Positions 1 to 64,000 of a stretch of 64,000 nt of DNA are shown piece by piece. The notes below the pieces were generated by a model. The model was not told the DNA's origin and did no database searches. It was given only the letters and a program-made list of their open reading frames with translations. This DNA is from Candidatus Nitrosotenuis cloacae (GTDB lineage: Archaea > Thermoproteota > Nitrososphaeria > Nitrososphaerales > Nitrosopumilaceae), in the NCBI RefSeq assembly GCF_000955905.1, contig NZ_CP011097.1, forward strand, positions 693,957-757,956. Reading direction: 5' to 3'. The translations under genes were made by a program, and so were the position numbers. Numbering within the stretch: the stretch's first letter is position 1; each line of letters opens with the position of its first letter.

Positions 1-443
1 GTACAATGGGTTGGGGATTCCCGGCAGCAATTGGTGCAAAGGCAGCAAGACCTGACTTGCCGGTAGTGGACATTGCAGGAGATGGCAGCTTTAACATGAC
101 AGAAAACTCGCTAGCTACATCTGTTTTGGATAATTTACCAGTTATTGTGTTCCTAGTAAACAACTACACACTAGGAATGGTTGCACAGTGGCAGCGAACA
201 TTCTATGATAGAAGAATGATTGGCGTTGATCAAAAGCAATGCCCTGACTATTGCAAGCTAGCCGAATCATATGGCGCGCAAGGAATCCGAGTCGGAAACT
301 TGGATGAATTGGGCCAAGCAATCAAGGCAGGACTCAAATCCGATGTTGCAACAGTAATTGACATTCCAATTGACCCAGAAGAAGACGTATTGCCGTTTGT
401 AGCGCCAGGAACCTCACTCAAGGACATGATCCTCCCATCTTAG
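1..443 (+). CDS. ilvB: Acetolactate synthase large subunit, C-terminal part (partial)
   Basis: This is the 3' end of a gene that begins before the window. The reading frame is open from the first bases. The visible 145 residues form the thiamine-diphosphate binding domain of acetohydroxyacid synthase. An MGWGFPAAIGAK motif is followed by GDGSFNM and then VNN about 28 residues later, the GDG...NN signature that binds Mg2+ and ThDP. The enzyme condenses two pyruvates, or pyruvate with 2-oxobutyrate, as the first common step to valine, leucine and isoleucine. The small subunit starts directly after the stop codon, so the two subunits are probably translated together. The family and operon position make the call firm; only the C-terminal quarter is seen. 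Confidence 0.93.
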   Translation, partial: TMGWGFPAAIGAKAARPDLPVVDIAGDGSFNMTENSLATSVLDNLPVIVFLVNNYTLGMVAQWQRTFYDRRMIGVDQKQCPDYCKLAESYGAQGIRVGNLDELGQAIKAGLKSDVATVIDIPIDPEEDVLPFVAPGTSLKDMILPS

Positions 444-938
444 GTGGATACAATGGTGTGGGCAATCCTATCAATTTTAGTAGAAAACAAGCCTGGAATA
501 CTATTCAAGGTGACTCATTTGTTTCGTTCTAGAAACTTTAACATTGATTCTATTTCAGTTGGCGTAACTCAAAACCCAGAGTTTTCCAAGATGACAATCA
601 CCACAATTGGTGATGAAAAGCAGATAGAGCAAATTGTAAAGCAACTAGACAAAATGATTGACACAATAGAGGTAAAGAGACTAGATGACAAAAAAACCGT
701 ATTCAGGGAGTTGTCTTTGTTTCGAGTCAAGGTCTCAAAACCATCGGATTCAATGGAGATAAACAATATTGCAAATTCGTTTGGCGCCAAGGTACACGAT
801 GCTCGAAAGGACTCACTCATGGTAGAATTGACCTCCACGCCTGACCAAATTAACAATCTTCAAGAGTTACTTGCACCATACGAAATACTAGACATTGCAC
901 GAACAGGTGTTGCAGCACTACAAAGGGGCGGAGACTGA
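444..938 (+). CDS. ilvN: Acetolactate synthase small (regulatory) subunit
   Basis: The 164-residue product has an N-terminal ACT domain (about residues 5-80, with the LVENKPGILFKVTHLF pattern) and a C-terminal regulatory domain, the usual length and order for IlvN/IlvH. It activates the large subunit and carries feedback regulation by branched-chain amino acids (family knowledge). GTG at 444 follows the ilvB stop with no gap, and an ATG three codons later is an alternative start. The stop codon overlaps the leuA start, so ilvB-ilvN-leuA is one translationally coupled unit. No ilvC lies between ilvN and leuA, unlike many operons of this pathway. Confidence 0.93.
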   Translation: MDTMVWAILSILVENKPGILFKVTHLFRSRNFNIDSISVGVTQNPEFSKMTITTIGDEKQIEQIVKQLDKMIDTIEVKRLDDKKTVFRELSLFRVKVSKPSDSMEINNIANSFGAKVHDARKDSLMVELTSTPDQINNLQELLAPYEILDIARTGVAALQRGGD

Positions 939-2458
939 TGCGAGTTAGAATATTTGATACCACACTACGAGATGGCGAGCAAACACCAGGTGTTGCATTA
1001 TCGCCAGAAAAGAAACTATCCATTGCAAAAAGACTGGATGAATTGGGCGTTGATGCAATAGAGGCAGGCTTTCCAGTAATATCTGAAGGAGAGCAACAAG
1101 GAATCAAACTAATCACAAAGGCCGGACTAAACGCAGAGATTTGTGGCCTAGCTAGGACCAACAAAAAGGATATCGATGCAGCAATTGACTGCGGTCTCAA
1201 ATACATTCACACATTCATTGCAACATCGGACATTCACTTGCAGTACAAGCTAAAGATGACTCGAGAGCAGGCACTAGCAAAGGCAATTGAGGCGGTAGAG
1301 TATGGCAAAGCACATGGACTACAAGTAGAGTTTTCAGCAGAGGATGCCACTAGAACTGATAGGACATTTCTAAAGCATGTCTTCTCTGAGGTAGCAAAGG
1401 CTGGTGCAGACAGAGTGGACATTCCAGATACTGTAGGTTATTCCACTCCTCAATACATTGCAGAAATCACAAAAGACACAATTGCAGCAACCAAGTTACC
1501 AGTTTCAGTTCACTGTCACAATGACTTTGGGTTGGCAGTTGCAAATGCCATTTCTGGAATACAGGCGGGGGCTGCATGTGCACATGTTACAATAAATGGA
1601 ATTGGCGAGCGAGCAGGAAATGCATCACTGGAAGAGCTAGTCATGGCATTACAATGTTTGCAATTTGATGGACAAAAATGGGAAACCGGAATCAACACCA
1701 AGCTACTATATGAAACCTCAAAGTTTGTATCAAACTTGGTTGGAATCAAGGTCCAGCCAAACAAGGCAATAGTGGGTGAGAATGCATTTGGCCACGAGTC
1801 CGGCATCCACACACATGGCATTTTGAATAATCCATTGACATACGAGCCAATCAGCCCAGAATTAGTTGGCAGAACACGTTGGCTCCAAGTAGGAAAGCAT
1901 GCCGGCATTCATGGAATATCTGCAATGCTAGAAGAATATGGAGTAAAGCCATCAGAGGATCAGCTAAAGCAAATTTTGGATAAAGTCAAGGGAATTGGTG
2001 ACCAAGGAAAGCAGGTAACCGAAGTGGAACTATTATCAATAGCAAATGAAATCTTATCAGAGCATCCAATAAAGAGAATAGTCCAGCTAGCCGGATTTTC
2101 CGTCTCTACTGGTATAGGTACGATGCCGTATGCGTTTGTCAAGCTAAACATTGATGGGGTTGATTATGTCGGAACTGACTATGGGGTTGGACCAGTTGAC
2201 GCAGCACTTAGTGCCATTCAGAAAATCACCGGCGAGATTACAAAGGTGCGAGTCAAAGAATACAAGTTGGACTCTATTTCCGGCGGTGCAGATGCACTCT
2301 GTGAGGTTACCATTAAAGTCGAGGATGCCTATGGGAATGTCGCATCTGCAAAATCAATTGGAGAGGATATAGTGACCACAAGCGTTCAGGCAGTAATTGA
2401 GGGCATTAACCGAATAATGTTCAAAAAAACCCTCAAGCAGAAAAAAATCGGCAGCTAG
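938..2458 (+). CDS. leuA: 2-isopropylmalate synthase family protein
   Basis: The 506-residue protein starts with the HMGL-like TIM barrel: FDTTLRDGEQTPGV near residue 6, and the metal-binding HCHNDFGLA near residue 190. The C-terminal third (about 370-506) matches the LeuA allosteric dimer domain. It should condense acetyl-CoA with 2-oxoisovalerate, the first committed leucine step. The ATG overlaps the ilvN stop by one base. A leuB-like dehydrogenase follows. Citramalate and homocitrate synthases share the fold and cannot be fully excluded from sequence alone, but the operon favours leucine synthesis. Confidence 0.88.
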   Translation: MRVRIFDTTLRDGEQTPGVALSPEKKLSIAKRLDELGVDAIEAGFPVISEGEQQGIKLITKAGLNAEICGLARTNKKDIDAAIDCGLKYIHTFIATSDIHLQYKLKMTREQALAKAIEAVEYGKAHGLQVEFSAEDATRTDRTFLKHVFSEVAKAGADRVDIPDTVGYSTPQYIAEITKDTIAATKLPVSVHCHNDFGLAVANAISGIQAGAACAHVTINGIGERAGNASLEELVMALQCLQFDGQKWETGINTKLLYETSKFVSNLVGIKVQPNKAIVGENAFGHESGIHTHGILNNPLTYEPISPELVGRTRWLQVGKHAGIHGISAMLEEYGVKPSEDQLKQILDKVKGIGDQGKQVTEVELLSIANEILSEHPIKRIVQLAGFSVSTGIGTMPYAFVKLNIDGVDYVGTDYGVGPVDAALSAIQKITGEITKVRVKEYKLDSISGGADALCEVTIKVEDAYGNVASAKSIGEDIVTTSVQAVIEGINRIMFKKTLKQKKIGS

Positions 2459-2470
2459 GACTGACCATAC

Positions 2471-3484
2471 TTGTACAAGATTTCACTAATTACTGGTGAT
2501 GGTATTGGACCGGAGCTATCAGAATCTGTTGTGTCTGTGTTAGATACGATTCACGACAAATTGGATGTCAAATTTGATATTCAAAAATTGCTTGCCGGTG
2601 ATATTGCGCTAAAGCAGTATGGCAAGGCATTGCCTGATCAGACATTAGATGCAATCAAAAAGTCTGATGTCTGCATGAAAGCACCTGTTGGCGAGTCTGC
2701 CGCCGATGTAATTGTGGTGTTGAGGCGGATGCTTGATTTGTATGCAAACATCAGACCTGCAAAATCATACCCTGGAATGAATGCACTAAAGGATGGAATA
2801 GACATGGTCATAGTTAGGGAAAACACCGAAGATCTTTACACTGGACAAGAGTTTGAGGTGCCAGGAGCTGCTGTTGCATTTAGGATTATTTCTGAAAAGG
2901 CATCTGAGAAAATTGCAAAATATGCATTTGAGACTGCAAAACTACGAAATGGCAAAAAAAGAGTAACCTGTGTACACAAGTCTAATGTAATGAGAAAAAC
3001 AGATGGCTTGTTCTCTAGGGTTTGCACCGAGGTCTCTAGATCATACCCTGATGTGTCATTTGATCAAATGTATGTGGATGCATGTGCAATGAATCTCATT
3101 AGACGCCCTGAAACATTTGATGTCATAGTTACTACGAATCTCTTTGGTGATATTTTATCTGATGAATCATCCGAAGTAGTCGGTGGTTTAGGAATGGCGC
3201 CAGCTGCAAACATTGGTGATAACTTTGCATTATTTGAGCCAGTTCATGGTGCGGCATTTGATATTGCAGGAAAAGGAATTGCAAATCCATCATCGTTTAT
3301 CTTGTCTGCAAAAATGATGCTTGAATGGTTGGGTAAAAAGCATAATGACTCTAAATGCTTTGATGTTGCCAAGAAATTAGAGTCTGCAGTGTATGGTGTC
3401 GTGAATAAGGGAATTAAGACGCAAGATATCGGTGGGACAAAGACTACATCTGAGTTTACTAAAGAAATAATTTCGTTATTCTAG
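2471..3484 (+). CDS. leuB: Isopropylmalate/isocitrate dehydrogenase family protein
   Basis: A 337-residue beta-decarboxylating dehydrogenase. It has the N-terminal ITGDGIGPE motif, a RENTEDLYTG substrate loop near residue 118, the metal-binding stretch TNLFGDILSDE near residue 222, and EPVHGAAFDIAG near residue 258 (cofactor loop). The start is TTG, 12 bp after the leuA stop. The position behind leuA favours 3-isopropylmalate dehydrogenase. The RENTEDLY loop also occurs in NAD-type isocitrate and homoisocitrate dehydrogenases, so substrate is inferred from the operon rather than from the residues. Confidence 0.82.
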   Translation: MYKISLITGDGIGPELSESVVSVLDTIHDKLDVKFDIQKLLAGDIALKQYGKALPDQTLDAIKKSDVCMKAPVGESAADVIVVLRRMLDLYANIRPAKSYPGMNALKDGIDMVIVRENTEDLYTGQEFEVPGAAVAFRIISEKASEKIAKYAFETAKLRNGKKRVTCVHKSNVMRKTDGLFSRVCTEVSRSYPDVSFDQMYVDACAMNLIRRPETFDVIVTTNLFGDILSDESSEVVGGLGMAPAANIGDNFALFEPVHGAAFDIAGKGIANPSSFILSAKMMLEWLGKKHNDSKCFDVAKKLESAVYGVVNKGIKTQDIGGTKTTSEFTKEIISLF

Positions 3485-3596
3485 CTGGTCTGGTTCAAAT
3501 TTGATTCTCCGCGCAATTTGTGGGGGGTATAGACAGAGCACTTCCCTTTGACCTTTTTTCAAAACACTAAACTATCTGACTTCATTATGCAAGACA

Positions 3597-3920
3597 ATGA
3601 AAGAAAGTCAGGTTCTTGCCAGACGAAATCTTTCTCAACTTAATGCTACTATAATTGCAGGAATGTTGATCTTTTTAACCATAAATGATTTGATTCCTAC
3701 TGAACCTATCAAATCTGTAATTGTTGCTTCTACAATATTTGGTTTTTCTTGTCTAGTAATATCAATTGGATTATGTATTGTAGATACAAAACACCAAGTC
3801 ATGTTTTCAGATGAACGACTAATGAAACGATTTGATTATGCAAAAACATTATTTTTTTCTGGAATTCTTCTCTTGTTTGTAACTGTTGCTTTGGTTTTAA
3901 TTTCAAGATTCTATTCTTAA
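3597..3920 (+). CDS. Small membrane protein, unknown function
   Basis: 107 residues with three predicted transmembrane segments: about 16-32, 39-63 and 84-105. A short charged loop (KHQVMFSDERLMKRFDYAK) lies between the second and third. I do not recognise the family. It stands alone between the leucine operon and a convergent gene, at the left edge of the accessory region. The ATG is preceded by an AT-rich stretch. Confidence 0.6.
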   Translation: MKESQVLARRNLSQLNATIIAGMLIFLTINDLIPTEPIKSVIVASTIFGFSCLVISIGLCIVDTKHQVMFSDERLMKRFDYAKTLFFSGILLLFVTVALVLISRFYS

Positions 3921-3974
3921 AGTAATCTCATCAAATCATTTTTCTAAAATCGAAGTTTTTGAATTTTCTAAATT

Positions 3975-4724
3975 CTAGCAATGTTTGGGTTTGGAATTGT
4001 TTACTGACTGCTCTTTCCAAGACAATCTGATCTGCAAAATACCGAATGCGATCACAATACAGGTAAGAGCAAGTACGATGTTATTTGTATGTAGAGTCGT
4101 GGTGGTACTAGATGGTTCAATTTGTAAAAATACACCTTTTTCAAGAGATTGTTGGATGTATGATTGCGGAAGTTTAGCTATATCTCCACTTCTGAATCGA
4201 TTAATTTCATTTGCTGTAAGTAATACAAAAAATGGTTTATCACCTTCAAAGGTGTATTTAATCATCCCACTGCCAAAGTATTTTCGATCATCGTTGTTCT
4301 TTTTTATAGGGAAATTTGCTGTATAGTATTGATTATCCATTAGACTTTTTTCTGAATTCACTGCAAATGGAAACATGATGAAATACTCTTCATCTAACAA
4401 GTTCCATGCATCTTCAGGCAGATCTGGAAACTCCATTGTAACTTCAACTGTGATTGGATTTTGTGCACTCAATGCAGTTGTTTTTAATAGCAAATTAGTT
4501 TCTGAATGATGACTAGCGATGATTTTACGGATTGTTTGGTTTTCTCCATTCGGAATGTATTCTTGAACTGCAAGAATAGCATCTTTTTCCACCACTATGG
4601 GTGGCACAAATTCGTATGTAGGATTAAACAATCCCAAATATGCAATAATCGTCAATATTATTAGTAAAGAAAGACCAAGAACAGTAAAACCGTTGGCTTG
4701 TTTTTTAGTTATAGTCATTTCCAA
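3975..4724 (-). CDS. Two-pass membrane protein downstream of the OLD-type nuclease
   Basis: 249 residues. There is a transmembrane segment near the N-terminus (about 11-33) and another near the C-terminus (about 217-237), with roughly 180 residues between them that should lie outside the membrane. The middle part is beta-rich and has no motif I recognise. The start codon is four bases after the stop of the OLD-type nuclease, so the two genes are almost certainly co-transcribed. The pairing suggests a functional link, for example a membrane partner in a defence module, but this is inference. Confidence 0.6.
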   Translation of the reverse strand: MEMTITKKQANGFTVLGLSLLIILTIIAYLGLFNPTYEFVPPIVVEKDAILAVQEYIPNGENQTIRKIIASHHSETNLLLKTTALSAQNPITVEVTMEFPDLPEDAWNLLDEEYFIMFPFAVNSEKSLMDNQYYTANFPIKKNNDDRKYFGSGMIKYTFEGDKPFFVLLTANEINRFRSGDIAKLPQSYIQQSLEKGVFLQIEPSSTTTTLHTNNIVLALTCIVIAFGILQIRLSWKEQSVNNSKPKHC

Positions 4725-4728
4725 TACT

Positions 4729-6744
4729 CTATTTTTGTGACATCATTATTGCACGTGTTATCAGTGATTTAATTGATTTTAGCGCATCAGGGTTTTTTTC
4801 TGAAATTTGTTTTGCAAATTCAAACGCAACAGTGGGCTTGGAATTTCCATATTCCCGTTCAAGAGCATTATACAAATCCCCATTGATTTCTTTTAAGAGA
4901 TCTTCAAGATTTCCATAATCTATTAGTATTATTTTTTGATCTCCTCCAATACTTTCTTTTGTCATAAAACAATGATCCAGATGTTTTAACAAGCCTAACG
5001 AATTTCTATCTGAGAATACAATGTATGGGATGGTAAAAGCATCCAATAATTTTTGATACTTGGCAAAGTTGGAGTTTCCCCCCACATTAACTACTAAAAC
5101 ATCATTATTTGCAAGGTTAAGATCAGGCTCAATTGTTTGTAAGTATTCCGCTATTCCGAACAGATTCTTATCAGATTCACCCTCAGTCAATATGACACAT
5201 TTTGCAAAAAATATTCTGGTGTCAATCTGATGCTTTAGTCTACTTCTTTGCTGATCAAATTCTTCTTTGTTTATAATTGAGATTTTACTTTGTTCGTTGG
5301 CCCTTTTGACATAAATTATGTTTGCAGATTTTTCAAAAATCAGATAATGTGTTAGTTCTGGAGAATGCGTTATTATGATAAATTGATTGGTTTCATTCTC
5401 CTGAATTTTTGATATTAATGCTCTCATCTTTGGTGGATGGAGATTGAGTGTAGGCTCGTCCATCAGAATAACTGAATTTTCAGTTCCAAACGCGGTAGTA
5501 ACCAAATATAGAATTTCAGATATTCCAGAACCGACCTGATCAATCGAATAATGTAATTTTGATGTCTTGTTAACTATGATGATCTTTGGAAATTTCGGCT
5601 CGCTTTTGAGATCAACTTTTGACACTCTTGGTCTTTTTTCTATTATGTAATCTAGAATCACATCAAATTCCAGATCATCTGATCTACATAGTTCATCAAA
5701 AGCATCTTTAATTGTCGAATATCTTTCCCGGTCTGACAGCTTGGGTGAATTTCGTAAACTAAACAAAAATTGTGCCATATTACTTCCATCTTCTTTTAGA
5801 TTATCCGTAAACCCTATGTCTTTCTTCTGTGCACGTGATTCTAGGGTATCATTGAACCAATTAGTCTGGCTTGCTTCTCCACCTTGGTTGTAACTTCTCT
5901 CGAATTGAATCTCTTTTGCCATCTCTGACATCATTATCTGGTTTAGTCTTATACCGCTACCTGACTGTCTTATTCCATTGGCAAGAATTTTCCCAAGAAC
6001 GTCTGCAAATGAAAAATCAGTATTACTGTGTGCGTCAATATCCAAAAATGTCATTATGTTTTGAATTATTGTTCTGCCGTTGTCCGGCATATTGTAATTC
6101 GAATCTCGTCTATAATTTTCCACTTTAAGAAACCCATTTGGATTAGAGTCGCAGAATCTATTTGTTTCCGATATTGGATTGTTGGATTCCGCTAATCGCT
6201 CTAAAACCTCATGAAGCGGAGGTTCCTTGATATCTGGATATCCATCTTTCTCAGTTGATTTATTTGATATCAAAAAATAGCTTGAAACAAAACGACTAAA
6301 GAACACTAATCCTAATTTCTTGAATTCTAATTCAACAAACGGTTCAAATCCTGATCTATCAAGACTTTTTCTCCATGAAAGTCGAATTACCAAATATCGA
6401 AACAATTCAATTAGATTTTCAAAGTTTTTGAATTCATAAAATCTAGACATGTTATTTGGAGGTTCCAGATGAAAGCTAAGAAATTCTACTAGTAATCGTG
6501 ATTCTGATCTTGATAGAATCATGTCTGATTCAAGAGACGCACTTGATGTTTTAGGAAACATTTCAGATTCATTAAGGTCTTTTTTATTTGCTAGAGTGTT
6601 AACAAGTAATTTCACAATTCTAAAAATATTCGATTTGCCAGAATTATTAGGCCCAGCAATTACATTATTTTTTGCTAATTCTATGGTATTGCCGTTTGAA
6701 TAAGAATACAGATTATCAAATTTCAAACTGTTAATGTAGACCAT
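4729..6744 (-). CDS. OLD-family ATPase/TOPRIM nuclease
   Basis: 671 residues. The N-terminus is a RecF/SMC-like ATPase: Walker A GPNNSGKSN near residue 32, an ABC-like signature region, and a Walker B-type ILMDEPTLNLHPPK near residue 425, followed by ITHSPEL (switch histidine). From about residue 515 there is a TOPRIM-like domain with LTEGESDKNLF and later VFSDRNS. The second acidic residue of the usual TOPRIM DxD is not obvious (DRNS), so nuclease activity is not certain. OLD proteins act in phage exclusion and DNA metabolism, alone (class 1) or with partners such as a UvrD-like helicase (class 2, as in Gabija). Here the direct partner is a membrane protein. The gene borders phage-derived genes, so a defence role is plausible. 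Confidence 0.82.
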   Translation of the reverse strand: MVYINSLKFDNLYSYSNGNTIELAKNNVIAGPNNSGKSNIFRIVKLLVNTLANKKDLNESEMFPKTSSASLESDMILSRSESRLLVEFLSFHLEPPNNMSRFYEFKNFENLIELFRYLVIRLSWRKSLDRSGFEPFVELEFKKLGLVFFSRFVSSYFLISNKSTEKDGYPDIKEPPLHEVLERLAESNNPISETNRFCDSNPNGFLKVENYRRDSNYNMPDNGRTIIQNIMTFLDIDAHSNTDFSFADVLGKILANGIRQSGSGIRLNQIMMSEMAKEIQFERSYNQGGEASQTNWFNDTLESRAQKKDIGFTDNLKEDGSNMAQFLFSLRNSPKLSDRERYSTIKDAFDELCRSDDLEFDVILDYIIEKRPRVSKVDLKSEPKFPKIIIVNKTSKLHYSIDQVGSGISEILYLVTTAFGTENSVILMDEPTLNLHPPKMRALISKIQENETNQFIIITHSPELTHYLIFEKSANIIYVKRANEQSKISIINKEEFDQQRSRLKHQIDTRIFFAKCVILTEGESDKNLFGIAEYLQTIEPDLNLANNDVLVVNVGGNSNFAKYQKLLDAFTIPYIVFSDRNSLGLLKHLDHCFMTKESIGGDQKIILIDYGNLEDLLKEINGDLYNALEREYGNSKPTVAFEFAKQISEKNPDALKSIKSLITRAIMMSQK

Positions 6745-6824
6745 AGAAACAATCAGTGCCTTCTTTGTTTAAAATTATCTAAATATGGACGAATGTGAGA
6801 ATGTGATTAAATCATAGTTCTAAA

Positions 6825-7070
6825 CAGGTCAATTTGAGCCAAATTTGACGCTCATTTAATGCCGTTTGAAACCAAAAATCATCAAATGCCACGCACGTTT
6901 GATCAAATGAAAACCTCAAACTCACTCAAACAGGCACATTTGAACGCCTATTTCACAGGCATTGAATTTAATTTCAAACCCGTTTAATTTTTTGATTTAA
7001 TTAAACGTCTTTTCAAACCGACGTTAAATTATCCAGTTTGAGCGAAATCTTGTCGTATATTTTGATGGAC
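6825..7070. repeat. Dense TTTGA/TCAAA motif array
   Basis: The non-coding interval 6745-7209 holds at least 14 copies of TTTGA or its complement TCAAA within about 235 bp. They start near 6833, 6844, 6865, 6882, 6898, 6903, 6916, 6926, 6939, 6974, 6991, 7013, 7037 and 7061. Several are extended to GTTTGA, and one pair forms GTTTGATCAAATG. At random fewer than two would be expected. Iteron-like protein binding, an element origin, or a regulatory region for the flanking genes are all possible. The rest of the interval shows no gene. Confidence 0.55.
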
Positions 7071-7209
7071 TTGACGTCATTTAGATTCCGCTTGATGTGC
7101 CATGAGATAGATTCGTTTATGTCTAGATTCCGTCTGTCTTACGGGGATAGTACGAGAATTTTTTCGTAGTATTAGTATTGATTTAATATATTTCTAAATT
7201 TGACTAGAT

Positions 7210-8388
7210 TCAATATTGTACGCTCTTTTTGCCTACTAACTCCAACAAGTCTTTTGGATATTTCTTTCTATATTCTGCGGAAACATCATCAGGGACAAAC
7301 TTGAGGTTGCTAGTATCTATTGCGGAGCTATATGTGGATGTGAAATAACACTCATACTCTTGCTTAAAGTCAATCTCGGGATCCCTTTTTTCTGACTCGA
7401 TGAATTTTTTGCTTAGAATGTTATGGTCTATTCCAATTTGGTATGGCACTCTGAAGGGAAACCAGTCCAAGATAAAGCCCAAATCTTTCTTGTATTTGCC
7501 TTTCTTCCATAATGCATTAACTCTGTCTACTAATGTCTGATGGGTGTCATCTTTTACTGGAATGTCGAATTGCTTTCCAAGTACCTTCATTGACTCCATC
7601 CAGTAGTTATAGTAAAATCCTCGACGCCCATTGGGAGTAGACTCTAGTATAAAATCCGCATCATCTCTTTGAGCCAAGTTTGGCTTCAAAGCATTCATTG
7701 CTGATTGGTCTTGCCTCATTCCAGTGTGTGCTGCCTCTGTGAAAAATATTGCAATGAGATCATCTGCTCCCCTAAATGACTGGGCTTTTTCCTGTCTTAC
7801 CATGGCCCATGCAAAGGCCCTAGTGCCATTTGTAAACTCTATTGTTGGCTCTGGCCCAAATTTCTTTTTTCTGATCAAATCTGATTCATGTATTTTTTCT
7901 GCCCCATCCATTGCCTCCTCCCAAGTCATACTGCCTGACTCTATTTTGGGAATGTATTCTGGATCAAAGTATCTAAAAGCATATCTTCCATCTGGATGAT
8001 CCTTGTCCATGAATAACTCGTAGAGTCTATACAGGACTTCTCTGGCCACTTTGAGCTCATTGCCTGCACCATATAGGATGTCATGACCTGCATAACGATC
8101 AAATACGTTGAGTGCAAATGATGTATTTACCGTCTCTGTGGCTCCAAGTTTTCTGGACTTGTTCATAATTACTCGGTGCTGGGTTTGGATTGCCATGTGA
8201 TAGTCTACTTGGAATGGCGCCAAGTCCTGTATTTGGCCTGTCAGCTTGGATAATGGATTTCCAAGCATTCTCCTAAAGTAGATAATATCTGTAGTAAACG
8301 ACCAGTTTTTCGTTTTTTTGTATTTCTTTTTTGCTCTCTTTTTTTGTGCAGCAAAGTATGCCTTAGTGTCCTCATCTGATATTCTCAT
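7210..8388 (-). CDS. Phage/provirus terminase large subunit, C-terminally short
   Basis: The chosen ATG overlaps the stop of the small-subunit gene (ATGA), giving 392 residues. The ATPase part is recognisable: a Q-motif-like region FQVDYHMAIQ, a Walker A-like NKSRKLGATET near residue 80 (alanine in the usual lysine position, as some terminases shift the lysine or arginine forward), and a Walker B-like IAIFFTEAAHTG near residue 215. A coupling motif, ILESTPNG, follows. Large terminases normally carry a C-terminal RNase H-like nuclease domain and reach 450-600 residues. Here the frame ends soon after the ATPase, so the nuclease is missing or reduced. No portal, capsid or tail genes follow. I read this as a provirus remnant. 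Confidence 0.75.
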   Translation of the reverse strand: MRISDEDTKAYFAAQKKRAKKKYKKTKNWSFTTDIIYFRRMLGNPLSKLTGQIQDLAPFQVDYHMAIQTQHRVIMNKSRKLGATETVNTSFALNVFDRYAGHDILYGAGNELKVAREVLYRLYELFMDKDHPDGRYAFRYFDPEYIPKIESGSMTWEEAMDGAEKIHESDLIRKKKFGPEPTIEFTNGTRAFAWAMVRQEKAQSFRGADDLIAIFFTEAAHTGMRQDQSAMNALKPNLAQRDDADFILESTPNGRRGFYYNYWMESMKVLGKQFDIPVKDDTHQTLVDRVNALWKKGKYKKDLGFILDWFPFRVPYQIGIDHNILSKKFIESEKRDPEIDFKQEYECYFTSTYSSAIDTSNLKFVPDDVSAEYRKKYPKDLLELVGKKSVQY

Positions 8389-8795
8389 TCTGTATCCTCG
8401 TCTGGATTGCTGTTTAGCAAAGCCCATTTTTTGGCACCAATGTTTGCCATGTCTATTAGGGTTCCACGCAACTCCGTGTAGATGTATCTTGGAACCTGTT
8501 GTTGGTTTTCTGTATATCTGTCTGCGTCTTTTTCCAGTCTTTTGCAAATTGATTGTGCTTTACCAATCAATGTGTCGTAGTAATTCGACATTCTCTGAGG
8601 TATTTCACTCCTATCTGTAGTTTGATTAGAATAAAATTCATCATTAAATTCTTTTTTATATTTGTAAACAGTGTCCTTATCGTATCCTGTTTGTGCAACT
8701 ATGTATGGTACTTCAAATCCCTGAGAAAGAAGATTCCAAATCTTGGATTTGATTTCTTTTTCTTCTTTTTTTGTTGGACGTCCAGCTCTTCTCAT
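8385..8795 (-). CDS. Terminase small subunit-like HTH protein
   Basis: 136 residues. The first third is a homeodomain-like helix-turn-helix with a GRPTKKEEKEIK lead-in and GYDKDTVYKYKKEF as the probable recognition helix. The rest is helical and charged, as in small terminase subunits that bind the packaging site. The stop overlaps the large-subunit start by four bases. A poly-A-rich, lysine-rich N-terminus fits DNA binding. Function follows mainly from the neighbour. Confidence 0.65.
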   Translation of the reverse strand: MRRAGRPTKKEEKEIKSKIWNLLSQGFEVPYIVAQTGYDKDTVYKYKKEFNDEFYSNQTTDRSEIPQRMSNYYDTLIGKAQSICKRLEKDADRYTENQQQVPRYIYTELRGTLIDMANIGAKKWALLNSNPDEDTE

Positions 8796-9173
8796 TACTT
8801 GTTTTGTAAACTCCTAATAGATAAAACCAACTTCGTAAGTCCATTAGGTGCATCATCTTATATTGTCAAGGTGATCTGAATGAAAATTCATAACACATTT
8901 ATTACGGAACTAGTTTTACCAAAAACCGGATTTTTAATTATAGAATTATAGAACTATAATTTTTTTTCCAAGAAAAAATGATCACAAAAAATATCAGAGT
9001 TATGAACTTGATTTTTTCTTTTCCCAATTATTCCCAATTATTTTCTATCTAACACATGACAAACCATTCCTAATTTTGGCAAATTATGTAGGAATGGTGT
9101 GGAAAATGAACATCTTTTACATTAAGAATATTTTTGTATAATCAAATTCACTTGACAATCATACATAGAGAAC
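8796..9173. other. AT-rich intergenic region with repeats between divergent provirus genes
   Basis: No gene is seen. The region holds a tandem 8-bp repeat AATTATAG (8936-8951) followed by its inverted copy CTATAATT (8954-8961), a tandem 10-bp duplication TTCCCAATTA (9021-9040), and a 10-bp inverted repeat ACCATTCCTA/TAGGAATGGT (9063-9098) with a 16-base loop. ATTGTCAAG near 8863 and its complement CTTGACAAT near 9152 stand towards the two divergent genes. The pattern resembles an operator or replication region of a mobile element, but no function can be assigned. Confidence 0.4.
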
Positions 9174-9542
9174 ATGAATAGTCAGGCACACTATTATCAA
9201 AATGCTCAAAACAAGTTAAATCCTCAAAGCAAATTACATTTAGTCCAAAACCCAATAAGGCACCATATTCGAATTATTCCATTGGATGCTCATTACACTA
9301 AAACCACAAGACCAGACCCAAGCTCAGAAGGAAAAACATACTCTGATCATACCTTACTAAAAAACACCATACACTGCTGTGACCAATTCAAGGAATTCTG
9401 CAAAAAGTTCCCAAGCTGGAGCTACGAATTAGGAAGATTCACCATCATTGATTCAATCACCTATGATTCCAATACGCAAACGCAAATCAACTATTGCCCA
9501 TTTTGCGGGCAGAAAATCAAATACAAGCAGGTAAAGTCCTAG
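9174..9542 (+). CDS. Small protein with C-terminal zinc knuckle (CPFCG)
   Basis: 122 residues. The N-terminal half is polar and rich in His, Asn and Gln. The C-terminus has paired cysteines: CCDQFKEFC near residue 66 and NYCPFCGQKIKY near residue 109, the latter typical of treble-clef or rubredoxin-like zinc knuckles. I do not recognise the family. It opens a run of small zinc-binding ORFs in the provirus-like region. Confidence 0.6.
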   Translation: MNSQAHYYQNAQNKLNPQSKLHLVQNPIRHHIRIIPLDAHYTKTTRPDPSSEGKTYSDHTLLKNTIHCCDQFKEFCKKFPSWSYELGRFTIIDSITYDSNTQTQINYCPFCGQKIKYKQVKS

Positions 9543-9712
9543 GCTATCTCGTTTTCACACTGTGTGGAGCATACTGGCTTTCCAAAGTTTCCCTCATATT
9601 CCCGTCCACAATGGACGCACTTTCTAAAGCTCATCAGAATCATTACGCATCCATCGCATATAATGTTGCACTAACATTGTTAAGTCGATATTATACAATC
9701 ATGGAATGGTGA
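9494..9712 (+). CDS. Possible small membrane ORF (doubtful)
   Basis: A 72-residue frame that overlaps the end of the preceding gene by 49 bp. The part after the overlap has one hydrophobic segment (VLGYLVFTLCGAYWL) and no recognised motif. Its TGA overlaps the GTG of the next small zinc protein (GTGA), an arrangement typical of coupled genes, which is the main argument that it is real. An ATG at 9611 would give a 33-residue version without the hydrophobic segment. The start is unresolved. Confidence 0.25.
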   Translation: MPILRAENQIQAGKVLGYLVFTLCGAYWLSKVSLIFPSTMDALSKAHQNHYASIAYNVALTLLSRYYTIMEW

Positions 9713-9858
9713 ATTTTCTGGCAAAATGCAGAATCTGTAATACTGAATTTGCCATACCCGACATGGGCCCATGCACGGACCTAGAGTACAAATCCTACAT
9801 TTCTGATTCAGGCTTTGTGTGCAAGTGCGGCAAAAACGATTGGACACTCATACCATAA
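9709..9858 (+). CDS. 49-residue zinc-ribbon microprotein
   Basis: Translation from GTG at 9709 gives 49 residues with CRIC near residue 7 and CKC near residue 38, plus a single Cys at 22: enough for one zinc site. The sequence ends GKNDWTLIP. It overlaps the stop of the preceding frame by four bases. A TATA-type promoter of its own is not obvious. The paired cysteines and coupling support it as a real gene of unknown function. Confidence 0.45.
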   Translation: MNFLAKCRICNTEFAIPDMGPCTDLEYKSYISDSGFVCKCGKNDWTLIP

Positions 9859-9902
9859 AATCAGGCGAACTTGTTTTATGCAATGAATGCCGTATTATAA
9901 CC

Positions 9903-10091
9903 ATGGTCCTAGTCTATGTCGGAATTGGAATTGCAGTACTGATTGCCATATTCTTATTCAAAAAGATACTCTCCTCATCGCCCTCCAATGCATTCAAGTT
10001 TGAGATATTTTGCAAAAAGTGCGGAGCAAAAACCGGCGGACTCAAATGCTCAAGGTGCGAGAGCTCCTCAAAAAAGCAAAACTGGAGATAA
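9903..10091 (+). CDS. Membrane-anchored zinc ribbon protein
   Basis: From ATG 9903 the product is 62 residues: a strong transmembrane helix at about 3-21, a short linker, then a zinc ribbon with FCKKCGAK and LKCSRCESS and a basic tail. The open frame extends upstream to a GTG at 9819, but that part overlaps the preceding gene and lacks a sensible start. The N-terminal helix would place the ribbon in the cytoplasm. Unknown function. Confidence 0.55.
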   Translation: MVLVYVGIGIAVLIAIFLFKKILSSSPSNAFKFEIFCKKCGAKTGGLKCSRCESSSKKQNWR

Positions 10092-10109
10092 TCTAGAAAA
10101 AAACGAGTT

Positions 10110-10430
10110 CTAAGGGATGATATAGTCTGCCCTTGCGTGAACTCTTTGCATGTATTGGCTGTCTGTTATTGCCGGCCTCAGATACGAGAACTGGATCACA
10201 TTACCTGGGCTTGCCTTGCAGTCAGCAACTGTTATCGGGTATCCGTTGCTTCCATCAACCACACATCCCCTTTCCGTTACTGCAATCACTGTTGCAGTCT
10301 CTGTAACACTGACTGGAATCCAGTGTGCTACTGGGGCTATGGTGGTGAGGACCAGTACAGAAAACACCGCAACGCCAAGTGATGTGAACAACACCCGAGG
10401 CGTCAGTACTTTTTGGACTTGTGTTTGCAT
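10110..10430 (-). CDS. Small exported or membrane-anchored protein
   Basis: 106 residues. A basic N-terminus is followed by one hydrophobic segment (about 14-36), a signal anchor or signal peptide. The remaining 70 residues form a small beta-rich extracellular domain with two cysteines (RGCVVDG and ADCKAS, about 15 residues apart) that could form a disulphide. No family is recognised. It converges on the zinc-ribbon gene that ends at 10091. Confidence 0.6.
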   Translation of the reverse strand: MQTQVQKVLTPRVLFTSLGVAVFSVLVLTTIAPVAHWIPVSVTETATVIAVTERGCVVDGSNGYPITVADCKASPGNVIQFSYLRPAITDSQYMQRVHARADYIIP

Positions 10431-10564
10431 GTTTTATTCCTCGGGTAATAATACGTGATTGTCTCTTAAAAGCACAGCGATGATCTCACCAACTAGTGCT
10501 AATCATATCAAAAAAACAAAACTAGAAATTACCCATTTTACATTCTCAAAAAGATTTTTGCACT

Positions 10565-10909
10565 TTATTTTACATCAGATGATGGCGGATTGATTGACCA
10601 AAAAAACATCATCAGACACAATGGTATCATGCAAACTATACCAGCTATAACAAACACGACATAGTATCCAGAGTGCAATCCCGGAACCAGCGGCCCGGGA
10701 AATACTGCATAGGCCCAGACAAATATCACAAAGCCTACGATTAGTTTGTTTTTTCGTATGATCTGCTTCCAAGACAGTTTTGCCTTTTTGATATAGCATT
10801 TTTTGCATCGTGTATGGTCATCTGTCATGCATGATGTGCATACTGTCTTTGAGCAAAAGTAGCATTTCCTGTCCCCAAATGCAGAGCTGCAAAATTCACA
10901 GATTCCCAA
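10565..10909 (-). CDS. Double zinc finger, two-TM membrane protein
   Basis: 114 residues from a TTG start. The first 40 residues contain four cysteine pairs (CEFC, CYFC, CTSC, CKKC) with an intervening His, resembling a B-box or cross-brace fold that binds two zinc ions. Two transmembrane helices follow (about 57-74 and 80-105). Membrane-tethered zinc fingers of this build are common in archaea, mostly of unknown role; protein-protein contact is more likely than DNA binding. Confidence 0.6.
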   Translation of the reverse strand: MGICEFCSSAFGDRKCYFCSKTVCTSCMTDDHTRCKKCYIKKAKLSWKQIIRKNKLIVGFVIFVWAYAVFPGPLVPGLHSGYYVVFVIAGIVCMIPLCLMMFFWSINPPSSDVK

Positions 10910-10986
10910 TTACATCAATTGGGGTTTGCAGTTTATCTTTTTTTGGTATTGTTGAATAACACCAGATTAAAAAGCACGTAGTCACC

Positions 10987-11196
10987 ATGGCTCACGTGGC
11001 AAAACCACTTGATAACACATTAGAAGCATTTCAAAATATTGAAGATGCAATATCCGACATTAGATCACAGAAAAATGTCATGACCAATCCAGCAATGATT
11101 TCAGATTATGATAAAATATTGGCCTATCTGGAAAAAGCATCAGATGATTTAATCAATGCGATTGTGATATTTCGGAGACATGAAGGGTCTCTGTAA
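10987..11196 (+). CDS. Small helical protein, unknown function
   Basis: 69 residues, all predicted helical and amphipathic, with no cysteines and no membrane segment. The ATG lies in a good context and the frame shows a normal conserved-type composition. The 3' end overlaps a convergent small ORF by 44 bp. I do not recognise it. Confidence 0.55.
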   Translation: MAHVAKPLDNTLEAFQNIEDAISDIRSQKNVMTNPAMISDYDKILAYLEKASDDLINAIVIFRRHEGSL

Positions 11197-11323
11197 ATGC
11201 GTCCATTGTTCCCAAATAGTTGCAATTCTTGCACAGATAAAACATAGTGCCGTTTGAATGACTTACAAACTCTTGGGGTTCTGCTTTTGGGCAGTTTGGC
11301 CTTCTGGAACCGTGTCTGTTCAT
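11153..11323 (-). CDS. 56-residue zinc-binding microprotein, leaderless
   Basis: Reading the complement from ATG at 11323 gives 56 residues beginning MNRHGSRRPNCPK, with CKNCNYLG near residue 31. The Cys at 11, the CxxC pair and nearby His residues could hold one zinc. An archaeal TATA box (CTTTTATACC) lies about 27 bases upstream of the ATG, which fits a leaderless transcript. It overlaps the preceding plus-strand gene tail to tail. Confidence 0.45.
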   Translation of the reverse strand: MNRHGSRRPNCPKAEPQEFVSHSNGTMFYLCKNCNYLGTMDAFTETLHVSEISQSH

Positions 11324-11395
11324 GCTCTCTTGTTGTGAAATTGGTATAAAAGGATGAAACCTCTCTAGTTCAAAGAATTGAACTAATGAATTTGA

Positions 11396-12676
11396 CTATG
11401 GTGAAAGTCGCTCTGGGTCTCGAGGATACAGAACAACTTCGCGCACATTATCAGTACCAATGATTACTGTCATCAGTCTGTCAAGGCCCATTCCCCAACC
11501 AGAGTGAGGCGGCATGCCCCAATCAAATGCACGAAGGTGGTCCTCAAATGATGCAGGGTCCAATCCTTGTTCTGCAATTCGTGCCTTGAGAGTACTAGGA
11601 TCGTGCAGCCTTCTGCCACCTGATGATAATTCCAGATACCCATATTGCAGATCAAATGAGCGAGAAATTTTTGGGTCATCGTCCCTTGGATGGATGTAAA
11701 ATGGCTTGAGACTCATGGGCCAATCAAGCAAAAAGAAAAGCCCCGGATGTGACTCGCCGACTAGTTTTAAGTGCGAGTCCATCAAGTCATCGCCAAATTT
11801 TAGGTCAATTCCCTTTTGTGATAATTCTGATATTATCTGCGAATATGTTATTCTATCAAACGGTGTTTTTGGAACTTCTAGTTTTCGCTCCAATATGGCA
11901 AGCTCTGTCTGGCAGTTTGCAATCACATCTTTGAACACTTGGACCACCAAGTCCTCTAGGATTTGTATCACATCGGTATAGTCCATAAATGCGGCTTCCA
12001 AGTCTATTGATGTAAATTCAGATAAATGACGACCAGTGTGGGATTTTTCTGCGCGATAAAACGATGCTATCTCAAAGACTCGCTCAAGACCAATAGTCAT
12101 TTGCTCTTTGTATAGTTGTGGTGATTGTGCCAAGTATGCTTTTTTGCCAAAATATTCCAGCGAGAACAGGTTTGCACCACCCTCGCTTGCACTGCCAATT
12201 ATTTTTGGTGTTGTGATTTCGATGAATCGTTTTTCCAAAAATGTCTTGCGCAATGATGCCAACACAGTAGAGCGAATCTTGAAAATGGCAGCCACTCGCT
12301 GGTTGCGCAAATCCAGCGCACGAGAATTTAGTCGATTATCAATGTTTGATTCCAGTCTGCCGATTGGGTCAATTGGCAATGGATGGACCGCCTTGGTCAA
12401 AATGTCAATTGCCTCGGCTTTGATCTCATATGCAAAGTCACGCGCCTTGGTTCCTTGGACCACTCCCTGCACCATGATCACTGTCTGGCGCGTCAGATCT
12501 TCAGGCAGTGCAATGTCTTTGACTATAATTTGGGCAAGACCGGTAACATCACGCACAGTCAAAAATGACATTTTGCCCAGTTTGCGCAGGTCTTCTACCC
12601 AGCCGCCAATTACTACTTGCTTTCCTTCTAGTGATATTGAAATCTGGTCAATGTCATGGGTTTTTTTGAACTTCAT
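11396..12676 (-). CDS. aspS: Aspartyl-tRNA synthetase, archaeal type
   Basis: 426 residues, the short archaeal form. An N-terminal OB-fold anticodon-binding domain (about 1-100, with VVIGGWVEDLRKLGKMSF) precedes the class II catalytic core. Motif 2 is seen as FRAE...HLSEFT near residue 205 and motif 3 as GWGMGLDRL near residue 398. It charges tRNA-Asp, and archaeal forms may also charge tRNA-Asn where AsnRS is absent; that cannot be judged here. The ATG overlaps the stop of the upstream KH-type gene by four bases, so the two are co-translated. Confidence 0.95.
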   Translation of the reverse strand: MKFKKTHDIDQISISLEGKQVVIGGWVEDLRKLGKMSFLTVRDVTGLAQIIVKDIALPEDLTRQTVIMVQGVVQGTKARDFAYEIKAEAIDILTKAVHPLPIDPIGRLESNIDNRLNSRALDLRNQRVAAIFKIRSTVLASLRKTFLEKRFIEITTPKIIGSASEGGANLFSLEYFGKKAYLAQSPQLYKEQMTIGLERVFEIASFYRAEKSHTGRHLSEFTSIDLEAAFMDYTDVIQILEDLVVQVFKDVIANCQTELAILERKLEVPKTPFDRITYSQIISELSQKGIDLKFGDDLMDSHLKLVGESHPGLFFLLDWPMSLKPFYIHPRDDDPKISRSFDLQYGYLELSSGGRRLHDPSTLKARIAEQGLDPASFEDHLRAFDWGMPPHSGWGMGLDRLMTVIIGTDNVREVVLYPRDPERLSP

Positions 12677-13185
12677 TTCTTTTCCTCAAACTCTATTACC
12701 AAATCCAGCTGGCGCAGCTCTTTTACAATCTTTGCTACCTGGATTACATCTATTGGGAATCTACTGGTGTATTTGCCGGATATTATGGCCTTTGTCTTTT
12801 GCAGCCCGCCTGGTGCCCATACAGCATTAATCGATAATAATTTGGCTGGAAAGAACAAGTCCTCGATGAATTTTCTATCCGATGCCTCTGATTCTACTAA
12901 CCAGAGTTTGCCAGAGAACTCGCCAGACAATGCTCTGTATAGGGTACGGCTTTTTCTGGTGGACTCGATGTCTGATTTGGACAGGTACATTATATTATTG
13001 AGGCCGATTTGGCGGCATGAATTTAGCGAAAACTTGTCGATTTCTGGAATTGTTTTGGCAAGCTTGGCAAGCTTCATTGACGCATCAACGTCTGCTTTGG
13101 TCAGCTGTCCTGACTCTAGCTTTGATTCACACTGGGGACAAAGAACGGAATTTTTTGCATCAAATGTACAGATTGGGACTTGCAA
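12673..13185 (-). CDS. Zinc-finger plus KH-like RNA-binding protein (NusA-like?)
   Basis: 170 residues. The N-terminus has one Cys and a CPQC pair (PIC...LCPQC) that could form a zinc site. The C-terminal half, from about residue 105, resembles a KH fold (FIEDLFFPAKLL then NAVWAPGGLQKTKAIISGKY), similar in outline to archaeal NusA-like KH proteins. It is coupled to aspS, which favours a role with RNA or translation. The NusA link is a guess from the fold pattern. Confidence 0.65.
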   Translation of the reverse strand: MQVPICTFDAKNSVLCPQCESKLESGQLTKADVDASMKLAKLAKTIPEIDKFSLNSCRQIGLNNIMYLSKSDIESTRKSRTLYRALSGEFSGKLWLVESEASDRKFIEDLFFPAKLLSINAVWAPGGLQKTKAIISGKYTSRFPIDVIQVAKIVKELRQLDLVIEFEEKK

Positions 13186-13244
13186 TGTATCGAATCAAAA
13201 TAAAACAAAGTTAAATGTTGCCCCTGATCCAAATTATTAGATCC

Positions 13245-14180
13245 ATGAGTTTTCTGTCCGTACAAGATCTAAACACGATATATCATTCCGACAAAGGACC
13301 AGTCCGAGCAGTGCAAAACGTCTCGTTTTCTATTGATGATGGCGAATCTGTGGGTGTGGTGGGCGAATCAGCATGCGGCAAAAGCACGCTAGGCCTATCA
13401 ATAATTAGGACCATTCCAGGAGGCGTGATACAATCCGGCAAAATCCTCCTGGATGGCGTTTCTATTTTGGATTTGCCAAATTCCGAGTTTGACTCGCAAT
13501 ATAGGTGGAAGAAAATTGCAATGATCTTCCAAGGTGCCATGAACTCACTGGACCCAGTTTATACAATATCTCAGCAATTTTCCGATGTTCTAAAGCAGCA
13601 CAAATCCCAAGATAATCACCAAGCCCTGATGAAATCCGCATTATCCGAAGTTGGACTGGATGAATCGGTCCTAAAAAAATATCCTCACGAGCTTTCTGGT
13701 GGAATGAAGCAGCGAGTTATAATTGCAATGGCCTTACTATTGCACCCAAAGCTAGTCATTGCCGATGAGCCAACAACCGCACTGGATGTCCTAATACAAT
13801 CACAAATTCTGAACCTCTTCAAGTCACTAAAAAAACAAGGAGTCTCTTTTGTTGTAATATCACATGATCTGGCGGTAATATCAGAGATTTGTGAAAAAAT
13901 AGGAATCATGTATGCAGGACAAATGGTAGAGTTTGGAGCATCACACCAAATCCTTCAAAACCCAAAACACCCATACACAAAGGCGCTAATCCAGTCAATC
14001 CCTAGATTACACGACACCAAAAAGCCACAATACATACCTGGCAGCCCACCTAGCCTTCAAAACCCAAAGCCCGGCTGCCAATTCGCAGACAGATGCAAGG
14101 ATGTCATGGATAAATGCAAGCAAGACCCGATTCTAACTAAAACCGACTCGGGCTATGTGCAGTGCTGGCTCTATGAATAA
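13245..14180 (+). CDS. Peptide-type (Opp/Dpp) ABC transporter ATP-binding protein
   Basis: From ATG 13245 the protein has 311 residues. Walker A is GESACGKST, the signature is LSGGMKQRV, Walker B is LVIADEPTTALD, and the switch His is in VISHDLAV. The C-terminal cysteine-containing extension (CQFADRCK...C...C) is the oligopeptide/dipeptide-type domain. No permease or substrate-binding gene is adjacent, so its membrane partner must be elsewhere. An ATG ten codons upstream is an alternative start. The end overlaps the convergent DUF6659-like gene by 10 bp. Confidence 0.9.
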   Translation: MSFLSVQDLNTIYHSDKGPVRAVQNVSFSIDDGESVGVVGESACGKSTLGLSIIRTIPGGVIQSGKILLDGVSILDLPNSEFDSQYRWKKIAMIFQGAMNSLDPVYTISQQFSDVLKQHKSQDNHQALMKSALSEVGLDESVLKKYPHELSGGMKQRVIIAMALLLHPKLVIADEPTTALDVLIQSQILNLFKSLKKQGVSFVVISHDLAVISEICEKIGIMYAGQMVEFGASHQILQNPKHPYTKALIQSIPRLHDTKKPQYIPGSPPSLQNPKPGCQFADRCKDVMDKCKQDPILTKTDSGYVQCWLYE

Positions 14181-14545
14181 CTCTTCACAATAGGAAAGCA
14201 CGAATCGATAATTCGCAATACCTCGGATCGAATGACCTTTCTGTCAATTGATACCCAGACCCGGTATTTTTTTATCGTAAATGATATGGTTTGTACCTTT
14301 TCGCGCTCCTCCCACGCAAACTGGATCTTTCCCAGTGCTTTATCGAACTTGCTCTCCATGTCTGTTTTGATTGCAATGTGGGAGAACTGGTTTTTTGTAG
14401 CAGTCGAGTCCAACAATGGTGCTAGCTTGTCGCGCCTTTTGTAGGCCAAAAGATTACCATCTGAATTAATTATTCCAACAAATCTAATGTATGGGCTGAT
14501 TCCAGTTATTCTATCACAGATTACCTCGAGCTCTTTTTTTGCCAT
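14171..14545 (-). CDS. DUF6659-like thaumarchaeal small domain protein (copy A)
   Basis: 124 residues. The central pattern IRFVGIINSDGNLLA, then a helical charged block, then LGKIQFAWEEREKVQTISF and a hydrophobic strand, matches two other genes in this window (47842 and 55635) position by position. The layout recalls roadblock/longin-like dimer domains, but that is inference. The family is common in thaumarchaeal genomes and has no known function. This copy is the most divergent of the three. Confidence 0.7.
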   Translation of the reverse strand: MAKKELEVICDRITGISPYIRFVGIINSDGNLLAYKRRDKLAPLLDSTATKNQFSHIAIKTDMESKFDKALGKIQFAWEEREKVQTISFTIKKYRVWVSIDRKVIRSEVLRIIDSCFPIVKSYS

Positions 14546-14624
14546 TTTCCTTGATTGTGTAATTACCGTATTTTAATATCGCCCTCTATAATGGCTTAAT
14601 AATCATCGACCATTCCGAATTCTA

Positions 14625-15254
14625 TTGGATTTATCTGTAATCTTTCCATTTGCTGATGAAATAGGTTATGTCGGGTTGGCCTTGGTCAGCTTTTTTGGCT
14701 CACTGATTCCGTTTGTTCCATTGCCTTCATTCATCTTTTTGGCTACCATGTCGGCAGGCGAGAAATTCAACATTCACTATTTGGCGCTAATTGCGGCAAT
14801 CACATCTACGGTAGCAAAGCAGATCATATTTCTAATATCATATGAGGGAAGGCGAATAATCAACGAAAAGACTCGAGCCAGAATGAAACCATTTGAGAGA
14901 CTAGTAAAGCGATATGGCGCAGCGGCCGCATTTGTGGCAGCAGCTACTCCAATTCCGGATGATCTGATTTATGTTCCATTGGGGCTGGCAAAGTATAACC
15001 CAGTCAGATTTTTCATTGCCACCTTGGTAGGCAAGATAATTCTGTGCTATGTGATAGTGCTGATTGCGCATTATTTTGGAATGAACTATGTAGATCCGTT
15101 CTTGGAGGACATTAAAGATCCGACCGTGATTTATGTTGGATTTGCCGCATTTGTGGCAATAATGGTGGGCTCTGTGTTTTTGGTGTTGCGCCTAAACTGG
15201 GAGCGACTCTTGGGCAGGTTTGCCCCCTGGACTATACAAAAAGACGACGACTAG
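14625..15254 (+). CDS. DedA/VTT-family membrane protein
   Basis: 209 residues from TTG, with about five hydrophobic segments. There is a re-entrant, proline-containing motif (FGSLIPFVPLPSFIFLA, about 24-40) and a second conserved part AAATPIPDDLIYVPLG near residue 105, as in the SNARE-associated/VTT/DedA family of lipid scramblases and membrane-potential proteins. The DDL pair and the glycine fit the family's conserved second re-entrant loop. The 3' end overlaps the Mpg gene by four bases. Confidence 0.8.
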   Translation: MDLSVIFPFADEIGYVGLALVSFFGSLIPFVPLPSFIFLATMSAGEKFNIHYLALIAAITSTVAKQIIFLISYEGRRIINEKTRARMKPFERLVKRYGAAAAFVAAATPIPDDLIYVPLGLAKYNPVRFFIATLVGKIILCYVIVLIAHYFGMNYVDPFLEDIKDPTVIYVGFAAFVAIMVGSVFLVLRLNWERLLGRFAPWTIQKDDD

Positions 15255-15802
15255 ACACTGAAATTCCATTTTTTGTCCAGCCCCACTTTGATTCCAATTC
15301 TTGGGGCTGAGCGTATCTTTGATACTTTGATTCCCTCTGTGATGTATAGGGAATCAGATTCTATCAAGTCCTCACCGTATTGTTTTTTTGTTATGTCTAG
15401 CGCAATGGCAAGTTTTGCAGGACCATTTGCCAGATTTGCCAGGTCTTTGCTTTTCCTGTTTTTCATCATTATATCGATGCCGTCTTGGGGTTTAATCGCT
15501 CGAATCAAAACCGCACCAGCAGAATAGTTTTTGTTTCTTGCAACAACATTCATGCAGTGATACATTCCATATGTGAAATACACATAGGCACAGCCAACCT
15601 TTCCAAACATTGCCTGGTTTCTTGGAGTGATTGTATGGTGTGCATGGCTTGCAGGATCATCTGATTGTCTGTATGCCTCAGTTTCCGTAATTATTCCAGA
15701 TATGGTGGTTTTACCTATTTTCCGCACTAGTGTCTTTCCCAGTAATTGGCGCGCAACCTTGACTGTATCCTGCAAATAAAACCCTCTGTCTAGTCTATCC
15801 AT
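15251..15802 (-). CDS. mpg: DNA-3-methyladenine glycosylase (AAG/MPG type)
   Basis: 183 residues, the short microbial length of the AAG family. It has LLGKTLVRK, the catalytic ETEAYRQSDDPASHA region (the first Glu is the general base), YFTYGMYHCMNVV and GAVLIRAI, all hallmark motifs. It removes alkylated purines as the first base-excision step. It overlaps the upstream UDG gene by eight bases, so both glycosylases are made from one transcript. Confidence 0.94.
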   Translation of the reverse strand: MDRLDRGFYLQDTVKVARQLLGKTLVRKIGKTTISGIITETEAYRQSDDPASHAHHTITPRNQAMFGKVGCAYVYFTYGMYHCMNVVARNKNYSAGAVLIRAIKPQDGIDIMMKNRKSKDLANLANGPAKLAIALDITKKQYGEDLIESDSLYITEGIKVSKIRSAPRIGIKVGLDKKWNFSV

Positions 15803-16340
15803 GACTTGCTAGTTTTGCAAGAGTTGCAATGTCTTTTTCAAATGTTGCGGCCAGTTCCTGATTGTATATTATTGCGGCAGGATGAAACGTCAAAAAGAAT
15901 TTCTTGCCATCTTTTTCTATTATTTTTCCCCGATGTTTTGTAATTTCACCTTGGCCCAAAACAGAATTGCTGGCAGTGTTTCCCAAAATACAGATTATCT
16001 CTGGCTTGATGGTATTGATTTCCGCCTCTAAGTATTGATGGCATGATTCTCGTTCTGACTCTGTTGGGACGCGGTTGTTTGGGGGACGGCACTTTACCAC
16101 ATTTGTAATGTATATGGAGTCTCGTGCAATGCCATTTTTTGCCAGCGCATCGGATAGTTTCTTTCCAGCCGAGCCAACAAATGGCTCACCCTGCATGTCT
16201 TCGGTTCTGCCCGGCGCCTCGCCAATAAAGATTATCTTGGCATTTGGGTTGCCTTTGCCTGGCACTGCATTGGTACGAGTCTTGCATAATTCACACTTTG
16301 TACATGTTTTCACTGATTCCCGTATGTCTTCTATGGTCAT
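15795..16340 (-). CDS. Uracil-DNA glycosylase, family 4 (4Fe-4S)
   Basis: 181 residues. Cysteines CTKCELC at the N-terminus, with CRPPNNRVPT and one further Cys near residue 103, match the iron-sulphur ligands of family 4 UDG. Motif 1 is GEAPGRTEDMQGEPFVGSAG, motif 2 is LTFHPAAI near the C-terminus. It removes uracil from DNA. The stop overlaps mpg and the start overlaps tldD by four bases. Confidence 0.94.
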   Translation of the reverse strand: MTIEDIRESVKTCTKCELCKTRTNAVPGKGNPNAKIIFIGEAPGRTEDMQGEPFVGSAGKKLSDALAKNGIARDSIYITNVVKCRPPNNRVPTESERESCHQYLEAEINTIKPEIICILGNTASNSVLGQGEITKHRGKIIEKDGKKFFLTFHPAAIIYNQELAATFEKDIATLAKLASHG

Positions 16341-17719
16341 GATATTCCCCGTATGGTTGCCACCCCTCTAATGGTAGGGCCGCCGTTTCCCATCTTCATT
16401 TGTTGCATTGGGTCTCCTTTGCCACAGTTTGTGATTGGCCTGACCGTAAAATCATTGCCACATGCATCAATTGATGAGAAAAACTCTGGCGCTGTGCCAA
16501 CAATAATGACATCGCGAAGTAATTCGCCAATTTCACCATTTTCTATTTTGTGTGCATATTGAGCAGAGATGCTCCAGTTGTGGCGTTTCATGTCAATTGA
16601 TGGCACCTTCATGTTTGAGATATAGTATCCATGTTTTGTGTCTTTGATGATCTCCTGAGGATCCCAGTTGCCTGCCTCAATGCATGTGCATGCCATTCTG
16701 ATTAGTGGCATGAACCCGTATGATGTTGCCCTCATGCTGGAATTTGGCTCTACTCCAAACATACTGGCAGTCTCTCTGCTATGCATGTGGTTGACTAGAA
16801 TTCCATCTTCGACCAGTTTTTTCTTTTGCGATTTAACTCCCTCATCATCAAACTCGTACCAACCAAGACTGCCTGGAATGGTGGGATCATCAATTACGTT
16901 TAGCGATTGTGAGCCTACCTTTTGTCCAAGCATTCCTGCCCACCATGCTCCGCCCGCCCAGGCCATTTCTTTTCCCAACACCCTGTCTGCTTCCGATGGA
17001 TGGCCTAGTATTTCATGAGTCAATAATGCCACAAAGTCTGGATTCATCACAAGTGCTGCTTTTTCCTCTTTTGGCTGCTTTGCATCCAATAATGATGCGG
17101 TATTATCAGAGATTTCACTTGCCACATCAAAGACATTGGCTAGCTTTTCCAATCCCCCACGCCCGCCTTCAGTAATGTTGATGGATTGAGTCATACCATA
17201 CTGATGGGCGGTTGCAACCATGTCTATTGTGCTGTCAGTATAGTTTTGTGTTATCTTGGCGCCTTCACTACTCTCAAAATATTTCCCAGTCAGAGTAATT
17301 ATTCCAGAAACCAAACTTTTTGATATTTTGGGATTTTGCCGTATTGTTTTATCTAAATCCTGGGATATCTTGGTCATCTCAGAAACATCAATTTCTTTTT
17401 GTATTGGATAGTTGATTGTTTTTTGCTGAACTGAAATATCGGATAATGCTATCTTGGCCTTTTTCTGAATGGATTTTGCAGCCTTTATTGCTGATATGAT
17501 GCCGTCCTCAATTTTATCACTATGACTAGTAGAGAAAAACCCCCAAGCCCCATCATACAAAACCCTGATTCCAATTCCACTATCCTGAATGATAGTGGAT
17601 TGCTCTATGATGCCGTTTTCTATTGTGATTCCATTTTTTGTTATATTTTCAATTCTTATGTCACAATATGCGGCGCCATGTTTTTGAGCAATTCTAATTG
17701 CTTTTTGCCCATCAAACAT
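16337..17719 (-). CDS. tldD: TldD/PmbA family metallopeptidase, TldD type
   Basis: 460 residues. The zinc-binding HEILGHPSEADRV motif (HExxxH) sits near residue 238, with a C-terminal domain containing RDVIIVGTAPEFFSSIDACGNDF. TldD proteins act with TldE/PmbA as a heterodimeric peptidase; the partner is not in the window, although archaeal TldD and PmbA genes are often adjacent. It leads the tldD-udg-mpg operon by four-base overlap. A role connected to repair is not implied by the family. Confidence 0.92.
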   Translation of the reverse strand: MFDGQKAIRIAQKHGAAYCDIRIENITKNGITIENGIIEQSTIIQDSGIGIRVLYDGAWGFFSTSHSDKIEDGIISAIKAAKSIQKKAKIALSDISVQQKTINYPIQKEIDVSEMTKISQDLDKTIRQNPKISKSLVSGIITLTGKYFESSEGAKITQNYTDSTIDMVATAHQYGMTQSINITEGGRGGLEKLANVFDVASEISDNTASLLDAKQPKEEKAALVMNPDFVALLTHEILGHPSEADRVLGKEMAWAGGAWWAGMLGQKVGSQSLNVIDDPTIPGSLGWYEFDDEGVKSQKKKLVEDGILVNHMHSRETASMFGVEPNSSMRATSYGFMPLIRMACTCIEAGNWDPQEIIKDTKHGYYISNMKVPSIDMKRHNWSISAQYAHKIENGEIGELLRDVIIVGTAPEFFSSIDACGNDFTVRPITNCGKGDPMQQMKMGNGGPTIRGVATIRGIS

Positions 17720-17743
17720 GATTTTTTTACAATATGCCAGTTG

Positions 17744-17875
17744 TTAATTGTTGCCTGAGATTATTGGCATTGTGTAATAGTATTCATCCTCAAAGGTATA
17801 GTCGTTTTTGCCTTTTTTGCGCAACGCCATGAAATACTCATTACAAACAGAATAGAACTCGGTGTTCTTGTCCAT
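17744..17875 (-). CDS. 43-residue small protein, unknown function
   Basis: Reading the complement from ATG 17875 gives 43 residues: an acidic and aromatic sequence (NEYFMALRKKGKNDY, then FEDEYYYT) with one Cys and no membrane segment. The frame ends 24 bp before the tldD start, so it probably shares that transcript. The codon use and strong Tyr/Phe content look like a folded small protein. Not recognised. Confidence 0.45.
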   Translation of the reverse strand: MDKNTEFYSVCNEYFMALRKKGKNDYTFEDEYYYTMPIISGNN

Positions 17876-17946
17876 GTGTTTTGGTTTTGGGTTTTTGGTT
17901 ATTTTGTGGAGTGTTGAAAGTTTTTGATTATTCTGCTATGTTTTGG

Positions 17947-19812
17947 TCATACTGCGGTCTTGTGCCCTAAGGGTAATGAAAATGTCACAGTGGTTCCAGA
18001 ATTTGGAGCGCTCAGCAGGCTAATTTTTCCACCATGAGCCTCTATGATCCCCTTGCAGATTGACAAACCAAGCCCACTGCCGCCTTTTTCCCGGGTTAAT
18101 GATGCATCTGCTTGGTAGAATTTTGTAAACAACTTATCTTGTCTTTCGTATGGTATGCCTGATCCATTATCACTCACTGATATTTTCAGCTCATCCCGAG
18201 TTTCCTCAGATGATAGTCGGATGATCCCAGTCTCTGGTTTTACTGCCTTGAGGCTATTTTTTATTAAATTTGTTAAAACTTGGATTATTCTATCAGAATC
18301 ATGCGGTATGATGCTTGTGCCAATTTCATTTATTATGGAAATTTTCTCTTCCTCCGCCTGCGGCTGTAGTGTTTGAATTGATTTTGTTACGGTATCGCGA
18401 ATGTCGGTGTCCTCTTTTTTCATCTTTAGCTGGCCTAGCTCTAGTTTTTGTACATCAAGCAAGTCTGAGATCAACTGCAACAATGACGCGGCGCTTGACT
18501 TTATGATGGATACTCGTTCCTTTTGCTTTTCTGTCATGTCTCCTAAATGCCCGCTGAGCAAAATGTCCGCATACCCTCGGATTGGAACTAGTGGCGTTTT
18601 GAGCTCGTGCGTGATCATGGCAAGGAACTCGTCTTTTGCAGTGTCCATCTTTTTTGCCTCTTCTTCCTTTAGGTGAATTGTCTCTGACATTGTGTTGAAG
18701 CTAGATGCAAGCTCACCAATTTCGTCTTTGGCAGAATATTCGATTTTCTCACCATATGTTCCCTCTCTGACACGAGACAGCGCACCTGTGATCTTTTGCA
18801 GCGGGCTTAGTGATCTTCTGATCGTATATAGTACGATAACAAATATGGCGATATCTACTCCAATTACTACCAGTGTGATTATCTGTCCTTGGTCTCGCTG
18901 TTCAAGTCTGTCCGTATTCCACATGTCGAGCATTACATCAATCGAATCTATCAGGGATTGTCTTTGGCTGTTTATTCGTGAAACTGGATTGTCCAGTTCA
19001 TTGGAGTATAATGATTTTGTCTCTATTGTCTTGACTCGCAGTCCAACTGCCTCCCATAGTAAATCCAACTCATCAAGTGATTGTGAGTTTTCTCTAGGTA
19101 TTGGTACAAGATTTTCTGGTTTGATGTTTGTGCCACTCAAGTCCAGGCCGTCCAATGGTAATTGCAATAGTTTTCTCATTCCAGCATCAAATGTAGTTCT
19201 GGATTTGTGCAGGCTTTGCTTTGCCTCATCTTCCTGGCCAAGCGACACTAGTAATGCATTTTGCCCTATTGTCTTTGCTGTCTCTCGTAATTCAAGCGCA
19301 ATCTCTTGGTGTCGATTATAGTCCCTGCTCAATATCTCCAAATCGCGTGTAAGTGCATCCGCAGTCAGGATAAGCTCGGTGTTTTTTTCCAAAACATAGT
19401 TCACTGCATTGACCACATCCTTGTTGTAAATTGATGTTGTTTGGATCTCCAGCGCATCCGTTCTGTATGAACTCCAGATTTTGTTCACATTCTCATAGTC
19501 TGATAGTACACTGTTTGGTATTGCAGCTACTACTTGTCCTCGAATTGTACCGCCATTTTTCAGCGTAGACAACACGGCATCGAATTCACTGATCTCTTTT
19601 TCTAGCTGAGGCCTGTCCGTCTCCTTTCCATTTGCAATTGATCCTGCAAGGCCTGCGATTGTCTCTACTTTGGTCTTGAGGTCTCCCGCGCGAATAATGG
19701 AATATGACTCGTTTGTAGTTGATATCTGGGTGTTATACAGAACAAAGAGATTAAAGAACGCAACTCCTATCAAAACCCCGACAAGAAGGTACGTCTTGCT
19801 GATAATCTTCAT
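17947..19812 (-). CDS. Membrane sensor histidine kinase (HAMP-HisKA-HATPase)
   Basis: 621 residues. There is a signal-anchor helix at about 5-27, a long helical sensor domain of about 270 residues with repeated heptads, and a second transmembrane helix near 308-325. Then comes a HAMP domain, HisKA with phospho-acceptor AMITHELKTPLVPIRG near residue 403, and an ATPase domain with N-box (NLIKNSLKA), G1 box DNGSGIP and G2 GGSGLGLSI. It senses an unknown external or membrane signal. It is divergent from an Hpt-like gene that shares its TATA region. Confidence 0.93.
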   Translation of the reverse strand: MKIISKTYLLVGVLIGVAFFNLFVLYNTQISTTNESYSIIRAGDLKTKVETIAGLAGSIANGKETDRPQLEKEISEFDAVLSTLKNGGTIRGQVVAAIPNSVLSDYENVNKIWSSYRTDALEIQTTSIYNKDVVNAVNYVLEKNTELILTADALTRDLEILSRDYNRHQEIALELRETAKTIGQNALLVSLGQEDEAKQSLHKSRTTFDAGMRKLLQLPLDGLDLSGTNIKPENLVPIPRENSQSLDELDLLWEAVGLRVKTIETKSLYSNELDNPVSRINSQRQSLIDSIDVMLDMWNTDRLEQRDQGQIITLVVIGVDIAIFVIVLYTIRRSLSPLQKITGALSRVREGTYGEKIEYSAKDEIGELASSFNTMSETIHLKEEEAKKMDTAKDEFLAMITHELKTPLVPIRGYADILLSGHLGDMTEKQKERVSIIKSSAASLLQLISDLLDVQKLELGQLKMKKEDTDIRDTVTKSIQTLQPQAEEEKISIINEIGTSIIPHDSDRIIQVLTNLIKNSLKAVKPETGIIRLSSEETRDELKISVSDNGSGIPYERQDKLFTKFYQADASLTREKGGSGLGLSICKGIIEAHGGKISLLSAPNSGTTVTFSLPLGHKTAV

Positions 19813-19837
19813 TTTTAGCTATTCTAGTTCCTGATAT

Positions 19838-19849
19838 GGTATAAAAACC
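19838..19849. promoter_or_regulatory. Two-way TATA element between kinase and Hpt genes
   Basis: GGTATAAAAACC reads as a TATA box on the plus strand and, as GGTTTTTATACC, on the minus strand. The plus gene starts at 19872 and the minus gene at 19812, about 30 bases either side. With the usual 26-nt spacing, both mRNAs would have leaders of fewer than 10 bases. The two divergent genes could share one TBP site. Confidence 0.45.
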
Positions 19850-19871
19850 ACGATCAAATTATTGTTAGTAG

Positions 19872-20231
19872 TTGTCAGAAGAATTCTTACGCATAGCAAA
19901 AGAGGAGGTTAGCCAAGATATTGCCGAGATTGGTAATCTGCTAAATCACTGTTCCAATGATGCAGACATTACAAAACATGCATCAGACATAGAAAAACAC
20001 ATCCACAAAATAAAGGGACTAGCACCAATGATGGGCCAAGAACAAATAGGAAATATAGCAACACTGCTTGATAAACTTCTCAAAGTCGTTTTGTCTGGAA
20101 AGACAATCCCTGGAACTCATCACACTCTTACCCAATCATATGGATTCATGAAAAGTGCAATTGATGGAAATCTAACAAATTACGATATACTGTACTTAGA
20201 AATCACGCAATCTCACAAGGATCTATTATAG
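19872..20231 (+). CDS. Hpt-like phosphotransfer protein
   Basis: 119 residues from TTG, entirely helical. The motif KHIHKIKGLAPMMG near residue 40 is the Hpt signature (HxxKG), where the His of HKIKG would carry the phosphoryl group. Length fits a stand-alone Hpt four-helix bundle. It lies between a kinase and a CheY-like gene, so a kinase-Hpt-receiver relay is the simple reading. Confidence 0.75.
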   Translation: MSEEFLRIAKEEVSQDIAEIGNLLNHCSNDADITKHASDIEKHIHKIKGLAPMMGQEQIGNIATLLDKLLKVVLSGKTIPGTHHTLTQSYGFMKSAIDGNLTNYDILYLEITQSHKDLL

Positions 20232-20266
20232 AAATTCTCTTAAGTTATGACATTTGAGGTGTTGAT

Positions 20267-20626
20267 ATGGCACGAGTGATGATAGCAGATGATTCAGATG
20301 CAATCCGATTGGTACTACAAGACATACTTGGTATTGGAGGGCATGAAATCGTTGCCGAGGCACAAAACGGAGCAGAAGCAGTTGAAATGTTCTCACAGGT
20401 AAACCCAGATGTTCTGTTGTTGGATCTTGCAATGCCAAAAAAGGATGGACTAACGGTAGTCAAAGAAGTGATTGGAAAGCACCCAAATGCAAAAATCATC
20501 CTAATCACCGCAAGCGATAATCAAAATGTAATAAATGAGTGTCTTCAATATGGTGCAAAATCATTCATCTCAAAGCCGTTTGACTTTGATTATGTCTTGA
20601 AATTAATCAACGATGTTACAAAATAA
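20267..20626 (+). CDS. CheY-like single receiver domain
   Basis: 119 residues, one receiver domain: acidic pair ADDSD near residue 8, phospho-Asp in LLLDLAMPKKDG near residue 53, Thr in LITAS, and Lys in ISKPF. There is no output domain, and no che genes are adjacent. It follows the Hpt gene after 35 bp and stops directly beside the convergent response-regulator gene. Confidence 0.92.
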   Translation: MARVMIADDSDAIRLVLQDILGIGGHEIVAEAQNGAEAVEMFSQVNPDVLLLDLAMPKKDGLTVVKEVIGKHPNAKIILITASDNQNVINECLQYGAKSFISKPFDFDYVLKLINDVTK

Positions 20627-21556
20627 TTATTTTAGCCAGCTAAATCCCTTACTGGTTAGCAGTTTGGCGTTTTCCAACTTGAATTTATCATTACATCTAA
20701 GGCACAGATAATCCAAAAGAATCTCACCAAAGACCTCAGCGCAGTCATTGCAGGTGTACATGTTTTCTTGTACTCTATAATCCACACCAAAGACCTTGAT
20801 GTCTTGGTGGCATTTTGGACACTTGTCCTCAATATATGATGCCGCAGATGTGACATTTCCGCATTTATAGTGCTCTATTATTTTTTCCTGCTTGAAATTC
20901 GTTCCCTTGCACTTTGGGCAATGAAATGTCTGGGCCACTCTAACTGAGCTGCACCTAGGACATGCGATTTCCTTTATGTCGTCAATTTGTATTGCTTTTT
21001 TGTTTGATACGAGTCGTTTTATTTGTGGTATGATCTCTAATTCTTCCTTGCCTAGTTGCTGTTGTATTCTTAATAGGGAAATCTGAGTAGAGTTCGTCAT
21101 TAGGTTCTCAAGCATTTGCTCCGAGTTCTCATCCAGTCCTTGAGTTTCCTCGGTTTTCAGTGTCTCAATTATCTGTCTGATGTTCTCTAGTCTGATTGGT
21201 TTTGGGAGATATTGGTATGCACCTTGGGCAATCACGTCTTTGATCGAGTCCTCGCTTTTTTCCCTGGCTGTCTCAATTATGACTTTGACATCTGGACGCA
21301 GAGTAAGCATTTGAGTCATGATTGAATACCCTGTCATGTCTGGCAGATTGTAATCCAAAAACACAAGTGGGACCTTACCTGCCTCAACTAGTTCCTTAAA
21401 TGATTCTATTCCGGTTTTGCCATTTTGACAGTGGTGAATTCTTTTGAGTCCAAGCTTGTTTAGAAATTCCTTGAGCAAAATGCCCACTGCCGGACTGTCT
21501 TCTATTATCAGTACATCTTTTTCTTCAATGCTTGACAATGTTTGATGTTTTTGCAT
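20627..21556 (-). CDS. Response regulator with zinc-ribbon output domain (TackOD1-like)
   Basis: 309 residues. A receiver fills about 12-135: IIEDSPAV, phospho-Asp in LVFLDYNLPDMTG, KPI lysine. After a helical linker the C-terminal part, from about residue 195, has repeated cysteine pairs (CPRC, CPKC, CPKC, CNDC, CLRC and single Cys) that form a multi-zinc output domain. This layout resembles the thaumarchaeal output domain called TackOD1, from memory. DNA binding or protein binding are both possible. Confidence 0.8.
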   Translation of the reverse strand: MQKHQTLSSIEEKDVLIIEDSPAVGILLKEFLNKLGLKRIHHCQNGKTGIESFKELVEAGKVPLVFLDYNLPDMTGYSIMTQMLTLRPDVKVIIETAREKSEDSIKDVIAQGAYQYLPKPIRLENIRQIIETLKTEETQGLDENSEQMLENLMTNSTQISLLRIQQQLGKEELEIIPQIKRLVSNKKAIQIDDIKEIACPRCSSVRVAQTFHCPKCKGTNFKQEKIIEHYKCGNVTSAASYIEDKCPKCHQDIKVFGVDYRVQENMYTCNDCAEVFGEILLDYLCLRCNDKFKLENAKLLTSKGFSWLK

Positions 21557-21619
21557 CGAGTATGAAAAGTTTGGTTTGCTTTAGTTATGGTTAATAGTGC
21601 GAAAACGACTTTGTAATTC

Positions 21620-23449
21620 ATGTCAAAGGCAGTAGCAGATACCAGCGTGATAATTAGCGGCTATATAACAAAACAAATCGAATCAAAATCGTTACAAAAC
21701 ATTGACCTGATAATTCCAGTGGCAGCATTGGATGAGTTACAGTCCCAGGCATCACAAGGGCGAGAGCAAGGATTCGTTGGGCTGGAGGAGATAAAAAAAA
21801 TACAAAAACTATGCCAGCAAAACAATATCTCGGTACAGTTCATCGGGCAGAGGCCAAATCTTGAGGACATTAAGCTAGCAAAGCATGGGAGAATTGATGC
21901 CATCATAAAAGACGTGGCAAAGCAGAACAATGCCACATTGTATACTGCAGATTATGTCCAAGGCCTAACTGCAGAGGCAGAAGGTGTCTTGGTAGTGTAC
22001 CAAAAATCAGAAAATTTTTTACCGCAAAATCTCGAGTTTTTGAGATTCTTTGATCATACCACAATGAGTGTTCACCTAAAAGAGAATAATCCACCACTTG
22101 CAAAGCGTGGCAAGCCAGGCGCATTTGAGCTGGTAAAACTCGAAGATGCTGCACTGTCTGATGAATATTTGGAGCTAATCAGCACGCAAATTCTTGAGGC
22201 AAGCAAGGTATCAAATGCCGGAACAATAGAGATCTCCAAATCTGGCGCACTTGTCATACAGTATGCCGATTATCGCATAGCCATAACCAGGCCGCCATTT
22301 TCCGAATCCCATGAAATAACTATAGTGCACCCAATCACAAAGATGTCACTAGATCAGTATGGCCTGTCTGAGAAACTAATGACCAGACTATCCGAGCAGG
22401 CAGATGGAATAATAATATCTGGCTCTCCTGGCTCTGGCAAAAGTACGCTAGCGTCAAGCATTGCAAATTTTTATGCAGCCAAGGGAAACATTGTCAAGAC
22501 ATTCGAGTCGCCAAGGGATTTGCAAGTTGATACGGGAATCACCCAATACACAAAACTGGAGGGAAGCTTTGAAAATTCGGCAGACATTTTACTATTGGTA
22601 AGGCCAGACTATACAATATTTGATGAGGTTCGACGACAGGAAGATTTTAGGATATTTGCAGATTTGAGATTGGCAGGGGTGGGCATGGTGGGTGTGGTAC
22701 ATGCAAACATGCCACTTGATGCAGTGCAGAGATTCATTGGAAAAATAGAACTTGGTATGATACCGAGTGTGATTGATACCGTTGTATTTGTCAAAAATGG
22801 CATGGTCTCAAAAATCTATGATCTTGAGCTCAAAGTCAAGGTCCCATCTGGAATGGTAGAGCAGGACTTGGCAAGACCTGTAATTGAGATCTCGGATTTT
22901 GAATCCGGATTGTTAGAATATGAAATCTATACCTTTGGTGAGGAAAATGTAATTGTTCCAGTAAATGAGTCTGAAACCCAGTCTGGCGTTCACAAGCTAG
23001 CCGCGGAAAAAATTCGAGAAACAATGAGGCGCTTTGATCCAAACCCCAAAATCGAGATTCTATCGGACAATAGCGTCAAGGTAATGGTCAAAAAGGATTC
23101 CATACCATCATTGATAGGAAAAGGAGGCTCTACTATCAGTGAGCTTGAAAAAATCCTACACGTGCATATTGATGTAGTGGAAAAAGAATCCGAATCACAC
23201 GAGTCACATGAACGCTCTGGCGGTGTGCGCTTTGATTTTTCCGAGTCAACTAATTCTTTGATGTTTGATGTAGACAAGCGTTACAATGGAGCCCTGGCAG
23301 AAATCTACGTAAATGATAGGTATGTTGCTACGGCACGGGTTGCAAGGCACGGCAAGATCAAAATATCTAAACGATCAGATGAAGGAAAAGCGCTATCAAG
23401 ACTGGCCTCATCAAAGAGCGATATTGAGATAACGATCAAGGATTTTTAA
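21620..23449 (+). CDS. PIN-domain plus hexameric ATPase plus KH protein (PINA type)
   Basis: 609 residues. The N-terminal PIN domain starts ADTSVIISG with later acidic residues (LDEL, DAIIKD, TADYVQG). A PilT/VirB11-like ATPase follows: Walker A SGSPGSGKST near residue 273 and FDEVRRQEDF near residue 335. A KH domain with IGKGGSTISELEKIL lies near residue 500. The same architecture is the archaeal PINA, reported in Sulfolobus as a Holliday-junction-related hexameric ATPase. The stop overlaps the convergent DtxR gene by 14 bp. Confidence 0.9.
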   Translation: MSKAVADTSVIISGYITKQIESKSLQNIDLIIPVAALDELQSQASQGREQGFVGLEEIKKIQKLCQQNNISVQFIGQRPNLEDIKLAKHGRIDAIIKDVAKQNNATLYTADYVQGLTAEAEGVLVVYQKSENFLPQNLEFLRFFDHTTMSVHLKENNPPLAKRGKPGAFELVKLEDAALSDEYLELISTQILEASKVSNAGTIEISKSGALVIQYADYRIAITRPPFSESHEITIVHPITKMSLDQYGLSEKLMTRLSEQADGIIISGSPGSGKSTLASSIANFYAAKGNIVKTFESPRDLQVDTGITQYTKLEGSFENSADILLLVRPDYTIFDEVRRQEDFRIFADLRLAGVGMVGVVHANMPLDAVQRFIGKIELGMIPSVIDTVVFVKNGMVSKIYDLELKVKVPSGMVEQDLARPVIEISDFESGLLEYEIYTFGEENVIVPVNESETQSGVHKLAAEKIRETMRRFDPNPKIEILSDNSVKVMVKKDSIPSLIGKGGSTISELEKILHVHIDVVEKESESHESHERSGGVRFDFSESTNSLMFDVDKRYNGALAEIYVNDRYVATARVARHGKIKISKRSDEGKALSRLASSKSDIEITIKDF

Positions 23450-23897
23450 AACCATCAAGAAGCTTTTGGTTTGATTTCAGATATGCAATGAATTTTCGCA
23501 GCTGCTTTATTGTTTTTGGGTTTAGGTGATGCTCAATTCCCTCTGCGTCCTGGTTTGCGGTGTCATGCTCTATTCCAAGTATCTCAAAGAACTCGAGCAA
23601 AATTCCGTGCTTTTGTCGAACAGCGTCTGCAACGCTATTTCCTTTTGGAGTGAGATTGATGCCATGGTATTTTTCGTATTTTAGGTAGCCGTTTTCGTCT
23701 AGTCTTTTGAGCATCTTGGTAACACTTGGTGCACTCACATTCATGTATCTTGAAATGTCCAGCGTTGTGGCATATCCTTTGAGCTCTACTAGTTCTGATA
23801 TGACCTCCAAATAGTCTTCCATTCTGGATAGGTCTGATTTGGAGGACTTGTGTGCCGCTTTGATTGATTCTAATCGTATCTCGCTCTTTTTCTTCAA
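23436..23897 (-). CDS. DtxR/MntR-family metal-dependent regulator
   Basis: 153 residues. A winged HTH (about 25-85, YATTLDISRYMNVSAPSVTKML) is followed by the dimerisation and metal-binding part with HGILLEFFEILGI and EGIEHHL, the usual metal-ligand region. There is no SH3-like third domain, so it is the short MntR-like form. It should repress Fe or Mn uptake genes with metal bound; targets are not visible here. Confidence 0.9.
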   Translation of the reverse strand: MKKKSEIRLESIKAAHKSSKSDLSRMEDYLEVISELVELKGYATTLDISRYMNVSAPSVTKMLKRLDENGYLKYEKYHGINLTPKGNSVADAVRQKHGILLEFFEILGIEHDTANQDAEGIEHHLNPKTIKQLRKFIAYLKSNQKLLDGFKNP

Positions 23898-23988
23898 ATT
23901 GGTTTCCTAAACAATGCGTGTCTTATATTCTAGTCTAAGACTGATTTGGATAATTGGTTTTTAATGACCTGTATGGTTTTGTAATTTT

Positions 23989-24483
23989 GTGGCAACTCGA
24001 GCCCAAGTATTAATTCCAATCATTATAGCTGCGGCAATAATCGGCGTGGTCGGCATGCTATCACTTCCAAAGGATATCAAACTGGAGCAATCCGAATTCC
24101 CACGGGGAATCGTAAAGATTGATGATGTTACGCTTCAGGTCCAAATTGCTGACACAAAACCACTCCAAACAAGGGGCCTGATGTTCCAAGAAAAACTTCC
24201 ATATGATCAAGGGATGTTGTTTGTCTTTGAGGAAGAAGGAGTCCGCTCAATGTGGATGCTAAACATGCAGTTCTCACTAGATGTGCTCTGGATTGATGCC
24301 GACGGAAACGTTTTGCACATAGAAAAGGACACTCAGCCCTGCAAGTCCGCACTTGAAACCGTGGGGTGCACTTTTACAAATGGTAATGACACTGCAGCAA
24401 AATATGTACTAGAGGTGACTGCAGGGTTTGTTGATAAATATAACATAACACAAGACTCCAAACTAGAATTGATATCAGTGTGA
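23989..24483 (+). CDS. DUF192-family membrane-anchored protein
   Basis: 164 residues from GTG. A signal anchor at about 7-26 is followed by the DUF192 fold: QVQIADTKPLQTRGLMFQEKLP, GMLFVFEE and MWMLNMQFSLDVLWID. The tail contains CKSALETVGC, which could form a disulphide. The family is widespread, secreted or periplasmic, with no settled function. Confidence 0.85.
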   Translation: MATRAQVLIPIIIAAAIIGVVGMLSLPKDIKLEQSEFPRGIVKIDDVTLQVQIADTKPLQTRGLMFQEKLPYDQGMLFVFEEEGVRSMWMLNMQFSLDVLWIDADGNVLHIEKDTQPCKSALETVGCTFTNGNDTAAKYVLEVTAGFVDKYNITQDSKLELISV

Positions 24484-24530
24484 TTATCTGGAAAGGCTTA
24501 TCTGTAGTAGTCTGATTTTTACAAAAATCT

Positions 24531-25169
24531 ATGAACAAAGTAATTCCAATCGTAATTGGTACAGCAATTGTCATGTTGATTGGAATTGCAGTATTTGTGT
24601 CTGATTTCGTCCCAGCAGAGCCCCCAATTGAACAAAAAGAACACACTTCAACATATCTCACATTAAATGGATTGATCAAAGAAAAACTTGAATCTCAACA
24701 AATCCAAATGTCGTCCCCAATTAAGCTAAGCAAGCAAGATGATCTGCAAAAGTATTGCTCATTTTTCACCGATCCTGCAAAACAGGATCTAGTGCAATAC
24801 TGCACATCCACTGAGCTCAAAGACATCAATGACACATTTCTTGGAAACATCCACATGGTTGGAAGCCCGGATGAGCCAAAAATCACACTAGCACTAGTTC
24901 AAGTAAATCAGACCATGGGGCAACTCGATTCTGTCAAAACAATATTTGATGCAACAGTAAGATCCACTGTATGTGATTGTTGGGAGCAGCAAAAGCCGGG
25001 AGGCCTAGATAATATCGGTCAGTGGGTTGATGGCCTGCAACAATTCCATCAAAGTGGTAACAAACCCCATAGCAAGTCCAATGAACTAATTTTAGATGGA
25101 AAAACCATGCAAATGGAGCTAAGCCAAAACGAGAATGGTTTTCTGTGGCAGTTTTTTATATACAACTAG
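24531..25169 (+). CDS. Signal-anchored exported protein, unknown function
   Basis: 212 residues. One N-terminal transmembrane helix (about 5-25) anchors a soluble domain outside the cell. Four cysteines are seen: YCSFF, YCTST and the pair VCDCWEQ. No known domain was recognised. The conserved-looking centre TLALVQVNQTMGQLDSV could be a strand-helix unit. It ends just before a palindromic site and a histidine kinase. Confidence 0.55.
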   Translation: MNKVIPIVIGTAIVMLIGIAVFVSDFVPAEPPIEQKEHTSTYLTLNGLIKEKLESQQIQMSSPIKLSKQDDLQKYCSFFTDPAKQDLVQYCTSTELKDINDTFLGNIHMVGSPDEPKITLALVQVNQTMGQLDSVKTIFDATVRSTVCDCWEQQKPGGLDNIGQWVDGLQQFHQSGNKPHSKSNELILDGKTMQMELSQNENGFLWQFFIYN

Positions 25170-25171
25170 TT

Positions 25172-25190
25172 TGTCTGTTCCGAACAAACA
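25172..25190. promoter_or_regulatory. 19-bp palindromic operator upstream of a histidine kinase (site A)
   Basis: TGTCTGTTCCGAACAAACA is an inverted repeat with arms of 9 bp and a one-base centre; one arm position differs. It lies 5 bases before an AT-rich TATA-like stretch (25196-25212) and 36 bases before the kinase start. A nearly identical palindrome (site B, 59797-59815) lies in the same position before the TrmB-family gene. Confidence 0.6.
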
Positions 25191-25226
25191 GTCCGTTATT
25201 ATTGATTTATTCCTAGGAACAAAGGC

Positions 25227-26129
25227 TTGGGGGAATTAGAGGCTGCATTTGATCTGCAGGACACTAGCTCGGATACCGCACCAAACAAAATCAAAAAACT
25301 AGAGCAAGAAAAACAAGTCCTACTCCAAAAAACACTGACTCAACAGCGAATGATTGTATCTTTTGAGAGAAAACTTGCAAAATTCGATGAGATCAAAGAA
25401 CAACGTGACTGGTTATTGGATGAGATGACAAAGAAAATCAGCGAGCTGAGCCATTTTCAGTCGGAATTATTCAAAGCAGAACGACTATCTGCCATAGGAG
25501 AAATGTCTGCAAGACTTGCACATGACATGCGTAATCCTTTGGCGATAATAAAAAACACCATAGAAGTAGTCAAACTAAAACATTCAAAATCCATTCCAGA
25601 TGATCTTTTACGATTATTCACCTCAATTGATAATGCCTCATCAAGACTGGTGTTCCAATTAGATGATGTTCTAAATTTTGTGAGACGCTCACCACTTAAT
25701 CGCAACGAGTTCTCAGCATCTGCAATTTTAGAGTCTGCAATCGAGGAAATCATCATTCCAGATCAAATCACAATACAAAGGCCAACAAATGATGTTTCTT
25801 TGTCATGCGATGGAGAAAAGATTCAGGCAGTGTTTACAAATCTCATAATGAATTCGATTCAAGCAATGGACAACTGTGGCAATGTGATCATTCGATTTGA
25901 AGAGTCGCAAGATGATGTTACTATTCTGGTTCAGGATTCGGGACCTGGAATAAAAAACGAGGTTATTGATAAAATCTTTGAGCCTCTCTTTACCACAAAA
26001 TCTCGCGGAACAGGCCTTGGATTGCCTGCAGTAAAAATGATAATCCAGCAACATCAGGGCACCATCACTGTATCAAATAACCCAACAACATTTACCATTG
26101 TTTTACCAAAAAAGCTAATCCTTCTCTAG
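25227..26129 (+). CDS. Cytosolic sensor histidine kinase
   Basis: 300 residues from TTG, with no transmembrane segment. A coiled coil (about 25-80) precedes HisKA with RLAHDMRNPLAIIKN near residue 97 and a HATPase domain (NLIMNSIQAM, DSGPGI, GTGLGLPAVK). It resembles the shorter kinase at 57116 in the HDMRNPL box. The upstream palindrome suggests control by a TrmB-type regulator. Input signal unknown; the coiled coil could be the sensor or a partner site. Confidence 0.92.
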   Translation: MGELEAAFDLQDTSSDTAPNKIKKLEQEKQVLLQKTLTQQRMIVSFERKLAKFDEIKEQRDWLLDEMTKKISELSHFQSELFKAERLSAIGEMSARLAHDMRNPLAIIKNTIEVVKLKHSKSIPDDLLRLFTSIDNASSRLVFQLDDVLNFVRRSPLNRNEFSASAILESAIEEIIIPDQITIQRPTNDVSLSCDGEKIQAVFTNLIMNSIQAMDNCGNVIIRFEESQDDVTILVQDSGPGIKNEVIDKIFEPLFTTKSRGTGLGLPAVKMIIQQHQGTITVSNNPTTFTIVLPKKLILL

Positions 26130-26166
26130 GACAAGATTCAATAGCCAAACTGGTCTTATAGCAAAA

Positions 26167-26919
26167 ATGTTTGAAAGCTTGTGGCTAATTCCGCTTGGAT
26201 TTGTTGCCGGCGTGATTGGCTCAATCATTGGACTTGGTGGAGGAATAGTAGTGGTTCCAGTATTGACATTTCTTGGCGTGCCACATACAATATCATCCAG
26301 TAGTAGTCTATTTGCAGCCTTTAGCAATTCAGTGGCATCTACAGTATCATATTCAAAACAAAAGCGAGTTGACTACAAGACAGGATTGCGACTCGGATTG
26401 ATGTCGATTCCTGGAACCATACTTGGCGCAGTCATTTCCGCTCAGGCAACGCCGGATCTGTTCAAGATCTTGTTTGCTGTGGTTCTGATTGCATCGTGTT
26501 ACTATCTATTCATAAAAAAGAACTTGGACACAAAGCAAGGTAATCTATCCAAAAAAATGCTAGTTGCATCATCGGTGATCAGTTTTTTTGCAGGAATCTT
26601 GTCGAGCTTTTTTGGAATTGGCGGCGGAATAATATTTGTACCATTGATGATGATCGGGCTGGGCTTGCTAGTCAAAAACGCAACTGCAACCTCGCAGCTA
26701 ATCCTAATGTTCTCATCGGCATCTGGCATGATAACTCATACCCTACTGGGACACGCGGACTTTGAGTATGCCTTGTTATTGTCAATTGGAGCATTTGCGG
26801 GAGGGTTGCTTGGCGCAAGGCTTTCACTGGAAATAAAAGAAAACCGTCTAAGACTGCTAATCGTTGCAGTGATTTTGATTGCTGCAATAAAACTAATTCT
26901 GGATTCCATGGGAATTTGA
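26167..26919 (+). CDS. TauE/SafE-family sulphite/anion exporter
   Basis: 250 residues with about eight hydrophobic segments in two halves. Each half starts with a glycine-rich motif: GSIIGLGGGIVVVPVLTFLG near residue 18 and SSFFGIGGGIIFVPLMMIGLG near residue 144, the two-fold TauE/SafE repeat. The family moves sulphite or organosulphur anions; the substrate cannot be read from sequence. Confidence 0.9.
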   Translation: MFESLWLIPLGFVAGVIGSIIGLGGGIVVVPVLTFLGVPHTISSSSSLFAAFSNSVASTVSYSKQKRVDYKTGLRLGLMSIPGTILGAVISAQATPDLFKILFAVVLIASCYYLFIKKNLDTKQGNLSKKMLVASSVISFFAGILSSFFGIGGGIIFVPLMMIGLGLLVKNATATSQLILMFSSASGMITHTLLGHADFEYALLLSIGAFAGGLLGARLSLEIKENRLRLLIVAVILIAAIKLILDSMGI

Positions 26920-26953
26920 TAAGGATATAATCTGGTATTGTAAATGCCTCAGT

Positions 26954-27106
26954 ATGGTAAAATTCGATGGAATTCGAATGCAGGAACTAGTATCTATTCA
27001 GGATCCTGACAAAGACGGTGGAATCACACTTGTATTCCAAGATAACAGATTTTTGCACATTAGAATCAAGGACGGCAAGCTAGAGACAACATCTGTTCCA
27101 GAATAA
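26954..27106 (+). CDS. 50-residue small protein
   Basis: ATG 26954 opens 50 residues with alternating hydrophobic residues (ITLVFQDNRFLHIRIKDG) that suggest a small beta sheet. It ends exactly where the convergent MaoC-like gene ends, with no spacing. There are no Cys residues. Its composition is ordinary for a folded protein, so I take it as real; function unknown. Confidence 0.55.
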   Translation: MVKFDGIRMQELVSIQDPDKDGGITLVFQDNRFLHIRIKDGKLETTSVPE

Positions 27107-27553
27107 CTATCTTGGCGGCTCTTTTTTTATTCGGTATAGGTTCTTTTTTGCAATAACTACTGCCTCGCCGTTTTCTTTTTTGCCCTCAAAATCTACTGTA
27201 ATCATGCCAAATTCGTCGTCTAATTCTTTTTTATCTGAAATGTTGTATTTTATTTTCAGGATTTCATCCACATGTAATGGCTTTAGGAACCGTGTGTTTC
27301 TGTTCTCCCAGTTTGGGTCGCCATCCATTCCATACAGGATGATCATATTGCCATAAATCTGGCTGAGTCGAGTAAATTCGCCCTCCATCCTTGATATGAT
27401 TGCACGGCCAGACACTATCGTACTGTATTCATCGTCATCAAAAATGGTGTTCTTTATTCTGGAAAACGCCAGGTATGATTCCTGCTCTTTTTTGGAAAAG
27501 GTGCATGTAGAAAAATACTCATCCCCTACTTTGAGATCAGAGAACTTTTTCAT
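27107..27553 (-). CDS. MaoC-like hot-dog dehydratase family protein
   Basis: 148 residues. The start FSDLKVGDEYFSTCTFSKKE resembles the MaoC-like lead-in (KVGD...), followed by FSRIKNTIFDD and IVSGRAIISRMEG, where the usual helix FxxxxGDxxPxH of hydratases is altered (no clear Asp-His pair). The rest fits a hot-dog fold. It may not be a catalytic hydratase. The gene follows the tandem SDR gene directly, so both probably act on an acyl or acyl-CoA substrate. Confidence 0.65.
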   Translation of the reverse strand: MKKFSDLKVGDEYFSTCTFSKKEQESYLAFSRIKNTIFDDDEYSTIVSGRAIISRMEGEFTRLSQIYGNMIILYGMDGDPNWENRNTRFLKPLHVDEILKIKYNISDKKELDDEFGMITVDFEGKKENGEAVVIAKKNLYRIKKEPPR

Positions 27554-29329
27554 CTAATCTCGTGTTTCATCAACACAGAATGTTACTTCTGATGATCTTC
27601 TGGACCCGTCTGTGACAAAGTAGTTGAGTGCATTTGCTATTTTGGCATTATCCGAGTCCTTACCGTCTATGCTTCCAGGCAAGACCAGAAATGCCCTGAC
27701 GTTGGACTTTAACACATCGCTTAGCTCCTGGTTTACTGTAGTTGCAAATGGTCTAAGAGCCCCTCTAAAAACCTCAACTCGCGCCCTGTCGGCTCCGGAT
27801 ACTTTGGGGCCTGATGGAACATCTGGGCCTATTGTAACTATGGTGGCCTTTGCACCTTTGTATAGACGCGGGTCTTTCTTGCCACCTGGAACAAATGTCT
27901 CTAGTGCAGTTTGGATTACAGTTGCAGGAGTGTTTATGAATTTGTCAACCAGATCATCCCAGTCTTTTCTGCTTAGGTTGATTATCTTTAGATCTGATGG
28001 TACTTTACCTGTGAGGTACACCAGGGTGGATAGTTTTCCGACTGTCTTTGCAGTGTTTAGCCATCTTTGAACTTCTTCTTGGCTTTTGAAATTAATCACA
28101 TGACTGTGGAATTTTGAGCTGATGGATTCCTGGAGTTCTTTGGGTGTCTCTTTTGAGATAAAGCACACTGCTTTTCCGCCATTTTTCTCAACATGTTGCG
28201 CCAAAAATTCAGCCCTATCAGAGTCTTGTTTGTCAGTAGCATCTATTGCAAAAACGACAACTTCGGCTGCAAAGCTTGGTTGCGTTGTTGGTGTGTTGGT
28301 TGCAATGTGTGGTTTGACTGGATAAAATACCCTGTCTCCTGGAATTATTTTGCCGTTTAGTATCTTTGCAATGTCGTCGTCTGCCAGTGTGAGTACTGTT
28401 TGTGCCACTTGGGTTTGTGATAAGAACTGTCTATCTGCAATCATGAATGATGTGTTTTTTTGGACCTTTTCGGCAATCTCTTGAATTTTTGCCAAGAGTT
28501 TTGTCAGGGTTTGTGCAATTTTTTGGGCGTCTCCGCCTTTGACTTTGAGTACTGCATCAGCTGCTTTTGCAATTCCATCCTTGGTGGTCTTTTCGTCTTC
28601 GCCTAGTAATCCCACAATGTCTTTGTTTGCGATTTCAACTTCGGATGGCGAGAGATCCTCAAATCCACTAACTCGCAAAAATTCGGCTGCTGCCTTTGGA
28701 TAAACAGTCTTGTAAATCCTGTCCGAGTGTACTGGGCCTGGATTTGTTGCAATTGATACTATTCCTTTTTCTACCAATTCCCAAGACATTGACTCTGCTA
28801 ATCTGTTCTTTGCGCCTTGAGCTGCAGTATATGGGCTGCGGAATCGATACGGTCTTTGCTCGTATGGCTTTTCCTCTGTAAAAAATGTCGAAATTGTAAT
28901 TATTTTTGCACCAGGTCTCATCACCTTTAGTGCCTGAACCGATGTCCAAAATGTGCCAGTCAGGTGTATGCCAACGGCACTCTTGAATTCGTCTAGTGGT
29001 GAGTTTGGAAAACATGTAACCGGTCCTGAAACACCTGCATTATTCACCACAACATCTACAAAGACTCCATCCTTTTGCAGACTATCATACATTTGTGATA
29101 CTCCGAGTTCGTCACTAACATCAACTCCCGGAAATAGCCAAACTTTGGCATTACTTTTTACTCGATTAATTATCTCATCTAGGATTTTTTTAGTGTCCTC
29201 TAATGGCTCCTTTCTTCTGCCCAAAATGATTATGCTTGCACCATTTTCGGCAAAGAGTTTAGCAACCGTCTGTCCTATTCCGGTTCCACTACCAGTAACT
29301 AGAATGACTTTATTTTGAAATTTTAACAT
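27554..29329 (-). CDS. Tandem short-chain dehydrogenase/reductase (two SDR-like domains)
   Basis: 591 residues. The N-terminal SDR has TGSGTGIGQ near residue 12, NNAGVSG near residue 95, and ITISTFF then YTAAQGAK near residue 160, where the usual YxxxK reads YTAAQ, so the catalytic Lys is not in its normal place. From about residue 365 a second Rossmann-like part follows (VVVFAIDATDKQD, LVYLTGKVPSD, FLVLPGSIDG). Chloroflexus malonyl-CoA reductase also joins SDR domains, so a carbon-cycle role is possible but unproven. It is followed by the MaoC-like gene. Confidence 0.75.
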   Translation of the reverse strand: MLKFQNKVILVTGSGTGIGQTVAKLFAENGASIIILGRRKEPLEDTKKILDEIINRVKSNAKVWLFPGVDVSDELGVSQMYDSLQKDGVFVDVVVNNAGVSGPVTCFPNSPLDEFKSAVGIHLTGTFWTSVQALKVMRPGAKIITISTFFTEEKPYEQRPYRFRSPYTAAQGAKNRLAESMSWELVEKGIVSIATNPGPVHSDRIYKTVYPKAAAEFLRVSGFEDLSPSEVEIANKDIVGLLGEDEKTTKDGIAKAADAVLKVKGGDAQKIAQTLTKLLAKIQEIAEKVQKNTSFMIADRQFLSQTQVAQTVLTLADDDIAKILNGKIIPGDRVFYPVKPHIATNTPTTQPSFAAEVVVFAIDATDKQDSDRAEFLAQHVEKNGGKAVCFISKETPKELQESISSKFHSHVINFKSQEEVQRWLNTAKTVGKLSTLVYLTGKVPSDLKIINLSRKDWDDLVDKFINTPATVIQTALETFVPGGKKDPRLYKGAKATIVTIGPDVPSGPKVSGADRARVEVFRGALRPFATTVNQELSDVLKSNVRAFLVLPGSIDGKDSDNAKIANALNYFVTDGSRRSSEVTFCVDETRD

Positions 29330-29411
29330 GGATCTGAGATTTGGCTTGTATTATTTATGTGGATCAATTCAATGTCAAATCTTTATTTGTGGGTACTCAG
29401 TCACCCAAAAT

Positions 29412-29648
29412 ATGCATGATACTGAATCTGATACAATTGCTTATGAGACTTGGCCAGAAAAAGTATCACACATGTTGAAGGCGATTGGTATAGACTCCTT
29501 CACAAAAGAGCGTGGAGCCGATTCAGTTGAGATTGGTGATTACTCCAGCAGATTATTCTCTCAAACCCCTAGAATGGTAACAAATCTTGGTGTGGTTGAG
29601 CTAAAAAATTCTAATATTGACGTAATTCAGGTAATTCAAAAGGGATAG
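29412..29648 (+). CDS. Small hypothetical protein
   Basis: 78 residues from ATG 29412; the frame extends upstream, but a TATA-like box (CTTTATTTG, near 29380) fits this start about 30 bases further on. The protein is acidic, with TWPEKVSHMLKAIGID and a later RMVTNLGVVELKNS. No known domain. A second hypothetical gene starts four bases after it, so they form a pair. Confidence 0.55.
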   Translation: MHDTESDTIAYETWPEKVSHMLKAIGIDSFTKERGADSVEIGDYSSRLFSQTPRMVTNLGVVELKNSNIDVIQVIQKG

Positions 29649-29651
29649 GAC

Positions 29652-30023
29652 ATGCAAGATCCACTAGTATCATCATGGGGTGCGCAGGACAGATTCCAGG
29701 CTCACTTTATTGTTAAAATCGAGACCTCAAACCAGAACAAGTATGTGGCAAAAACAATCCTCAAAACATCTGGTCATTTTAATGGCAAAAAAATAGAGTC
29801 CATTAGTTGGAATGGCGGACTACTTGCTGAGGTCCTAAACCAAGACTCTGCCCTAAACGAGCTGATTGCAAAACAATCAATCAAGGACGCATCAATCTTT
29901 GTGGATCCGTCAAATAATGGTATTAGAATTTACAGCAAATGGAAGAACTCACACGAGTTTAAGATCACAAAAGATCTCTTTGCAATCTATGATCAGATTG
30001 CAGCACACATCAAAAAAATCTAG
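29652..30023 (+). CDS. Hypothetical protein paired with preceding gene
   Basis: 123 residues, no cysteine and no membrane segment. An alternating beta pattern (AHFIVKIETSNQNKYVAKTIL) is followed by a helix-rich second half with SWNGGLLAEVLNQDS. The start is four bases after the preceding stop, suggesting co-translation. The end overlaps the convergent endA gene by four bases. Not recognised. Confidence 0.55.
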   Translation: MQDPLVSSWGAQDRFQAHFIVKIETSNQNKYVAKTILKTSGHFNGKKIESISWNGGLLAEVLNQDSALNELIAKQSIKDASIFVDPSNNGIRIYSKWKNSHEFKITKDLFAIYDQIAAHIKKI

Positions 30024-30553
30024 GCGCGCCACCAATCTAGGGCCAAATAACTGACCTTATCTGAGCTTGGTATTGCAAGAATAAAGTGTTTTTTTACACT
30101 GGTTGCTAATCGTCCGGCTAAGACCACTCCTGTTGATGATATCGTATCTGTTTTGTTGTGGACCTGCACCAAATATGGTGCATGATCAATTCCTGGCCCT
30201 CGTTGATACACTGCAAAATCGCAACCAAATTTTATTCCTGGATTTACGATGTAGTTTTTGTCCCTAAAGTCCTTGTAGACAAGATATTTCTTATCAAAAT
30301 TATGGTATTCCTCCCTGCAAATCTCTGCCATTTGTTGTTTTGATATTTTTTTCTCGTTTTTGTAGATGACTAGTTGATTTTTTTCCTGCAAGTAATGTCC
30401 TTCTATTAAATCCAAAATCAGTGGAACGTCGATTTCCTCTGGTTTTGGCTTGGCAATTCCAATTGGTTTGCCATAATATGTTTCTGAGAAAAGCTCCTTT
30501 GAGTCCTTTATGTTCCAAATTATGATTCTGTTTTCTACTAGCTCGCCCTGCAT
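30020..30553 (-). CDS. endA: tRNA-splicing endonuclease
   Basis: 177 residues, the homotetramer-type archaeal length. The catalytic part carries VYKDFRDKNYIVNPGIKFGCDFAVY with the catalytic Tyr, GPGIDHAPYLVQV with the His, and SVKKHF with the Lys. It cleaves bulge-helix-bulge motifs in pre-tRNA and pre-rRNA, such as those around the rRNA genes in this window. Confidence 0.95.
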   Translation of the reverse strand: MQGELVENRIIIWNIKDSKELFSETYYGKPIGIAKPKPEEIDVPLILDLIEGHYLQEKNQLVIYKNEKKISKQQMAEICREEYHNFDKKYLVYKDFRDKNYIVNPGIKFGCDFAVYQRGPGIDHAPYLVQVHNKTDTISSTGVVLAGRLATSVKKHFILAIPSSDKVSYLALDWWRA

Positions 30554-30590
30554 CTGCAGTGTTGGTATTTTGTGAATATAAAAAGTTGGA

Positions 30591-31244
30591 TTATAGACTC
30601 AGTGCTAACATGATAAATGAATCTGATACCTGCTGACACTTGTCTGACATTTCCTCAATTCCCTGAATGACATCTTTGACTAGCAATAATTCCTTGGTGT
30701 TGGTTATCTCATCCAGCGCCTTGATTACCGCCTGTCTGTATTTTCTGTCAATTTCTCGCTCTATTTTTTGGGTCTCTTGGGCAAGCTCTATTGCGTTTGC
30801 AGTGTTTGTGTTAAGACCTCGTACAATCTCATTTAGTTTGTAGACTTCATCAACTAGTAGTTCAATTAACTCGGAAATGTCTTCGTCGATTTTTGCACTC
30901 TTGAGAGTGGCTGGTTTTATGTTTGAGAGCTTGAATGCAATTCCAGTGATATATCCTGCAATTTCATCCATGGTGTATGCCGTGTTTAGAAGATTTTCTC
31001 TGTTCATGATGAGTCCTCCAACATCTGCTACCTCTCGTGTGATTTTTCGTCTGAGGTTTTCTACTTCTTCTTCAATGCTGGAGATCTGCTCGTTTACTGC
31101 CTTGATTCCTGCCTTGTCTTTTTTCATAATTAGTGCAGGCAGTGTTGCTAACTCTCTTGCTGCATTTAGAATTCTGTTGATCTCGTCTTGCAAAACTGCA
31201 ATCGCTTTTCGTTTTGCTTGGACCTCTAGTTCTCCACTATACAT
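30591..31244 (-). CDS. DUF47/PhoU-like protein
   Basis: 217 residues, all helical, with the duplicated PhoU-like layout and acidic metal-binding boxes EEEVENLRRKITREV near residue 55 and EREIDRKYRQAV near residue 165. DUF47 proteins are usually linked to inorganic phosphate transporters (Pit). No such transporter is adjacent here. It stands alone between endA and the ligase gene. Confidence 0.85.
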   Translation of the reverse strand: MYSGELEVQAKRKAIAVLQDEINRILNAARELATLPALIMKKDKAGIKAVNEQISSIEEEVENLRRKITREVADVGGLIMNRENLLNTAYTMDEIAGYITGIAFKLSNIKPATLKSAKIDEDISELIELLVDEVYKLNEIVRGLNTNTANAIELAQETQKIEREIDRKYRQAVIKALDEITNTKELLLVKDVIQGIEEMSDKCQQVSDSFIMLALSL

Positions 31245-31288
31245 CCTTCTTGGTTAATTTAAGGTGGGATTAATTAAGCTTGCAAAAA

Positions 31289-33055
31289 TCATGCATCCGA
31301 TACGTTCTGGGTCACTTTTTTCTGATTCTTGTATAGTGCGATGACTTCTTGATCCGTGGATGCATCTTCTGGTGCCTTTTCCATTCTAATTTTACCTGTG
31401 AATTTGGGGAATCTCAGTGCAAGTCCACTACCTGTTCTGATGGAGTCCTTGGCAGTGGTGTGAACTGGACTCAGTGTTATTTCTGATGCAACTATCTCAA
31501 TTACTAGCTCTGGTTCAAACCACACATCTGGCTCCATTCCGCTTTCGATTCGGGGATTTTTTTTGAGTGTGACTTTGTCTTGTAGTATTTGGTAGAACTG
31601 ATCCAAGTTTTCGTCTGTAAACCCGGTACCGACTTTGCAAATGCTCTCAAATGCGTCACGGTCTTGATTGTATGATGCAAGCAAAAGCGTTCCGTATTTT
31701 CCGGTTCGTCTGCCTTTGCCAAAGAATGCGCCTATTACCACCAAATCCAAACTATCGCCAAGCTCATTTCGATATTCCCGCTTTAGCTTAAGCCAGTTGT
31801 TTCCACGTGCGCCTGCTCTGTATGGTGCATCCAAACTCTTGAGCATCAACCCTTCACAGCCCGCATTGATCCCATTTTCCAAAAAGTCTTCTATTTCGTT
31901 TTCGGCATGAACTATTACTTGCGTTACTATTTTGGCGTATTCATTTTCGCTTGTTATTTCCTCTAGTTTCTTTCTGCGTATTTTGTATGGTTCGTTTAGT
32001 AGATCTTTCCCATTCAGATACAACACATCAAATAGGTTTACTGTGATTGGATATTTTTCCACAATTCTGTCAATATCGTATTTTCGTCTGCGGTGCATCA
32101 ATTCCTGAAATGGCAAAAACTCACCCGAGTCTTGATTTATGGCAACTGCTTCTGCTTCTAAAATCACATCCGTCGTCTTTAACACCTTTGGCAGATTCTC
32201 TAAAATGTCTGGATAGTAACTAGTGATGTTCTCCAATCTTCTTGAATACAAAACCATGCGATTGTCCTTGTAGTGAATTTGAACTCTTTCCCCATCAAGC
32301 TTGTATTCAGCTGCAAATTCGCCACCAAGTTTTTCGATTGCCTCTGCCTCTGATTTAACACGCTCTGCAAGCATTGGCCTGATCGGACTAAACACCTTGA
32401 CATGAAATTCGTCCAGTCCCTTCAAACCATTACGTGAAATTGTTTCTGCTACCGCACCCAAGTCCGATGACACATTGTATGCTGCTTCTAGTCGTTGCCT
32501 GTTTTCCTTAGAGCCGGTATAGGAAATGGCAAGTGCATCCATTACCGTATTGTCTGCAATCCCTAGCCGCAGCGTACCCATTGCTATTTTGAGAATGAAT
32601 TTTGCCTCTTGCGGCGTTGCGTCATTTAGGAGGCTTGAGACATATTTCATTTTCATGTCTTGGGAGCGCTGACCTTCCAGCTTTGCAATTTTGTATAGTG
32701 TTTCGTAAACACGCTCTGCTGTGATGTCTTGGGCCAAAAACGTGGTCTGGGTTTTTTGCTCCATTATTTTGGCAGCTGCTCCTCCAAGATCTCCGTCTTC
32801 AGCATATGTGGAATTGATCTTTTTTATTGGAATTCCAGATGATTTGGATAGCGCATGAATGGCAAGTTTTTCTGCCAATCCTAACTCTATTCCCTCAAAG
32901 TCTGGTCTTAGCTTTCCCTGGATAAGATAGACAATTTTTGAGATGATTTCTGGCGGTGTTTTTTGGAATAATTCCACTAGGTGCTGTGTTAGCTCTAGTC
33001 GTTTTGTTGTAGCACTCATTTTTTCAAAAGTATCTGCAATCTCTGAAAACCGCAT
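31289..33055 (-). CDS. lig: ATP-dependent DNA ligase
   Basis: 588 residues, the normal archaeal length. The adenylation motif is AEYKLDGERVQIH near residue 252, where Lys receives AMP; motifs YSRRLENIT, EGLMLKS and WLKLKREY follow. The N-terminal DNA-binding domain (1-220) and the C-terminal OB-fold are both present. It seals nicks in Okazaki and repair processing. Confidence 0.97.
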   Translation of the reverse strand: MRFSEIADTFEKMSATTKRLELTQHLVELFQKTPPEIISKIVYLIQGKLRPDFEGIELGLAEKLAIHALSKSSGIPIKKINSTYAEDGDLGGAAAKIMEQKTQTTFLAQDITAERVYETLYKIAKLEGQRSQDMKMKYVSSLLNDATPQEAKFILKIAMGTLRLGIADNTVMDALAISYTGSKENRQRLEAAYNVSSDLGAVAETISRNGLKGLDEFHVKVFSPIRPMLAERVKSEAEAIEKLGGEFAAEYKLDGERVQIHYKDNRMVLYSRRLENITSYYPDILENLPKVLKTTDVILEAEAVAINQDSGEFLPFQELMHRRRKYDIDRIVEKYPITVNLFDVLYLNGKDLLNEPYKIRRKKLEEITSENEYAKIVTQVIVHAENEIEDFLENGINAGCEGLMLKSLDAPYRAGARGNNWLKLKREYRNELGDSLDLVVIGAFFGKGRRTGKYGTLLLASYNQDRDAFESICKVGTGFTDENLDQFYQILQDKVTLKKNPRIESGMEPDVWFEPELVIEIVASEITLSPVHTTAKDSIRTGSGLALRFPKFTGKIRMEKAPEDASTDQEVIALYKNQKKVTQNVSDA

Positions 33056-33101
33056 TGGATTGATTCTCGTATTCTCAGATAAAAGCCAGACGCTTGATGA
33101 T

Positions 33102-33389
33102 TCAGACGTGAAGATTTGCCTTTATTTTCATTGTAATGGTTTGGGTGTTGTTTTTGATGATTGAATTAAAGTGTGATATCTCATCCTCGTTTAGGAATCG
33201 CTTGTTTCGCTGCAAAAATCCATCAAAAAATACTCCGCCGATGTATCCAACATACAATCCGTATCCAATATCGATTAGTGAGCCAGCAGGGGTTGTGGAT
33301 TTGATATGAGCCAAAACCATACTTGGATAGTCCAATGCATATGTTATGGCATCTGCGAGGTTTTTCTCCTCAATTACATCTAGTGGCAT
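33102..33389 (-). CDS. Small hypothetical protein
   Basis: 95 residues. A glycine- and tyrosine-rich centre (GSLIDIGYGLYVGYIGGVFFDGFL) is moderately hydrophobic but not a clear transmembrane helix. The ends are helical and charged. No family is recognised. It sits close to a small membrane protein gene on the same strand. Confidence 0.5.
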   Translation of the reverse strand: MPLDVIEEKNLADAITYALDYPSMVLAHIKSTTPAGSLIDIGYGLYVGYIGGVFFDGFLQRNKRFLNEDEISHFNSIIKNNTQTITMKIKANLHV

Positions 33390-33439
33390 TTTGATACTTT
33401 TGTCTGTATTCAGTATTTAGGACTAGTGCTCAAATAATT

Positions 33440-33835
33440 TTAGATGTATCTGAAAATTGTTTTCTTGTCGCTGTTTTTGCCATCTGAGACCATCGCAAAG
33501 TTAAACATTGGATAGTCGGCCTTGTATTGTTTCATAAACGACCATGCCACATCATGATTCCTAAATTCTGTCCTGATGCCGTCTATTTCGATCTGCTGGC
33601 TGTTCACATCAAATATGATGACATTGTATTTTTTTGGTCTATTGTGAGGCCTTGCTTTTAGGAACCATGTAAACGCAAACGCAAAGACAAACACCAGTAT
33701 CAAGGCCCCTCCTATTTCACGGAAAAACCCAGTCACAGCATTTGGTATTATTTGACCAAAAACCGTGATGAAAATGTTAGTTATGATGCCAATCCCAAAC
33801 AGGACGATCTGATCCATGCTTAGTTTTGATTTCAT
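33440..33835 (-). CDS. Two-pass small membrane protein
   Basis: About 131 residues from ATG 33835 (GTG 33859 is an upstream alternative). Two transmembrane helices at about 12-30 and 43-64 precede a basic linker (KARPHNRPKKYN) and a soluble beta-rich tail with FRNHDVAWSFMKQYK. The tail would be cytoplasmic. Function unknown. Confidence 0.55.
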   Translation of the reverse strand: MKSKLSMDQIVLFGIGIITNIFITVFGQIIPNAVTGFFREIGGALILVFVFAFAFTWFLKARPHNRPKKYNVIIFDVNSQQIEIDGIRTEFRNHDVAWSFMKQYKADYPMFNFAMVSDGKNSDKKTIFRYI

Positions 33836-33885
33836 ACTAAGATAACCTATCTGTGACACTTAACCTTATTGATGCGTATTTTGAC

Positions 33886-35019
33886 CTAATCTGGATCTTC
33901 GTATTTTTTGTTGCCTGATGATTTTGAGGATGACTCCATGGACTTCATCTTTTTGTGCAAGCCTTCAATCACCGCCTTGTAGCCTTCGGCGTATTCTAAC
34001 TCTGATGGAACCAGTGTCGCTGGATGCACAAATCCCTGGCTTCTCATTGCCAGTGCCTTTTGTGTTGCAATGTTTCTTACATAATCCCAGTCTGGGGTCG
34101 AGAATCCATCAAATGGACCTGTGAACTTGCCATCATGCATGGAAAAGACCAATGCCTCCACAATTGGAATGCAAAAGTCAATTGATGCTGCGGTGTTTAA
34201 TTTGACTGGCATTAGCGGCATGTGGTGGCTGCCACGAGTATTTCCAGCAACATAGTGTGGGTTGTTGAAAACACTTCCTAGCTCTTCGGTTGCCGGAAAG
34301 TTCTTTTGAGTTCTGACTATTGCTATTGGATCATCCTTTCCAACATATGTGCCTGCAATGTTATGTAGTCTGTCGGTTGAAAGAGATGCGATTGGCTCGC
34401 CGGCCTTTGTATATACGGACGAGATGACATATCTTCCTGGGTACATGAGGGCTGCCTCTAAGACAGGTTTGTCTTGCCATAGTTCTAGCTCGGCAATTTT
34501 TCCTTCTTCTACATCCATTATGTTGAGTTTGACTCCTGCTGCCAATGACTTGTTTACGATTAGTCCGGTGTTTGATAATGCGTCTACAAATAATCTGTAA
34601 AATGGATAATTGAATGCGCCTGGCTCTGTCTTGTCTGCTGCCAAAACAGTGAATGCTTCGTTTGGTCTTTCATCAAATTCTAATTCTGCAACTCCGGGGC
34701 CCATGCCTTTTACGTTTCCTGAAAAAGAGTCTTTTAGAAGATCTTGGCCTGCGCCGTATAATCCCTCTGATTTGGCAACTCGTGTTCCCTCCTCAAATGC
34801 TTTCCACGCCAGTGCGTGAATTTCGGAATTGTCTGTGCCCTTTGTATGTGACATGATAATGTGAACGTCATCTCCAGAATATCCGATGTAGTGATCTAGC
34901 AGAAGACTACCTGCATTTTTTACAGTTTTTCTGACTGCATCAAGTAATCCGTCACTCGGTCTTGTATGTCCTCCAATCCCTCCAACATCAGCTTTGATTG
35001 CAGAAACTGTAACTTTCAC
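33886..35019 (-). CDS. fbp: Fructose-1,6-bisphosphate aldolase/phosphatase
   Basis: 377 residues of the bifunctional archaeal enzyme. It starts TVSAIKADVGGIGGH, has YSGDDVHIIMSH (metal sites), and RYVISSVYTKAG followed by PIAIVRTQKNFPATEELG; the family uses a lysine Schiff base here with nearby Tyr. It makes fructose 6-phosphate from triose phosphates in one active site, driving gluconeogenesis, as needed by an autotroph. Confidence 0.95.
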   Translation of the reverse strand: MKVTVSAIKADVGGIGGHTRPSDGLLDAVRKTVKNAGSLLLDHYIGYSGDDVHIIMSHTKGTDNSEIHALAWKAFEEGTRVAKSEGLYGAGQDLLKDSFSGNVKGMGPGVAELEFDERPNEAFTVLAADKTEPGAFNYPFYRLFVDALSNTGLIVNKSLAAGVKLNIMDVEEGKIAELELWQDKPVLEAALMYPGRYVISSVYTKAGEPIASLSTDRLHNIAGTYVGKDDPIAIVRTQKNFPATEELGSVFNNPHYVAGNTRGSHHMPLMPVKLNTAASIDFCIPIVEALVFSMHDGKFTGPFDGFSTPDWDYVRNIATQKALAMRSQGFVHPATLVPSELEYAEGYKAVIEGLHKKMKSMESSSKSSGNKKYEDPD

Positions 35020-35172
35020 AATTTCAGACTTTGATTACTTTGATTTATAGTATGTGAGGATTATTTTGTCAAATTTTTCCACAAAACCAGTCTGATCAAA
35101 AAAATCCAAAAAATAACAAAAAGTCTTGAAAAAATCGTAACGGTAATAAACCCCTCTAAGAAGGACAATCCT

Positions 35173-36471
35173 ATGGCAACAAAACCACACTTGAACTTGA
35201 TCGTAACAGGTCACATTGATAACGGTAAGTCCACTACAATGGGACACTTCTTAATGGATATGGGTCTTGTAGACGAAAGAACCATTGCATCACATGCAGC
35301 CGAGTCTGAAAAGACTGGAAAAGGAGACACCTTCAAGTACGCGTGGGTTATGGATAACATTAAAGACGAAAGGGAAAGAGGTATCACAATTGACCTTGCT
35401 TTCCAAAAATTTGAGACTCCAAAATACTTTTTCACTCTGATTGACGCACCTGGTCACAGAGACTTCATCAAAAACATGATCACCGGTGCATCTGAGGCAG
35501 ATGCCGCAGTTCTAGTCCTTTCTGCAAAAGAAGGTGAGACAGATACTGCTATTGCGCCAGGTGGACAGGCAAGAGAGCACGCATTTTTGCTCAAAACACT
35601 AGGTGTAAGTCAACTAGTGGTTGCAATTAACAAGATGGATGACAGCAAATACGCCGAAGCAGCATTCAAAGTTGCAAAGGAAAAGGCTGAAAAACTAGTC
35701 AAATCCGTCGGCTACAAATTAGAAAACGTACCAATCATTCCAGTATCAGGATGGAAAGGCGACAATCTCGTCAAAAAGTCAGAAAACATGCCATGGTGGA
35801 CAGGAAAAACACTGTTGCTTGCATTCGATGACTTTACAAACCCAGAAAAACCAGTTGGAAAACCACTCAGACTTCCAGTACAAGACGTCTATACCATTAC
35901 TGGTGTAGGAACAGTACCAGTAGGAAGAGTAGAGACTGGCACATTCAAACCAAACGACAAAATCATTGTAATGCCATCTGGCGCATTAGGCGAAGTTAAA
36001 TCAATTGAAACACACCACACCCAGCTAGAGAAAGCAGAGGCAGGTGACAACATTGGTTTCAACCTAAGAGGCATTGAAAAGAAAGACATCAAAAGAGGAG
36101 ATGTCATCGGACATGCATCTGATCCACCAAAGGCAGCAAAAGAATTCAGAGCACAAATCATTGTAATTCACCATCCAACAGCTCTTGCACCTGGTTACAC
36201 ACCAGTAATGCATGCACACACAGCACAAGTTGCAGCAACAATCACAGAATTTGAAGCAAAAATCAACCCAGCAACTGGTGGTGTGGATGAGCAAAATCCA
36301 AAATTCCTCAAAGTTGGCGATTCAGCAATTGTAAAGATCAGACCAGTACGCCCAACATGTGTTGAGACGTTCAAAGACTTTCCAGAACTTGGACGCTTTG
36401 CGCTCAGAGACATGGGTGCAACAATTGCAGCCGGTATCATCAAAGATATCACTGAAGAATACAAACCATAA
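35173..36471 (+). CDS. tuf: Translation elongation factor 1-alpha
   Basis: 432 residues. G1 is GHIDNGKSTTMG, G3 is DAPGHRDFI, G4 is NKMD, and the C-terminal beta domains are intact. It brings aminoacyl-tRNA to the ribosome. It is followed after 14 bp by rpsJ and then rpo12, an archaeal conserved order. The coding sequence is rich in optimal-looking codons, as expected of a highly expressed gene. Confidence 0.98.
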   Translation: MATKPHLNLIVTGHIDNGKSTTMGHFLMDMGLVDERTIASHAAESEKTGKGDTFKYAWVMDNIKDERERGITIDLAFQKFETPKYFFTLIDAPGHRDFIKNMITGASEADAAVLVLSAKEGETDTAIAPGGQAREHAFLLKTLGVSQLVVAINKMDDSKYAEAAFKVAKEKAEKLVKSVGYKLENVPIIPVSGWKGDNLVKKSENMPWWTGKTLLLAFDDFTNPEKPVGKPLRLPVQDVYTITGVGTVPVGRVETGTFKPNDKIIVMPSGALGEVKSIETHHTQLEKAEAGDNIGFNLRGIEKKDIKRGDVIGHASDPPKAAKEFRAQIIVIHHPTALAPGYTPVMHAHTAQVAATITEFEAKINPATGGVDEQNPKFLKVGDSAIVKIRPVRPTCVETFKDFPELGRFALRDMGATIAAGIIKDITEEYKP

Positions 36472-36485
36472 CTCGGGTCTTTGTT

Positions 36486-36794
36486 TTGACTCAATCCGCC
36501 CGAATAAAACTGACTAGCACCAACCTCCCTAAACTCGACGGTGTTTGCACAGAAATCATGGGCATTGGAGAAAAAACAGGAGTCAGAGTAAAAGGGCCAA
36601 CACCACTTCCAGTAAAAAGACTAAACGTTGTTACAAGAAAATCCCCATGTGGAAACGGAACTGAAACCTATGAGAAATGGGAGATGCGAATGCACAGACG
36701 AATAATTGATCTGAGTGCAGACGACAAAGCAATCCGACAATTAATGAGACTCAAAATTCCAGACGACGTATACATCGAATTATCATTAAAGTAA
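36486..36794 (+). CDS. rpsJ: 30S ribosomal protein S10
   Basis: 102 residues from TTG. The archaeal S10 core is complete: ARIKLTSTNLPKLD, VKGPTPLPVKRLNVVTRKSPCGNG, MRMHRRIIDLSAD and IELSLK. It lies directly behind tuf, its classic archaeal position. Confidence 0.97.
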   Translation: MTQSARIKLTSTNLPKLDGVCTEIMGIGEKTGVRVKGPTPLPVKRLNVVTRKSPCGNGTETYEKWEMRMHRRIIDLSADDKAIRQLMRLKIPDDVYIELSLK

Positions 36795-36833
36795 CTTATA
36801 TCCTTAAATTACAGCTCTTAAATTAGAAATCAA

Positions 36834-37043
36834 ATGTCTGAAGAATCCACACCAATTGACTCTGCAGAAATTGCAATGGCACCCGCAACTGAAAAATTTG
36901 ATGTCATTTACAAGTGTCTGCGATGTGGAACCAATGTAACCAACACAGAACTGACCAGACTACCTGAGATAAAGTGCATCTGTGGTTTCAGAGTCTTTAC
37001 CAAAGTCAGACCACCAATTGTAAAAACAGTTCAAGCGATCTAG
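36834..37043 (+). CDS. DNA-directed RNA polymerase subunit Rpo12 (P)
   Basis: 69 residues, with an acidic N-terminal extension of about 22 residues before the subunit core. The zinc ribbon is YKCLRCGTNV and IKCICGFRVFTKVRPP, matching Rpo12/Rpb12. It stabilises the Rpo3-Rpo10-Rpo11-Rpo12 platform. The 3' end overlaps a convergent C2H2 protein gene by four bases. Confidence 0.9.
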   Translation: MSEESTPIDSAEIAMAPATEKFDVIYKCLRCGTNVTNTELTRLPEIKCICGFRVFTKVRPPIVKTVQAI

Positions 37044-37237
37044 TCTTTTTTATAACTGTGGTGTCTTTGCAGGTGCGTTCGCATGTCTTCCATGTTTGTA
37101 AAGTCCAAGCTACATAATTTGCAGCTGTATGGCAAGTCTTTACCATGAACTATCTGCAAATGCTGCATCATCTCCTCGATACTTGAGAACTTCTGATCGC
37201 ATCTCTCACAAGGTATTTTGTTTTTGAATAATCTCAT
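37040..37237 (-). CDS. Tandem C2H2 zinc-finger protein
   Basis: 65 residues with two C2H2 fingers: CERCDQKFSSIEEMMQHLQIVH and a second with CKLCSLDFTNMEDMRTHLQRHH, joined by a short linker. Such small classical fingers are known in archaea, and could bind DNA, RNA or protein. It overlaps the upstream zinc-ribbon gene by four bases, so both are co-translated. Confidence 0.85.
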   Translation of the reverse strand: MRLFKNKIPCERCDQKFSSIEEMMQHLQIVHGKDLPYSCKLCSLDFTNMEDMRTHLQRHHSYKKD

Positions 37238-37644
37238 CTACGGGATTCCTTTTGATTATCCCAACATTTCCTGCATAATTGGCCTTCAAGACTCCACTCG
37301 TTTTTTGGATTATACCTAAAAAAACTCAAGCGCTCACCGCAAACCGTACAGAATTCTTTTTTCTGACTAAAGTCTATTTCTTTACTATCAAAGCATTTTT
37401 TGCACAACAATCCTTCCATGTCCCATTGCCAGCGCGGTTCCCACAGATCCGTTATCTTTTGTATTACTCCACAACTGACGCATTTTTGCTTTAATGTGCC
37501 ACTATAGTATTGCTCCATTGATTTCATGTAGCACTCTGCACAGAGTGGATCCTTGAGATTCCATTCTTTTTTTGGCTTGTGCTTACGCTTTGTTTCCTTG
37601 TTACAAACGGTACAAATTCCTAGTTTTTTATCAAAAAGACCCAA
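37234..37644 (-). CDS. Triple zinc-ribbon repeat protein
   Basis: 136 residues made of three related units. Each has a CxxC pair (CTVC, CVSC, CTVC), a tryptophan-containing stretch (KKEWNLKDPLC, RWQWDMEGLLC, KNEWSLEGQLC) and a closing CxxC (CAEC, CKKC, CRKC), so three zinc sites. The tandem units point to internal duplication. Operonic with the C2H2 gene; function unknown. Confidence 0.75.
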   Translation of the reverse strand: MGLFDKKLGICTVCNKETKRKHKPKKEWNLKDPLCAECYMKSMEQYYSGTLKQKCVSCGVIQKITDLWEPRWQWDMEGLLCKKCFDSKEIDFSQKKEFCTVCGERLSFFRYNPKNEWSLEGQLCRKCWDNQKESRR

Positions 37645-37710
37645 TGAACTCTGATAAAATGGATCTTTTAAAAAACGTAATCATAAAACTAAAAAAGTTA
37701 GTAAAAAACC

Positions 37711-37836
37711 TTAGATTTCTCTTAGGATCTTTTCTACTGCTTGTCCTGCATCAACCATGCCGTTGATCTTTGCGATCTCTTCTAGCTTTTTGTATTGGTC
37801 TGCAGTTAAACATACTGGCATAGTTCTTTTTGCCAT
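37711..37836 (-). CDS. Small ribbon-helix-helix-like protein
   Basis: 41 residues from ATG 37836. It begins MAKRTMPVCLTADQYKKL (short strand then helix), followed by helix AQAV-type DAGQAVEKILREI, a layout of ribbon-helix-helix or CopG-like regulators. The frame is open further upstream, but an internal start is the natural one. DNA binding is inferred. Confidence 0.55.
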   Translation of the reverse strand: MAKRTMPVCLTADQYKKLEEIAKINGMVDAGQAVEKILREI

Positions 37837-37934
37837 GATTCTATGACTGCTTCTAATTTTATATCCTTTACGCTCACAAAATCGATCATAACTGATCTGA
37901 AAAAATATTTGTATGCAGAGCCCAGAGCACAGCG

Positions 37935-38444
37935 TTGACAAAAAGGAGGCAAATTCTAGTCATTGGTAATAATGAAAGTGGTTGCACTCCGGAGCTCGAA
38001 AAACTTGCATATGATGTAGGTGTTGAAGTTGCAAAATCCGAGTCTGTTCTGATAACTGGCGGCCTTGGCGGTGTGATGAAGGCAGCCTCACATGGAGCAC
38101 ATGATGCAGGAGGGCTAACAGTTGGAATAATTCCACAAGACAACCCTTCATACGCAAACGAGTTCTGTGACATTGTGATTCCAAGTGGTCTTGGATTATC
38201 ACGAGACTTTCTTAATGCCTTGTCTGCTGATGGTGTGATAATTGTGGGTGGTGGTTCTGGTACCCTATCTGAAACATGTGCTGCATACATGCACAAAAAG
38301 CCAATTGCCGCACTCAAAAATTCTGGCGGCATTGCATCGAAATTCTCAGACCAGTATTTGGATCACAGACAAAATGTGAAAATTGTCGGAGTCGAGACGC
38401 CTCAAGAGGCAGTAAGGTACATTCTAAGCCAAATCACTGCATAG
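37935..38444 (+). CDS. LOG-family (TIGR00725-type) nucleotide-binding protein
   Basis: 169 residues from TTG. Rossmann-like motifs are LITGGLGGVMKAASHGAHD near residue 40 and GGGSGTLSETCAAY near residue 102, typical of the Lonely-guy-related fold. Plant-type LOG enzymes release cytokinins, but the microbial TIGR00725 group has no settled substrate. It overlaps the convergent dehydrogenase gene by 11 bp. Confidence 0.85.
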   Translation: MTKRRQILVIGNNESGCTPELEKLAYDVGVEVAKSESVLITGGLGGVMKAASHGAHDAGGLTVGIIPQDNPSYANEFCDIVIPSGLGLSRDFLNALSADGVIIVGGGSGTLSETCAAYMHKKPIAALKNSGGIASKFSDQYLDHRQNVKIVGVETPQEAVRYILSQITA

Positions 38445-39573
38445 ATACTAGTAGCGGGTCTGGCTCGTAAAACACGCCATACTTTTTTGCCAAATTATTT
38501 AATTCTGTTACAATATTTTTGATACCGATTTCCCTTCCTGTCTCAAAAATTGGTTTTTTGAGACCAAGGCCAAGCTGTGCTGCTTTCTCAATTTCAGCAA
38601 TGTCGCTTGCCTTGTTTGTAACAAGCCATGCTGCGTTATTTAGAATGTTTGCGGCAAGTGAGATCGGATTGCATTTTTTTGCCAATGTTTCATCAAGCTG
38701 GATGCGTTCATATTTTTCATCGGAATATTTGTAGAATCCCTCGCCTGATTTTTGACCAAGTTTTTTCTCATTGAAGAGCTTTTCTACATCTGGGTGCGGG
38801 AAGATTACTTTTTTGTCTCTGATTTGCAGTTCAATTGTTGCCTTGTGTATTACATCCATGCCAGTAAAGTCTGCAAGCTCAAATATTCCCATCGGAAAGC
38901 CTAGATTGAATTTCACTGCAGAATCAATTTCTTCTAGTTTAAGATTTTCTCGCTGCTTTAACCAACATGCCTCATGAACCATTGGAATGAAAAGTCGGTT
39001 CACAATAAATCCTGGTACGTCCTTTTTGCAAACCACAGGTTCTTTTTTGACTGACTTGACATAATCAACTGTCAGATTTAGTACCTCTGGTCCTGTTTTT
39101 TGACCTGGAATGACTTCGACTAGTTTCATTAGTTGTGGTGGGTTGAAAAAGTGAATTCCAATGAATCTTTCAGGCCTGCTAGTTGTATTTGCAATTTCTG
39201 TAATTGGTAATGTGCTTGTGTTTGATGCAAAAACTGTGTTTTTGTCTGCAACCTGATCTAATTCTGAGTAGACTTTTTTCTTTAACTCCATTATCTCAGG
39301 AACTGCTTCTATGATTAGGTCAGCTCCTTTCACTGCTTCCTTTAGATCAACAATTGTTTTGATTCGTCCTAATATGGCATCTGATTCTTGCTTTGTTATC
39401 TTTTCCTTTGTGACCAATTTCTCAAGACTCCAGCGTATCTTCTCCATTGCCTTATCCAAAAACTGCTGCTCAATGTCTCGCAGCACAACATTATACCCTG
39501 ACATTGCACTGACTTGAGCTATTCCATGACCCATTATGCCGGAGCCTAGTACTGTGATGTTTTTGACACTCAA
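38434..39573 (-). CDS. 3-hydroxyacyl-CoA (3-hydroxybutyryl-CoA) dehydrogenase
   Basis: 379 residues. NAD-binding LGSGIMGHGIAQ opens the protein. Substrate-binding motif HFFNPPQLMKLVEVI follows near residue 145, and the catalytic Ser/His pair lies in STSTLPITEIA and GIHFFN. After the usual C-terminal domain there is a further 3HCDH-like domain from about residue 290. It would oxidise 3-hydroxybutyryl-CoA to acetoacetyl-CoA, a step of the thaumarchaeal 3-HP/4-HB cycle, or act in fatty-acid metabolism. Confidence 0.9.
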   Translation of the reverse strand: MSVKNITVLGSGIMGHGIAQVSAMSGYNVVLRDIEQQFLDKAMEKIRWSLEKLVTKEKITKQESDAILGRIKTIVDLKEAVKGADLIIEAVPEIMELKKKVYSELDQVADKNTVFASNTSTLPITEIANTTSRPERFIGIHFFNPPQLMKLVEVIPGQKTGPEVLNLTVDYVKSVKKEPVVCKKDVPGFIVNRLFIPMVHEACWLKQRENLKLEEIDSAVKFNLGFPMGIFELADFTGMDVIHKATIELQIRDKKVIFPHPDVEKLFNEKKLGQKSGEGFYKYSDEKYERIQLDETLAKKCNPISLAANILNNAAWLVTNKASDIAEIEKAAQLGLGLKKPIFETGREIGIKNIVTELNNLAKKYGVFYEPDPLLVSMQ

Positions 39574-39660
39574 TCCGAACTTTGGTTTTCGTTATCCATT
39601 ATAATGTATTTCTGCACAATTTTGGTTGTAAAATATATCAATTATGATGATATCTGATGT

Positions 39661-40074
39661 ATGATGGATTGTGTTTTTTGTAAAATAGTAGATGGTAAAA
39701 TTCCAGCTAAAGTCATAATGGAGTCAAAAAATTCTATTGCATTCTTGGATGCATTCCCTGTAGCCGAAGGACACACATTGGTAATCCCGAAAAAACACTA
39801 TGAAAAACTACAATTCGTATCCTCAGAAGACAATGCTGATCTGTTTGGGCTGGTCCACAAAATAATTCCAAAAGTCGATGCGCTAACTGGCGCATCACTG
39901 GTGGCGATTCATAATGGTAAGGAGGCTGGTCAAGAAGTTCCACACGTTCACATACATCTCATCCCACGTCATCAATCTGATTCTGCTGGTGCGGTTCACT
40001 CCATGTTTGCAAACAGACCAAAACTCACAGATTCCGAATTCTCGAATTTACAAGAAAAACTAAAAACTCTCTAG
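39661..40074 (+). CDS. HIT-family nucleotide hydrolase
   Basis: 137 residues. The zinc pair is CVFCKI at the start, and the histidine triad is HVHIHLIPR near residue 95. The family hydrolyses nucleotide phosphoramidates or AMP conjugates. An alternative start is the second Met. It overlaps the convergent DnaJ-ferredoxin gene by four bases. Confidence 0.92.
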   Translation: MMDCVFCKIVDGKIPAKVIMESKNSIAFLDAFPVAEGHTLVIPKKHYEKLQFVSSEDNADLFGLVHKIIPKVDALTGASLVAIHNGKEAGQEVPHVHIHLIPRHQSDSAGAVHSMFANRPKLTDSEFSNLQEKLKTL

Positions 40075-40745
40075 TATGGGTACAGGCGTTTGCCAGTGGC
40101 TTGCTCTTCCACTTTGATTGCTTTTGTTGGACAAGTTTGCGCGGCATCAATTATCTTTTCAAGGCTTGCGCCGTTTTGATTTATGACACTTGATTTTGGA
40201 TTCATTTTGGAAATCTTGTCAATGTGAAATACTTGTGGTGCAATTATCTCACAACTACAACACCCTATGCATAGACTATGTTCCACACTTGAGAACAAGT
40301 TCGGTTTTTTTTCCTGTTTTATCTCAAAATCATATGGATTTTTTGTTTGGCTCGTCTTTGCAGATTCATAGTTTTTCCAAAATTCTGAAACATATTCCTG
40401 CCAAAACTGTGGATCTGATTGCTCTGTTTGTTTTGTGTATCTGCCCCAGTCTTCTTCTGGGGGTTTGTCTTGTGTGCTCCATTTTGTACCCGAATTTGTT
40501 TTTCCTTGGTTTGTTTTGGTGTCTGTGTATTTTTTGTAGTTGTCTTTTTTTGAATTGCTAGTTTTATTGTTATTTTTTAATGTATGATATGCCTCTGTGA
40601 TTAGCTTGAATTTTTTGCCGTCCTGCTCTGAATTGTTTTTGTCTGGATGTGTTTCCAGCGCCATTTTTCTGTACGAATGTTTCACCTCACTGTATGGTGA
40701 ATTGGGTTTTAGATTCAAAATCAAATAGGCTTGTGATGTGTCCAA
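40071..40745 (-). CDS. DnaJ-domain plus ferredoxin fusion (DnaJ-Fer)
   Basis: 224 residues. A J domain fills about 1-60 with THPDKNN (HPD motif). A long polar linker follows. The C-terminus is a 4Fe-4S ferredoxin-type domain: HSLCIGCCSCEIIAPQVF and, later, AQTCPTKAIKV. Such DnaJ-Fer proteins have been described in Thaumarchaeota and plant chloroplasts, and their spread explained by horizontal transfer. Function in electron transfer or Fe-S protein assembly is inferred. Confidence 0.9.
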   Translation of the reverse strand: MDTSQAYLILNLKPNSPYSEVKHSYRKMALETHPDKNNSEQDGKKFKLITEAYHTLKNNNKTSNSKKDNYKKYTDTKTNQGKTNSGTKWSTQDKPPEEDWGRYTKQTEQSDPQFWQEYVSEFWKNYESAKTSQTKNPYDFEIKQEKKPNLFSSVEHSLCIGCCSCEIIAPQVFHIDKISKMNPKSSVINQNGASLEKIIDAAQTCPTKAIKVEEQATGKRLYPY

Positions 40746-40786
40746 TGGTATTGTATGGGCTTTGTATTTTAAAAATATGATTAATT

Positions 40787-41425
40787 TTAGTTGAATTGGT
40801 GTTTTGTATGATTTTGGTTTATGAGCAATACTGTGTTGATTACCTGGCTTGATCTGAGCGTTTCTTTTGGAACCAAAATCGCAGTTAACACATTGTCCTT
40901 GTTTATTGTTATCTGGATTTTCTGAATCAATGACTTGTATAGTATCGCCCTTTTTCCTTCAAATGATTCGGCAAGTCCTATCGGAACAACAAAGCCCTCA
41001 TCGATTAACTGATTCATCTTTCTGTATCCGGAGGTATTTGGTAGATTGCACAAACTTAGGATTTTTGGAACCGTCTCTGATTTGTCTCGTGTAAAGTCCA
41101 AAATCATCTTTTTGTCCCCATCCGCATATGTCTTTAGAATCATCTCTGCTAGATGCTTGTCTCTTACCAATACCCATGTGTCATTCATCGTGGTTTTTTC
41201 TATTGTCAAAAAGTTTCTCAAAACCACGTCCTCAATATTTTTCAACTCTGTCTCAAACTGATGCAATGAGCTTCGCATATCGTCGTATTTGTTGAATAAT
41301 TCTTCAAACCTGAGTCCATGATCTGCTTCTAGTTTTTTGTTTATGTTTTGAATTTTCTCAACATCTAGTTTGTCTTGAATCGATTGAATTATTGCCTTTG
41401 TAAGTAAAATGTCTAATCCTTGCAA
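40787..41425 (-). CDS. Winged-helix regulator, thaumarchaeal type
   Basis: 212 residues. The first 90 are helical and coiled-coil-like. A winged helix-turn-helix follows (PKILSLCNLPNTSGYRKMNQLIDEGFVVPIG near residue 118) and a beta-rich C-terminal part. The start at 41425 is TTG. A regulator with a helical sensor half is likely; the ligand is unknown. Confidence 0.6.
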   Translation of the reverse strand: MQGLDILLTKAIIQSIQDKLDVEKIQNINKKLEADHGLRFEELFNKYDDMRSSLHQFETELKNIEDVVLRNFLTIEKTTMNDTWVLVRDKHLAEMILKTYADGDKKMILDFTRDKSETVPKILSLCNLPNTSGYRKMNQLIDEGFVVPIGLAESFEGKRAILYKSLIQKIQITINKDNVLTAILVPKETLRSSQVINTVLLINQNHTKHQFN

Positions 41426-41475
41426 CGATTCGTGAGTTGGCTTTCTTACTTAAATCAATATCGTATTGTTCTGTG

Positions 41476-42777
41476 TTATTTATTCTCGGAAAATCGCTCG
41501 GCCGCATCTACGAGTGTCTTTACATCTGCTTCAGAGTGTGCATCAGAAAACGCACCTAATTTCCCCGGCAAGAAAAATATCCCATCTTCTACCATCATCT
41601 CAAAATGGAATCTTTGTAATCTTGTTGAATCACATTTTGCCACGTCTTGAGCATTGTTTATCTCAGTAATTTCATTTTTTACAAAGTGTGTCATAAACAG
41701 CGAGTCTTTACCAGTCACTATGACCTGCCCATCAAACGCTTTTGTGATCTTCTTTCTAGTTGTATCTCCTAATTTTTTGATTTTAGAGTATGTTCTGGCA
41801 TTTTTCAAAATATCCAATGTTGCAGCACCTGCAATCATTGTCATTGGGTTTGCGGAAAAAGTACCCCCGCCAATGTATGCTCTGTTTTTTCTTTGATGTG
41901 ATTGCGTGTTTGCATGATCCATTATCTCATCTCTTCCACAAATAACCCCAATTGGAAACCCTCCACCAACAATCTTGCCCAGTGTTACGATATCTGGATC
42001 AAGGCCCATCGTGTTGTATAAACAACCATTTCTAAATCTAAATCCAGTCACTATTTCATCCAACATGAATAGGCCGTTCTTCTTTTTGACAAATTCCTGT
42101 ATGCCAACTAGATAGTCCTTTGTAGCTGGGATGCATCCGGCCCCACCAAGTATTGGCTCTATGATTACTCCAGCAAGATCATTTTTAACAGATTTTAAAA
42201 TTTCAATGGACTCTTCCAGATTATTGTATGGTATGGATATGATGTGTTCTTCATCCGTGAGTCCAGCACTTTCGGTTTGAGTGAATGGCCAGTTTACTGT
42301 TTTTAATAGATCTGTGGTATATCCGTGCCACCCACCGTCGATCTTTGCAATTATTTTTTTCTTTGTGACTGCTCTTGCGAGTCTTACTGCGTACATCGTT
42401 GCCTCCGTTCCAGTTGACGCATAGCGGATTTTTTCTGCAACTGGAACCACGCTTTGGATTTTCTCTGATAGTTCTACGGTGTTTTTGTTAACCGTTCCAT
42501 ACATCCATCCCCTTCCCAATTGTTCCTTTGTTTTGGCTAAAACCTGTTTTGCAGCATGGCCTAAAATCAGACTCCAATGCCCCATCCAAAAATCGACATA
42601 CTTGTTAGAATCTACATCTACTAGGTATTTTCCCTTGGCAGATTTGGTGACAAACGGATATGGGGAGAAAAACCGTATGTTGTGGCTCACTCCATTTACG
42701 TGGAGTTTTTTTGATCTTGCAAAAAGTACCGCCGACTTCGGTGTCATTTTTTGGTATGATTTTTCTATAGAATCCAA
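41476..42777 (-). CDS. Class-III PLP aminotransferase, glutamate-1-semialdehyde aminomutase-like
   Basis: 433 residues from TTG. It has [18 protein letters not shown] near residue 118, [12 protein letters not shown] near residue 240, and the PLP lysine in [13 protein letters not shown] near residue 269. The closest known family is HemL, but segments such as the WHGYTTD region differ from the canonical enzyme, so substrate is uncertain. HemL would make 5-aminolevulinate for haem and cobalamin. Confidence 0.8.
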
Positions 42778-42853
42778 GTCGTTTCTTGCCTTATATTGCG
42801 GAATATATTTTTGATCGAAAAACCGCCTATTTTTTGCAAAAATTTCTGTATGG

Positions 42854-42861
42854 TTTATATG
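42854..42861 (+). promoter_or_regulatory. TATA box of the rRNA operon
   Basis: TTTATATG lies about 200 bases before the 16S gene. With a 26-base spacing the transcript would start near 42880. The 279-base interval also holds an imperfect inverted repeat (GCATACGTAAC near 42893, GTTACGCATAC near 42957) that could fold in the leader. No protein gene is seen there. Confidence 0.45.
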
Positions 42862-43003
42862 ATATCCGATTTGTTCTTTTTTTGCATACGTAACGCTTTG
42901 GCGGCGCTTGTGATGAAGTGTGGCATTATGCCATTTTGTGATTTACGAGCCTCCAGTTACGCATACAAAATGAGGATTTGATCAACTGATCTAATCTGAG
43001 TAT

Positions 43004-43019
43004 GTGAAGATTAGTGCAT
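43004..43019 (+). other. 16S rRNA processing stem, 5' arm
   Basis: GTGAAGATTAGTGCAT pairs perfectly over 16 bp with ATGCACTAATCTTCAC at 44547-44562, just after the 16S gene. A further CCGTC/GATGG pairing continues past a bulged T. Such stems enclose archaeal 16S precursors and are cut by the tRNA-splicing endonuclease. Confidence 0.75.
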
Positions 43020-43056
43020 TCCGTCCAATTCCAAAATGTAATAATAGTAAACCAAG

Positions 43057-44529
<1,473 letters not shown>

Positions 44530-44546
44530 GACAAAATATGTGATGG

Positions 44547-44562
44547 ATGCACTAATCTTCAC
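44547..44562 (+). other. 16S rRNA processing stem, 3' arm
   Basis: The perfect complement of 43004-43019. It lies 17 bases beyond the 16S 3' end, in the spacer. The rest of the spacer (44563-44654) has short hairpins and no tRNA. Confidence 0.7.
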
Positions 44563-44654
44563 TTACAACCATCGATGCAATGCATCATGAAAGTGATGTA
44601 TGAAGGATGTAGCGGGGTACACCAGTACCACGCAATGATCATCGTGCATAGTCG

Positions 44655-44683
44655 TGTAATATTGTGGCTAATCATACCAGTGC
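44655..44683 (+). other. 23S rRNA processing stem, 5' arm
   Basis: TGTAAT, GTGGCTAA and CCAGTGC pair with the continuous sequence 47661-47681, leaving bulges of three and five bases on this strand. The bulged shape suits the splicing endonuclease. Confidence 0.55.
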
Positions 44684-47660
<2,977 letters not shown>

Positions 47661-47681
47661 GCACTGGTTAGCCACATTACA
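47661..47681 (+). other. 23S rRNA processing stem, 3' arm
   Basis: GCACTGGTTAGCCACATTACA complements the 5' arm at 44655-44683 segment by segment, without bulges on this side. Confidence 0.55.
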
Positions 47682-47711
47682 TAGAGACTATGCGCGATGA
47701 TTTTTTCATTT

Positions 47712-47748
47712 AAAATCAAACCCTAGTGGAAACTGGGTTTGATTTTTT
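47712..47748 (+). terminator. rRNA-operon terminator hairpin with GGAA loop
   Basis: AAAATCAAACCC pairs with GGGTTTGATTTT over 12 bp; beyond a bulged T, AGT pairs with ACT around a GGAA tetraloop, followed by a short T run. This is the best terminator-like structure in the window and ends the rRNA transcript. Confidence 0.65.
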
Positions 47749-47841
47749 GTGAGAAACAAATTTTTCAATTACACGACTATGTTTTCTTCTTATTTTGAGA
47801 ATATCTCAAATTTTTTATTATGGGCAGAATTATCGTTTTTG

Positions 47842-48216
47842 ATGAGTATCGAGTACAAATTTTATGAATCAAAATGCTCACAACTCCAACAAGAAAAAGA
47901 AATTCGATTTGCAGGAATAATTGATGAACAAGGCAAACTGGTAGTTGGTGGTTTCAAGCCTGGAATAACGCCACTTGAGAACGATGAGAGCCGACTGGAT
48001 GATTTTATGGATTTTGCATCCCGTGTTTCATTACGCAAAGAGTATGACAAAACATTGGGCCCAATTAACTATCTTGCAGCAAGACGAGATAGATTGGTCT
48101 TGATAAGCTTCCCGTTTCCTGTAAGCAAATTTGTTTTACTAATATCTGCAGAACCCACAGTGGATATTGAAAAAATAGCCAAACGTGTTGTCACAATATT
48201 TAGTGACGCCTCTTAG
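47842..48216 (+). CDS. DUF6659-like thaumarchaeal small domain protein (copy B)
   Basis: 124 residues from ATG 47842; the frame is open to 47749 but the extra part is poorly supported, and a TATA-like stretch lies about 28 bases before this ATG. The pattern IRFAGIIDEQGKLVVGG, SRVSLRKEYDKTLGPI and RRDRLVLISFPF matches the genes at 14171 and 55635. Cytoplasmic, function unknown. Confidence 0.75.
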   Translation: MSIEYKFYESKCSQLQQEKEIRFAGIIDEQGKLVVGGFKPGITPLENDESRLDDFMDFASRVSLRKEYDKTLGPINYLAARRDRLVLISFPFPVSKFVLLISAEPTVDIEKIAKRVVTIFSDAS

Positions 48217-48259
48217 ACTGACAATTAAACTTTTTAAATTATAATGAGTCTATGTGAAT

Positions 48260-48490
48260 ATGAATGAGGCATATGTTTTGCTTAATGTCGATTACAAGGA
48301 ACAAAAAAACATAATCGAGCAAGCAAAAAAGATCCCGACCGTAAAAACTGTAAAAGCCGTTTATGGAATTTATGATGTCTTGATAATATTGGAATCAAAT
48401 GACATGCAGCAAATTAAAACCGCAATTGATGTTCACATACATGGCATAAACGGAATAAACAATCTCACCTCATTAATCTCTGTGAATTAA
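48260..48490 (+). CDS. Lrp/AsnC RAM-domain protein without HTH
   Basis: 76 residues: only the ligand-binding RAM fold (EAYVLLNVDYKEQKNIIEQ, VYGIYDVLIILES). ATG 48260 sits 27 bases after a TATA box (TTTAAATT), so it is leaderless; GTG 48254 is possible. Stand-alone RAM proteins can modulate full-length Lrp regulators. The thioredoxin reductase gene follows with no gap, so it may share a redox or amino-acid signal. Confidence 0.8.
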   Translation: MNEAYVLLNVDYKEQKNIIEQAKKIPTVKTVKAVYGIYDVLIILESNDMQQIKTAIDVHIHGINGINNLTSLISVN

Positions 48491-49465
48491 TTGGTTCAAG
48501 AATATGACATTATAGTAGTTGGCGCAGGCCCAGGTGGACTATCTGCTGGAATATTTATTGCACGACAAAAAACACCCTGCCTTGTAATATCAAAAGATCT
48601 TGGAGGCCAACTAAATCTTATTCCAAAACTGGAAAACTATCCTGGTACTATGATGTCAAGCGGACAACTTTTGGCAAAAACACTGGAAAACCAGTTTCTT
48701 GTTTTTGGAGGCGAAATAACATATGATACTGTGGAAAAAATTGATGAAGCAGAATCTGGACTAAAAATAAAGACAAGCAGAACAGAATATTTGGCAAAGG
48801 CAGTTGTTTTGGCACCCGGAAAGGTTCCAAACAGTCTAGGACTCTCAAACGAAACTCAATTTGCGAACAAGGGCGTTCATTATTGTACTAAATGTGATGC
48901 TCCATTTTACCAGGGGAGGTCCACTGCCACTGTTGGGGTTGGCGGGTATTTGGTAGAATCTGGGATTTTACTCTCACGCATGGCATCTAAGGTATATCTG
49001 ATTTACAAAGGTGCGGCGCTAGGCGGAGACAAAGACCTCATTGAATCAATCAAGAAAAAAGAAAACGTTGAGCTGATTCCGCAGTCATCAGTCAAATCCA
49101 TATCTGGAGCAAACTCTTTGCAGCAGATCACATTGCTTGATAATTCTGGCAATGAAAAAACGATCAATGTCGATGGCCTTTTCATTGAGATGGGCTCTAA
49201 AATTAATCTGGATTTTGTAAAACACCTAGTTACAATAAACCAGAAAGGCGAAATTGAGGTAACTGAGGGGGGCAAAACAACACACATTGCAATATTTGCT
49301 GCAGGCGATGCAACAAACATCCCATACAAGCAAATAATCTCTGCATGTGGTGATGGTGCAGCTGCCGGCTTGTCCGCGTTTAATCACGTTGAGAAACTCA
49401 GGGGTAAGCCTGGAATACGTGCCGACTGGAAGAAAACAATCGGTGATACTGTATTCCATTACTAA
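48491..49465 (+). CDS. trxB: Thioredoxin reductase-like flavoprotein
   Basis: 324 residues from TTG. FAD motif VVGAGPGGLSAGIF is at the start, redox pair YCTKCDAPFYQG near residue 135, and GDATNIP near residue 276. In place of the NADPH motif HRRxxxR the sequence reads YKGAALGGDKD, and the second nucleotide fold reads GVGGYLVESG. So the electron donor may not be NADPH. It is translated with the RAM protein. Confidence 0.85.
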   Translation: MVQEYDIIVVGAGPGGLSAGIFIARQKTPCLVISKDLGGQLNLIPKLENYPGTMMSSGQLLAKTLENQFLVFGGEITYDTVEKIDEAESGLKIKTSRTEYLAKAVVLAPGKVPNSLGLSNETQFANKGVHYCTKCDAPFYQGRSTATVGVGGYLVESGILLSRMASKVYLIYKGAALGGDKDLIESIKKKENVELIPQSSVKSISGANSLQQITLLDNSGNEKTINVDGLFIEMGSKINLDFVKHLVTINQKGEIEVTEGGKTTHIAIFAAGDATNIPYKQIISACGDGAAAGLSAFNHVEKLRGKPGIRADWKKTIGDTVFHY

Positions 49466-49559
49466 TCTAGGCAATATTTGGCTTGGAACTCAACAAATTC
49501 ATTAGCAATCCCTAAAAACATCCTGTTTTTGATATTTTATGTAAATGCATGATAAAATT

Positions 49560-51992
49560 ATGACTCATCACGTGTTTTCCTTGTTTGCAATATCTGTAAT
49601 TGTACTATCGATTGCGATAATTCCGGTATTTGCAGACACTATAGTTCCAAGTGCGCCTACTGGAGTATCTGCCGCAGCGATTTCTCCAACACAAGTGAAT
49701 CTTTTCTGGACTGCACCATCTGGATTTACAGTTACTAGCTACAAAATTGAATACAAGACTGGCTCTGGACCATACACAGTACTGGTCGCTACTACCGGCA
49801 CAACTACTACGAATTATTCTCATACTGGATTGACTACCGGCACATCATATTCTTACAAAATTTATGCAATCAATTCTGTTGGTACTGGAGCCGCATCATC
49901 TGAAGTCACAATCACTCCAACCACATCATCCGTTGGTACATTGCCTGGCTCACCAACTGGATTTTCTGCAACTCCAATGTCACCAACACAAGTGACTCTA
50001 TCCTGGTCTGCACCCTCCAATAACGGAGGCTATCCAATCACCGGCTATAGAATAGAATATAGGATTGGCTCTGGTACTTATTCAGATCTTGTCCCTACCA
50101 CTGGAAATGCTGCCACAACATACTCGCATACTGGAGTCTCTGCAGGCCAAGTCTACGTGTATCGTGTTTATGCCATGACTTCATTTGGGACAAGCGAAAA
50201 ACCATCTACCGAAGCAACGGCAAATCCAAAACCTGCATCATCATCCAGTGCTCCCACTGCACCGCCTGCATTGACTGCAACTGCAACATCTGCTACACAA
50301 ATCAACTTGTCATGGTCCGCCCCATCTAACACGGGTGGCTATCCAATCACTGGATACAAGATTGATTACAAAAAAGGCTCCGCATCATACTCTACACTTG
50401 TCGCAAATACCGGTAACTCCACCATATCATACAGCCATGTTGGACTAACTACTGGAACCACATATGCTTACAAAGTATACGCAATCAACTCCATTGGTAC
50501 AAGTACTGCATCCCCTGAGGCATCTGCTACACCTACAACTGCATCTGTATCATCATCCCCCGCCCCGCCAACGGGGCTTACTGCCACACCTGCATCTGCA
50601 ACTCAGATTAATCTCTCATGGTCCGCCCCATCTAACAATGGCGGCTCGCCGATAATTGGCTATAAAATCGAGTACAAGGTAGGCTCTGCCGCTTATTCCA
50701 CACTCATTGCAAACACTGGAAATACCGCAACAACATACTCTCACACCGGATTGACTGCAGGCCAAGTACATGTTTACAAAATTTCTGCGATAAACTCGGT
50801 TGGAGCAAGCAATCCCTCTCCAGAGGCATCCGCAACACCTACTGCTCAATCTACTCCAGCCCAAACAAACACCGCACCGGGCGCCCCGACAGGCCTTACG
50901 GCAATATCTGTTTCCGGTACTCAGATCAATCTGTCTTGGACTGCACCAACCAATATTGGTGGTGGACCAATCACCGGATACAAGATTGAAGCAAAGAAGG
51001 GTGCGGGATCATTTGAGGTAATCTTGCCAAACACCGGCAGTACAGCAACCACATATTCTCACACTGGACTTACTACTGCAACCACATACTATTATCGAGT
51101 GTATGCAATCAATTCTATTGGAACCAGTAGTCCATCTGGCGAATCGTCCGCAGTTCCAAAGGAAACAACCACACCTACACTGACTGCCATTGCAATTGCA
51201 CCAACTCAAATTCATCTGTCTTGGACTGCACCATCGCAAACCTACAAACAATCAATCAACGGATACAAAATTGAAGAAAAAATCGGCGACTCTTACAAAG
51301 TCATTCAAGATAATGCTGGTTCTAGTACAAAATACACAGTTAGCGGATTAGTTACTGGCAAACCCCACACATATGTTGTCAGTGCATTATTTTCTGCTGG
51401 CTCCAGTCCACGATCCAATGAGGCATCTGCTACACCAACTACTACATCTGTACCGCCGGCAGGATTTTCAACAACCGCGCCGGCCACACCTACTACGACA
51501 CCGACTAAACCTGTAGGCAATGATCCTCAATCAATACTAAAAGCACAACAAGAAGAAGTAAAGAGAAAAGCCCAAGAGGCAAGAGAGGCAATGCTGAAAC
51601 AATCTGGTAAAGGTGACAGTGACAAAGCAAAGGCCGCACGAGAAGAGGCCAGATTGGCAAATGAGAAAGCCGTCAAAGATGCACAGGCAGCAAGACAAAA
51701 ACTGATTGCTGAAAAACAAGCAGCACTAAAAGCACCAAAAGAAACACCAGATCAAAACCCAAAACAAAAACCGGTAAACGCTACCATACAAAAACCAAAA
51801 ACCTTGGAAGAAGCGCGCAAGCTTGCAGAAGAAGCAAAACAAAAAGCACTAGAAAAGGCCAACATTGACGCCAAACCAAAAGAAGACACTAAAAGCAAAG
51901 CCGAGCAAGAACTTGCAGCAGCAAAAGCAGCCGCCTGGGAGAAAGCAAGAAAGGCACTAGAGGCCGAAAAAGCCAAGAGAGCCAACCAATAA
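49560..51992 (+). CDS. Secreted protein with six fibronectin type III repeats and a coiled-coil tail
   Basis: About 810 residues from ATG 49560, 27 bases after a TATA-like box; 49545 is an upstream option. A signal peptide ends near VFADTI. Six FN3 domains follow (about 20-600), each with NLSW/TLSW, a GYKIEYK-type strand and a TYSHTGL strand; domains two to five are very similar. A Pro/Thr-rich linker leads to a coiled coil rich in Ala, Lys and Glu (about 665-810). No transmembrane anchor is seen at the end, so it may attach to the S-layer or be released. Confidence 0.85.
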   Translation: MTHHVFSLFAISVIVLSIAIIPVFADTIVPSAPTGVSAAAISPTQVNLFWTAPSGFTVTSYKIEYKTGSGPYTVLVATTGTTTTNYSHTGLTTGTSYSYKIYAINSVGTGAASSEVTITPTTSSVGTLPGSPTGFSATPMSPTQVTLSWSAPSNNGGYPITGYRIEYRIGSGTYSDLVPTTGNAATTYSHTGVSAGQVYVYRVYAMTSFGTSEKPSTEATANPKPASSSSAPTAPPALTATATSATQINLSWSAPSNTGGYPITGYKIDYKKGSASYSTLVANTGNSTISYSHVGLTTGTTYAYKVYAINSIGTSTASPEASATPTTASVSSSPAPPTGLTATPASATQINLSWSAPSNNGGSPIIGYKIEYKVGSAAYSTLIANTGNTATTYSHTGLTAGQVHVYKISAINSVGASNPSPEASATPTAQSTPAQTNTAPGAPTGLTAISVSGTQINLSWTAPTNIGGGPITGYKIEAKKGAGSFEVILPNTGSTATTYSHTGLTTATTYYYRVYAINSIGTSSPSGESSAVPKETTTPTLTAIAIAPTQIHLSWTAPSQTYKQSINGYKIEEKIGDSYKVIQDNAGSSTKYTVSGLVTGKPHTYVVSALFSAGSSPRSNEASATPTTTSVPPAGFSTTAPATPTTTPTKPVGNDPQSILKAQQEEVKRKAQEAREAMLKQSGKGDSDKAKAAREEARLANEKAVKDAQAARQKLIAEKQAALKAPKETPDQNPKQKPVNATIQKPKTLEEARKLAEEAKQKALEKANIDAKPKEDTKSKAEQELAAAKAAAWEKARKALEAEKAKRANQ

Positions 51993-52029
51993 CAAGCAGA
52001 TTTTTATTTTCAGATTTTTTTAGCAATTC

Positions 52030-52611
52030 ATGGTTAATCAAAACGAACCAAACGTAGTCGGCGTAAACATCCTAAAACAAAATGGGGTAGATATTGATGA
52101 GCTGATTAAGCTCTTGATCTATAATGCATCAGTAGAGTTTACTGCATACTATTACTTCACAAACCTTCGAATGCATTGCACTGGCGTTGATGGCGAGGGC
52201 ATCAAAGGCGTAATAGAAGATGCACGACTAGAGGACCTGAGTCATTTTGAGTCCTGCCTCTCAAGAATCTATGAGCTTGGTGGAAGCCTACCAAACGACG
52301 CAACAGAATTTATCAAAATGTCTGGCTGTGAGTTTTTACAACTACCTCCAAACAAAACAGATCTGAGGGCGATAATGGAAAAATGCCTCAAAGCTGAACA
52401 AGGGGCAATTGTCAATTGGAACAAAATATGCCAAATGACCCATGGAAAAGATCCTGCCACATATGATGTAGCAAAAGACATCTTGCGAGAGGAAATTGAA
52501 CATGAGGCTTGGTTTTTGGAGCTTCTCCATGGAAGACCATCTGCTCACATGAGAAGAAAATTCCCAGGAGAGCGACCCCACACAGCAAAACACTCTCGAG
52601 CGCTAGGCTAG
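52030..52611 (+). CDS. Dps-like (DPSL) ferritin-family protein
   Basis: 193 residues. A four-helix ferritin core carries metal ligands in ASVEFTAYYYF, EDLSHFESC and EIEHEAWFLELL. Cysteines in MSGCEFLQ and MEKCLKAEQ fit the cysteine pair of DPSL (thioferritin) proteins. It should oxidise ferrous iron with peroxide and store it, protecting DNA. A TATA-like run 26 bases upstream fits a leaderless start. Confidence 0.85.
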   Translation: MVNQNEPNVVGVNILKQNGVDIDELIKLLIYNASVEFTAYYYFTNLRMHCTGVDGEGIKGVIEDARLEDLSHFESCLSRIYELGGSLPNDATEFIKMSGCEFLQLPPNKTDLRAIMEKCLKAEQGAIVNWNKICQMTHGKDPATYDVAKDILREEIEHEAWFLELLHGRPSAHMRRKFPGERPHTAKHSRALG

Positions 52612-52714
52612 CCCTTTTTCACTTTTTTATTATGCTAGATCTGTCAAGCTTGTCTCTTACGATCATACGCATGCTAAAGCTTATCTATGTGAAAGATAAA
52701 ACGACGATAACCTG

Positions 52715-53500
52715 ATGCAAGAAGAATTTGTGATTGTTGACGGTAATAGGATTAGATACCTAAAGGCTGGATCGTCAAGGCGAAACCTAGTCCTTATTCA
52801 TGGCCTTGGTGCATCCGCTGAACGTTGGGAGTCTGTTATGTCTAGTTTCAGCAAGCACTTTACCGTTTATGTTCCTGATCTGATCGGATTTGGTCTGAGT
52901 GACAAGCCTACGGTTGATTACACTACGGAATTTTTTGCTCATTTTGTCTCTCAGTTTCTGGCCGAGCTTGGAGTGAAAAAGGCAACAGTAATTGGCTCGT
53001 CCCTTGGTGGGCAGATTGCAGTCGAGTATGTATCGGCTAATCAAGACAGTGTGGAAAAACTAATCCTAGTATCGCCTGCCGGAGCAATGAAACAGTCCAC
53101 ACCTGCACTTGATGCATATATTATGGCGGCATTATACCCTGATCCATCCAGTGCAAAAACCGCATTTTCTGCAATGACTGGAACCAACAAGGATGTGAGT
53201 CAAAACATAATCGATGGATTTGTTCAACGAATGCTCATGCCAAATGCCAAATATGCCTTCATGTCAACAATTCTTGGATTAAAAAACGCACCTGAAATCT
53301 CAACAAAATTGGAAATATTGGAAATTCCAACACTAGTAGTCTGGGGTGAGTTAGATCCTGTCATCCCAATAACTTATGCAAAATACTTTGTTCAAAGAAT
53401 TAGGGATTGTAGATTTTATCAAATGGAAGGATGCGGCCATACTCCATACGTCGAGGACCCATCAGAATTTAGCAAACTTGTGCTTGATTTTTTGAAATAA
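52715..53500 (+). CDS. Alpha/beta hydrolase near the PHA genes
   Basis: 261 residues. Oxyanion region LIHGLGASAERW, nucleophile GSSLGGQIAVE near residue 93, acid in VVWGELDPVIP and His in GCGHTPYVEDP complete the catalytic triad. It precedes the phasin-like gene by 34 bp, so an esterase or PHA depolymerase role is possible but not shown. Confidence 0.85.
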   Translation: MQEEFVIVDGNRIRYLKAGSSRRNLVLIHGLGASAERWESVMSSFSKHFTVYVPDLIGFGLSDKPTVDYTTEFFAHFVSQFLAELGVKKATVIGSSLGGQIAVEYVSANQDSVEKLILVSPAGAMKQSTPALDAYIMAALYPDPSSAKTAFSAMTGTNKDVSQNIIDGFVQRMLMPNAKYAFMSTILGLKNAPEISTKLEILEIPTLVVWGELDPVIPITYAKYFVQRIRDCRFYQMEGCGHTPYVEDPSEFSKLVLDFLK

Positions 53501-53534
53501 CTGTGCTATCTTTAAATAACTAATTGGCCGGACA

Positions 53535-53948
53535 ATGGTAATGGTTGGTAACAGTAACCAAATTGATTATGTATCTATGTTCCAGGACTGGGTTCAAAAA
53601 GGCGGTCGTGCACAAGCCGAGTTCATGAAGGCGTTTTCCTCATACATGGAAAACAATCAAAAATTTGATCCGCTAAATGCAATCAAAGAATTGACCTCAA
53701 AATCGTCCGAGGCACAAAGTGAATTTGTCAACAACATGTCATCTGTGCAAAAAAACGTAATGGAGCAGTTATTCAACATGGGAAATCTCATGCAGAACTT
53801 TATGGGCTATGGTGCATTCAAGACCACCATTGGAAGCAATGGAAGAATATCAATCCCTGAAGCAGAACGTGATGCACTAAGAATCAACGAAGGAGATCTA
53901 GTGCAAGTGGTAGTAATACCATTAGAGAAAAAGAAGAAGCAAAACTAG
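53535..53948 (+). CDS. Phasin-like protein with C-terminal AbrB/SpoVT domain
   Basis: 137 residues. Residues 10-85 are amphipathic helix, phasin-like (FQDWVQKGGRAQAEFMKAF), and would coat granules. The last 45 residues form an AbrB/SpoVT swapped-hairpin domain (TTIGSNGRISIPEAERDALRINEGDLVQVV). A TATA box 24 bases upstream fits a leaderless start. The combination suggests a granule-bound regulator. It overlaps the end of phaC by four bases. Confidence 0.75.
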   Translation: MVMVGNSNQIDYVSMFQDWVQKGGRAQAEFMKAFSSYMENNQKFDPLNAIKELTSKSSEAQSEFVNNMSSVQKNVMEQLFNMGNLMQNFMGYGAFKTTIGSNGRISIPEAERDALRINEGDLVQVVVIPLEKKKKQN

Positions 53949-55006
53949 GATCTTTCTTTAATCCACTGACTCAGCTCTGGCAAAATTTGTTTTTGTGAAA
54001 ACGAGCTTGCAATCATTCCTACATGTCCAATTGGATATACCCTCATGGTCTTGTCCTCACTTGCAACTGCATAGTAAATCGGCATGCTGCATTCTGGTGA
54101 TACTAGGTGATCACCTACAGCAACCTGCACAAAAATCGGCATTGAAATGTTTTTGAGATCAATTTGTTTTCCACCGACATACATCTTGTTCTGGATTAGG
54201 AGATTTTCCTGATAGATGTCCTTAATCCACTGTCTGAATAATTCTCCTGGAATTGGCGGTGTATCACTTAGCCATTTTTCTACTCGCAAAAAACTATCCA
54301 CAAATTCTTTGTCGTGTATGTTTTTGAAGAATTTGTAGTATTTTTCAAGGCCTTGCTCAAATGGTTTTAGTATTGAAAAACAATAATACATGAATTCTGG
54401 CGGCATGTTTCCAATTATGTCTACCAAATTGTCTATGTTGAGGTGTTTTGCCACATTGCTAACTACTGTAGTGTCCTTCCATCCATCGATTACAGGTGCC
54501 GTAACTATGAGATTACGCACCTTTTTTGGGTGCAAAGTGGCATAAATTGTCGCAATCGTGCCTCCAGTGCAATATCCTTGCAATGACACACTATCAACTT
54601 GGGATTCCTTTCTGATGTAATCAACACAGTTATCCAAATACGAGTTGACATAATCATCAAAATCCAAATACTTGTCAATGTTTGATGGGGTTCCCCAGTC
54701 GATCATGTAGATGTCTATTCCGGATTCTAGTAGTTTTCTGACCCAGCTTTTCTTTGGTTGAATATCCAGTATGTGGAATCGATTGATTATTGCATAGCTG
54801 ATCAGCAATGGCGTTTTGATCTGTTTTTCCGCGATTGGTTTGTAGTGGAGCAGTCTCATCTTGTCTTGCTCAAATACCACATCATATGGTGTTGATTCCA
54901 GCGTTATCTCGTCTGGGGCCGGAACTAGCTTTGGGGCCTCGCTGACATTTTTTGTAAAACTGAGAAACTCCTCTACTAGTTTTGGATCAACCATACTATC
55001 TTGCAT
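53945..55006 (-). CDS. phaC: Class III polyhydroxyalkanoate synthase subunit PhaC
   Basis: 353 residues, the class III length. The lipase-like box is LQGYCTGGTIATIYA near residue 145, with Cys as nucleophile; Asp in VAVGDHLVSPE and His in GHVGMIASS complete the triad. It polymerises hydroxyacyl-CoA into PHA granules, together with PhaE. It overlaps the upstream phaE gene by 11 bp; a downstream Met (54994) is an alternative start. Confidence 0.9.
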   Translation of the reverse strand: MQDSMVDPKLVEEFLSFTKNVSEAPKLVPAPDEITLESTPYDVVFEQDKMRLLHYKPIAEKQIKTPLLISYAIINRFHILDIQPKKSWVRKLLESGIDIYMIDWGTPSNIDKYLDFDDYVNSYLDNCVDYIRKESQVDSVSLQGYCTGGTIATIYATLHPKKVRNLIVTAPVIDGWKDTTVVSNVAKHLNIDNLVDIIGNMPPEFMYYCFSILKPFEQGLEKYYKFFKNIHDKEFVDSFLRVEKWLSDTPPIPGELFRQWIKDIYQENLLIQNKMYVGGKQIDLKNISMPIFVQVAVGDHLVSPECSMPIYYAVASEDKTMRVYPIGHVGMIASSFSQKQILPELSQWIKERS

Positions 55007-55559
55007 TTGGTTTTTCCTCTTTTTTCTCTAGTTTTGTTATTCTTTTTCTTAGCTCATGTAATTCCTTGTATACTTCGTCAATTTCTTTTCTTGTTGGAAG
55101 CTTCATTGAATGAAGCATAACGTTTGTAATGTTTTCCCAATGACGGGTCAGCTCTAATTCCGCTGCAACCAATTTCCCATAATTGTGACCAAATTCTTCC
55201 GAATCAAAGAGTTGGGTGAAATCGTTCTCAAAAATATCAATCCAAATTCGTTTGTATGCCTCTATACTTTCAACATCCTGCGGTATGTTTGGGACCTTGG
55301 TGTTTACCTTTTTTTGCGCATCCATCCATGCCTCGGTTAATTGTTTATAGTATTCAGTCAGTTTTTGGTTAAATTCAACCAAGTCATCGTTTGCATCCAT
55401 TAGTTCGGTGACCACTTTTTTCATGTCATTTGCCCAGTTTCTCATTGGACCAACAGATGTCAGTGCAATCGGTTTGCCTGACATTAGGTGTATCAAATCC
55501 GTCCAAAACAGGGAGACGTGTTTGTAATAATCAAGCGGCAGATTGACGTCTTGTGACAT
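54996..55559 (-). CDS. phaE: PHA synthase subunit PhaE
   Basis: About 187 residues from ATG 55559. It is helical, with WTDLIHLMSGKP near the start, ENITNVMLHSMKLPTRKEIDEV near residue 145 and a C-terminal coiled coil (HELRKRITKLEKKEEK), the typical PhaE end. It is coupled to phaC by overlap, as in class III synthases. Confidence 0.85.
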   Translation of the reverse strand: MSQDVNLPLDYYKHVSLFWTDLIHLMSGKPIALTSVGPMRNWANDMKKVVTELMDANDDLVEFNQKLTEYYKQLTEAWMDAQKKVNTKVPNIPQDVESIEAYKRIWIDIFENDFTQLFDSEEFGHNYGKLVAAELELTRHWENITNVMLHSMKLPTRKEIDEVYKELHELRKRITKLEKKEEKPNAR

Positions 55560-55634
55560 GCTGATTAAATACACAAGATCGCAATAAATAGTTCGTCCTC
55601 TGAATATGATACATCAAAGCAAGGAGAACCTATA

Positions 55635-55994
55635 ATGGAAAAAGAAGAACTGTGTAATTCAATTAAAAAACTGGACACTATGATCCGCTTTGTTGGGCTG
55701 ATTAACAACAAAGGGCATCTGGTAGCCGGTGGCATGAATGAGGGAAAGAAAACCTTAGAGGACACAAAAAAAGATGAGATGCTCTACATGGAGCTTGCAT
55801 TGCGAGTTAGAATGCGTCAAGAATTTGATTCCGAGCTTGGACCTGTCAGATTTGCCATGTCATACCGAGACAAGGTGGTTGTGATGAGTTTTCCAGTAGA
55901 CAAGGAAATCCTACTCGTGTCTGCTGAAAGAGACATTAACTTCTCAAAACTGGCGTTTGACGCCCTCAAAATAATCGAGCAATACCTAAAGTGA
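55635..55994 (+). CDS. DUF6659-like thaumarchaeal small domain protein (copy C)
   Basis: 119 residues: IRFVGLINNKGHLVAGG, LRVRMRQEFDSELGPVRF and YRDKVVVMSFPVDKEILLVS. It is closer to copy B (47842) than to copy A (14171). The family is a thaumarchaeal small domain with no known function; the neighbours (phaE, a secreted protein) give no firm clue. Confidence 0.75.
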   Translation: MEKEELCNSIKKLDTMIRFVGLINNKGHLVAGGMNEGKKTLEDTKKDEMLYMELALRVRMRQEFDSELGPVRFAMSYRDKVVVMSFPVDKEILLVSAERDINFSKLAFDALKIIEQYLK

Positions 55995-56039
55995 AAATCA
56001 CAGATTGGTTTAAGATACGAATACAAGTTATTTTCTGAT

Positions 56040-57119
56040 GTGAAAAACGCGCTAGTCTTACTCGTTGTTTTGACTGTTGGCATGATTCCATCTTATGCCG
56101 ATGTATTCGTACCTGAGGATGAAATTCTTGGATATTTTGATTCTAATGGAGTTTACACTGTAGTCGGCGCTGTAAAAAACACTGAAAATTATCCAGTGTC
56201 ACCTGTTTTACACTTGAGCATATTTGAGAATCAAAAAGAGTCTACAATCACACAACAACTCCCAGTTGTTTTTCAGGGCAAAGACATTCCATTTAAGATC
56301 AAAATTCCGGAGATAACTGATACAAATGTAACAATAGAAAGTTTTGAGGTCACATTTGAAAAAAAATCTGATACACTACCAACACAAGTAGAAGTCGTTT
56401 ATGACCGATCCTTGAGAAAACACTCCGATGGCCATCTCTCTGGTAAAATAGTAAACAAGGGCAATCTCACCGTATATGATCTTAAGGTGTATGCTACTAT
56501 TCATGGAGAAAACAATTCCTTTATTGATGTTGCAAAAAACCCTGAAAAAATAGACAAAATAGAGCCCGGACAAACACTAGAGTTTACAATGTATCCTGAT
56601 CCAACTTTGGCTGATCTGGTTCATTATTATAGCTGCTTTGCACTCGGTGATGAAACAATCGTACCACTAAACACACTCAGAAATGGCGAACGATTTGATT
56701 TTCGATATGACTCCACAGCGTCATTTGTGGTCAAAGGCTTTGATGAAACAGGAACGAAACTCTCGATTCTTGGGATAAACTCGTTCAAGTTTCCAGCATA
56801 TGTGAGTTTTGAGATGCCTAAAACATCTGATGATGAGAAATTCGAAGTACACATCAACGATAAGCCTGTAAAGTTCATCCAAAGCATTGATGAGCAAGGA
56901 AACTGGCATGTGGCATTTGATGTGGAGGGGACAACCCAAAACAAGATCCTCATTAGTGGGTTCAAGAATCCTGCCTTCCCACAACGTATAGTTACAGATG
57001 TAATACCTCAGGCCGTGGTAGAACATGAAATTTCATATCTTTATTATGTCATTCCGGTTGTTTTTGCTGCAATAGTTGGTGTGTTTGTTTATCGCAAAAC
57101 CAGATCCACTACGGCCTAG
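56040..57119 (+). CDS. Secreted beta-rich protein with C-terminal membrane anchor
   Basis: 359 residues from GTG. A signal peptide ends near SYADVFVP. The following 300 residues are beta-rich, with a likely CARDB/FxLYD-like domain around 30-110 (VVGAVKNTENYPVS) and another from about 120 (LSGKIVNKGNLTVYDLKVYATIHG). The C-terminus has a transmembrane helix (about 333-350) and a basic tail. An envelope protein of unknown role. Confidence 0.65.
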   Translation: MKNALVLLVVLTVGMIPSYADVFVPEDEILGYFDSNGVYTVVGAVKNTENYPVSPVLHLSIFENQKESTITQQLPVVFQGKDIPFKIKIPEITDTNVTIESFEVTFEKKSDTLPTQVEVVYDRSLRKHSDGHLSGKIVNKGNLTVYDLKVYATIHGENNSFIDVAKNPEKIDKIEPGQTLEFTMYPDPTLADLVHYYSCFALGDETIVPLNTLRNGERFDFRYDSTASFVVKGFDETGTKLSILGINSFKFPAYVSFEMPKTSDDEKFEVHINDKPVKFIQSIDEQGNWHVAFDVEGTTQNKILISGFKNPAFPQRIVTDVIPQAVVEHEISYLYYVIPVVFAAIVGVFVYRKTRSTTA

Positions 57120-57790
57120 TTCTTTGGTAGTTTTATGATAAATGTCGTCGGATTATTTTTGGCAGATATTGTTCCTCGGTGTCTGTCTATGATGTTTTTG
57201 CAGCTTGCCAAGCCAAGTCCAGTTCCGGTTGTTTTGGTAGTAAATAACGGCTCAAAAACTTTTTCAATGTTTTCTTGATTTATTCCAGGCCCCGAATCCT
57301 CAATCTCAATGGTTATGATGTCTTTGCTCTCAGAAGAATCAATTGAAATTGTACCTGATTTGTTCATTGCCTCAATTGCGTTTGTAATTAAATTGACAAA
57401 CACGATTTCCATCTTGTCTATGTCACATGTTATCATGGGATTAGTCTTTGGTAAATTGATTTCAACGTCATCGCCAATCTGAGTTCTATCTATTACTTTT
57501 TTTAATATGTCATGAAGAGAATGAGTTTGAAGTTTTAGTGGTGGCAGCTTTACATAATTGAGAACGTCCTCTATTTGGTGATACATTTTTCTTGCCTCAT
57601 CTTCAATTAGTTCAAGCTGGTCTAGTGATTTTTTATCCAGCTTATTTTTTGCATTTTTTCTGACCATGGTTGCGTAATTAATGATGACTGTTAACGGATT
57701 TCTCATATCATGTGTGATTCTTGATGTCAACTCACCAATGTGAACAAGCTTGTCCATTTTTTGTCGTACGTCTTGTTCTTCAATTGTCAT
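57116..57790 (-). CDS. Minimal cytosolic histidine kinase
   Basis: 224 residues: HisKA with RITHDMRNPLTVIINY near residue 20 and HATPase with NLITNAIEAM, DSGPGI and GTGLGLASCK. No sensor domain is present, so it needs a partner for input. It shares the HDMRNPL box with the kinase at 25227. It overlaps the convergent secreted-protein gene by four bases. Confidence 0.9.
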   Translation of the reverse strand: MTIEEQDVRQKMDKLVHIGELTSRITHDMRNPLTVIINYATMVRKNAKNKLDKKSLDQLELIEDEARKMYHQIEDVLNYVKLPPLKLQTHSLHDILKKVIDRTQIGDDVEINLPKTNPMITCDIDKMEIVFVNLITNAIEAMNKSGTISIDSSESKDIITIEIEDSGPGINQENIEKVFEPLFTTKTTGTGLGLASCKNIIDRHRGTISAKNNPTTFIIKLPKN

Positions 57791-58001
57791 ACGTGATGTT
57801 TACTCAAAGATCAATCTTTTAACTTATTTGTTTGACTTGAGCCTGGATTTTTTAGAAAAACGGTTCTGTAGGACCTTGGGGATACCATTGGTCTGGCAAG
57901 GGAATTTTATGGCATTTGGTCCAACAGACCTGAGTTAGTTATGGTGCATTGATTACTAATTCTATGTGTGTTTAATTGATGCAAACAACGCGTGTTTTTA
58001 G

Positions 58002-58298
58002 CTAAGCTGATTCCATACATTTTGGCAATTTACCATCGTGTTTTTCTTGGTACTCCTTTAGCAATTGTGTTTTGATTTCTTCGTGATTTATGATTGCTGA
58101 ATATCGAAATCGTCTCGCATCTTTTGTACAGTTATCATTTAGTGACTCTAGGATTGTCTGTCTTAGATTGTCAGAGTTCCCGATGTAAAGAATCTTCATT
58201 GCTGCATGCATCATGTATACTCCAGATTCCTGCGGCGTTTTTGAAATTTGCTCTTTGCTGTAATCAAGCCAATCAGACCACGTGATGTTATCTGCCAT
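58002..58298 (-). CDS. GIY-YIG-like small protein
   Basis: 98 residues. GVYMMHAAMKILYIGNSDNL near residue 26 fits the GIY-YIG core (GVY and YIG). The family's catalytic Arg and Glu are not evident in this short form; RQTILESLND may carry a remnant. Nuclease activity is therefore doubtful. It lies next to tfb. Confidence 0.65.
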   Translation of the reverse strand: MADNITWSDWLDYSKEQISKTPQESGVYMMHAAMKILYIGNSDNLRQTILESLNDNCTKDARRFRYSAIINHEEIKTQLLKEYQEKHDGKLPKCMESA

Positions 58299-58335
58299 GA
58301 TTCCACGTTGATTACACTTCTTTAAATTCTGAATG

Positions 58336-59235
58336 TTATTTATCTAGCAGACCTTTTAGTCCGACACATCGGTTTCTTATTGTGACTTCGGTAACACCCG
58401 CTGCAACAGAGATGTCTTTTTGCGATCTAATCTCACCATTGGATACACAAGCCAAATAGAGTGCGGCAGCTGCCAAGCCCATCGGATCTTTTCCTGCAAC
58501 CATTCCGATTATCTTTGCCTTGTTTAGTATCTCGGCTGCCTTTCGCTTGGTCTTCTCAGAGAGATTTGCAACGCTTGCAATTCTTGCAATTCCTTTGGTT
58601 GGATCGGCTACTGGCATCTTTAGGTCCAGTTCTTTGTATATGAGCCTGTAGCATCGAGCTACGTCTTTTCGTCGTATGTTGATGCTTTCTGCCACATCAT
58701 CCAATGTCCTTGGCGTTTCGGTGTTTCTACATGCCGCATAAAGGCAGGCGGCAATCAATCCATGAATGGATCTTCCCCTGACTAGCTTTTTTTCCATTGC
58801 CTTTCGGTAAATGTAGGCTGCCTTTTCTATGACTGCATCCGCCAAACCCATCTTGTCCTTCATTTTGCCAAGCTCGTTTAGTGCCTGCCTTAGGTTTCTA
58901 TCAGCAGATGTATGCGCTTGTGTTCTACTATCCCAAGTTCTAAGGCGCTCAATGGAGTTTTTCATTGATGCTGAAAGTGGTTTTCCCGTTGCATCCTTGT
59001 CAGCACTTCCTATTACTGTGGATAGTCCCATATCGTGCATTGTTAATGATGTTGCTGCACCGACTCGACTCTTGTCTGATTCATCATTAGAAAATGATCT
59101 CCATTCTGGACCTGACTCTTCTAGTTTTTCTGCGGCAACATAGCCACAATTTCTGCAAAAGATTTCACCAGTTACGGCATCTGCCTGTATGGTGTTTTTT
59201 GCGCAAGAAGGACATTTTCTTTGTGATGAGGCCAT
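58336..59235 (-). CDS. tfb: Transcription initiation factor IIB
   Basis: 299 residues. The zinc ribbon is CPSCAKNTI...CRNCG near the start, the B-finger linker follows (SGPEWRSFSNDES), and two cyclin repeats (about 110-200 and 205-299). It recruits RNA polymerase to TATA-bound TBP. Thaumarchaeal genomes usually carry several TFBs, so this may be one of a set. Confidence 0.96.
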   Translation of the reverse strand: MASSQRKCPSCAKNTIQADAVTGEIFCRNCGYVAAEKLEESGPEWRSFSNDESDKSRVGAATSLTMHDMGLSTVIGSADKDATGKPLSASMKNSIERLRTWDSRTQAHTSADRNLRQALNELGKMKDKMGLADAVIEKAAYIYRKAMEKKLVRGRSIHGLIAACLYAACRNTETPRTLDDVAESINIRRKDVARCYRLIYKELDLKMPVADPTKGIARIASVANLSEKTKRKAAEILNKAKIIGMVAGKDPMGLAAAALYLACVSNGEIRSQKDISVAAGVTEVTIRNRCVGLKGLLDK

Positions 59236-59348
59236 CAGTGTATCTATAGGTCGTTTTTAGTTATTATGGGTTTTACACAATTCCAATGATTATTTGTATG
59301 TAGGTCAAGCTAAGACATATTCTAGATTTATAGAATTACAGCGTGGAA

Positions 59349-59717
59349 TTAATTTTGTGATTTCTGTTTAGAGTGTTCTTTTAGTCTGTCGGCAAGTTTT
59401 TTGAAGATCTCATTTACGCTAACGTCGATCAGATTTATTGTCGCATTATCCTTGATTAGTTGTTTTTCATACTTTTCTTTTATGGCAAACATTACCGATG
59501 ACCAGTGTAGTACACCTTTGAGTTTTTCTTCAACTATGATGTTTGTGTCTGGGAAATTGAACGATTGAAAGACTATTCCATTTGCCCAGTTAATGGTAGG
59601 TATTGCGCCTCCAGCTGTTTTACTGCTGAATGCTATCTGAGTCATCCAGTCATCAAAGCTATATTCTATTACTTCGTGTATTATGAGCTTCTTCCAAGGC
59701 TCTATTGTAATCTCCAA
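59349..59717 (-). CDS. Small hypothetical protein
   Basis: 122 residues. An alternating beta pattern (EITIEPWKKLIIHEVIEY) is followed by AFSSKTAGG and a helical end (VNEIFKKLADRLKEHSKQ). No Cys and no membrane segment. A single gene between tfb and the TrmB operator; not recognised. Confidence 0.5.
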   Translation of the reverse strand: MEITIEPWKKLIIHEVIEYSFDDWMTQIAFSSKTAGGAIPTINWANGIVFQSFNFPDTNIIVEEKLKGVLHWSSVMFAIKEKYEKQLIKDNATINLIDVSVNEIFKKLADRLKEHSKQKSQN

Positions 59718-59796
59718 TGTTTTGCCTCAATTACACGCAATTATATAATTTTCAAAATTAACCAACCCAAAAAATAACCGTACATATCTGACTGTC

Positions 59797-59815
59797 TGTC
59801 TGTTTTGAACAGACA
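59797..59815. promoter_or_regulatory. 19-bp palindromic operator upstream of trmB-like gene (site B)
   Basis: TGTCTGTTTTGAACAGACA, with arms differing only at the innermost pair, fits the same consensus as site A at 25172-25190. It ends 7 bases before a TATA-like run (59821-59833). Location before the regulator's own gene suggests autoregulation. Confidence 0.6.
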
Positions 59816-59857
59816 AGATCTATTATTTTATTCGTGAATCGGTATATGGGGAATAAA

Positions 59858-60688
59858 ATGAACCACGAAGAAATCATCAAACATCTGGGTCTTTTTGGCC
59901 TGGAAGAAATCGATTCCAAAGTATACATGGGATTGCTCCAAACTGGACCAGTGTCCGTTGGAAGTCTGTCTGTCAAGTTGGACATAGATAGAGGCAAGAC
60001 TTACCGCGCTCTGAACCGACTAAGAAACATGGGAATTGTTAGTACAACTTTTTCAAACCCGACGCTTTGCTCTGCAATTCCACCAGTCGATGCACTAAAT
60101 GTAATCCTGGACAGAAAACAGGATGAAATGATAACCATGAAGAACCTGTCACAAAAAATAGTTGAGGACATTGATGTTATAGTCAAGCAAACTGACATGC
60201 AGGAAATATCCTCATTTGTGATAATCCAAGGCAGATCCAATATCTATTCCAGAATTGGCAAATTACTACAAAAGGCAACAGGTGTGGTGTATTTGGTTGG
60301 TCCACCTGAGGATTTTATGCGCATGTACCATACTACGATTCCTGAAAAAATCCAAATGATCAAAGAAAATGGCACCGAGGTAAGAATACTGACTGAGATC
60401 TCAAATGAGAAAGAATTGGTGTTCATCAACAGATTGGAGCCAAGTGAGGTACGTTTGGGCAAGCTACCATCAAAGAGCAGGATGATTGTGGAGGAGAATA
60501 GGCAACTCATCATGTCTGGCGCATTAAACACATCAATGGACCTAAACGATGAGAATGATTCTGTGATGCACACAAACTCGGCCGAAATGGTAAGTAACAT
60601 GTTCAGTCTTTGTACATTGTTGTGGGCAAAATCCAAACCAACAGCGGTTCTTGTTGCGCCAAAGGCAAAGAAGGTCAGATCACAATGA
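59858..60688 (+). CDS. TrmB-family transcriptional regulator
   Basis: 276 residues from ATG 59858; other in-frame starts are GTG 59834 and ATG 59846. A winged HTH (about 15-70: SVKLDIDRGKTYRALNRLRNMGI) is followed by a coiled coil and a sensor domain of the TrmB type (PLD-like, IQGRSNIYSRIGKLL). TrmB proteins commonly answer to sugars or metabolites, repressing or activating. The operator upstream suggests self-control. The small kinase-like gene starts in its stop codon (ATGA). Confidence 0.88.
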   Translation: MNHEEIIKHLGLFGLEEIDSKVYMGLLQTGPVSVGSLSVKLDIDRGKTYRALNRLRNMGIVSTTFSNPTLCSAIPPVDALNVILDRKQDEMITMKNLSQKIVEDIDVIVKQTDMQEISSFVIIQGRSNIYSRIGKLLQKATGVVYLVGPPEDFMRMYHTTIPEKIQMIKENGTEVRILTEISNEKELVFINRLEPSEVRLGKLPSKSRMIVEENRQLIMSGALNTSMDLNDENDSVMHTNSAEMVSNMFSLCTLLWAKSKPTAVLVAPKAKKVRSQ

Positions 60689-60957
60689 TGGGATACAAAC
60701 CAGTACACTGTGAATCACTAAAACAGAAAAATTCTGAGACAAACTCTGCTAGTAAGGATTTTCGTCAAAAAAGAAAGGAAGACTTGGTAAATGAGTTGGT
60801 GGACCCAATTTGTATAATAACAAATGCAAACGAGATGTTGTATTTGCGCCTAGGAAAATTTGTAGATTCGGAAACAAGAGACTACTTTGAGATGATAACT
60901 CGTGCCATCACAAAGACAAAAACACTTGTTGAGGAACTACGCCAAGAGACTAGCTGA
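60685..60957 (+). CDS. HisKA-like dimerisation protein without ATPase domain
   Basis: 90 residues from ATG 60685, overlapping the TrmB stop by four bases. The last 65 residues (RQKRKEDLVNELVDPICII, then TRAITKTKTLVEEL) look like a kinase dimerisation hairpin with the DPICII element of HisKA, but the position of the phosphorylated His holds other residues (NELVDP), and no ATPase domain follows. It may pair with a true kinase or with TrmB. Confidence 0.6.
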   Translation: MMGYKPVHCESLKQKNSETNSASKDFRQKRKEDLVNELVDPICIITNANEMLYLRLGKFVDSETRDYFEMITRAITKTKTLVEELRQETS

Positions 60958-62068
60958 GCAGGCAATAGGCATAGTTTGGACTCATTGATGGATACATGAT
61001 ACTCTGAGTGTTATTAGAGTGCCCAAGGCCTATTGCATGGCCTAACTCGTGTCTCATTATCTTCTCTACACTCGCAACATCATACAATTGGAAACTTCCA
61101 TCACAGTTATAGTCGCCTAGTGCAACTTCGACTACTCCTTTTCCAATGTGTGCATGACCCAAGACTCCCTCGCCTAATTTTCTTACGGTCCATGTAACCC
61201 AAATGTTTGCATCTGATTTGGAATCAGCATGTGAGAATTTGATGATGGCGTTTCCATTAGGTGTGGTAAATATCTGGTCCTGCCAAAACTTTGTGGATTG
61301 GTTTAGCGTGCTGACATGATCCAATGGCAAGCCTGGTGGCTGTGCGTTTACAAAAATCTTGTAATTTAGGACATATGTGCCGTTTTCCAGTGTTATTTTG
61401 GGATCTGGAAATCCTGATGATCCTGTCTTTATTTGCTGCTCAAAATTCCACCGCTCATAGTCTCTTAGGAATTTTTTAATGACATCAAAACTTGGATTTG
61501 GGTACTCGATGTAGCGCTTGTCTTTTGTGACTTTGGTTGCAACCTTGCTAGTGTATGATTCAAAGACCGTTTGCGTGGGTTTTTCACTCCAGTTCTTTGG
61601 CTTTTCTGTTGGTTTGTATGGGTATTTTTTGATAACCTTATCTGCATATTCTTTGTAGTTTTTTGCCACCGTGTTGTTTGGATATGTAGAATATGCCTGA
61701 TCAAAGTATTTTTTTGCCTCCACGTACTCGCCATAATTTCCAAATCCTACACCTAAACCGAGCATCGCTGTGATGTCTTTTTGATTTTTTTGGTATATCT
61801 TGTAAAAATCAGACATTGACTTTTGGTGTTGTCCTAGATTACTTTGCGCAACGCCTTTCATTTTGAGAACTGTGCTGTGGTTGGGGTAATCCTTGAGGAT
61901 CTTATCGTATAGTGTGATGGCCTCTTTGTACTGGCCTTTTGCAAAATATTTTGCAGCCGCTTTGTATGATGTGTTTGCATTTTTGGCTATGTCGTCTGCA
62001 AAAGTAGGTATTACATGGATAGATAATACGATAAACACCAAGAAAATGGTTATAACGAAATATTTCAT
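60950..62068 (-). CDS. Secreted matrixin-type metalloprotease with TPR repeats
   Basis: 372 residues. A signal peptide ends near TFADD. TPR-like repeats fill about 30-150 (AAKYFAKGQYKEAITLYDKIL, LGLGVGFGNYGEYVEAKKYF). The protease domain has zinc motif HELGHAIGLGH (HExxHxxGxxH) near residue 342 and SIMYPSM (Met-turn). An extracellular protease of the metzincin fold, perhaps with protein-binding repeats. It overlaps the HisKA-like gene by eight bases, tail to tail. Confidence 0.88.
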   Translation of the reverse strand: MKYFVITIFLVFIVLSIHVIPTFADDIAKNANTSYKAAAKYFAKGQYKEAITLYDKILKDYPNHSTVLKMKGVAQSNLGQHQKSMSDFYKIYQKNQKDITAMLGLGVGFGNYGEYVEAKKYFDQAYSTYPNNTVAKNYKEYADKVIKKYPYKPTEKPKNWSEKPTQTVFESYTSKVATKVTKDKRYIEYPNPSFDVIKKFLRDYERWNFEQQIKTGSSGFPDPKITLENGTYVLNYKIFVNAQPPGLPLDHVSTLNQSTKFWQDQIFTTPNGNAIIKFSHADSKSDANIWVTWTVRKLGEGVLGHAHIGKGVVEVALGDYNCDGSFQLYDVASVEKIMRHELGHAIGLGHSNNTQSIMYPSMSPNYAYCLLS

Positions 62069-62077
62069 GTGATCAAC

Positions 62078-62413
62078 ATGCTTGGACTGGGTAATAATTT
62101 GAGCGAATTAAAGATACGAATCCAAAAGGCACATGACGATCTTGCTAGCCTGGGGGAGCCAAGCCAACCACTCACAGAGATGATAGGCTCAACCAATGCT
62201 ATTCGCCTAAATGAATACCTGAGCAAAACCGACGCAAAAAAGACCGAACTAATATCAGATTATGTTTTGTATACGAAGCAATTGGAGCAGATAATCTCAT
62301 CACTGTTTTCAATTCAATCCGAACTCAAAAGCATCCTAAAAGAAGAGACCTCAATGATGGAGTCTACCGATATCAAGCCCAAAAGAACAAGGAAATCCAC
62401 AAAAAAGAACTAG
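62078..62413 (+). CDS. Small helical protein, unknown function
   Basis: 111 residues from ATG 62078 (GTG 62069 is an alternative that abuts the divergent protease gene). All helical, with a coiled-coil tendency (DYVLYTKQLEQIISSLFSIQ) and a very basic tail (PKRTRKSTKKN) that may bind nucleic acid. It overlaps the birA gene end by four bases. Confidence 0.55.
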   Translation: MLGLGNNLSELKIRIQKAHDDLASLGEPSQPLTEMIGSTNAIRLNEYLSKTDAKKTELISDYVLYTKQLEQIISSLFSIQSELKSILKEETSMMESTDIKPKRTRKSTKKN

Positions 62414-63411
62414 TTCTGGTGGGAAATATCCCCAGACGTTATCCAGCTTGTCTTTGTGCCTGATTTTATGACCAGTGTTCCATCTCGATCTAGTCTTATG
62501 GCCTTGCCTGTTGTTTTGGTGCCTGATGAATTTATCGTGATTTGTCTTCCGATGGTAGATGATCTTTTTGTCCACTGTGTGATGATTGACTGTGCCTTGT
62601 CTTGTTCCAGTTCTTGCAAAATACCTTCAAGCTCCTCTAGGAATGTCTTGACTAGTTTTACAGGTTTTGTTTTGTCGTCTTTGATCAGTGTCTCTACTCC
62701 ATAAAAATTCCCTTTTTGTTTTATCTTGTGTTCAATTTCTTTTGGCTTTATTTTGAAATTAATCCCGACTCCAACAACAATACTCTCAATCCGTGTTGAT
62801 TCAATCGATGCGTCAATTATGATTCCCGCAACTTTTTTTCCGTGTATTGTGAGATCGTTTGGCCACTTTAGTTCTGTTTTTATTTTTAATGATTTTTCAA
62901 TTGCGTTTGATAGTGCAATTGCAACTGCAAACGGAATCAGAGTTATTTTTGAGATATCAAATTTTGGCTGCAAAATTACTGAAAGCCATATTCCACCTTT
63001 GGGAGAAACCCACTGTCTGCCTAGTCTACCCTTGCCAAGTGTTTGTGATTCAGCAATTATGACTGCCCCAAACTCGTTTTGGTTTTTTGCAATATTTGTG
63101 GCAAAACTTTGTGTTGAATCAACAGAATCAAAATAGTATACCTTATTTCCTATTTGTTTTGTTTTGAGATCTTCCGTTATCTCCCAGGGAAGCAAAAGGT
63201 TTGTTGTATCAATTAGTCGATATCCTAGATTTTGTTTTGATTCTATTTTGTAGCCAAGTGATTGGATTTTTTTTATATGTTTCCAGATTGCGACCCGACT
63301 GATGTGTAGTACCTCACTTAGGTCCTCACCTGAGAGATGTTCTAGTCGATGTGCCTTGAGAAACTGTAAAACCTTAACCAGTCCTTGGTTTTCATCTGAT
63401 GTGTAAAGCAA
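62410..63411 (-). CDS. birA: Biotin-protein ligase with N-terminal HTH
   Basis: 333 residues. A winged HTH (about 15-70, SGEDLSEVLHISRVAIWKHI) makes it the bifunctional BirA form. The ligase core has GKGRLGRQWVSPKGGIW near residue 128 and KWPNDL near residue 200. It attaches biotin to carboxylase subunits, needed for the acetyl-/propionyl-CoA carboxylase of the 3-HP/4-HB cycle, and may repress biotin genes. Confidence 0.93.
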   Translation of the reverse strand: MLYTSDENQGLVKVLQFLKAHRLEHLSGEDLSEVLHISRVAIWKHIKKIQSLGYKIESKQNLGYRLIDTTNLLLPWEITEDLKTKQIGNKVYYFDSVDSTQSFATNIAKNQNEFGAVIIAESQTLGKGRLGRQWVSPKGGIWLSVILQPKFDISKITLIPFAVAIALSNAIEKSLKIKTELKWPNDLTIHGKKVAGIIIDASIESTRIESIVVGVGINFKIKPKEIEHKIKQKGNFYGVETLIKDDKTKPVKLVKTFLEELEGILQELEQDKAQSIITQWTKRSSTIGRQITINSSGTKTTGKAIRLDRDGTLVIKSGTKTSWITSGDISHQN

Positions 63412-63438
63412 ACTGTATGTGTTGGTATGATGGTTGAT

Positions 63439-63981
63439 TTAAAATCCTATGTCGATGTCAAATCCACCATCGCCTGCACCACCATCTCCGCCCATGTCTC
63501 CACCGCCTGACTCTGCATCGGACATTTGATTTTCTGATCCTGGTGGAACCTGATCTGCTGGAACATAGCTGCCCATTGATGCCCCAATCATGGAAAACAT
63601 CATGGAAAACATCATCATGTTCATTATGCCAAAGAACATCATCATTGCAAAGTCTGATTTGTTATTGCCCATGAACTCTTCGAGCTTTTTCTTGTCTCCA
63701 AGTTTGTACAGTTGTGTCATCTGGTTCCATTTTTGTTCCATTTCATGAATCCTTTGTTGCACTTCGTTGTTTCCTTTCTCTGTTATTTGGAGCTCAGTTT
63801 TCTCTCCACCCAAGAATCCCTTCTTTTTCTCAACTTTGATTAGTCCACGCTCTTCCAATTTTTCTAATATTTTGTTTAATTCTTGAGGATCAATTCCCGT
63901 CTTTGATCTAATTTTATCAAACTTTTTTGCGCCATTTCTAATTGCGCCCAAAACAATAACATCTTTTGGCTCTTCTTCCAT
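63439..63981 (-). CDS. Winged-helix membrane protein with Met-rich segment and Gly/Asp tail
   Basis: 180 residues. A winged HTH (about 5-75, FDKIRSKTGIDPQELNKIL) is followed by a helix, then a very methionine-rich membrane segment (about 110-135) and a low-complexity tail of Gly and Asp ending GFDIDIGF. The Met-rich helix could bind copper or just sit in the membrane. Function unknown. Confidence 0.6.
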   Translation of the reverse strand: MEEEPKDVIVLGAIRNGAKKFDKIRSKTGIDPQELNKILEKLEERGLIKVEKKKGFLGGEKTELQITEKGNNEVQQRIHEMEQKWNQMTQLYKLGDKKKLEEFMGNNKSDFAMMMFFGIMNMMMFSMMFSMIGASMGSYVPADQVPPGSENQMSDAESGGGDMGGDGGAGDGGFDIDIGF

Positions 63982-64000
63982 GGTGTGGGTTTGCAGATAG

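Follow-up and report, generated by a model that had tools for sequence, protein, structure and literature searches.

A conserved palindrome, probably an operator of TrmB-type regulators, precedes regulator, kinase, copper-protein and chemotaxis genes in Nitrosotenuis

A soluble histidine kinase gene and the gene of a TrmB-family regulator in Candidatus Nitrosotenuis cloacae SAT1 are each preceded by nearly the same 19-bp palindrome, which raises the question of whether one regulator reads both promoters and, if so, how many others it reads. An earlier note, made from the letters alone, had proposed an operator shared by the two genes and a regulon limited to these two loci. Here, the window is the whole 64-kb stretch of DNA analysed (positions 693957-757956 of the closed genome of 1,620,156 bases, or 1.62 Mb). 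Its GC content is 40.9%; the SAT1 paper gives 41.0% GC and five flaB copies (PMC4814877).

Palindromic sites and their conservation

Site A (25172-25190, plus strand) is a predicted 19-bp palindromic operator upstream of the kinase gene, and site B (59797-59815, plus strand) is a predicted and perfect one upstream of trmB, where it sits between divergent genes. The coordinates and letters that the earlier note gave for both sites are exact in the sequence. It had also ascribed one arm mismatch to each; this is right for site A, which carries a G to A change at position 16, and wrong for site B, whose arms are a perfect 8+8 and whose departure from the proposed consensus lies in the 3-nt spacer. 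Directly 5' of the palindromes are GTT (25169-25171) at site A and GTC (59794-59796) at site B. Both were said to stand just before a TATA-like stretch and 30 to 45 bases before the gene start, and they do. A gap of 5 nt leads to TTATTATT at site A (25196-25203, plus strand), which falls in the A/T-only block of the combined alignment, and a gap of 5 nt leads to the conserved TATTATTTTATT at site B (59821-59832, plus strand). From the end of the palindrome it is 36 nt to the TTG of the kinase gene at 25227 and 42 nt to the ATG of trmB at 59858.

Just two short sites in 64 kb could be thought a chance likeness of two promoters, the more so as a genome scan at 3 mismatches shows little excess (16 matches versus 11 in the control). 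We draw no target list from that scan because of its weak excess, and we take a fourth genome match at 1396167, with 3 mismatches and inside a CBS-protein gene, to be a chance one. At closer range, coincidence becomes next to incredible. Sites A and B are the sole window matches at up to 3 mismatches, where shuffled sequences average 0.06 matches and none of 100 gave two. Across the 72 ORFs of the window, a match better than 4 mismatches occurs only in the promoters holding A and B (three ORFs are counted for the two sites, since the genes flanking site B diverge). Genome-wide, three sites are within one mismatch of TGTCTGTTNNNAACAGACA, against 0.046 expected under a dinucleotide model and none in a backward-read control. 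Chance is finally refuted by conservation, as the orthologous promoters keep the site in about a dozen genomes.

This conservation was read in gene orientation upstream of orthologues from same-genus genomes. The site is kept at all 13 kinase orthologues, with 0 to 3 mismatches, and at 12/12 trmB loci, comprising 11/11 full-length loci (0 to 3 mismatches) and a contig-truncated copy in genome G010. An operator common to the trmB and soluble-kinase promoters is thus borne out in both sets of orthologues, which is the check that the earlier note had named. A third site, TGTCTGTTATGAACAGACA, lies outside the window at genome positions 983259-983277. It is perfect and equals A and B in quality, and from its end it is 33 nt to the likely TTG start codon of a gene for a secreted cupredoxin-like protein. 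There, 11 of 12 orthologues keep the site with 0 to 2 mismatches (G010 included), the twelfth has it degraded in place with 4, and a cupredoxin gene in another genus (G028) has a 3-mismatch version. Over these three unlinked promoters, the palindrome arms are 91-95% conserved versus 62-63% for the 60 nt of upstream flank, and GT precedes the palindrome in nearly every orthologous promoter. In the alignment, an A/T-only block follows about 5-6 nt after the palindrome but is poor in the cupredoxin set, and in SAT1 the start codons of all three genes come 33-42 nt past the palindrome. By analogy with described promoters, this is the geometry expected where an archaeal activator binds upstream of BRE/TATA.

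An inverted repeat with 8 perfect base pairs, preceded at site A by a stop codon at 25169, might also act as an RNA hairpin, for example as a terminator or leader element. We consider this very improbable and rejected it, as the trmB promoters break two of the eight pairs, in 5/7 and 6/7 distinct sequences, without compensation. Moreover, the TATA-like block follows the site rather than preceding it, and the genes on the two sides of site B point away from each other.

The regulator, its paralogues, and the genes behind the sites

The protein encoded at 59858-60688 (plus strand), here called P1, belongs to the TrmB family and has both the winged helix-turn-helix (HTH) and the PLD-like effector domain. 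Its N-terminal TrmB winged HTH (PF01978) was matched with an E value of 8e-14 and 51.6 bits over a cut-off of 25.6, and profile matches were to TrmBL2 and TrmB chains. There was no Pfam match to the C-terminal half. The predicted model (pLDDT 83) shows a linker helix and a PLD-like effector domain there, and the best Foldseek matches were again TrmBL2 and TrmB, along with 2f5t, the sugar-binding domain of TrmB, and proteins of the PLD fold. TM-scores were about 0.4 because domain orientation differs.

Three paralogues of P1 are present in the genome, namely P2, P3, and P4. P2 adjoins the archaellins, and P3 adjoins a prepilin-peptidase-type gene and a kinase. The recognition helix is nearly the same in P1, P2, and P3 (IDRGKTYRALNRL, IDRGKAYRSLNKL, and IERGKAYRSLEKL). 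An apparent site at P4 (TGTCTGTTCAAAAAAAACA) was discarded, as it overlaps the ATG and encodes a conserved MSVQKKQ start. Between an archaellin gene and P2 there are overlapping half-sites, TGTTTGTTTGAATGAAACAGACA (L096:2321-2343), which are also found in genome G013.

The soluble kinase gene behind site A (25227-26129, plus strand, TTG start) encodes HisKA and HATPase_c domains as identified by domain search, and no transmembrane or PAS domain was found. A TauE/SafE-type membrane transporter gene (26167-26919, plus strand) adjoins it in 13/13 loci and is presumed to be on the same transcript. Just upstream of the kinase region, on the minus strand, is a DtxR-type iron-dependent-repressor gene (23436-23897).

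Behind site B, trmB has a downstream companion in 11/11 loci, a gene for a small protein of 90 aa (60685-60957, plus strand) that overlaps the trmB stop codon. A helical hairpin is predicted for it, and its top Foldseek matches were mostly DHp domains of kinases at a non-significant E of about 0.3, with an hhalign probability against DHp domains of 3.7%. The phospho-histidine is absent, and the aligned position holds N or K in 11/11. We do not class this protein as a DHp-family member; it is possible that it pairs with the DHp domain of the kinase as a partner or decoy. Two other genes near trmB deserve mention. A very short second histidine kinase (57116-57790, 224 aa) lacks the operator in its promoter; several genomes have a counterpart of it, likewise near trmB. 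A TFB (TFIIB-type) gene (58336-59235) is also close by and is kept there in G013 and in the trmB-less G015.

The secreted protein behind the third site carries MQASYVILGLALFGVLQYVHA as its signal peptide, as well as an amicyanin/plastocyanin-like domain. NCBIfam scores fell below cut-off and Pfam gave no match, so "cupredoxin" is a family-level reading.

A wider promoter class and a proposed mechanism

We scanned 17 same-genus genomes with the degenerate pattern TGTYTGTTNNNAACARACA at one mismatch and then read the matches site by site. Variant sites of the form TGTYTG-N7-CARACA emerged, many of them intergenic and 35-41 nt before gene starts, with a minority elsewhere. The genes behind them encode CheY-like regulators, soluble kinases, CBS proteins, an MCP-like protein, and a small protein of unknown family. 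In SAT1 itself, several kinase genes, one CBS gene, and one MCP-like gene are preceded at 37-42 nt by versions with 2 to 4 mismatches. Non-core kinase promoters carry a site (2 mismatches or fewer) in 9/47 cases versus 2/113 for neighbouring genes (Fisher P of 3e-4), a comparison that covers the stretches around sites, kinases, and TrmB genes and in which orthologues are not independent.

The cheW-led chemotaxis operon belongs here as well. TGTCTG-N7-CAAACA or a variant of it, followed by an A/T stretch, was found in 10/10 readable orthologues, two of which depart by 3-4 mismatches from the strict consensus; nine come from the cheW-promoter comparison and one (G004) from the site-by-site reading, and the match in G006 is to a second cheW paralogue. 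In SAT1, the site (L225) is at 1487541-1487559 and is followed by the stretch ATTATTATTT. It lies about 90-96 nt before the cheW start, a distance that suggests a longer leader. A regulon of two loci, as first proposed, is therefore too small, given a third, perfect site before the cupredoxin gene and variants that precede the chemotaxis operon as well as many two-component genes. With such variants before chemotaxis and signalling genes, the pair formed by sites A and B appears to be part of a signalling and motility network. A FlaF-like gene also has a degenerate site 30-36 nt before its start (L242, SAT1 865306-865324; L243; L244). Because this site is present in just three of six genomes (SAT1, G013, and G005) and absent in G008, G009, and G011, we do not count the gene as a target.

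The genes also tend to be lost together. The TrmB paralogues, kinase, cupredoxin, and CheW are all missing from G012 (70% complete), G014, and G015, none of which has an archaellin over the cut-off; the SAT1 genome has five archaellin matches. In G015, the usual neighbours of trmB and the small DHp-like gene stand without the pair between them, and a relic operator with one mismatch stays (L018:1501-1519). At a second place in this genome (L159:1501-1519), two CheY-like genes appear to have been lost likewise beside a retained site. These losses may represent one event in one clade.

Taken together, the data lead us to favour, with some reserve, a model in which the 19-bp palindrome is the operator of a TrmB dimer, with P1 the most likely binder and an activator of trmB, kinase-tauE, and cupredoxin, and with paralogues probably reading variants. 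The operator core would be TGTYTG-N7-CARACA, extended in the trmB, kinase, and cupredoxin promoters to GTYTGTCTRTT-N3-AACARACA. A winged-helix dimer of the TrmB family would sit on the palindrome directly upstream of the BRE/TATA region, and once bound, P1 would most likely activate by helping TBP/TFB at weak TATA boxes. P1 would thereby control three units, namely its own gene together with the downstream small DHp-like gene, the kinase-tauE pair, and the secreted cupredoxin gene; we count the position of site B within the promoter of the TrmB gene itself in favour of this model. Its paralogues would probably read close variants before the cheW-led operon and the CheY, kinase, CBS, and MCP-like genes. 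Thus, a regulator gene, a sensor kinase, a copper protein, and a chemotaxis operon are probably switched on together by TrmB-type regulators. The poor TATA-like block of the cupredoxin promoters in the combined alignment counts against this model.

That P1 is the binder, and that it activates rather than represses, seems most likely from position and family precedent, and each point has a competitor. Alternatively, the operator is real and its physiological binders may be P2, P3, or several paralogues, with P1 as a target. P1 is not assignable by sequence alone, because the recognition helices of P2 and P3 are nearly the same; P1 to P3 all co-occur with sites, and related sites are found near P2 and at the P3-linked kinase. 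However, a distal half of the TGTC type occurs only in the P1/kinase/cupredoxin set and in cheW. The promoter-distal half reads TGTC in 36/37 of the core set and TGTTTG in 24/24 of the chemosensory set, which suggests separate readers, although the chemosensory set was hand-picked from matches to a pattern allowing both letters, so that the split is informative and not an independent test. In addition, P3 has no good site upstream, and the only genus in which P1-type sites were found is the one with P1. We consider binding by the paralogues in place of P1 unlikely.

Repression by P1 is similarly a minority prospect. Autoregulation is often negative, and no more than 5-6 nt separate the palindrome from the A/T block, so the dimer could touch the BRE and, by binding beside the TATA box, block TBP/TFB. 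Pyrococcus TrmB represses malE through a palindrome located at the BRE/TATA box (PMC4158304). On the other hand, TrmBL1, Tgr, and VNG1451C repress from downstream of TATA and activate from upstream of it (PMC4158304), and a weak TATA-like block, as in the cupredoxin promoters, is what would be expected of an activated promoter.

Beyond activation by P1 at its own promoters, the TrmB paralogues of archaellated Nitrosotenuis-type ammonia oxidisers, with their diverging half-site specificities (TGTCTG and TGTTTG), could form a network that governs chemotaxis along with soluble kinases and response regulators, and to which P1 links an extracellular copper protein and a small kinase-mimicking partner. 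We put this broader view forward tentatively, as somewhat short of an even prospect.

Meaning and comparison with known TrmB systems

Ammonia-oxidising archaea are abundant, and a 2014 review of the TrmB family noted that the thaumarchaeal TrmB proteins were all still uncharacterised (PMC4158304). No description of this motif or of a TrmB target in ammonia-oxidising archaea was found in the literature searched, subscription papers and preprints being outside its scope. If true, our model would give one thaumarchaeal TrmB a role as regulator, with a DNA motif and a list of targets to go with it, would take the family out of sugar metabolism into signalling and motility, and would offer a proposal for how these archaea turn chemotaxis on. 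SAT1 has flagellar and chemotaxis genes, yet no flagella were seen in culture (PMC4814877), and a conditional activator could account for this.

The regulator family and the promoter logic are known; what is new is the motif, together with its proposed targets and the tie to signalling. In this family, a site placed upstream of BRE/TATA signifies activation, a rule that holds for TrmBL1, Tgr, and VNG1451C (PMC4158304). The closest parallels are TrmBL1 of Pyrococcus and Tgr of Thermococcus, which share with the system described here a TrmB-type winged HTH with an effector domain, a palindromic operator, and several unlinked targets (PMC4158304). They activate from a site upstream of BRE/TATA, the same position as here, and autoregulation has been proposed for Tgr as we propose it for P1 (PMC4158304). 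They differ in motif, the Thermococcales glycolytic motif (TGM) being TATCAC-N5-GTGATA rather than TGTYTG-N7-CARACA, and in their targets, which serve sugar uptake, glycolysis, and gluconeogenesis, as opposed to kinases, chemotaxis, and a cupredoxin (PMC4158304). Halobacterium TrmB (VNG1451C) is a dual regulator that follows the same position rule, but it has the motif TACT-N7-8-GAGTA and a metabolic regulon responding to glucose and glycerol (PMC4158304). The operator proposed here equals none of TGM, TACT-N3-AGTA, and TACT-N7-8-GAGTA (motifs from PMC4158304).

The chromatin protein TrmBL2 (PDB 5bpd and 5box) is the best structural and profile match of P1 in the PDB. It binds widely to coding and intergenic DNA, whereas the palindrome is a specific candidate operator kept at few promoters. 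Finally, EarA of Methanococcus and Pyrococcus is an archaeal activator needed for transcription of archaellum genes from BRE-weak promoters (PMC5512572); its likeness to a TrmB network would be one of function only, and would depend on the network view being right.
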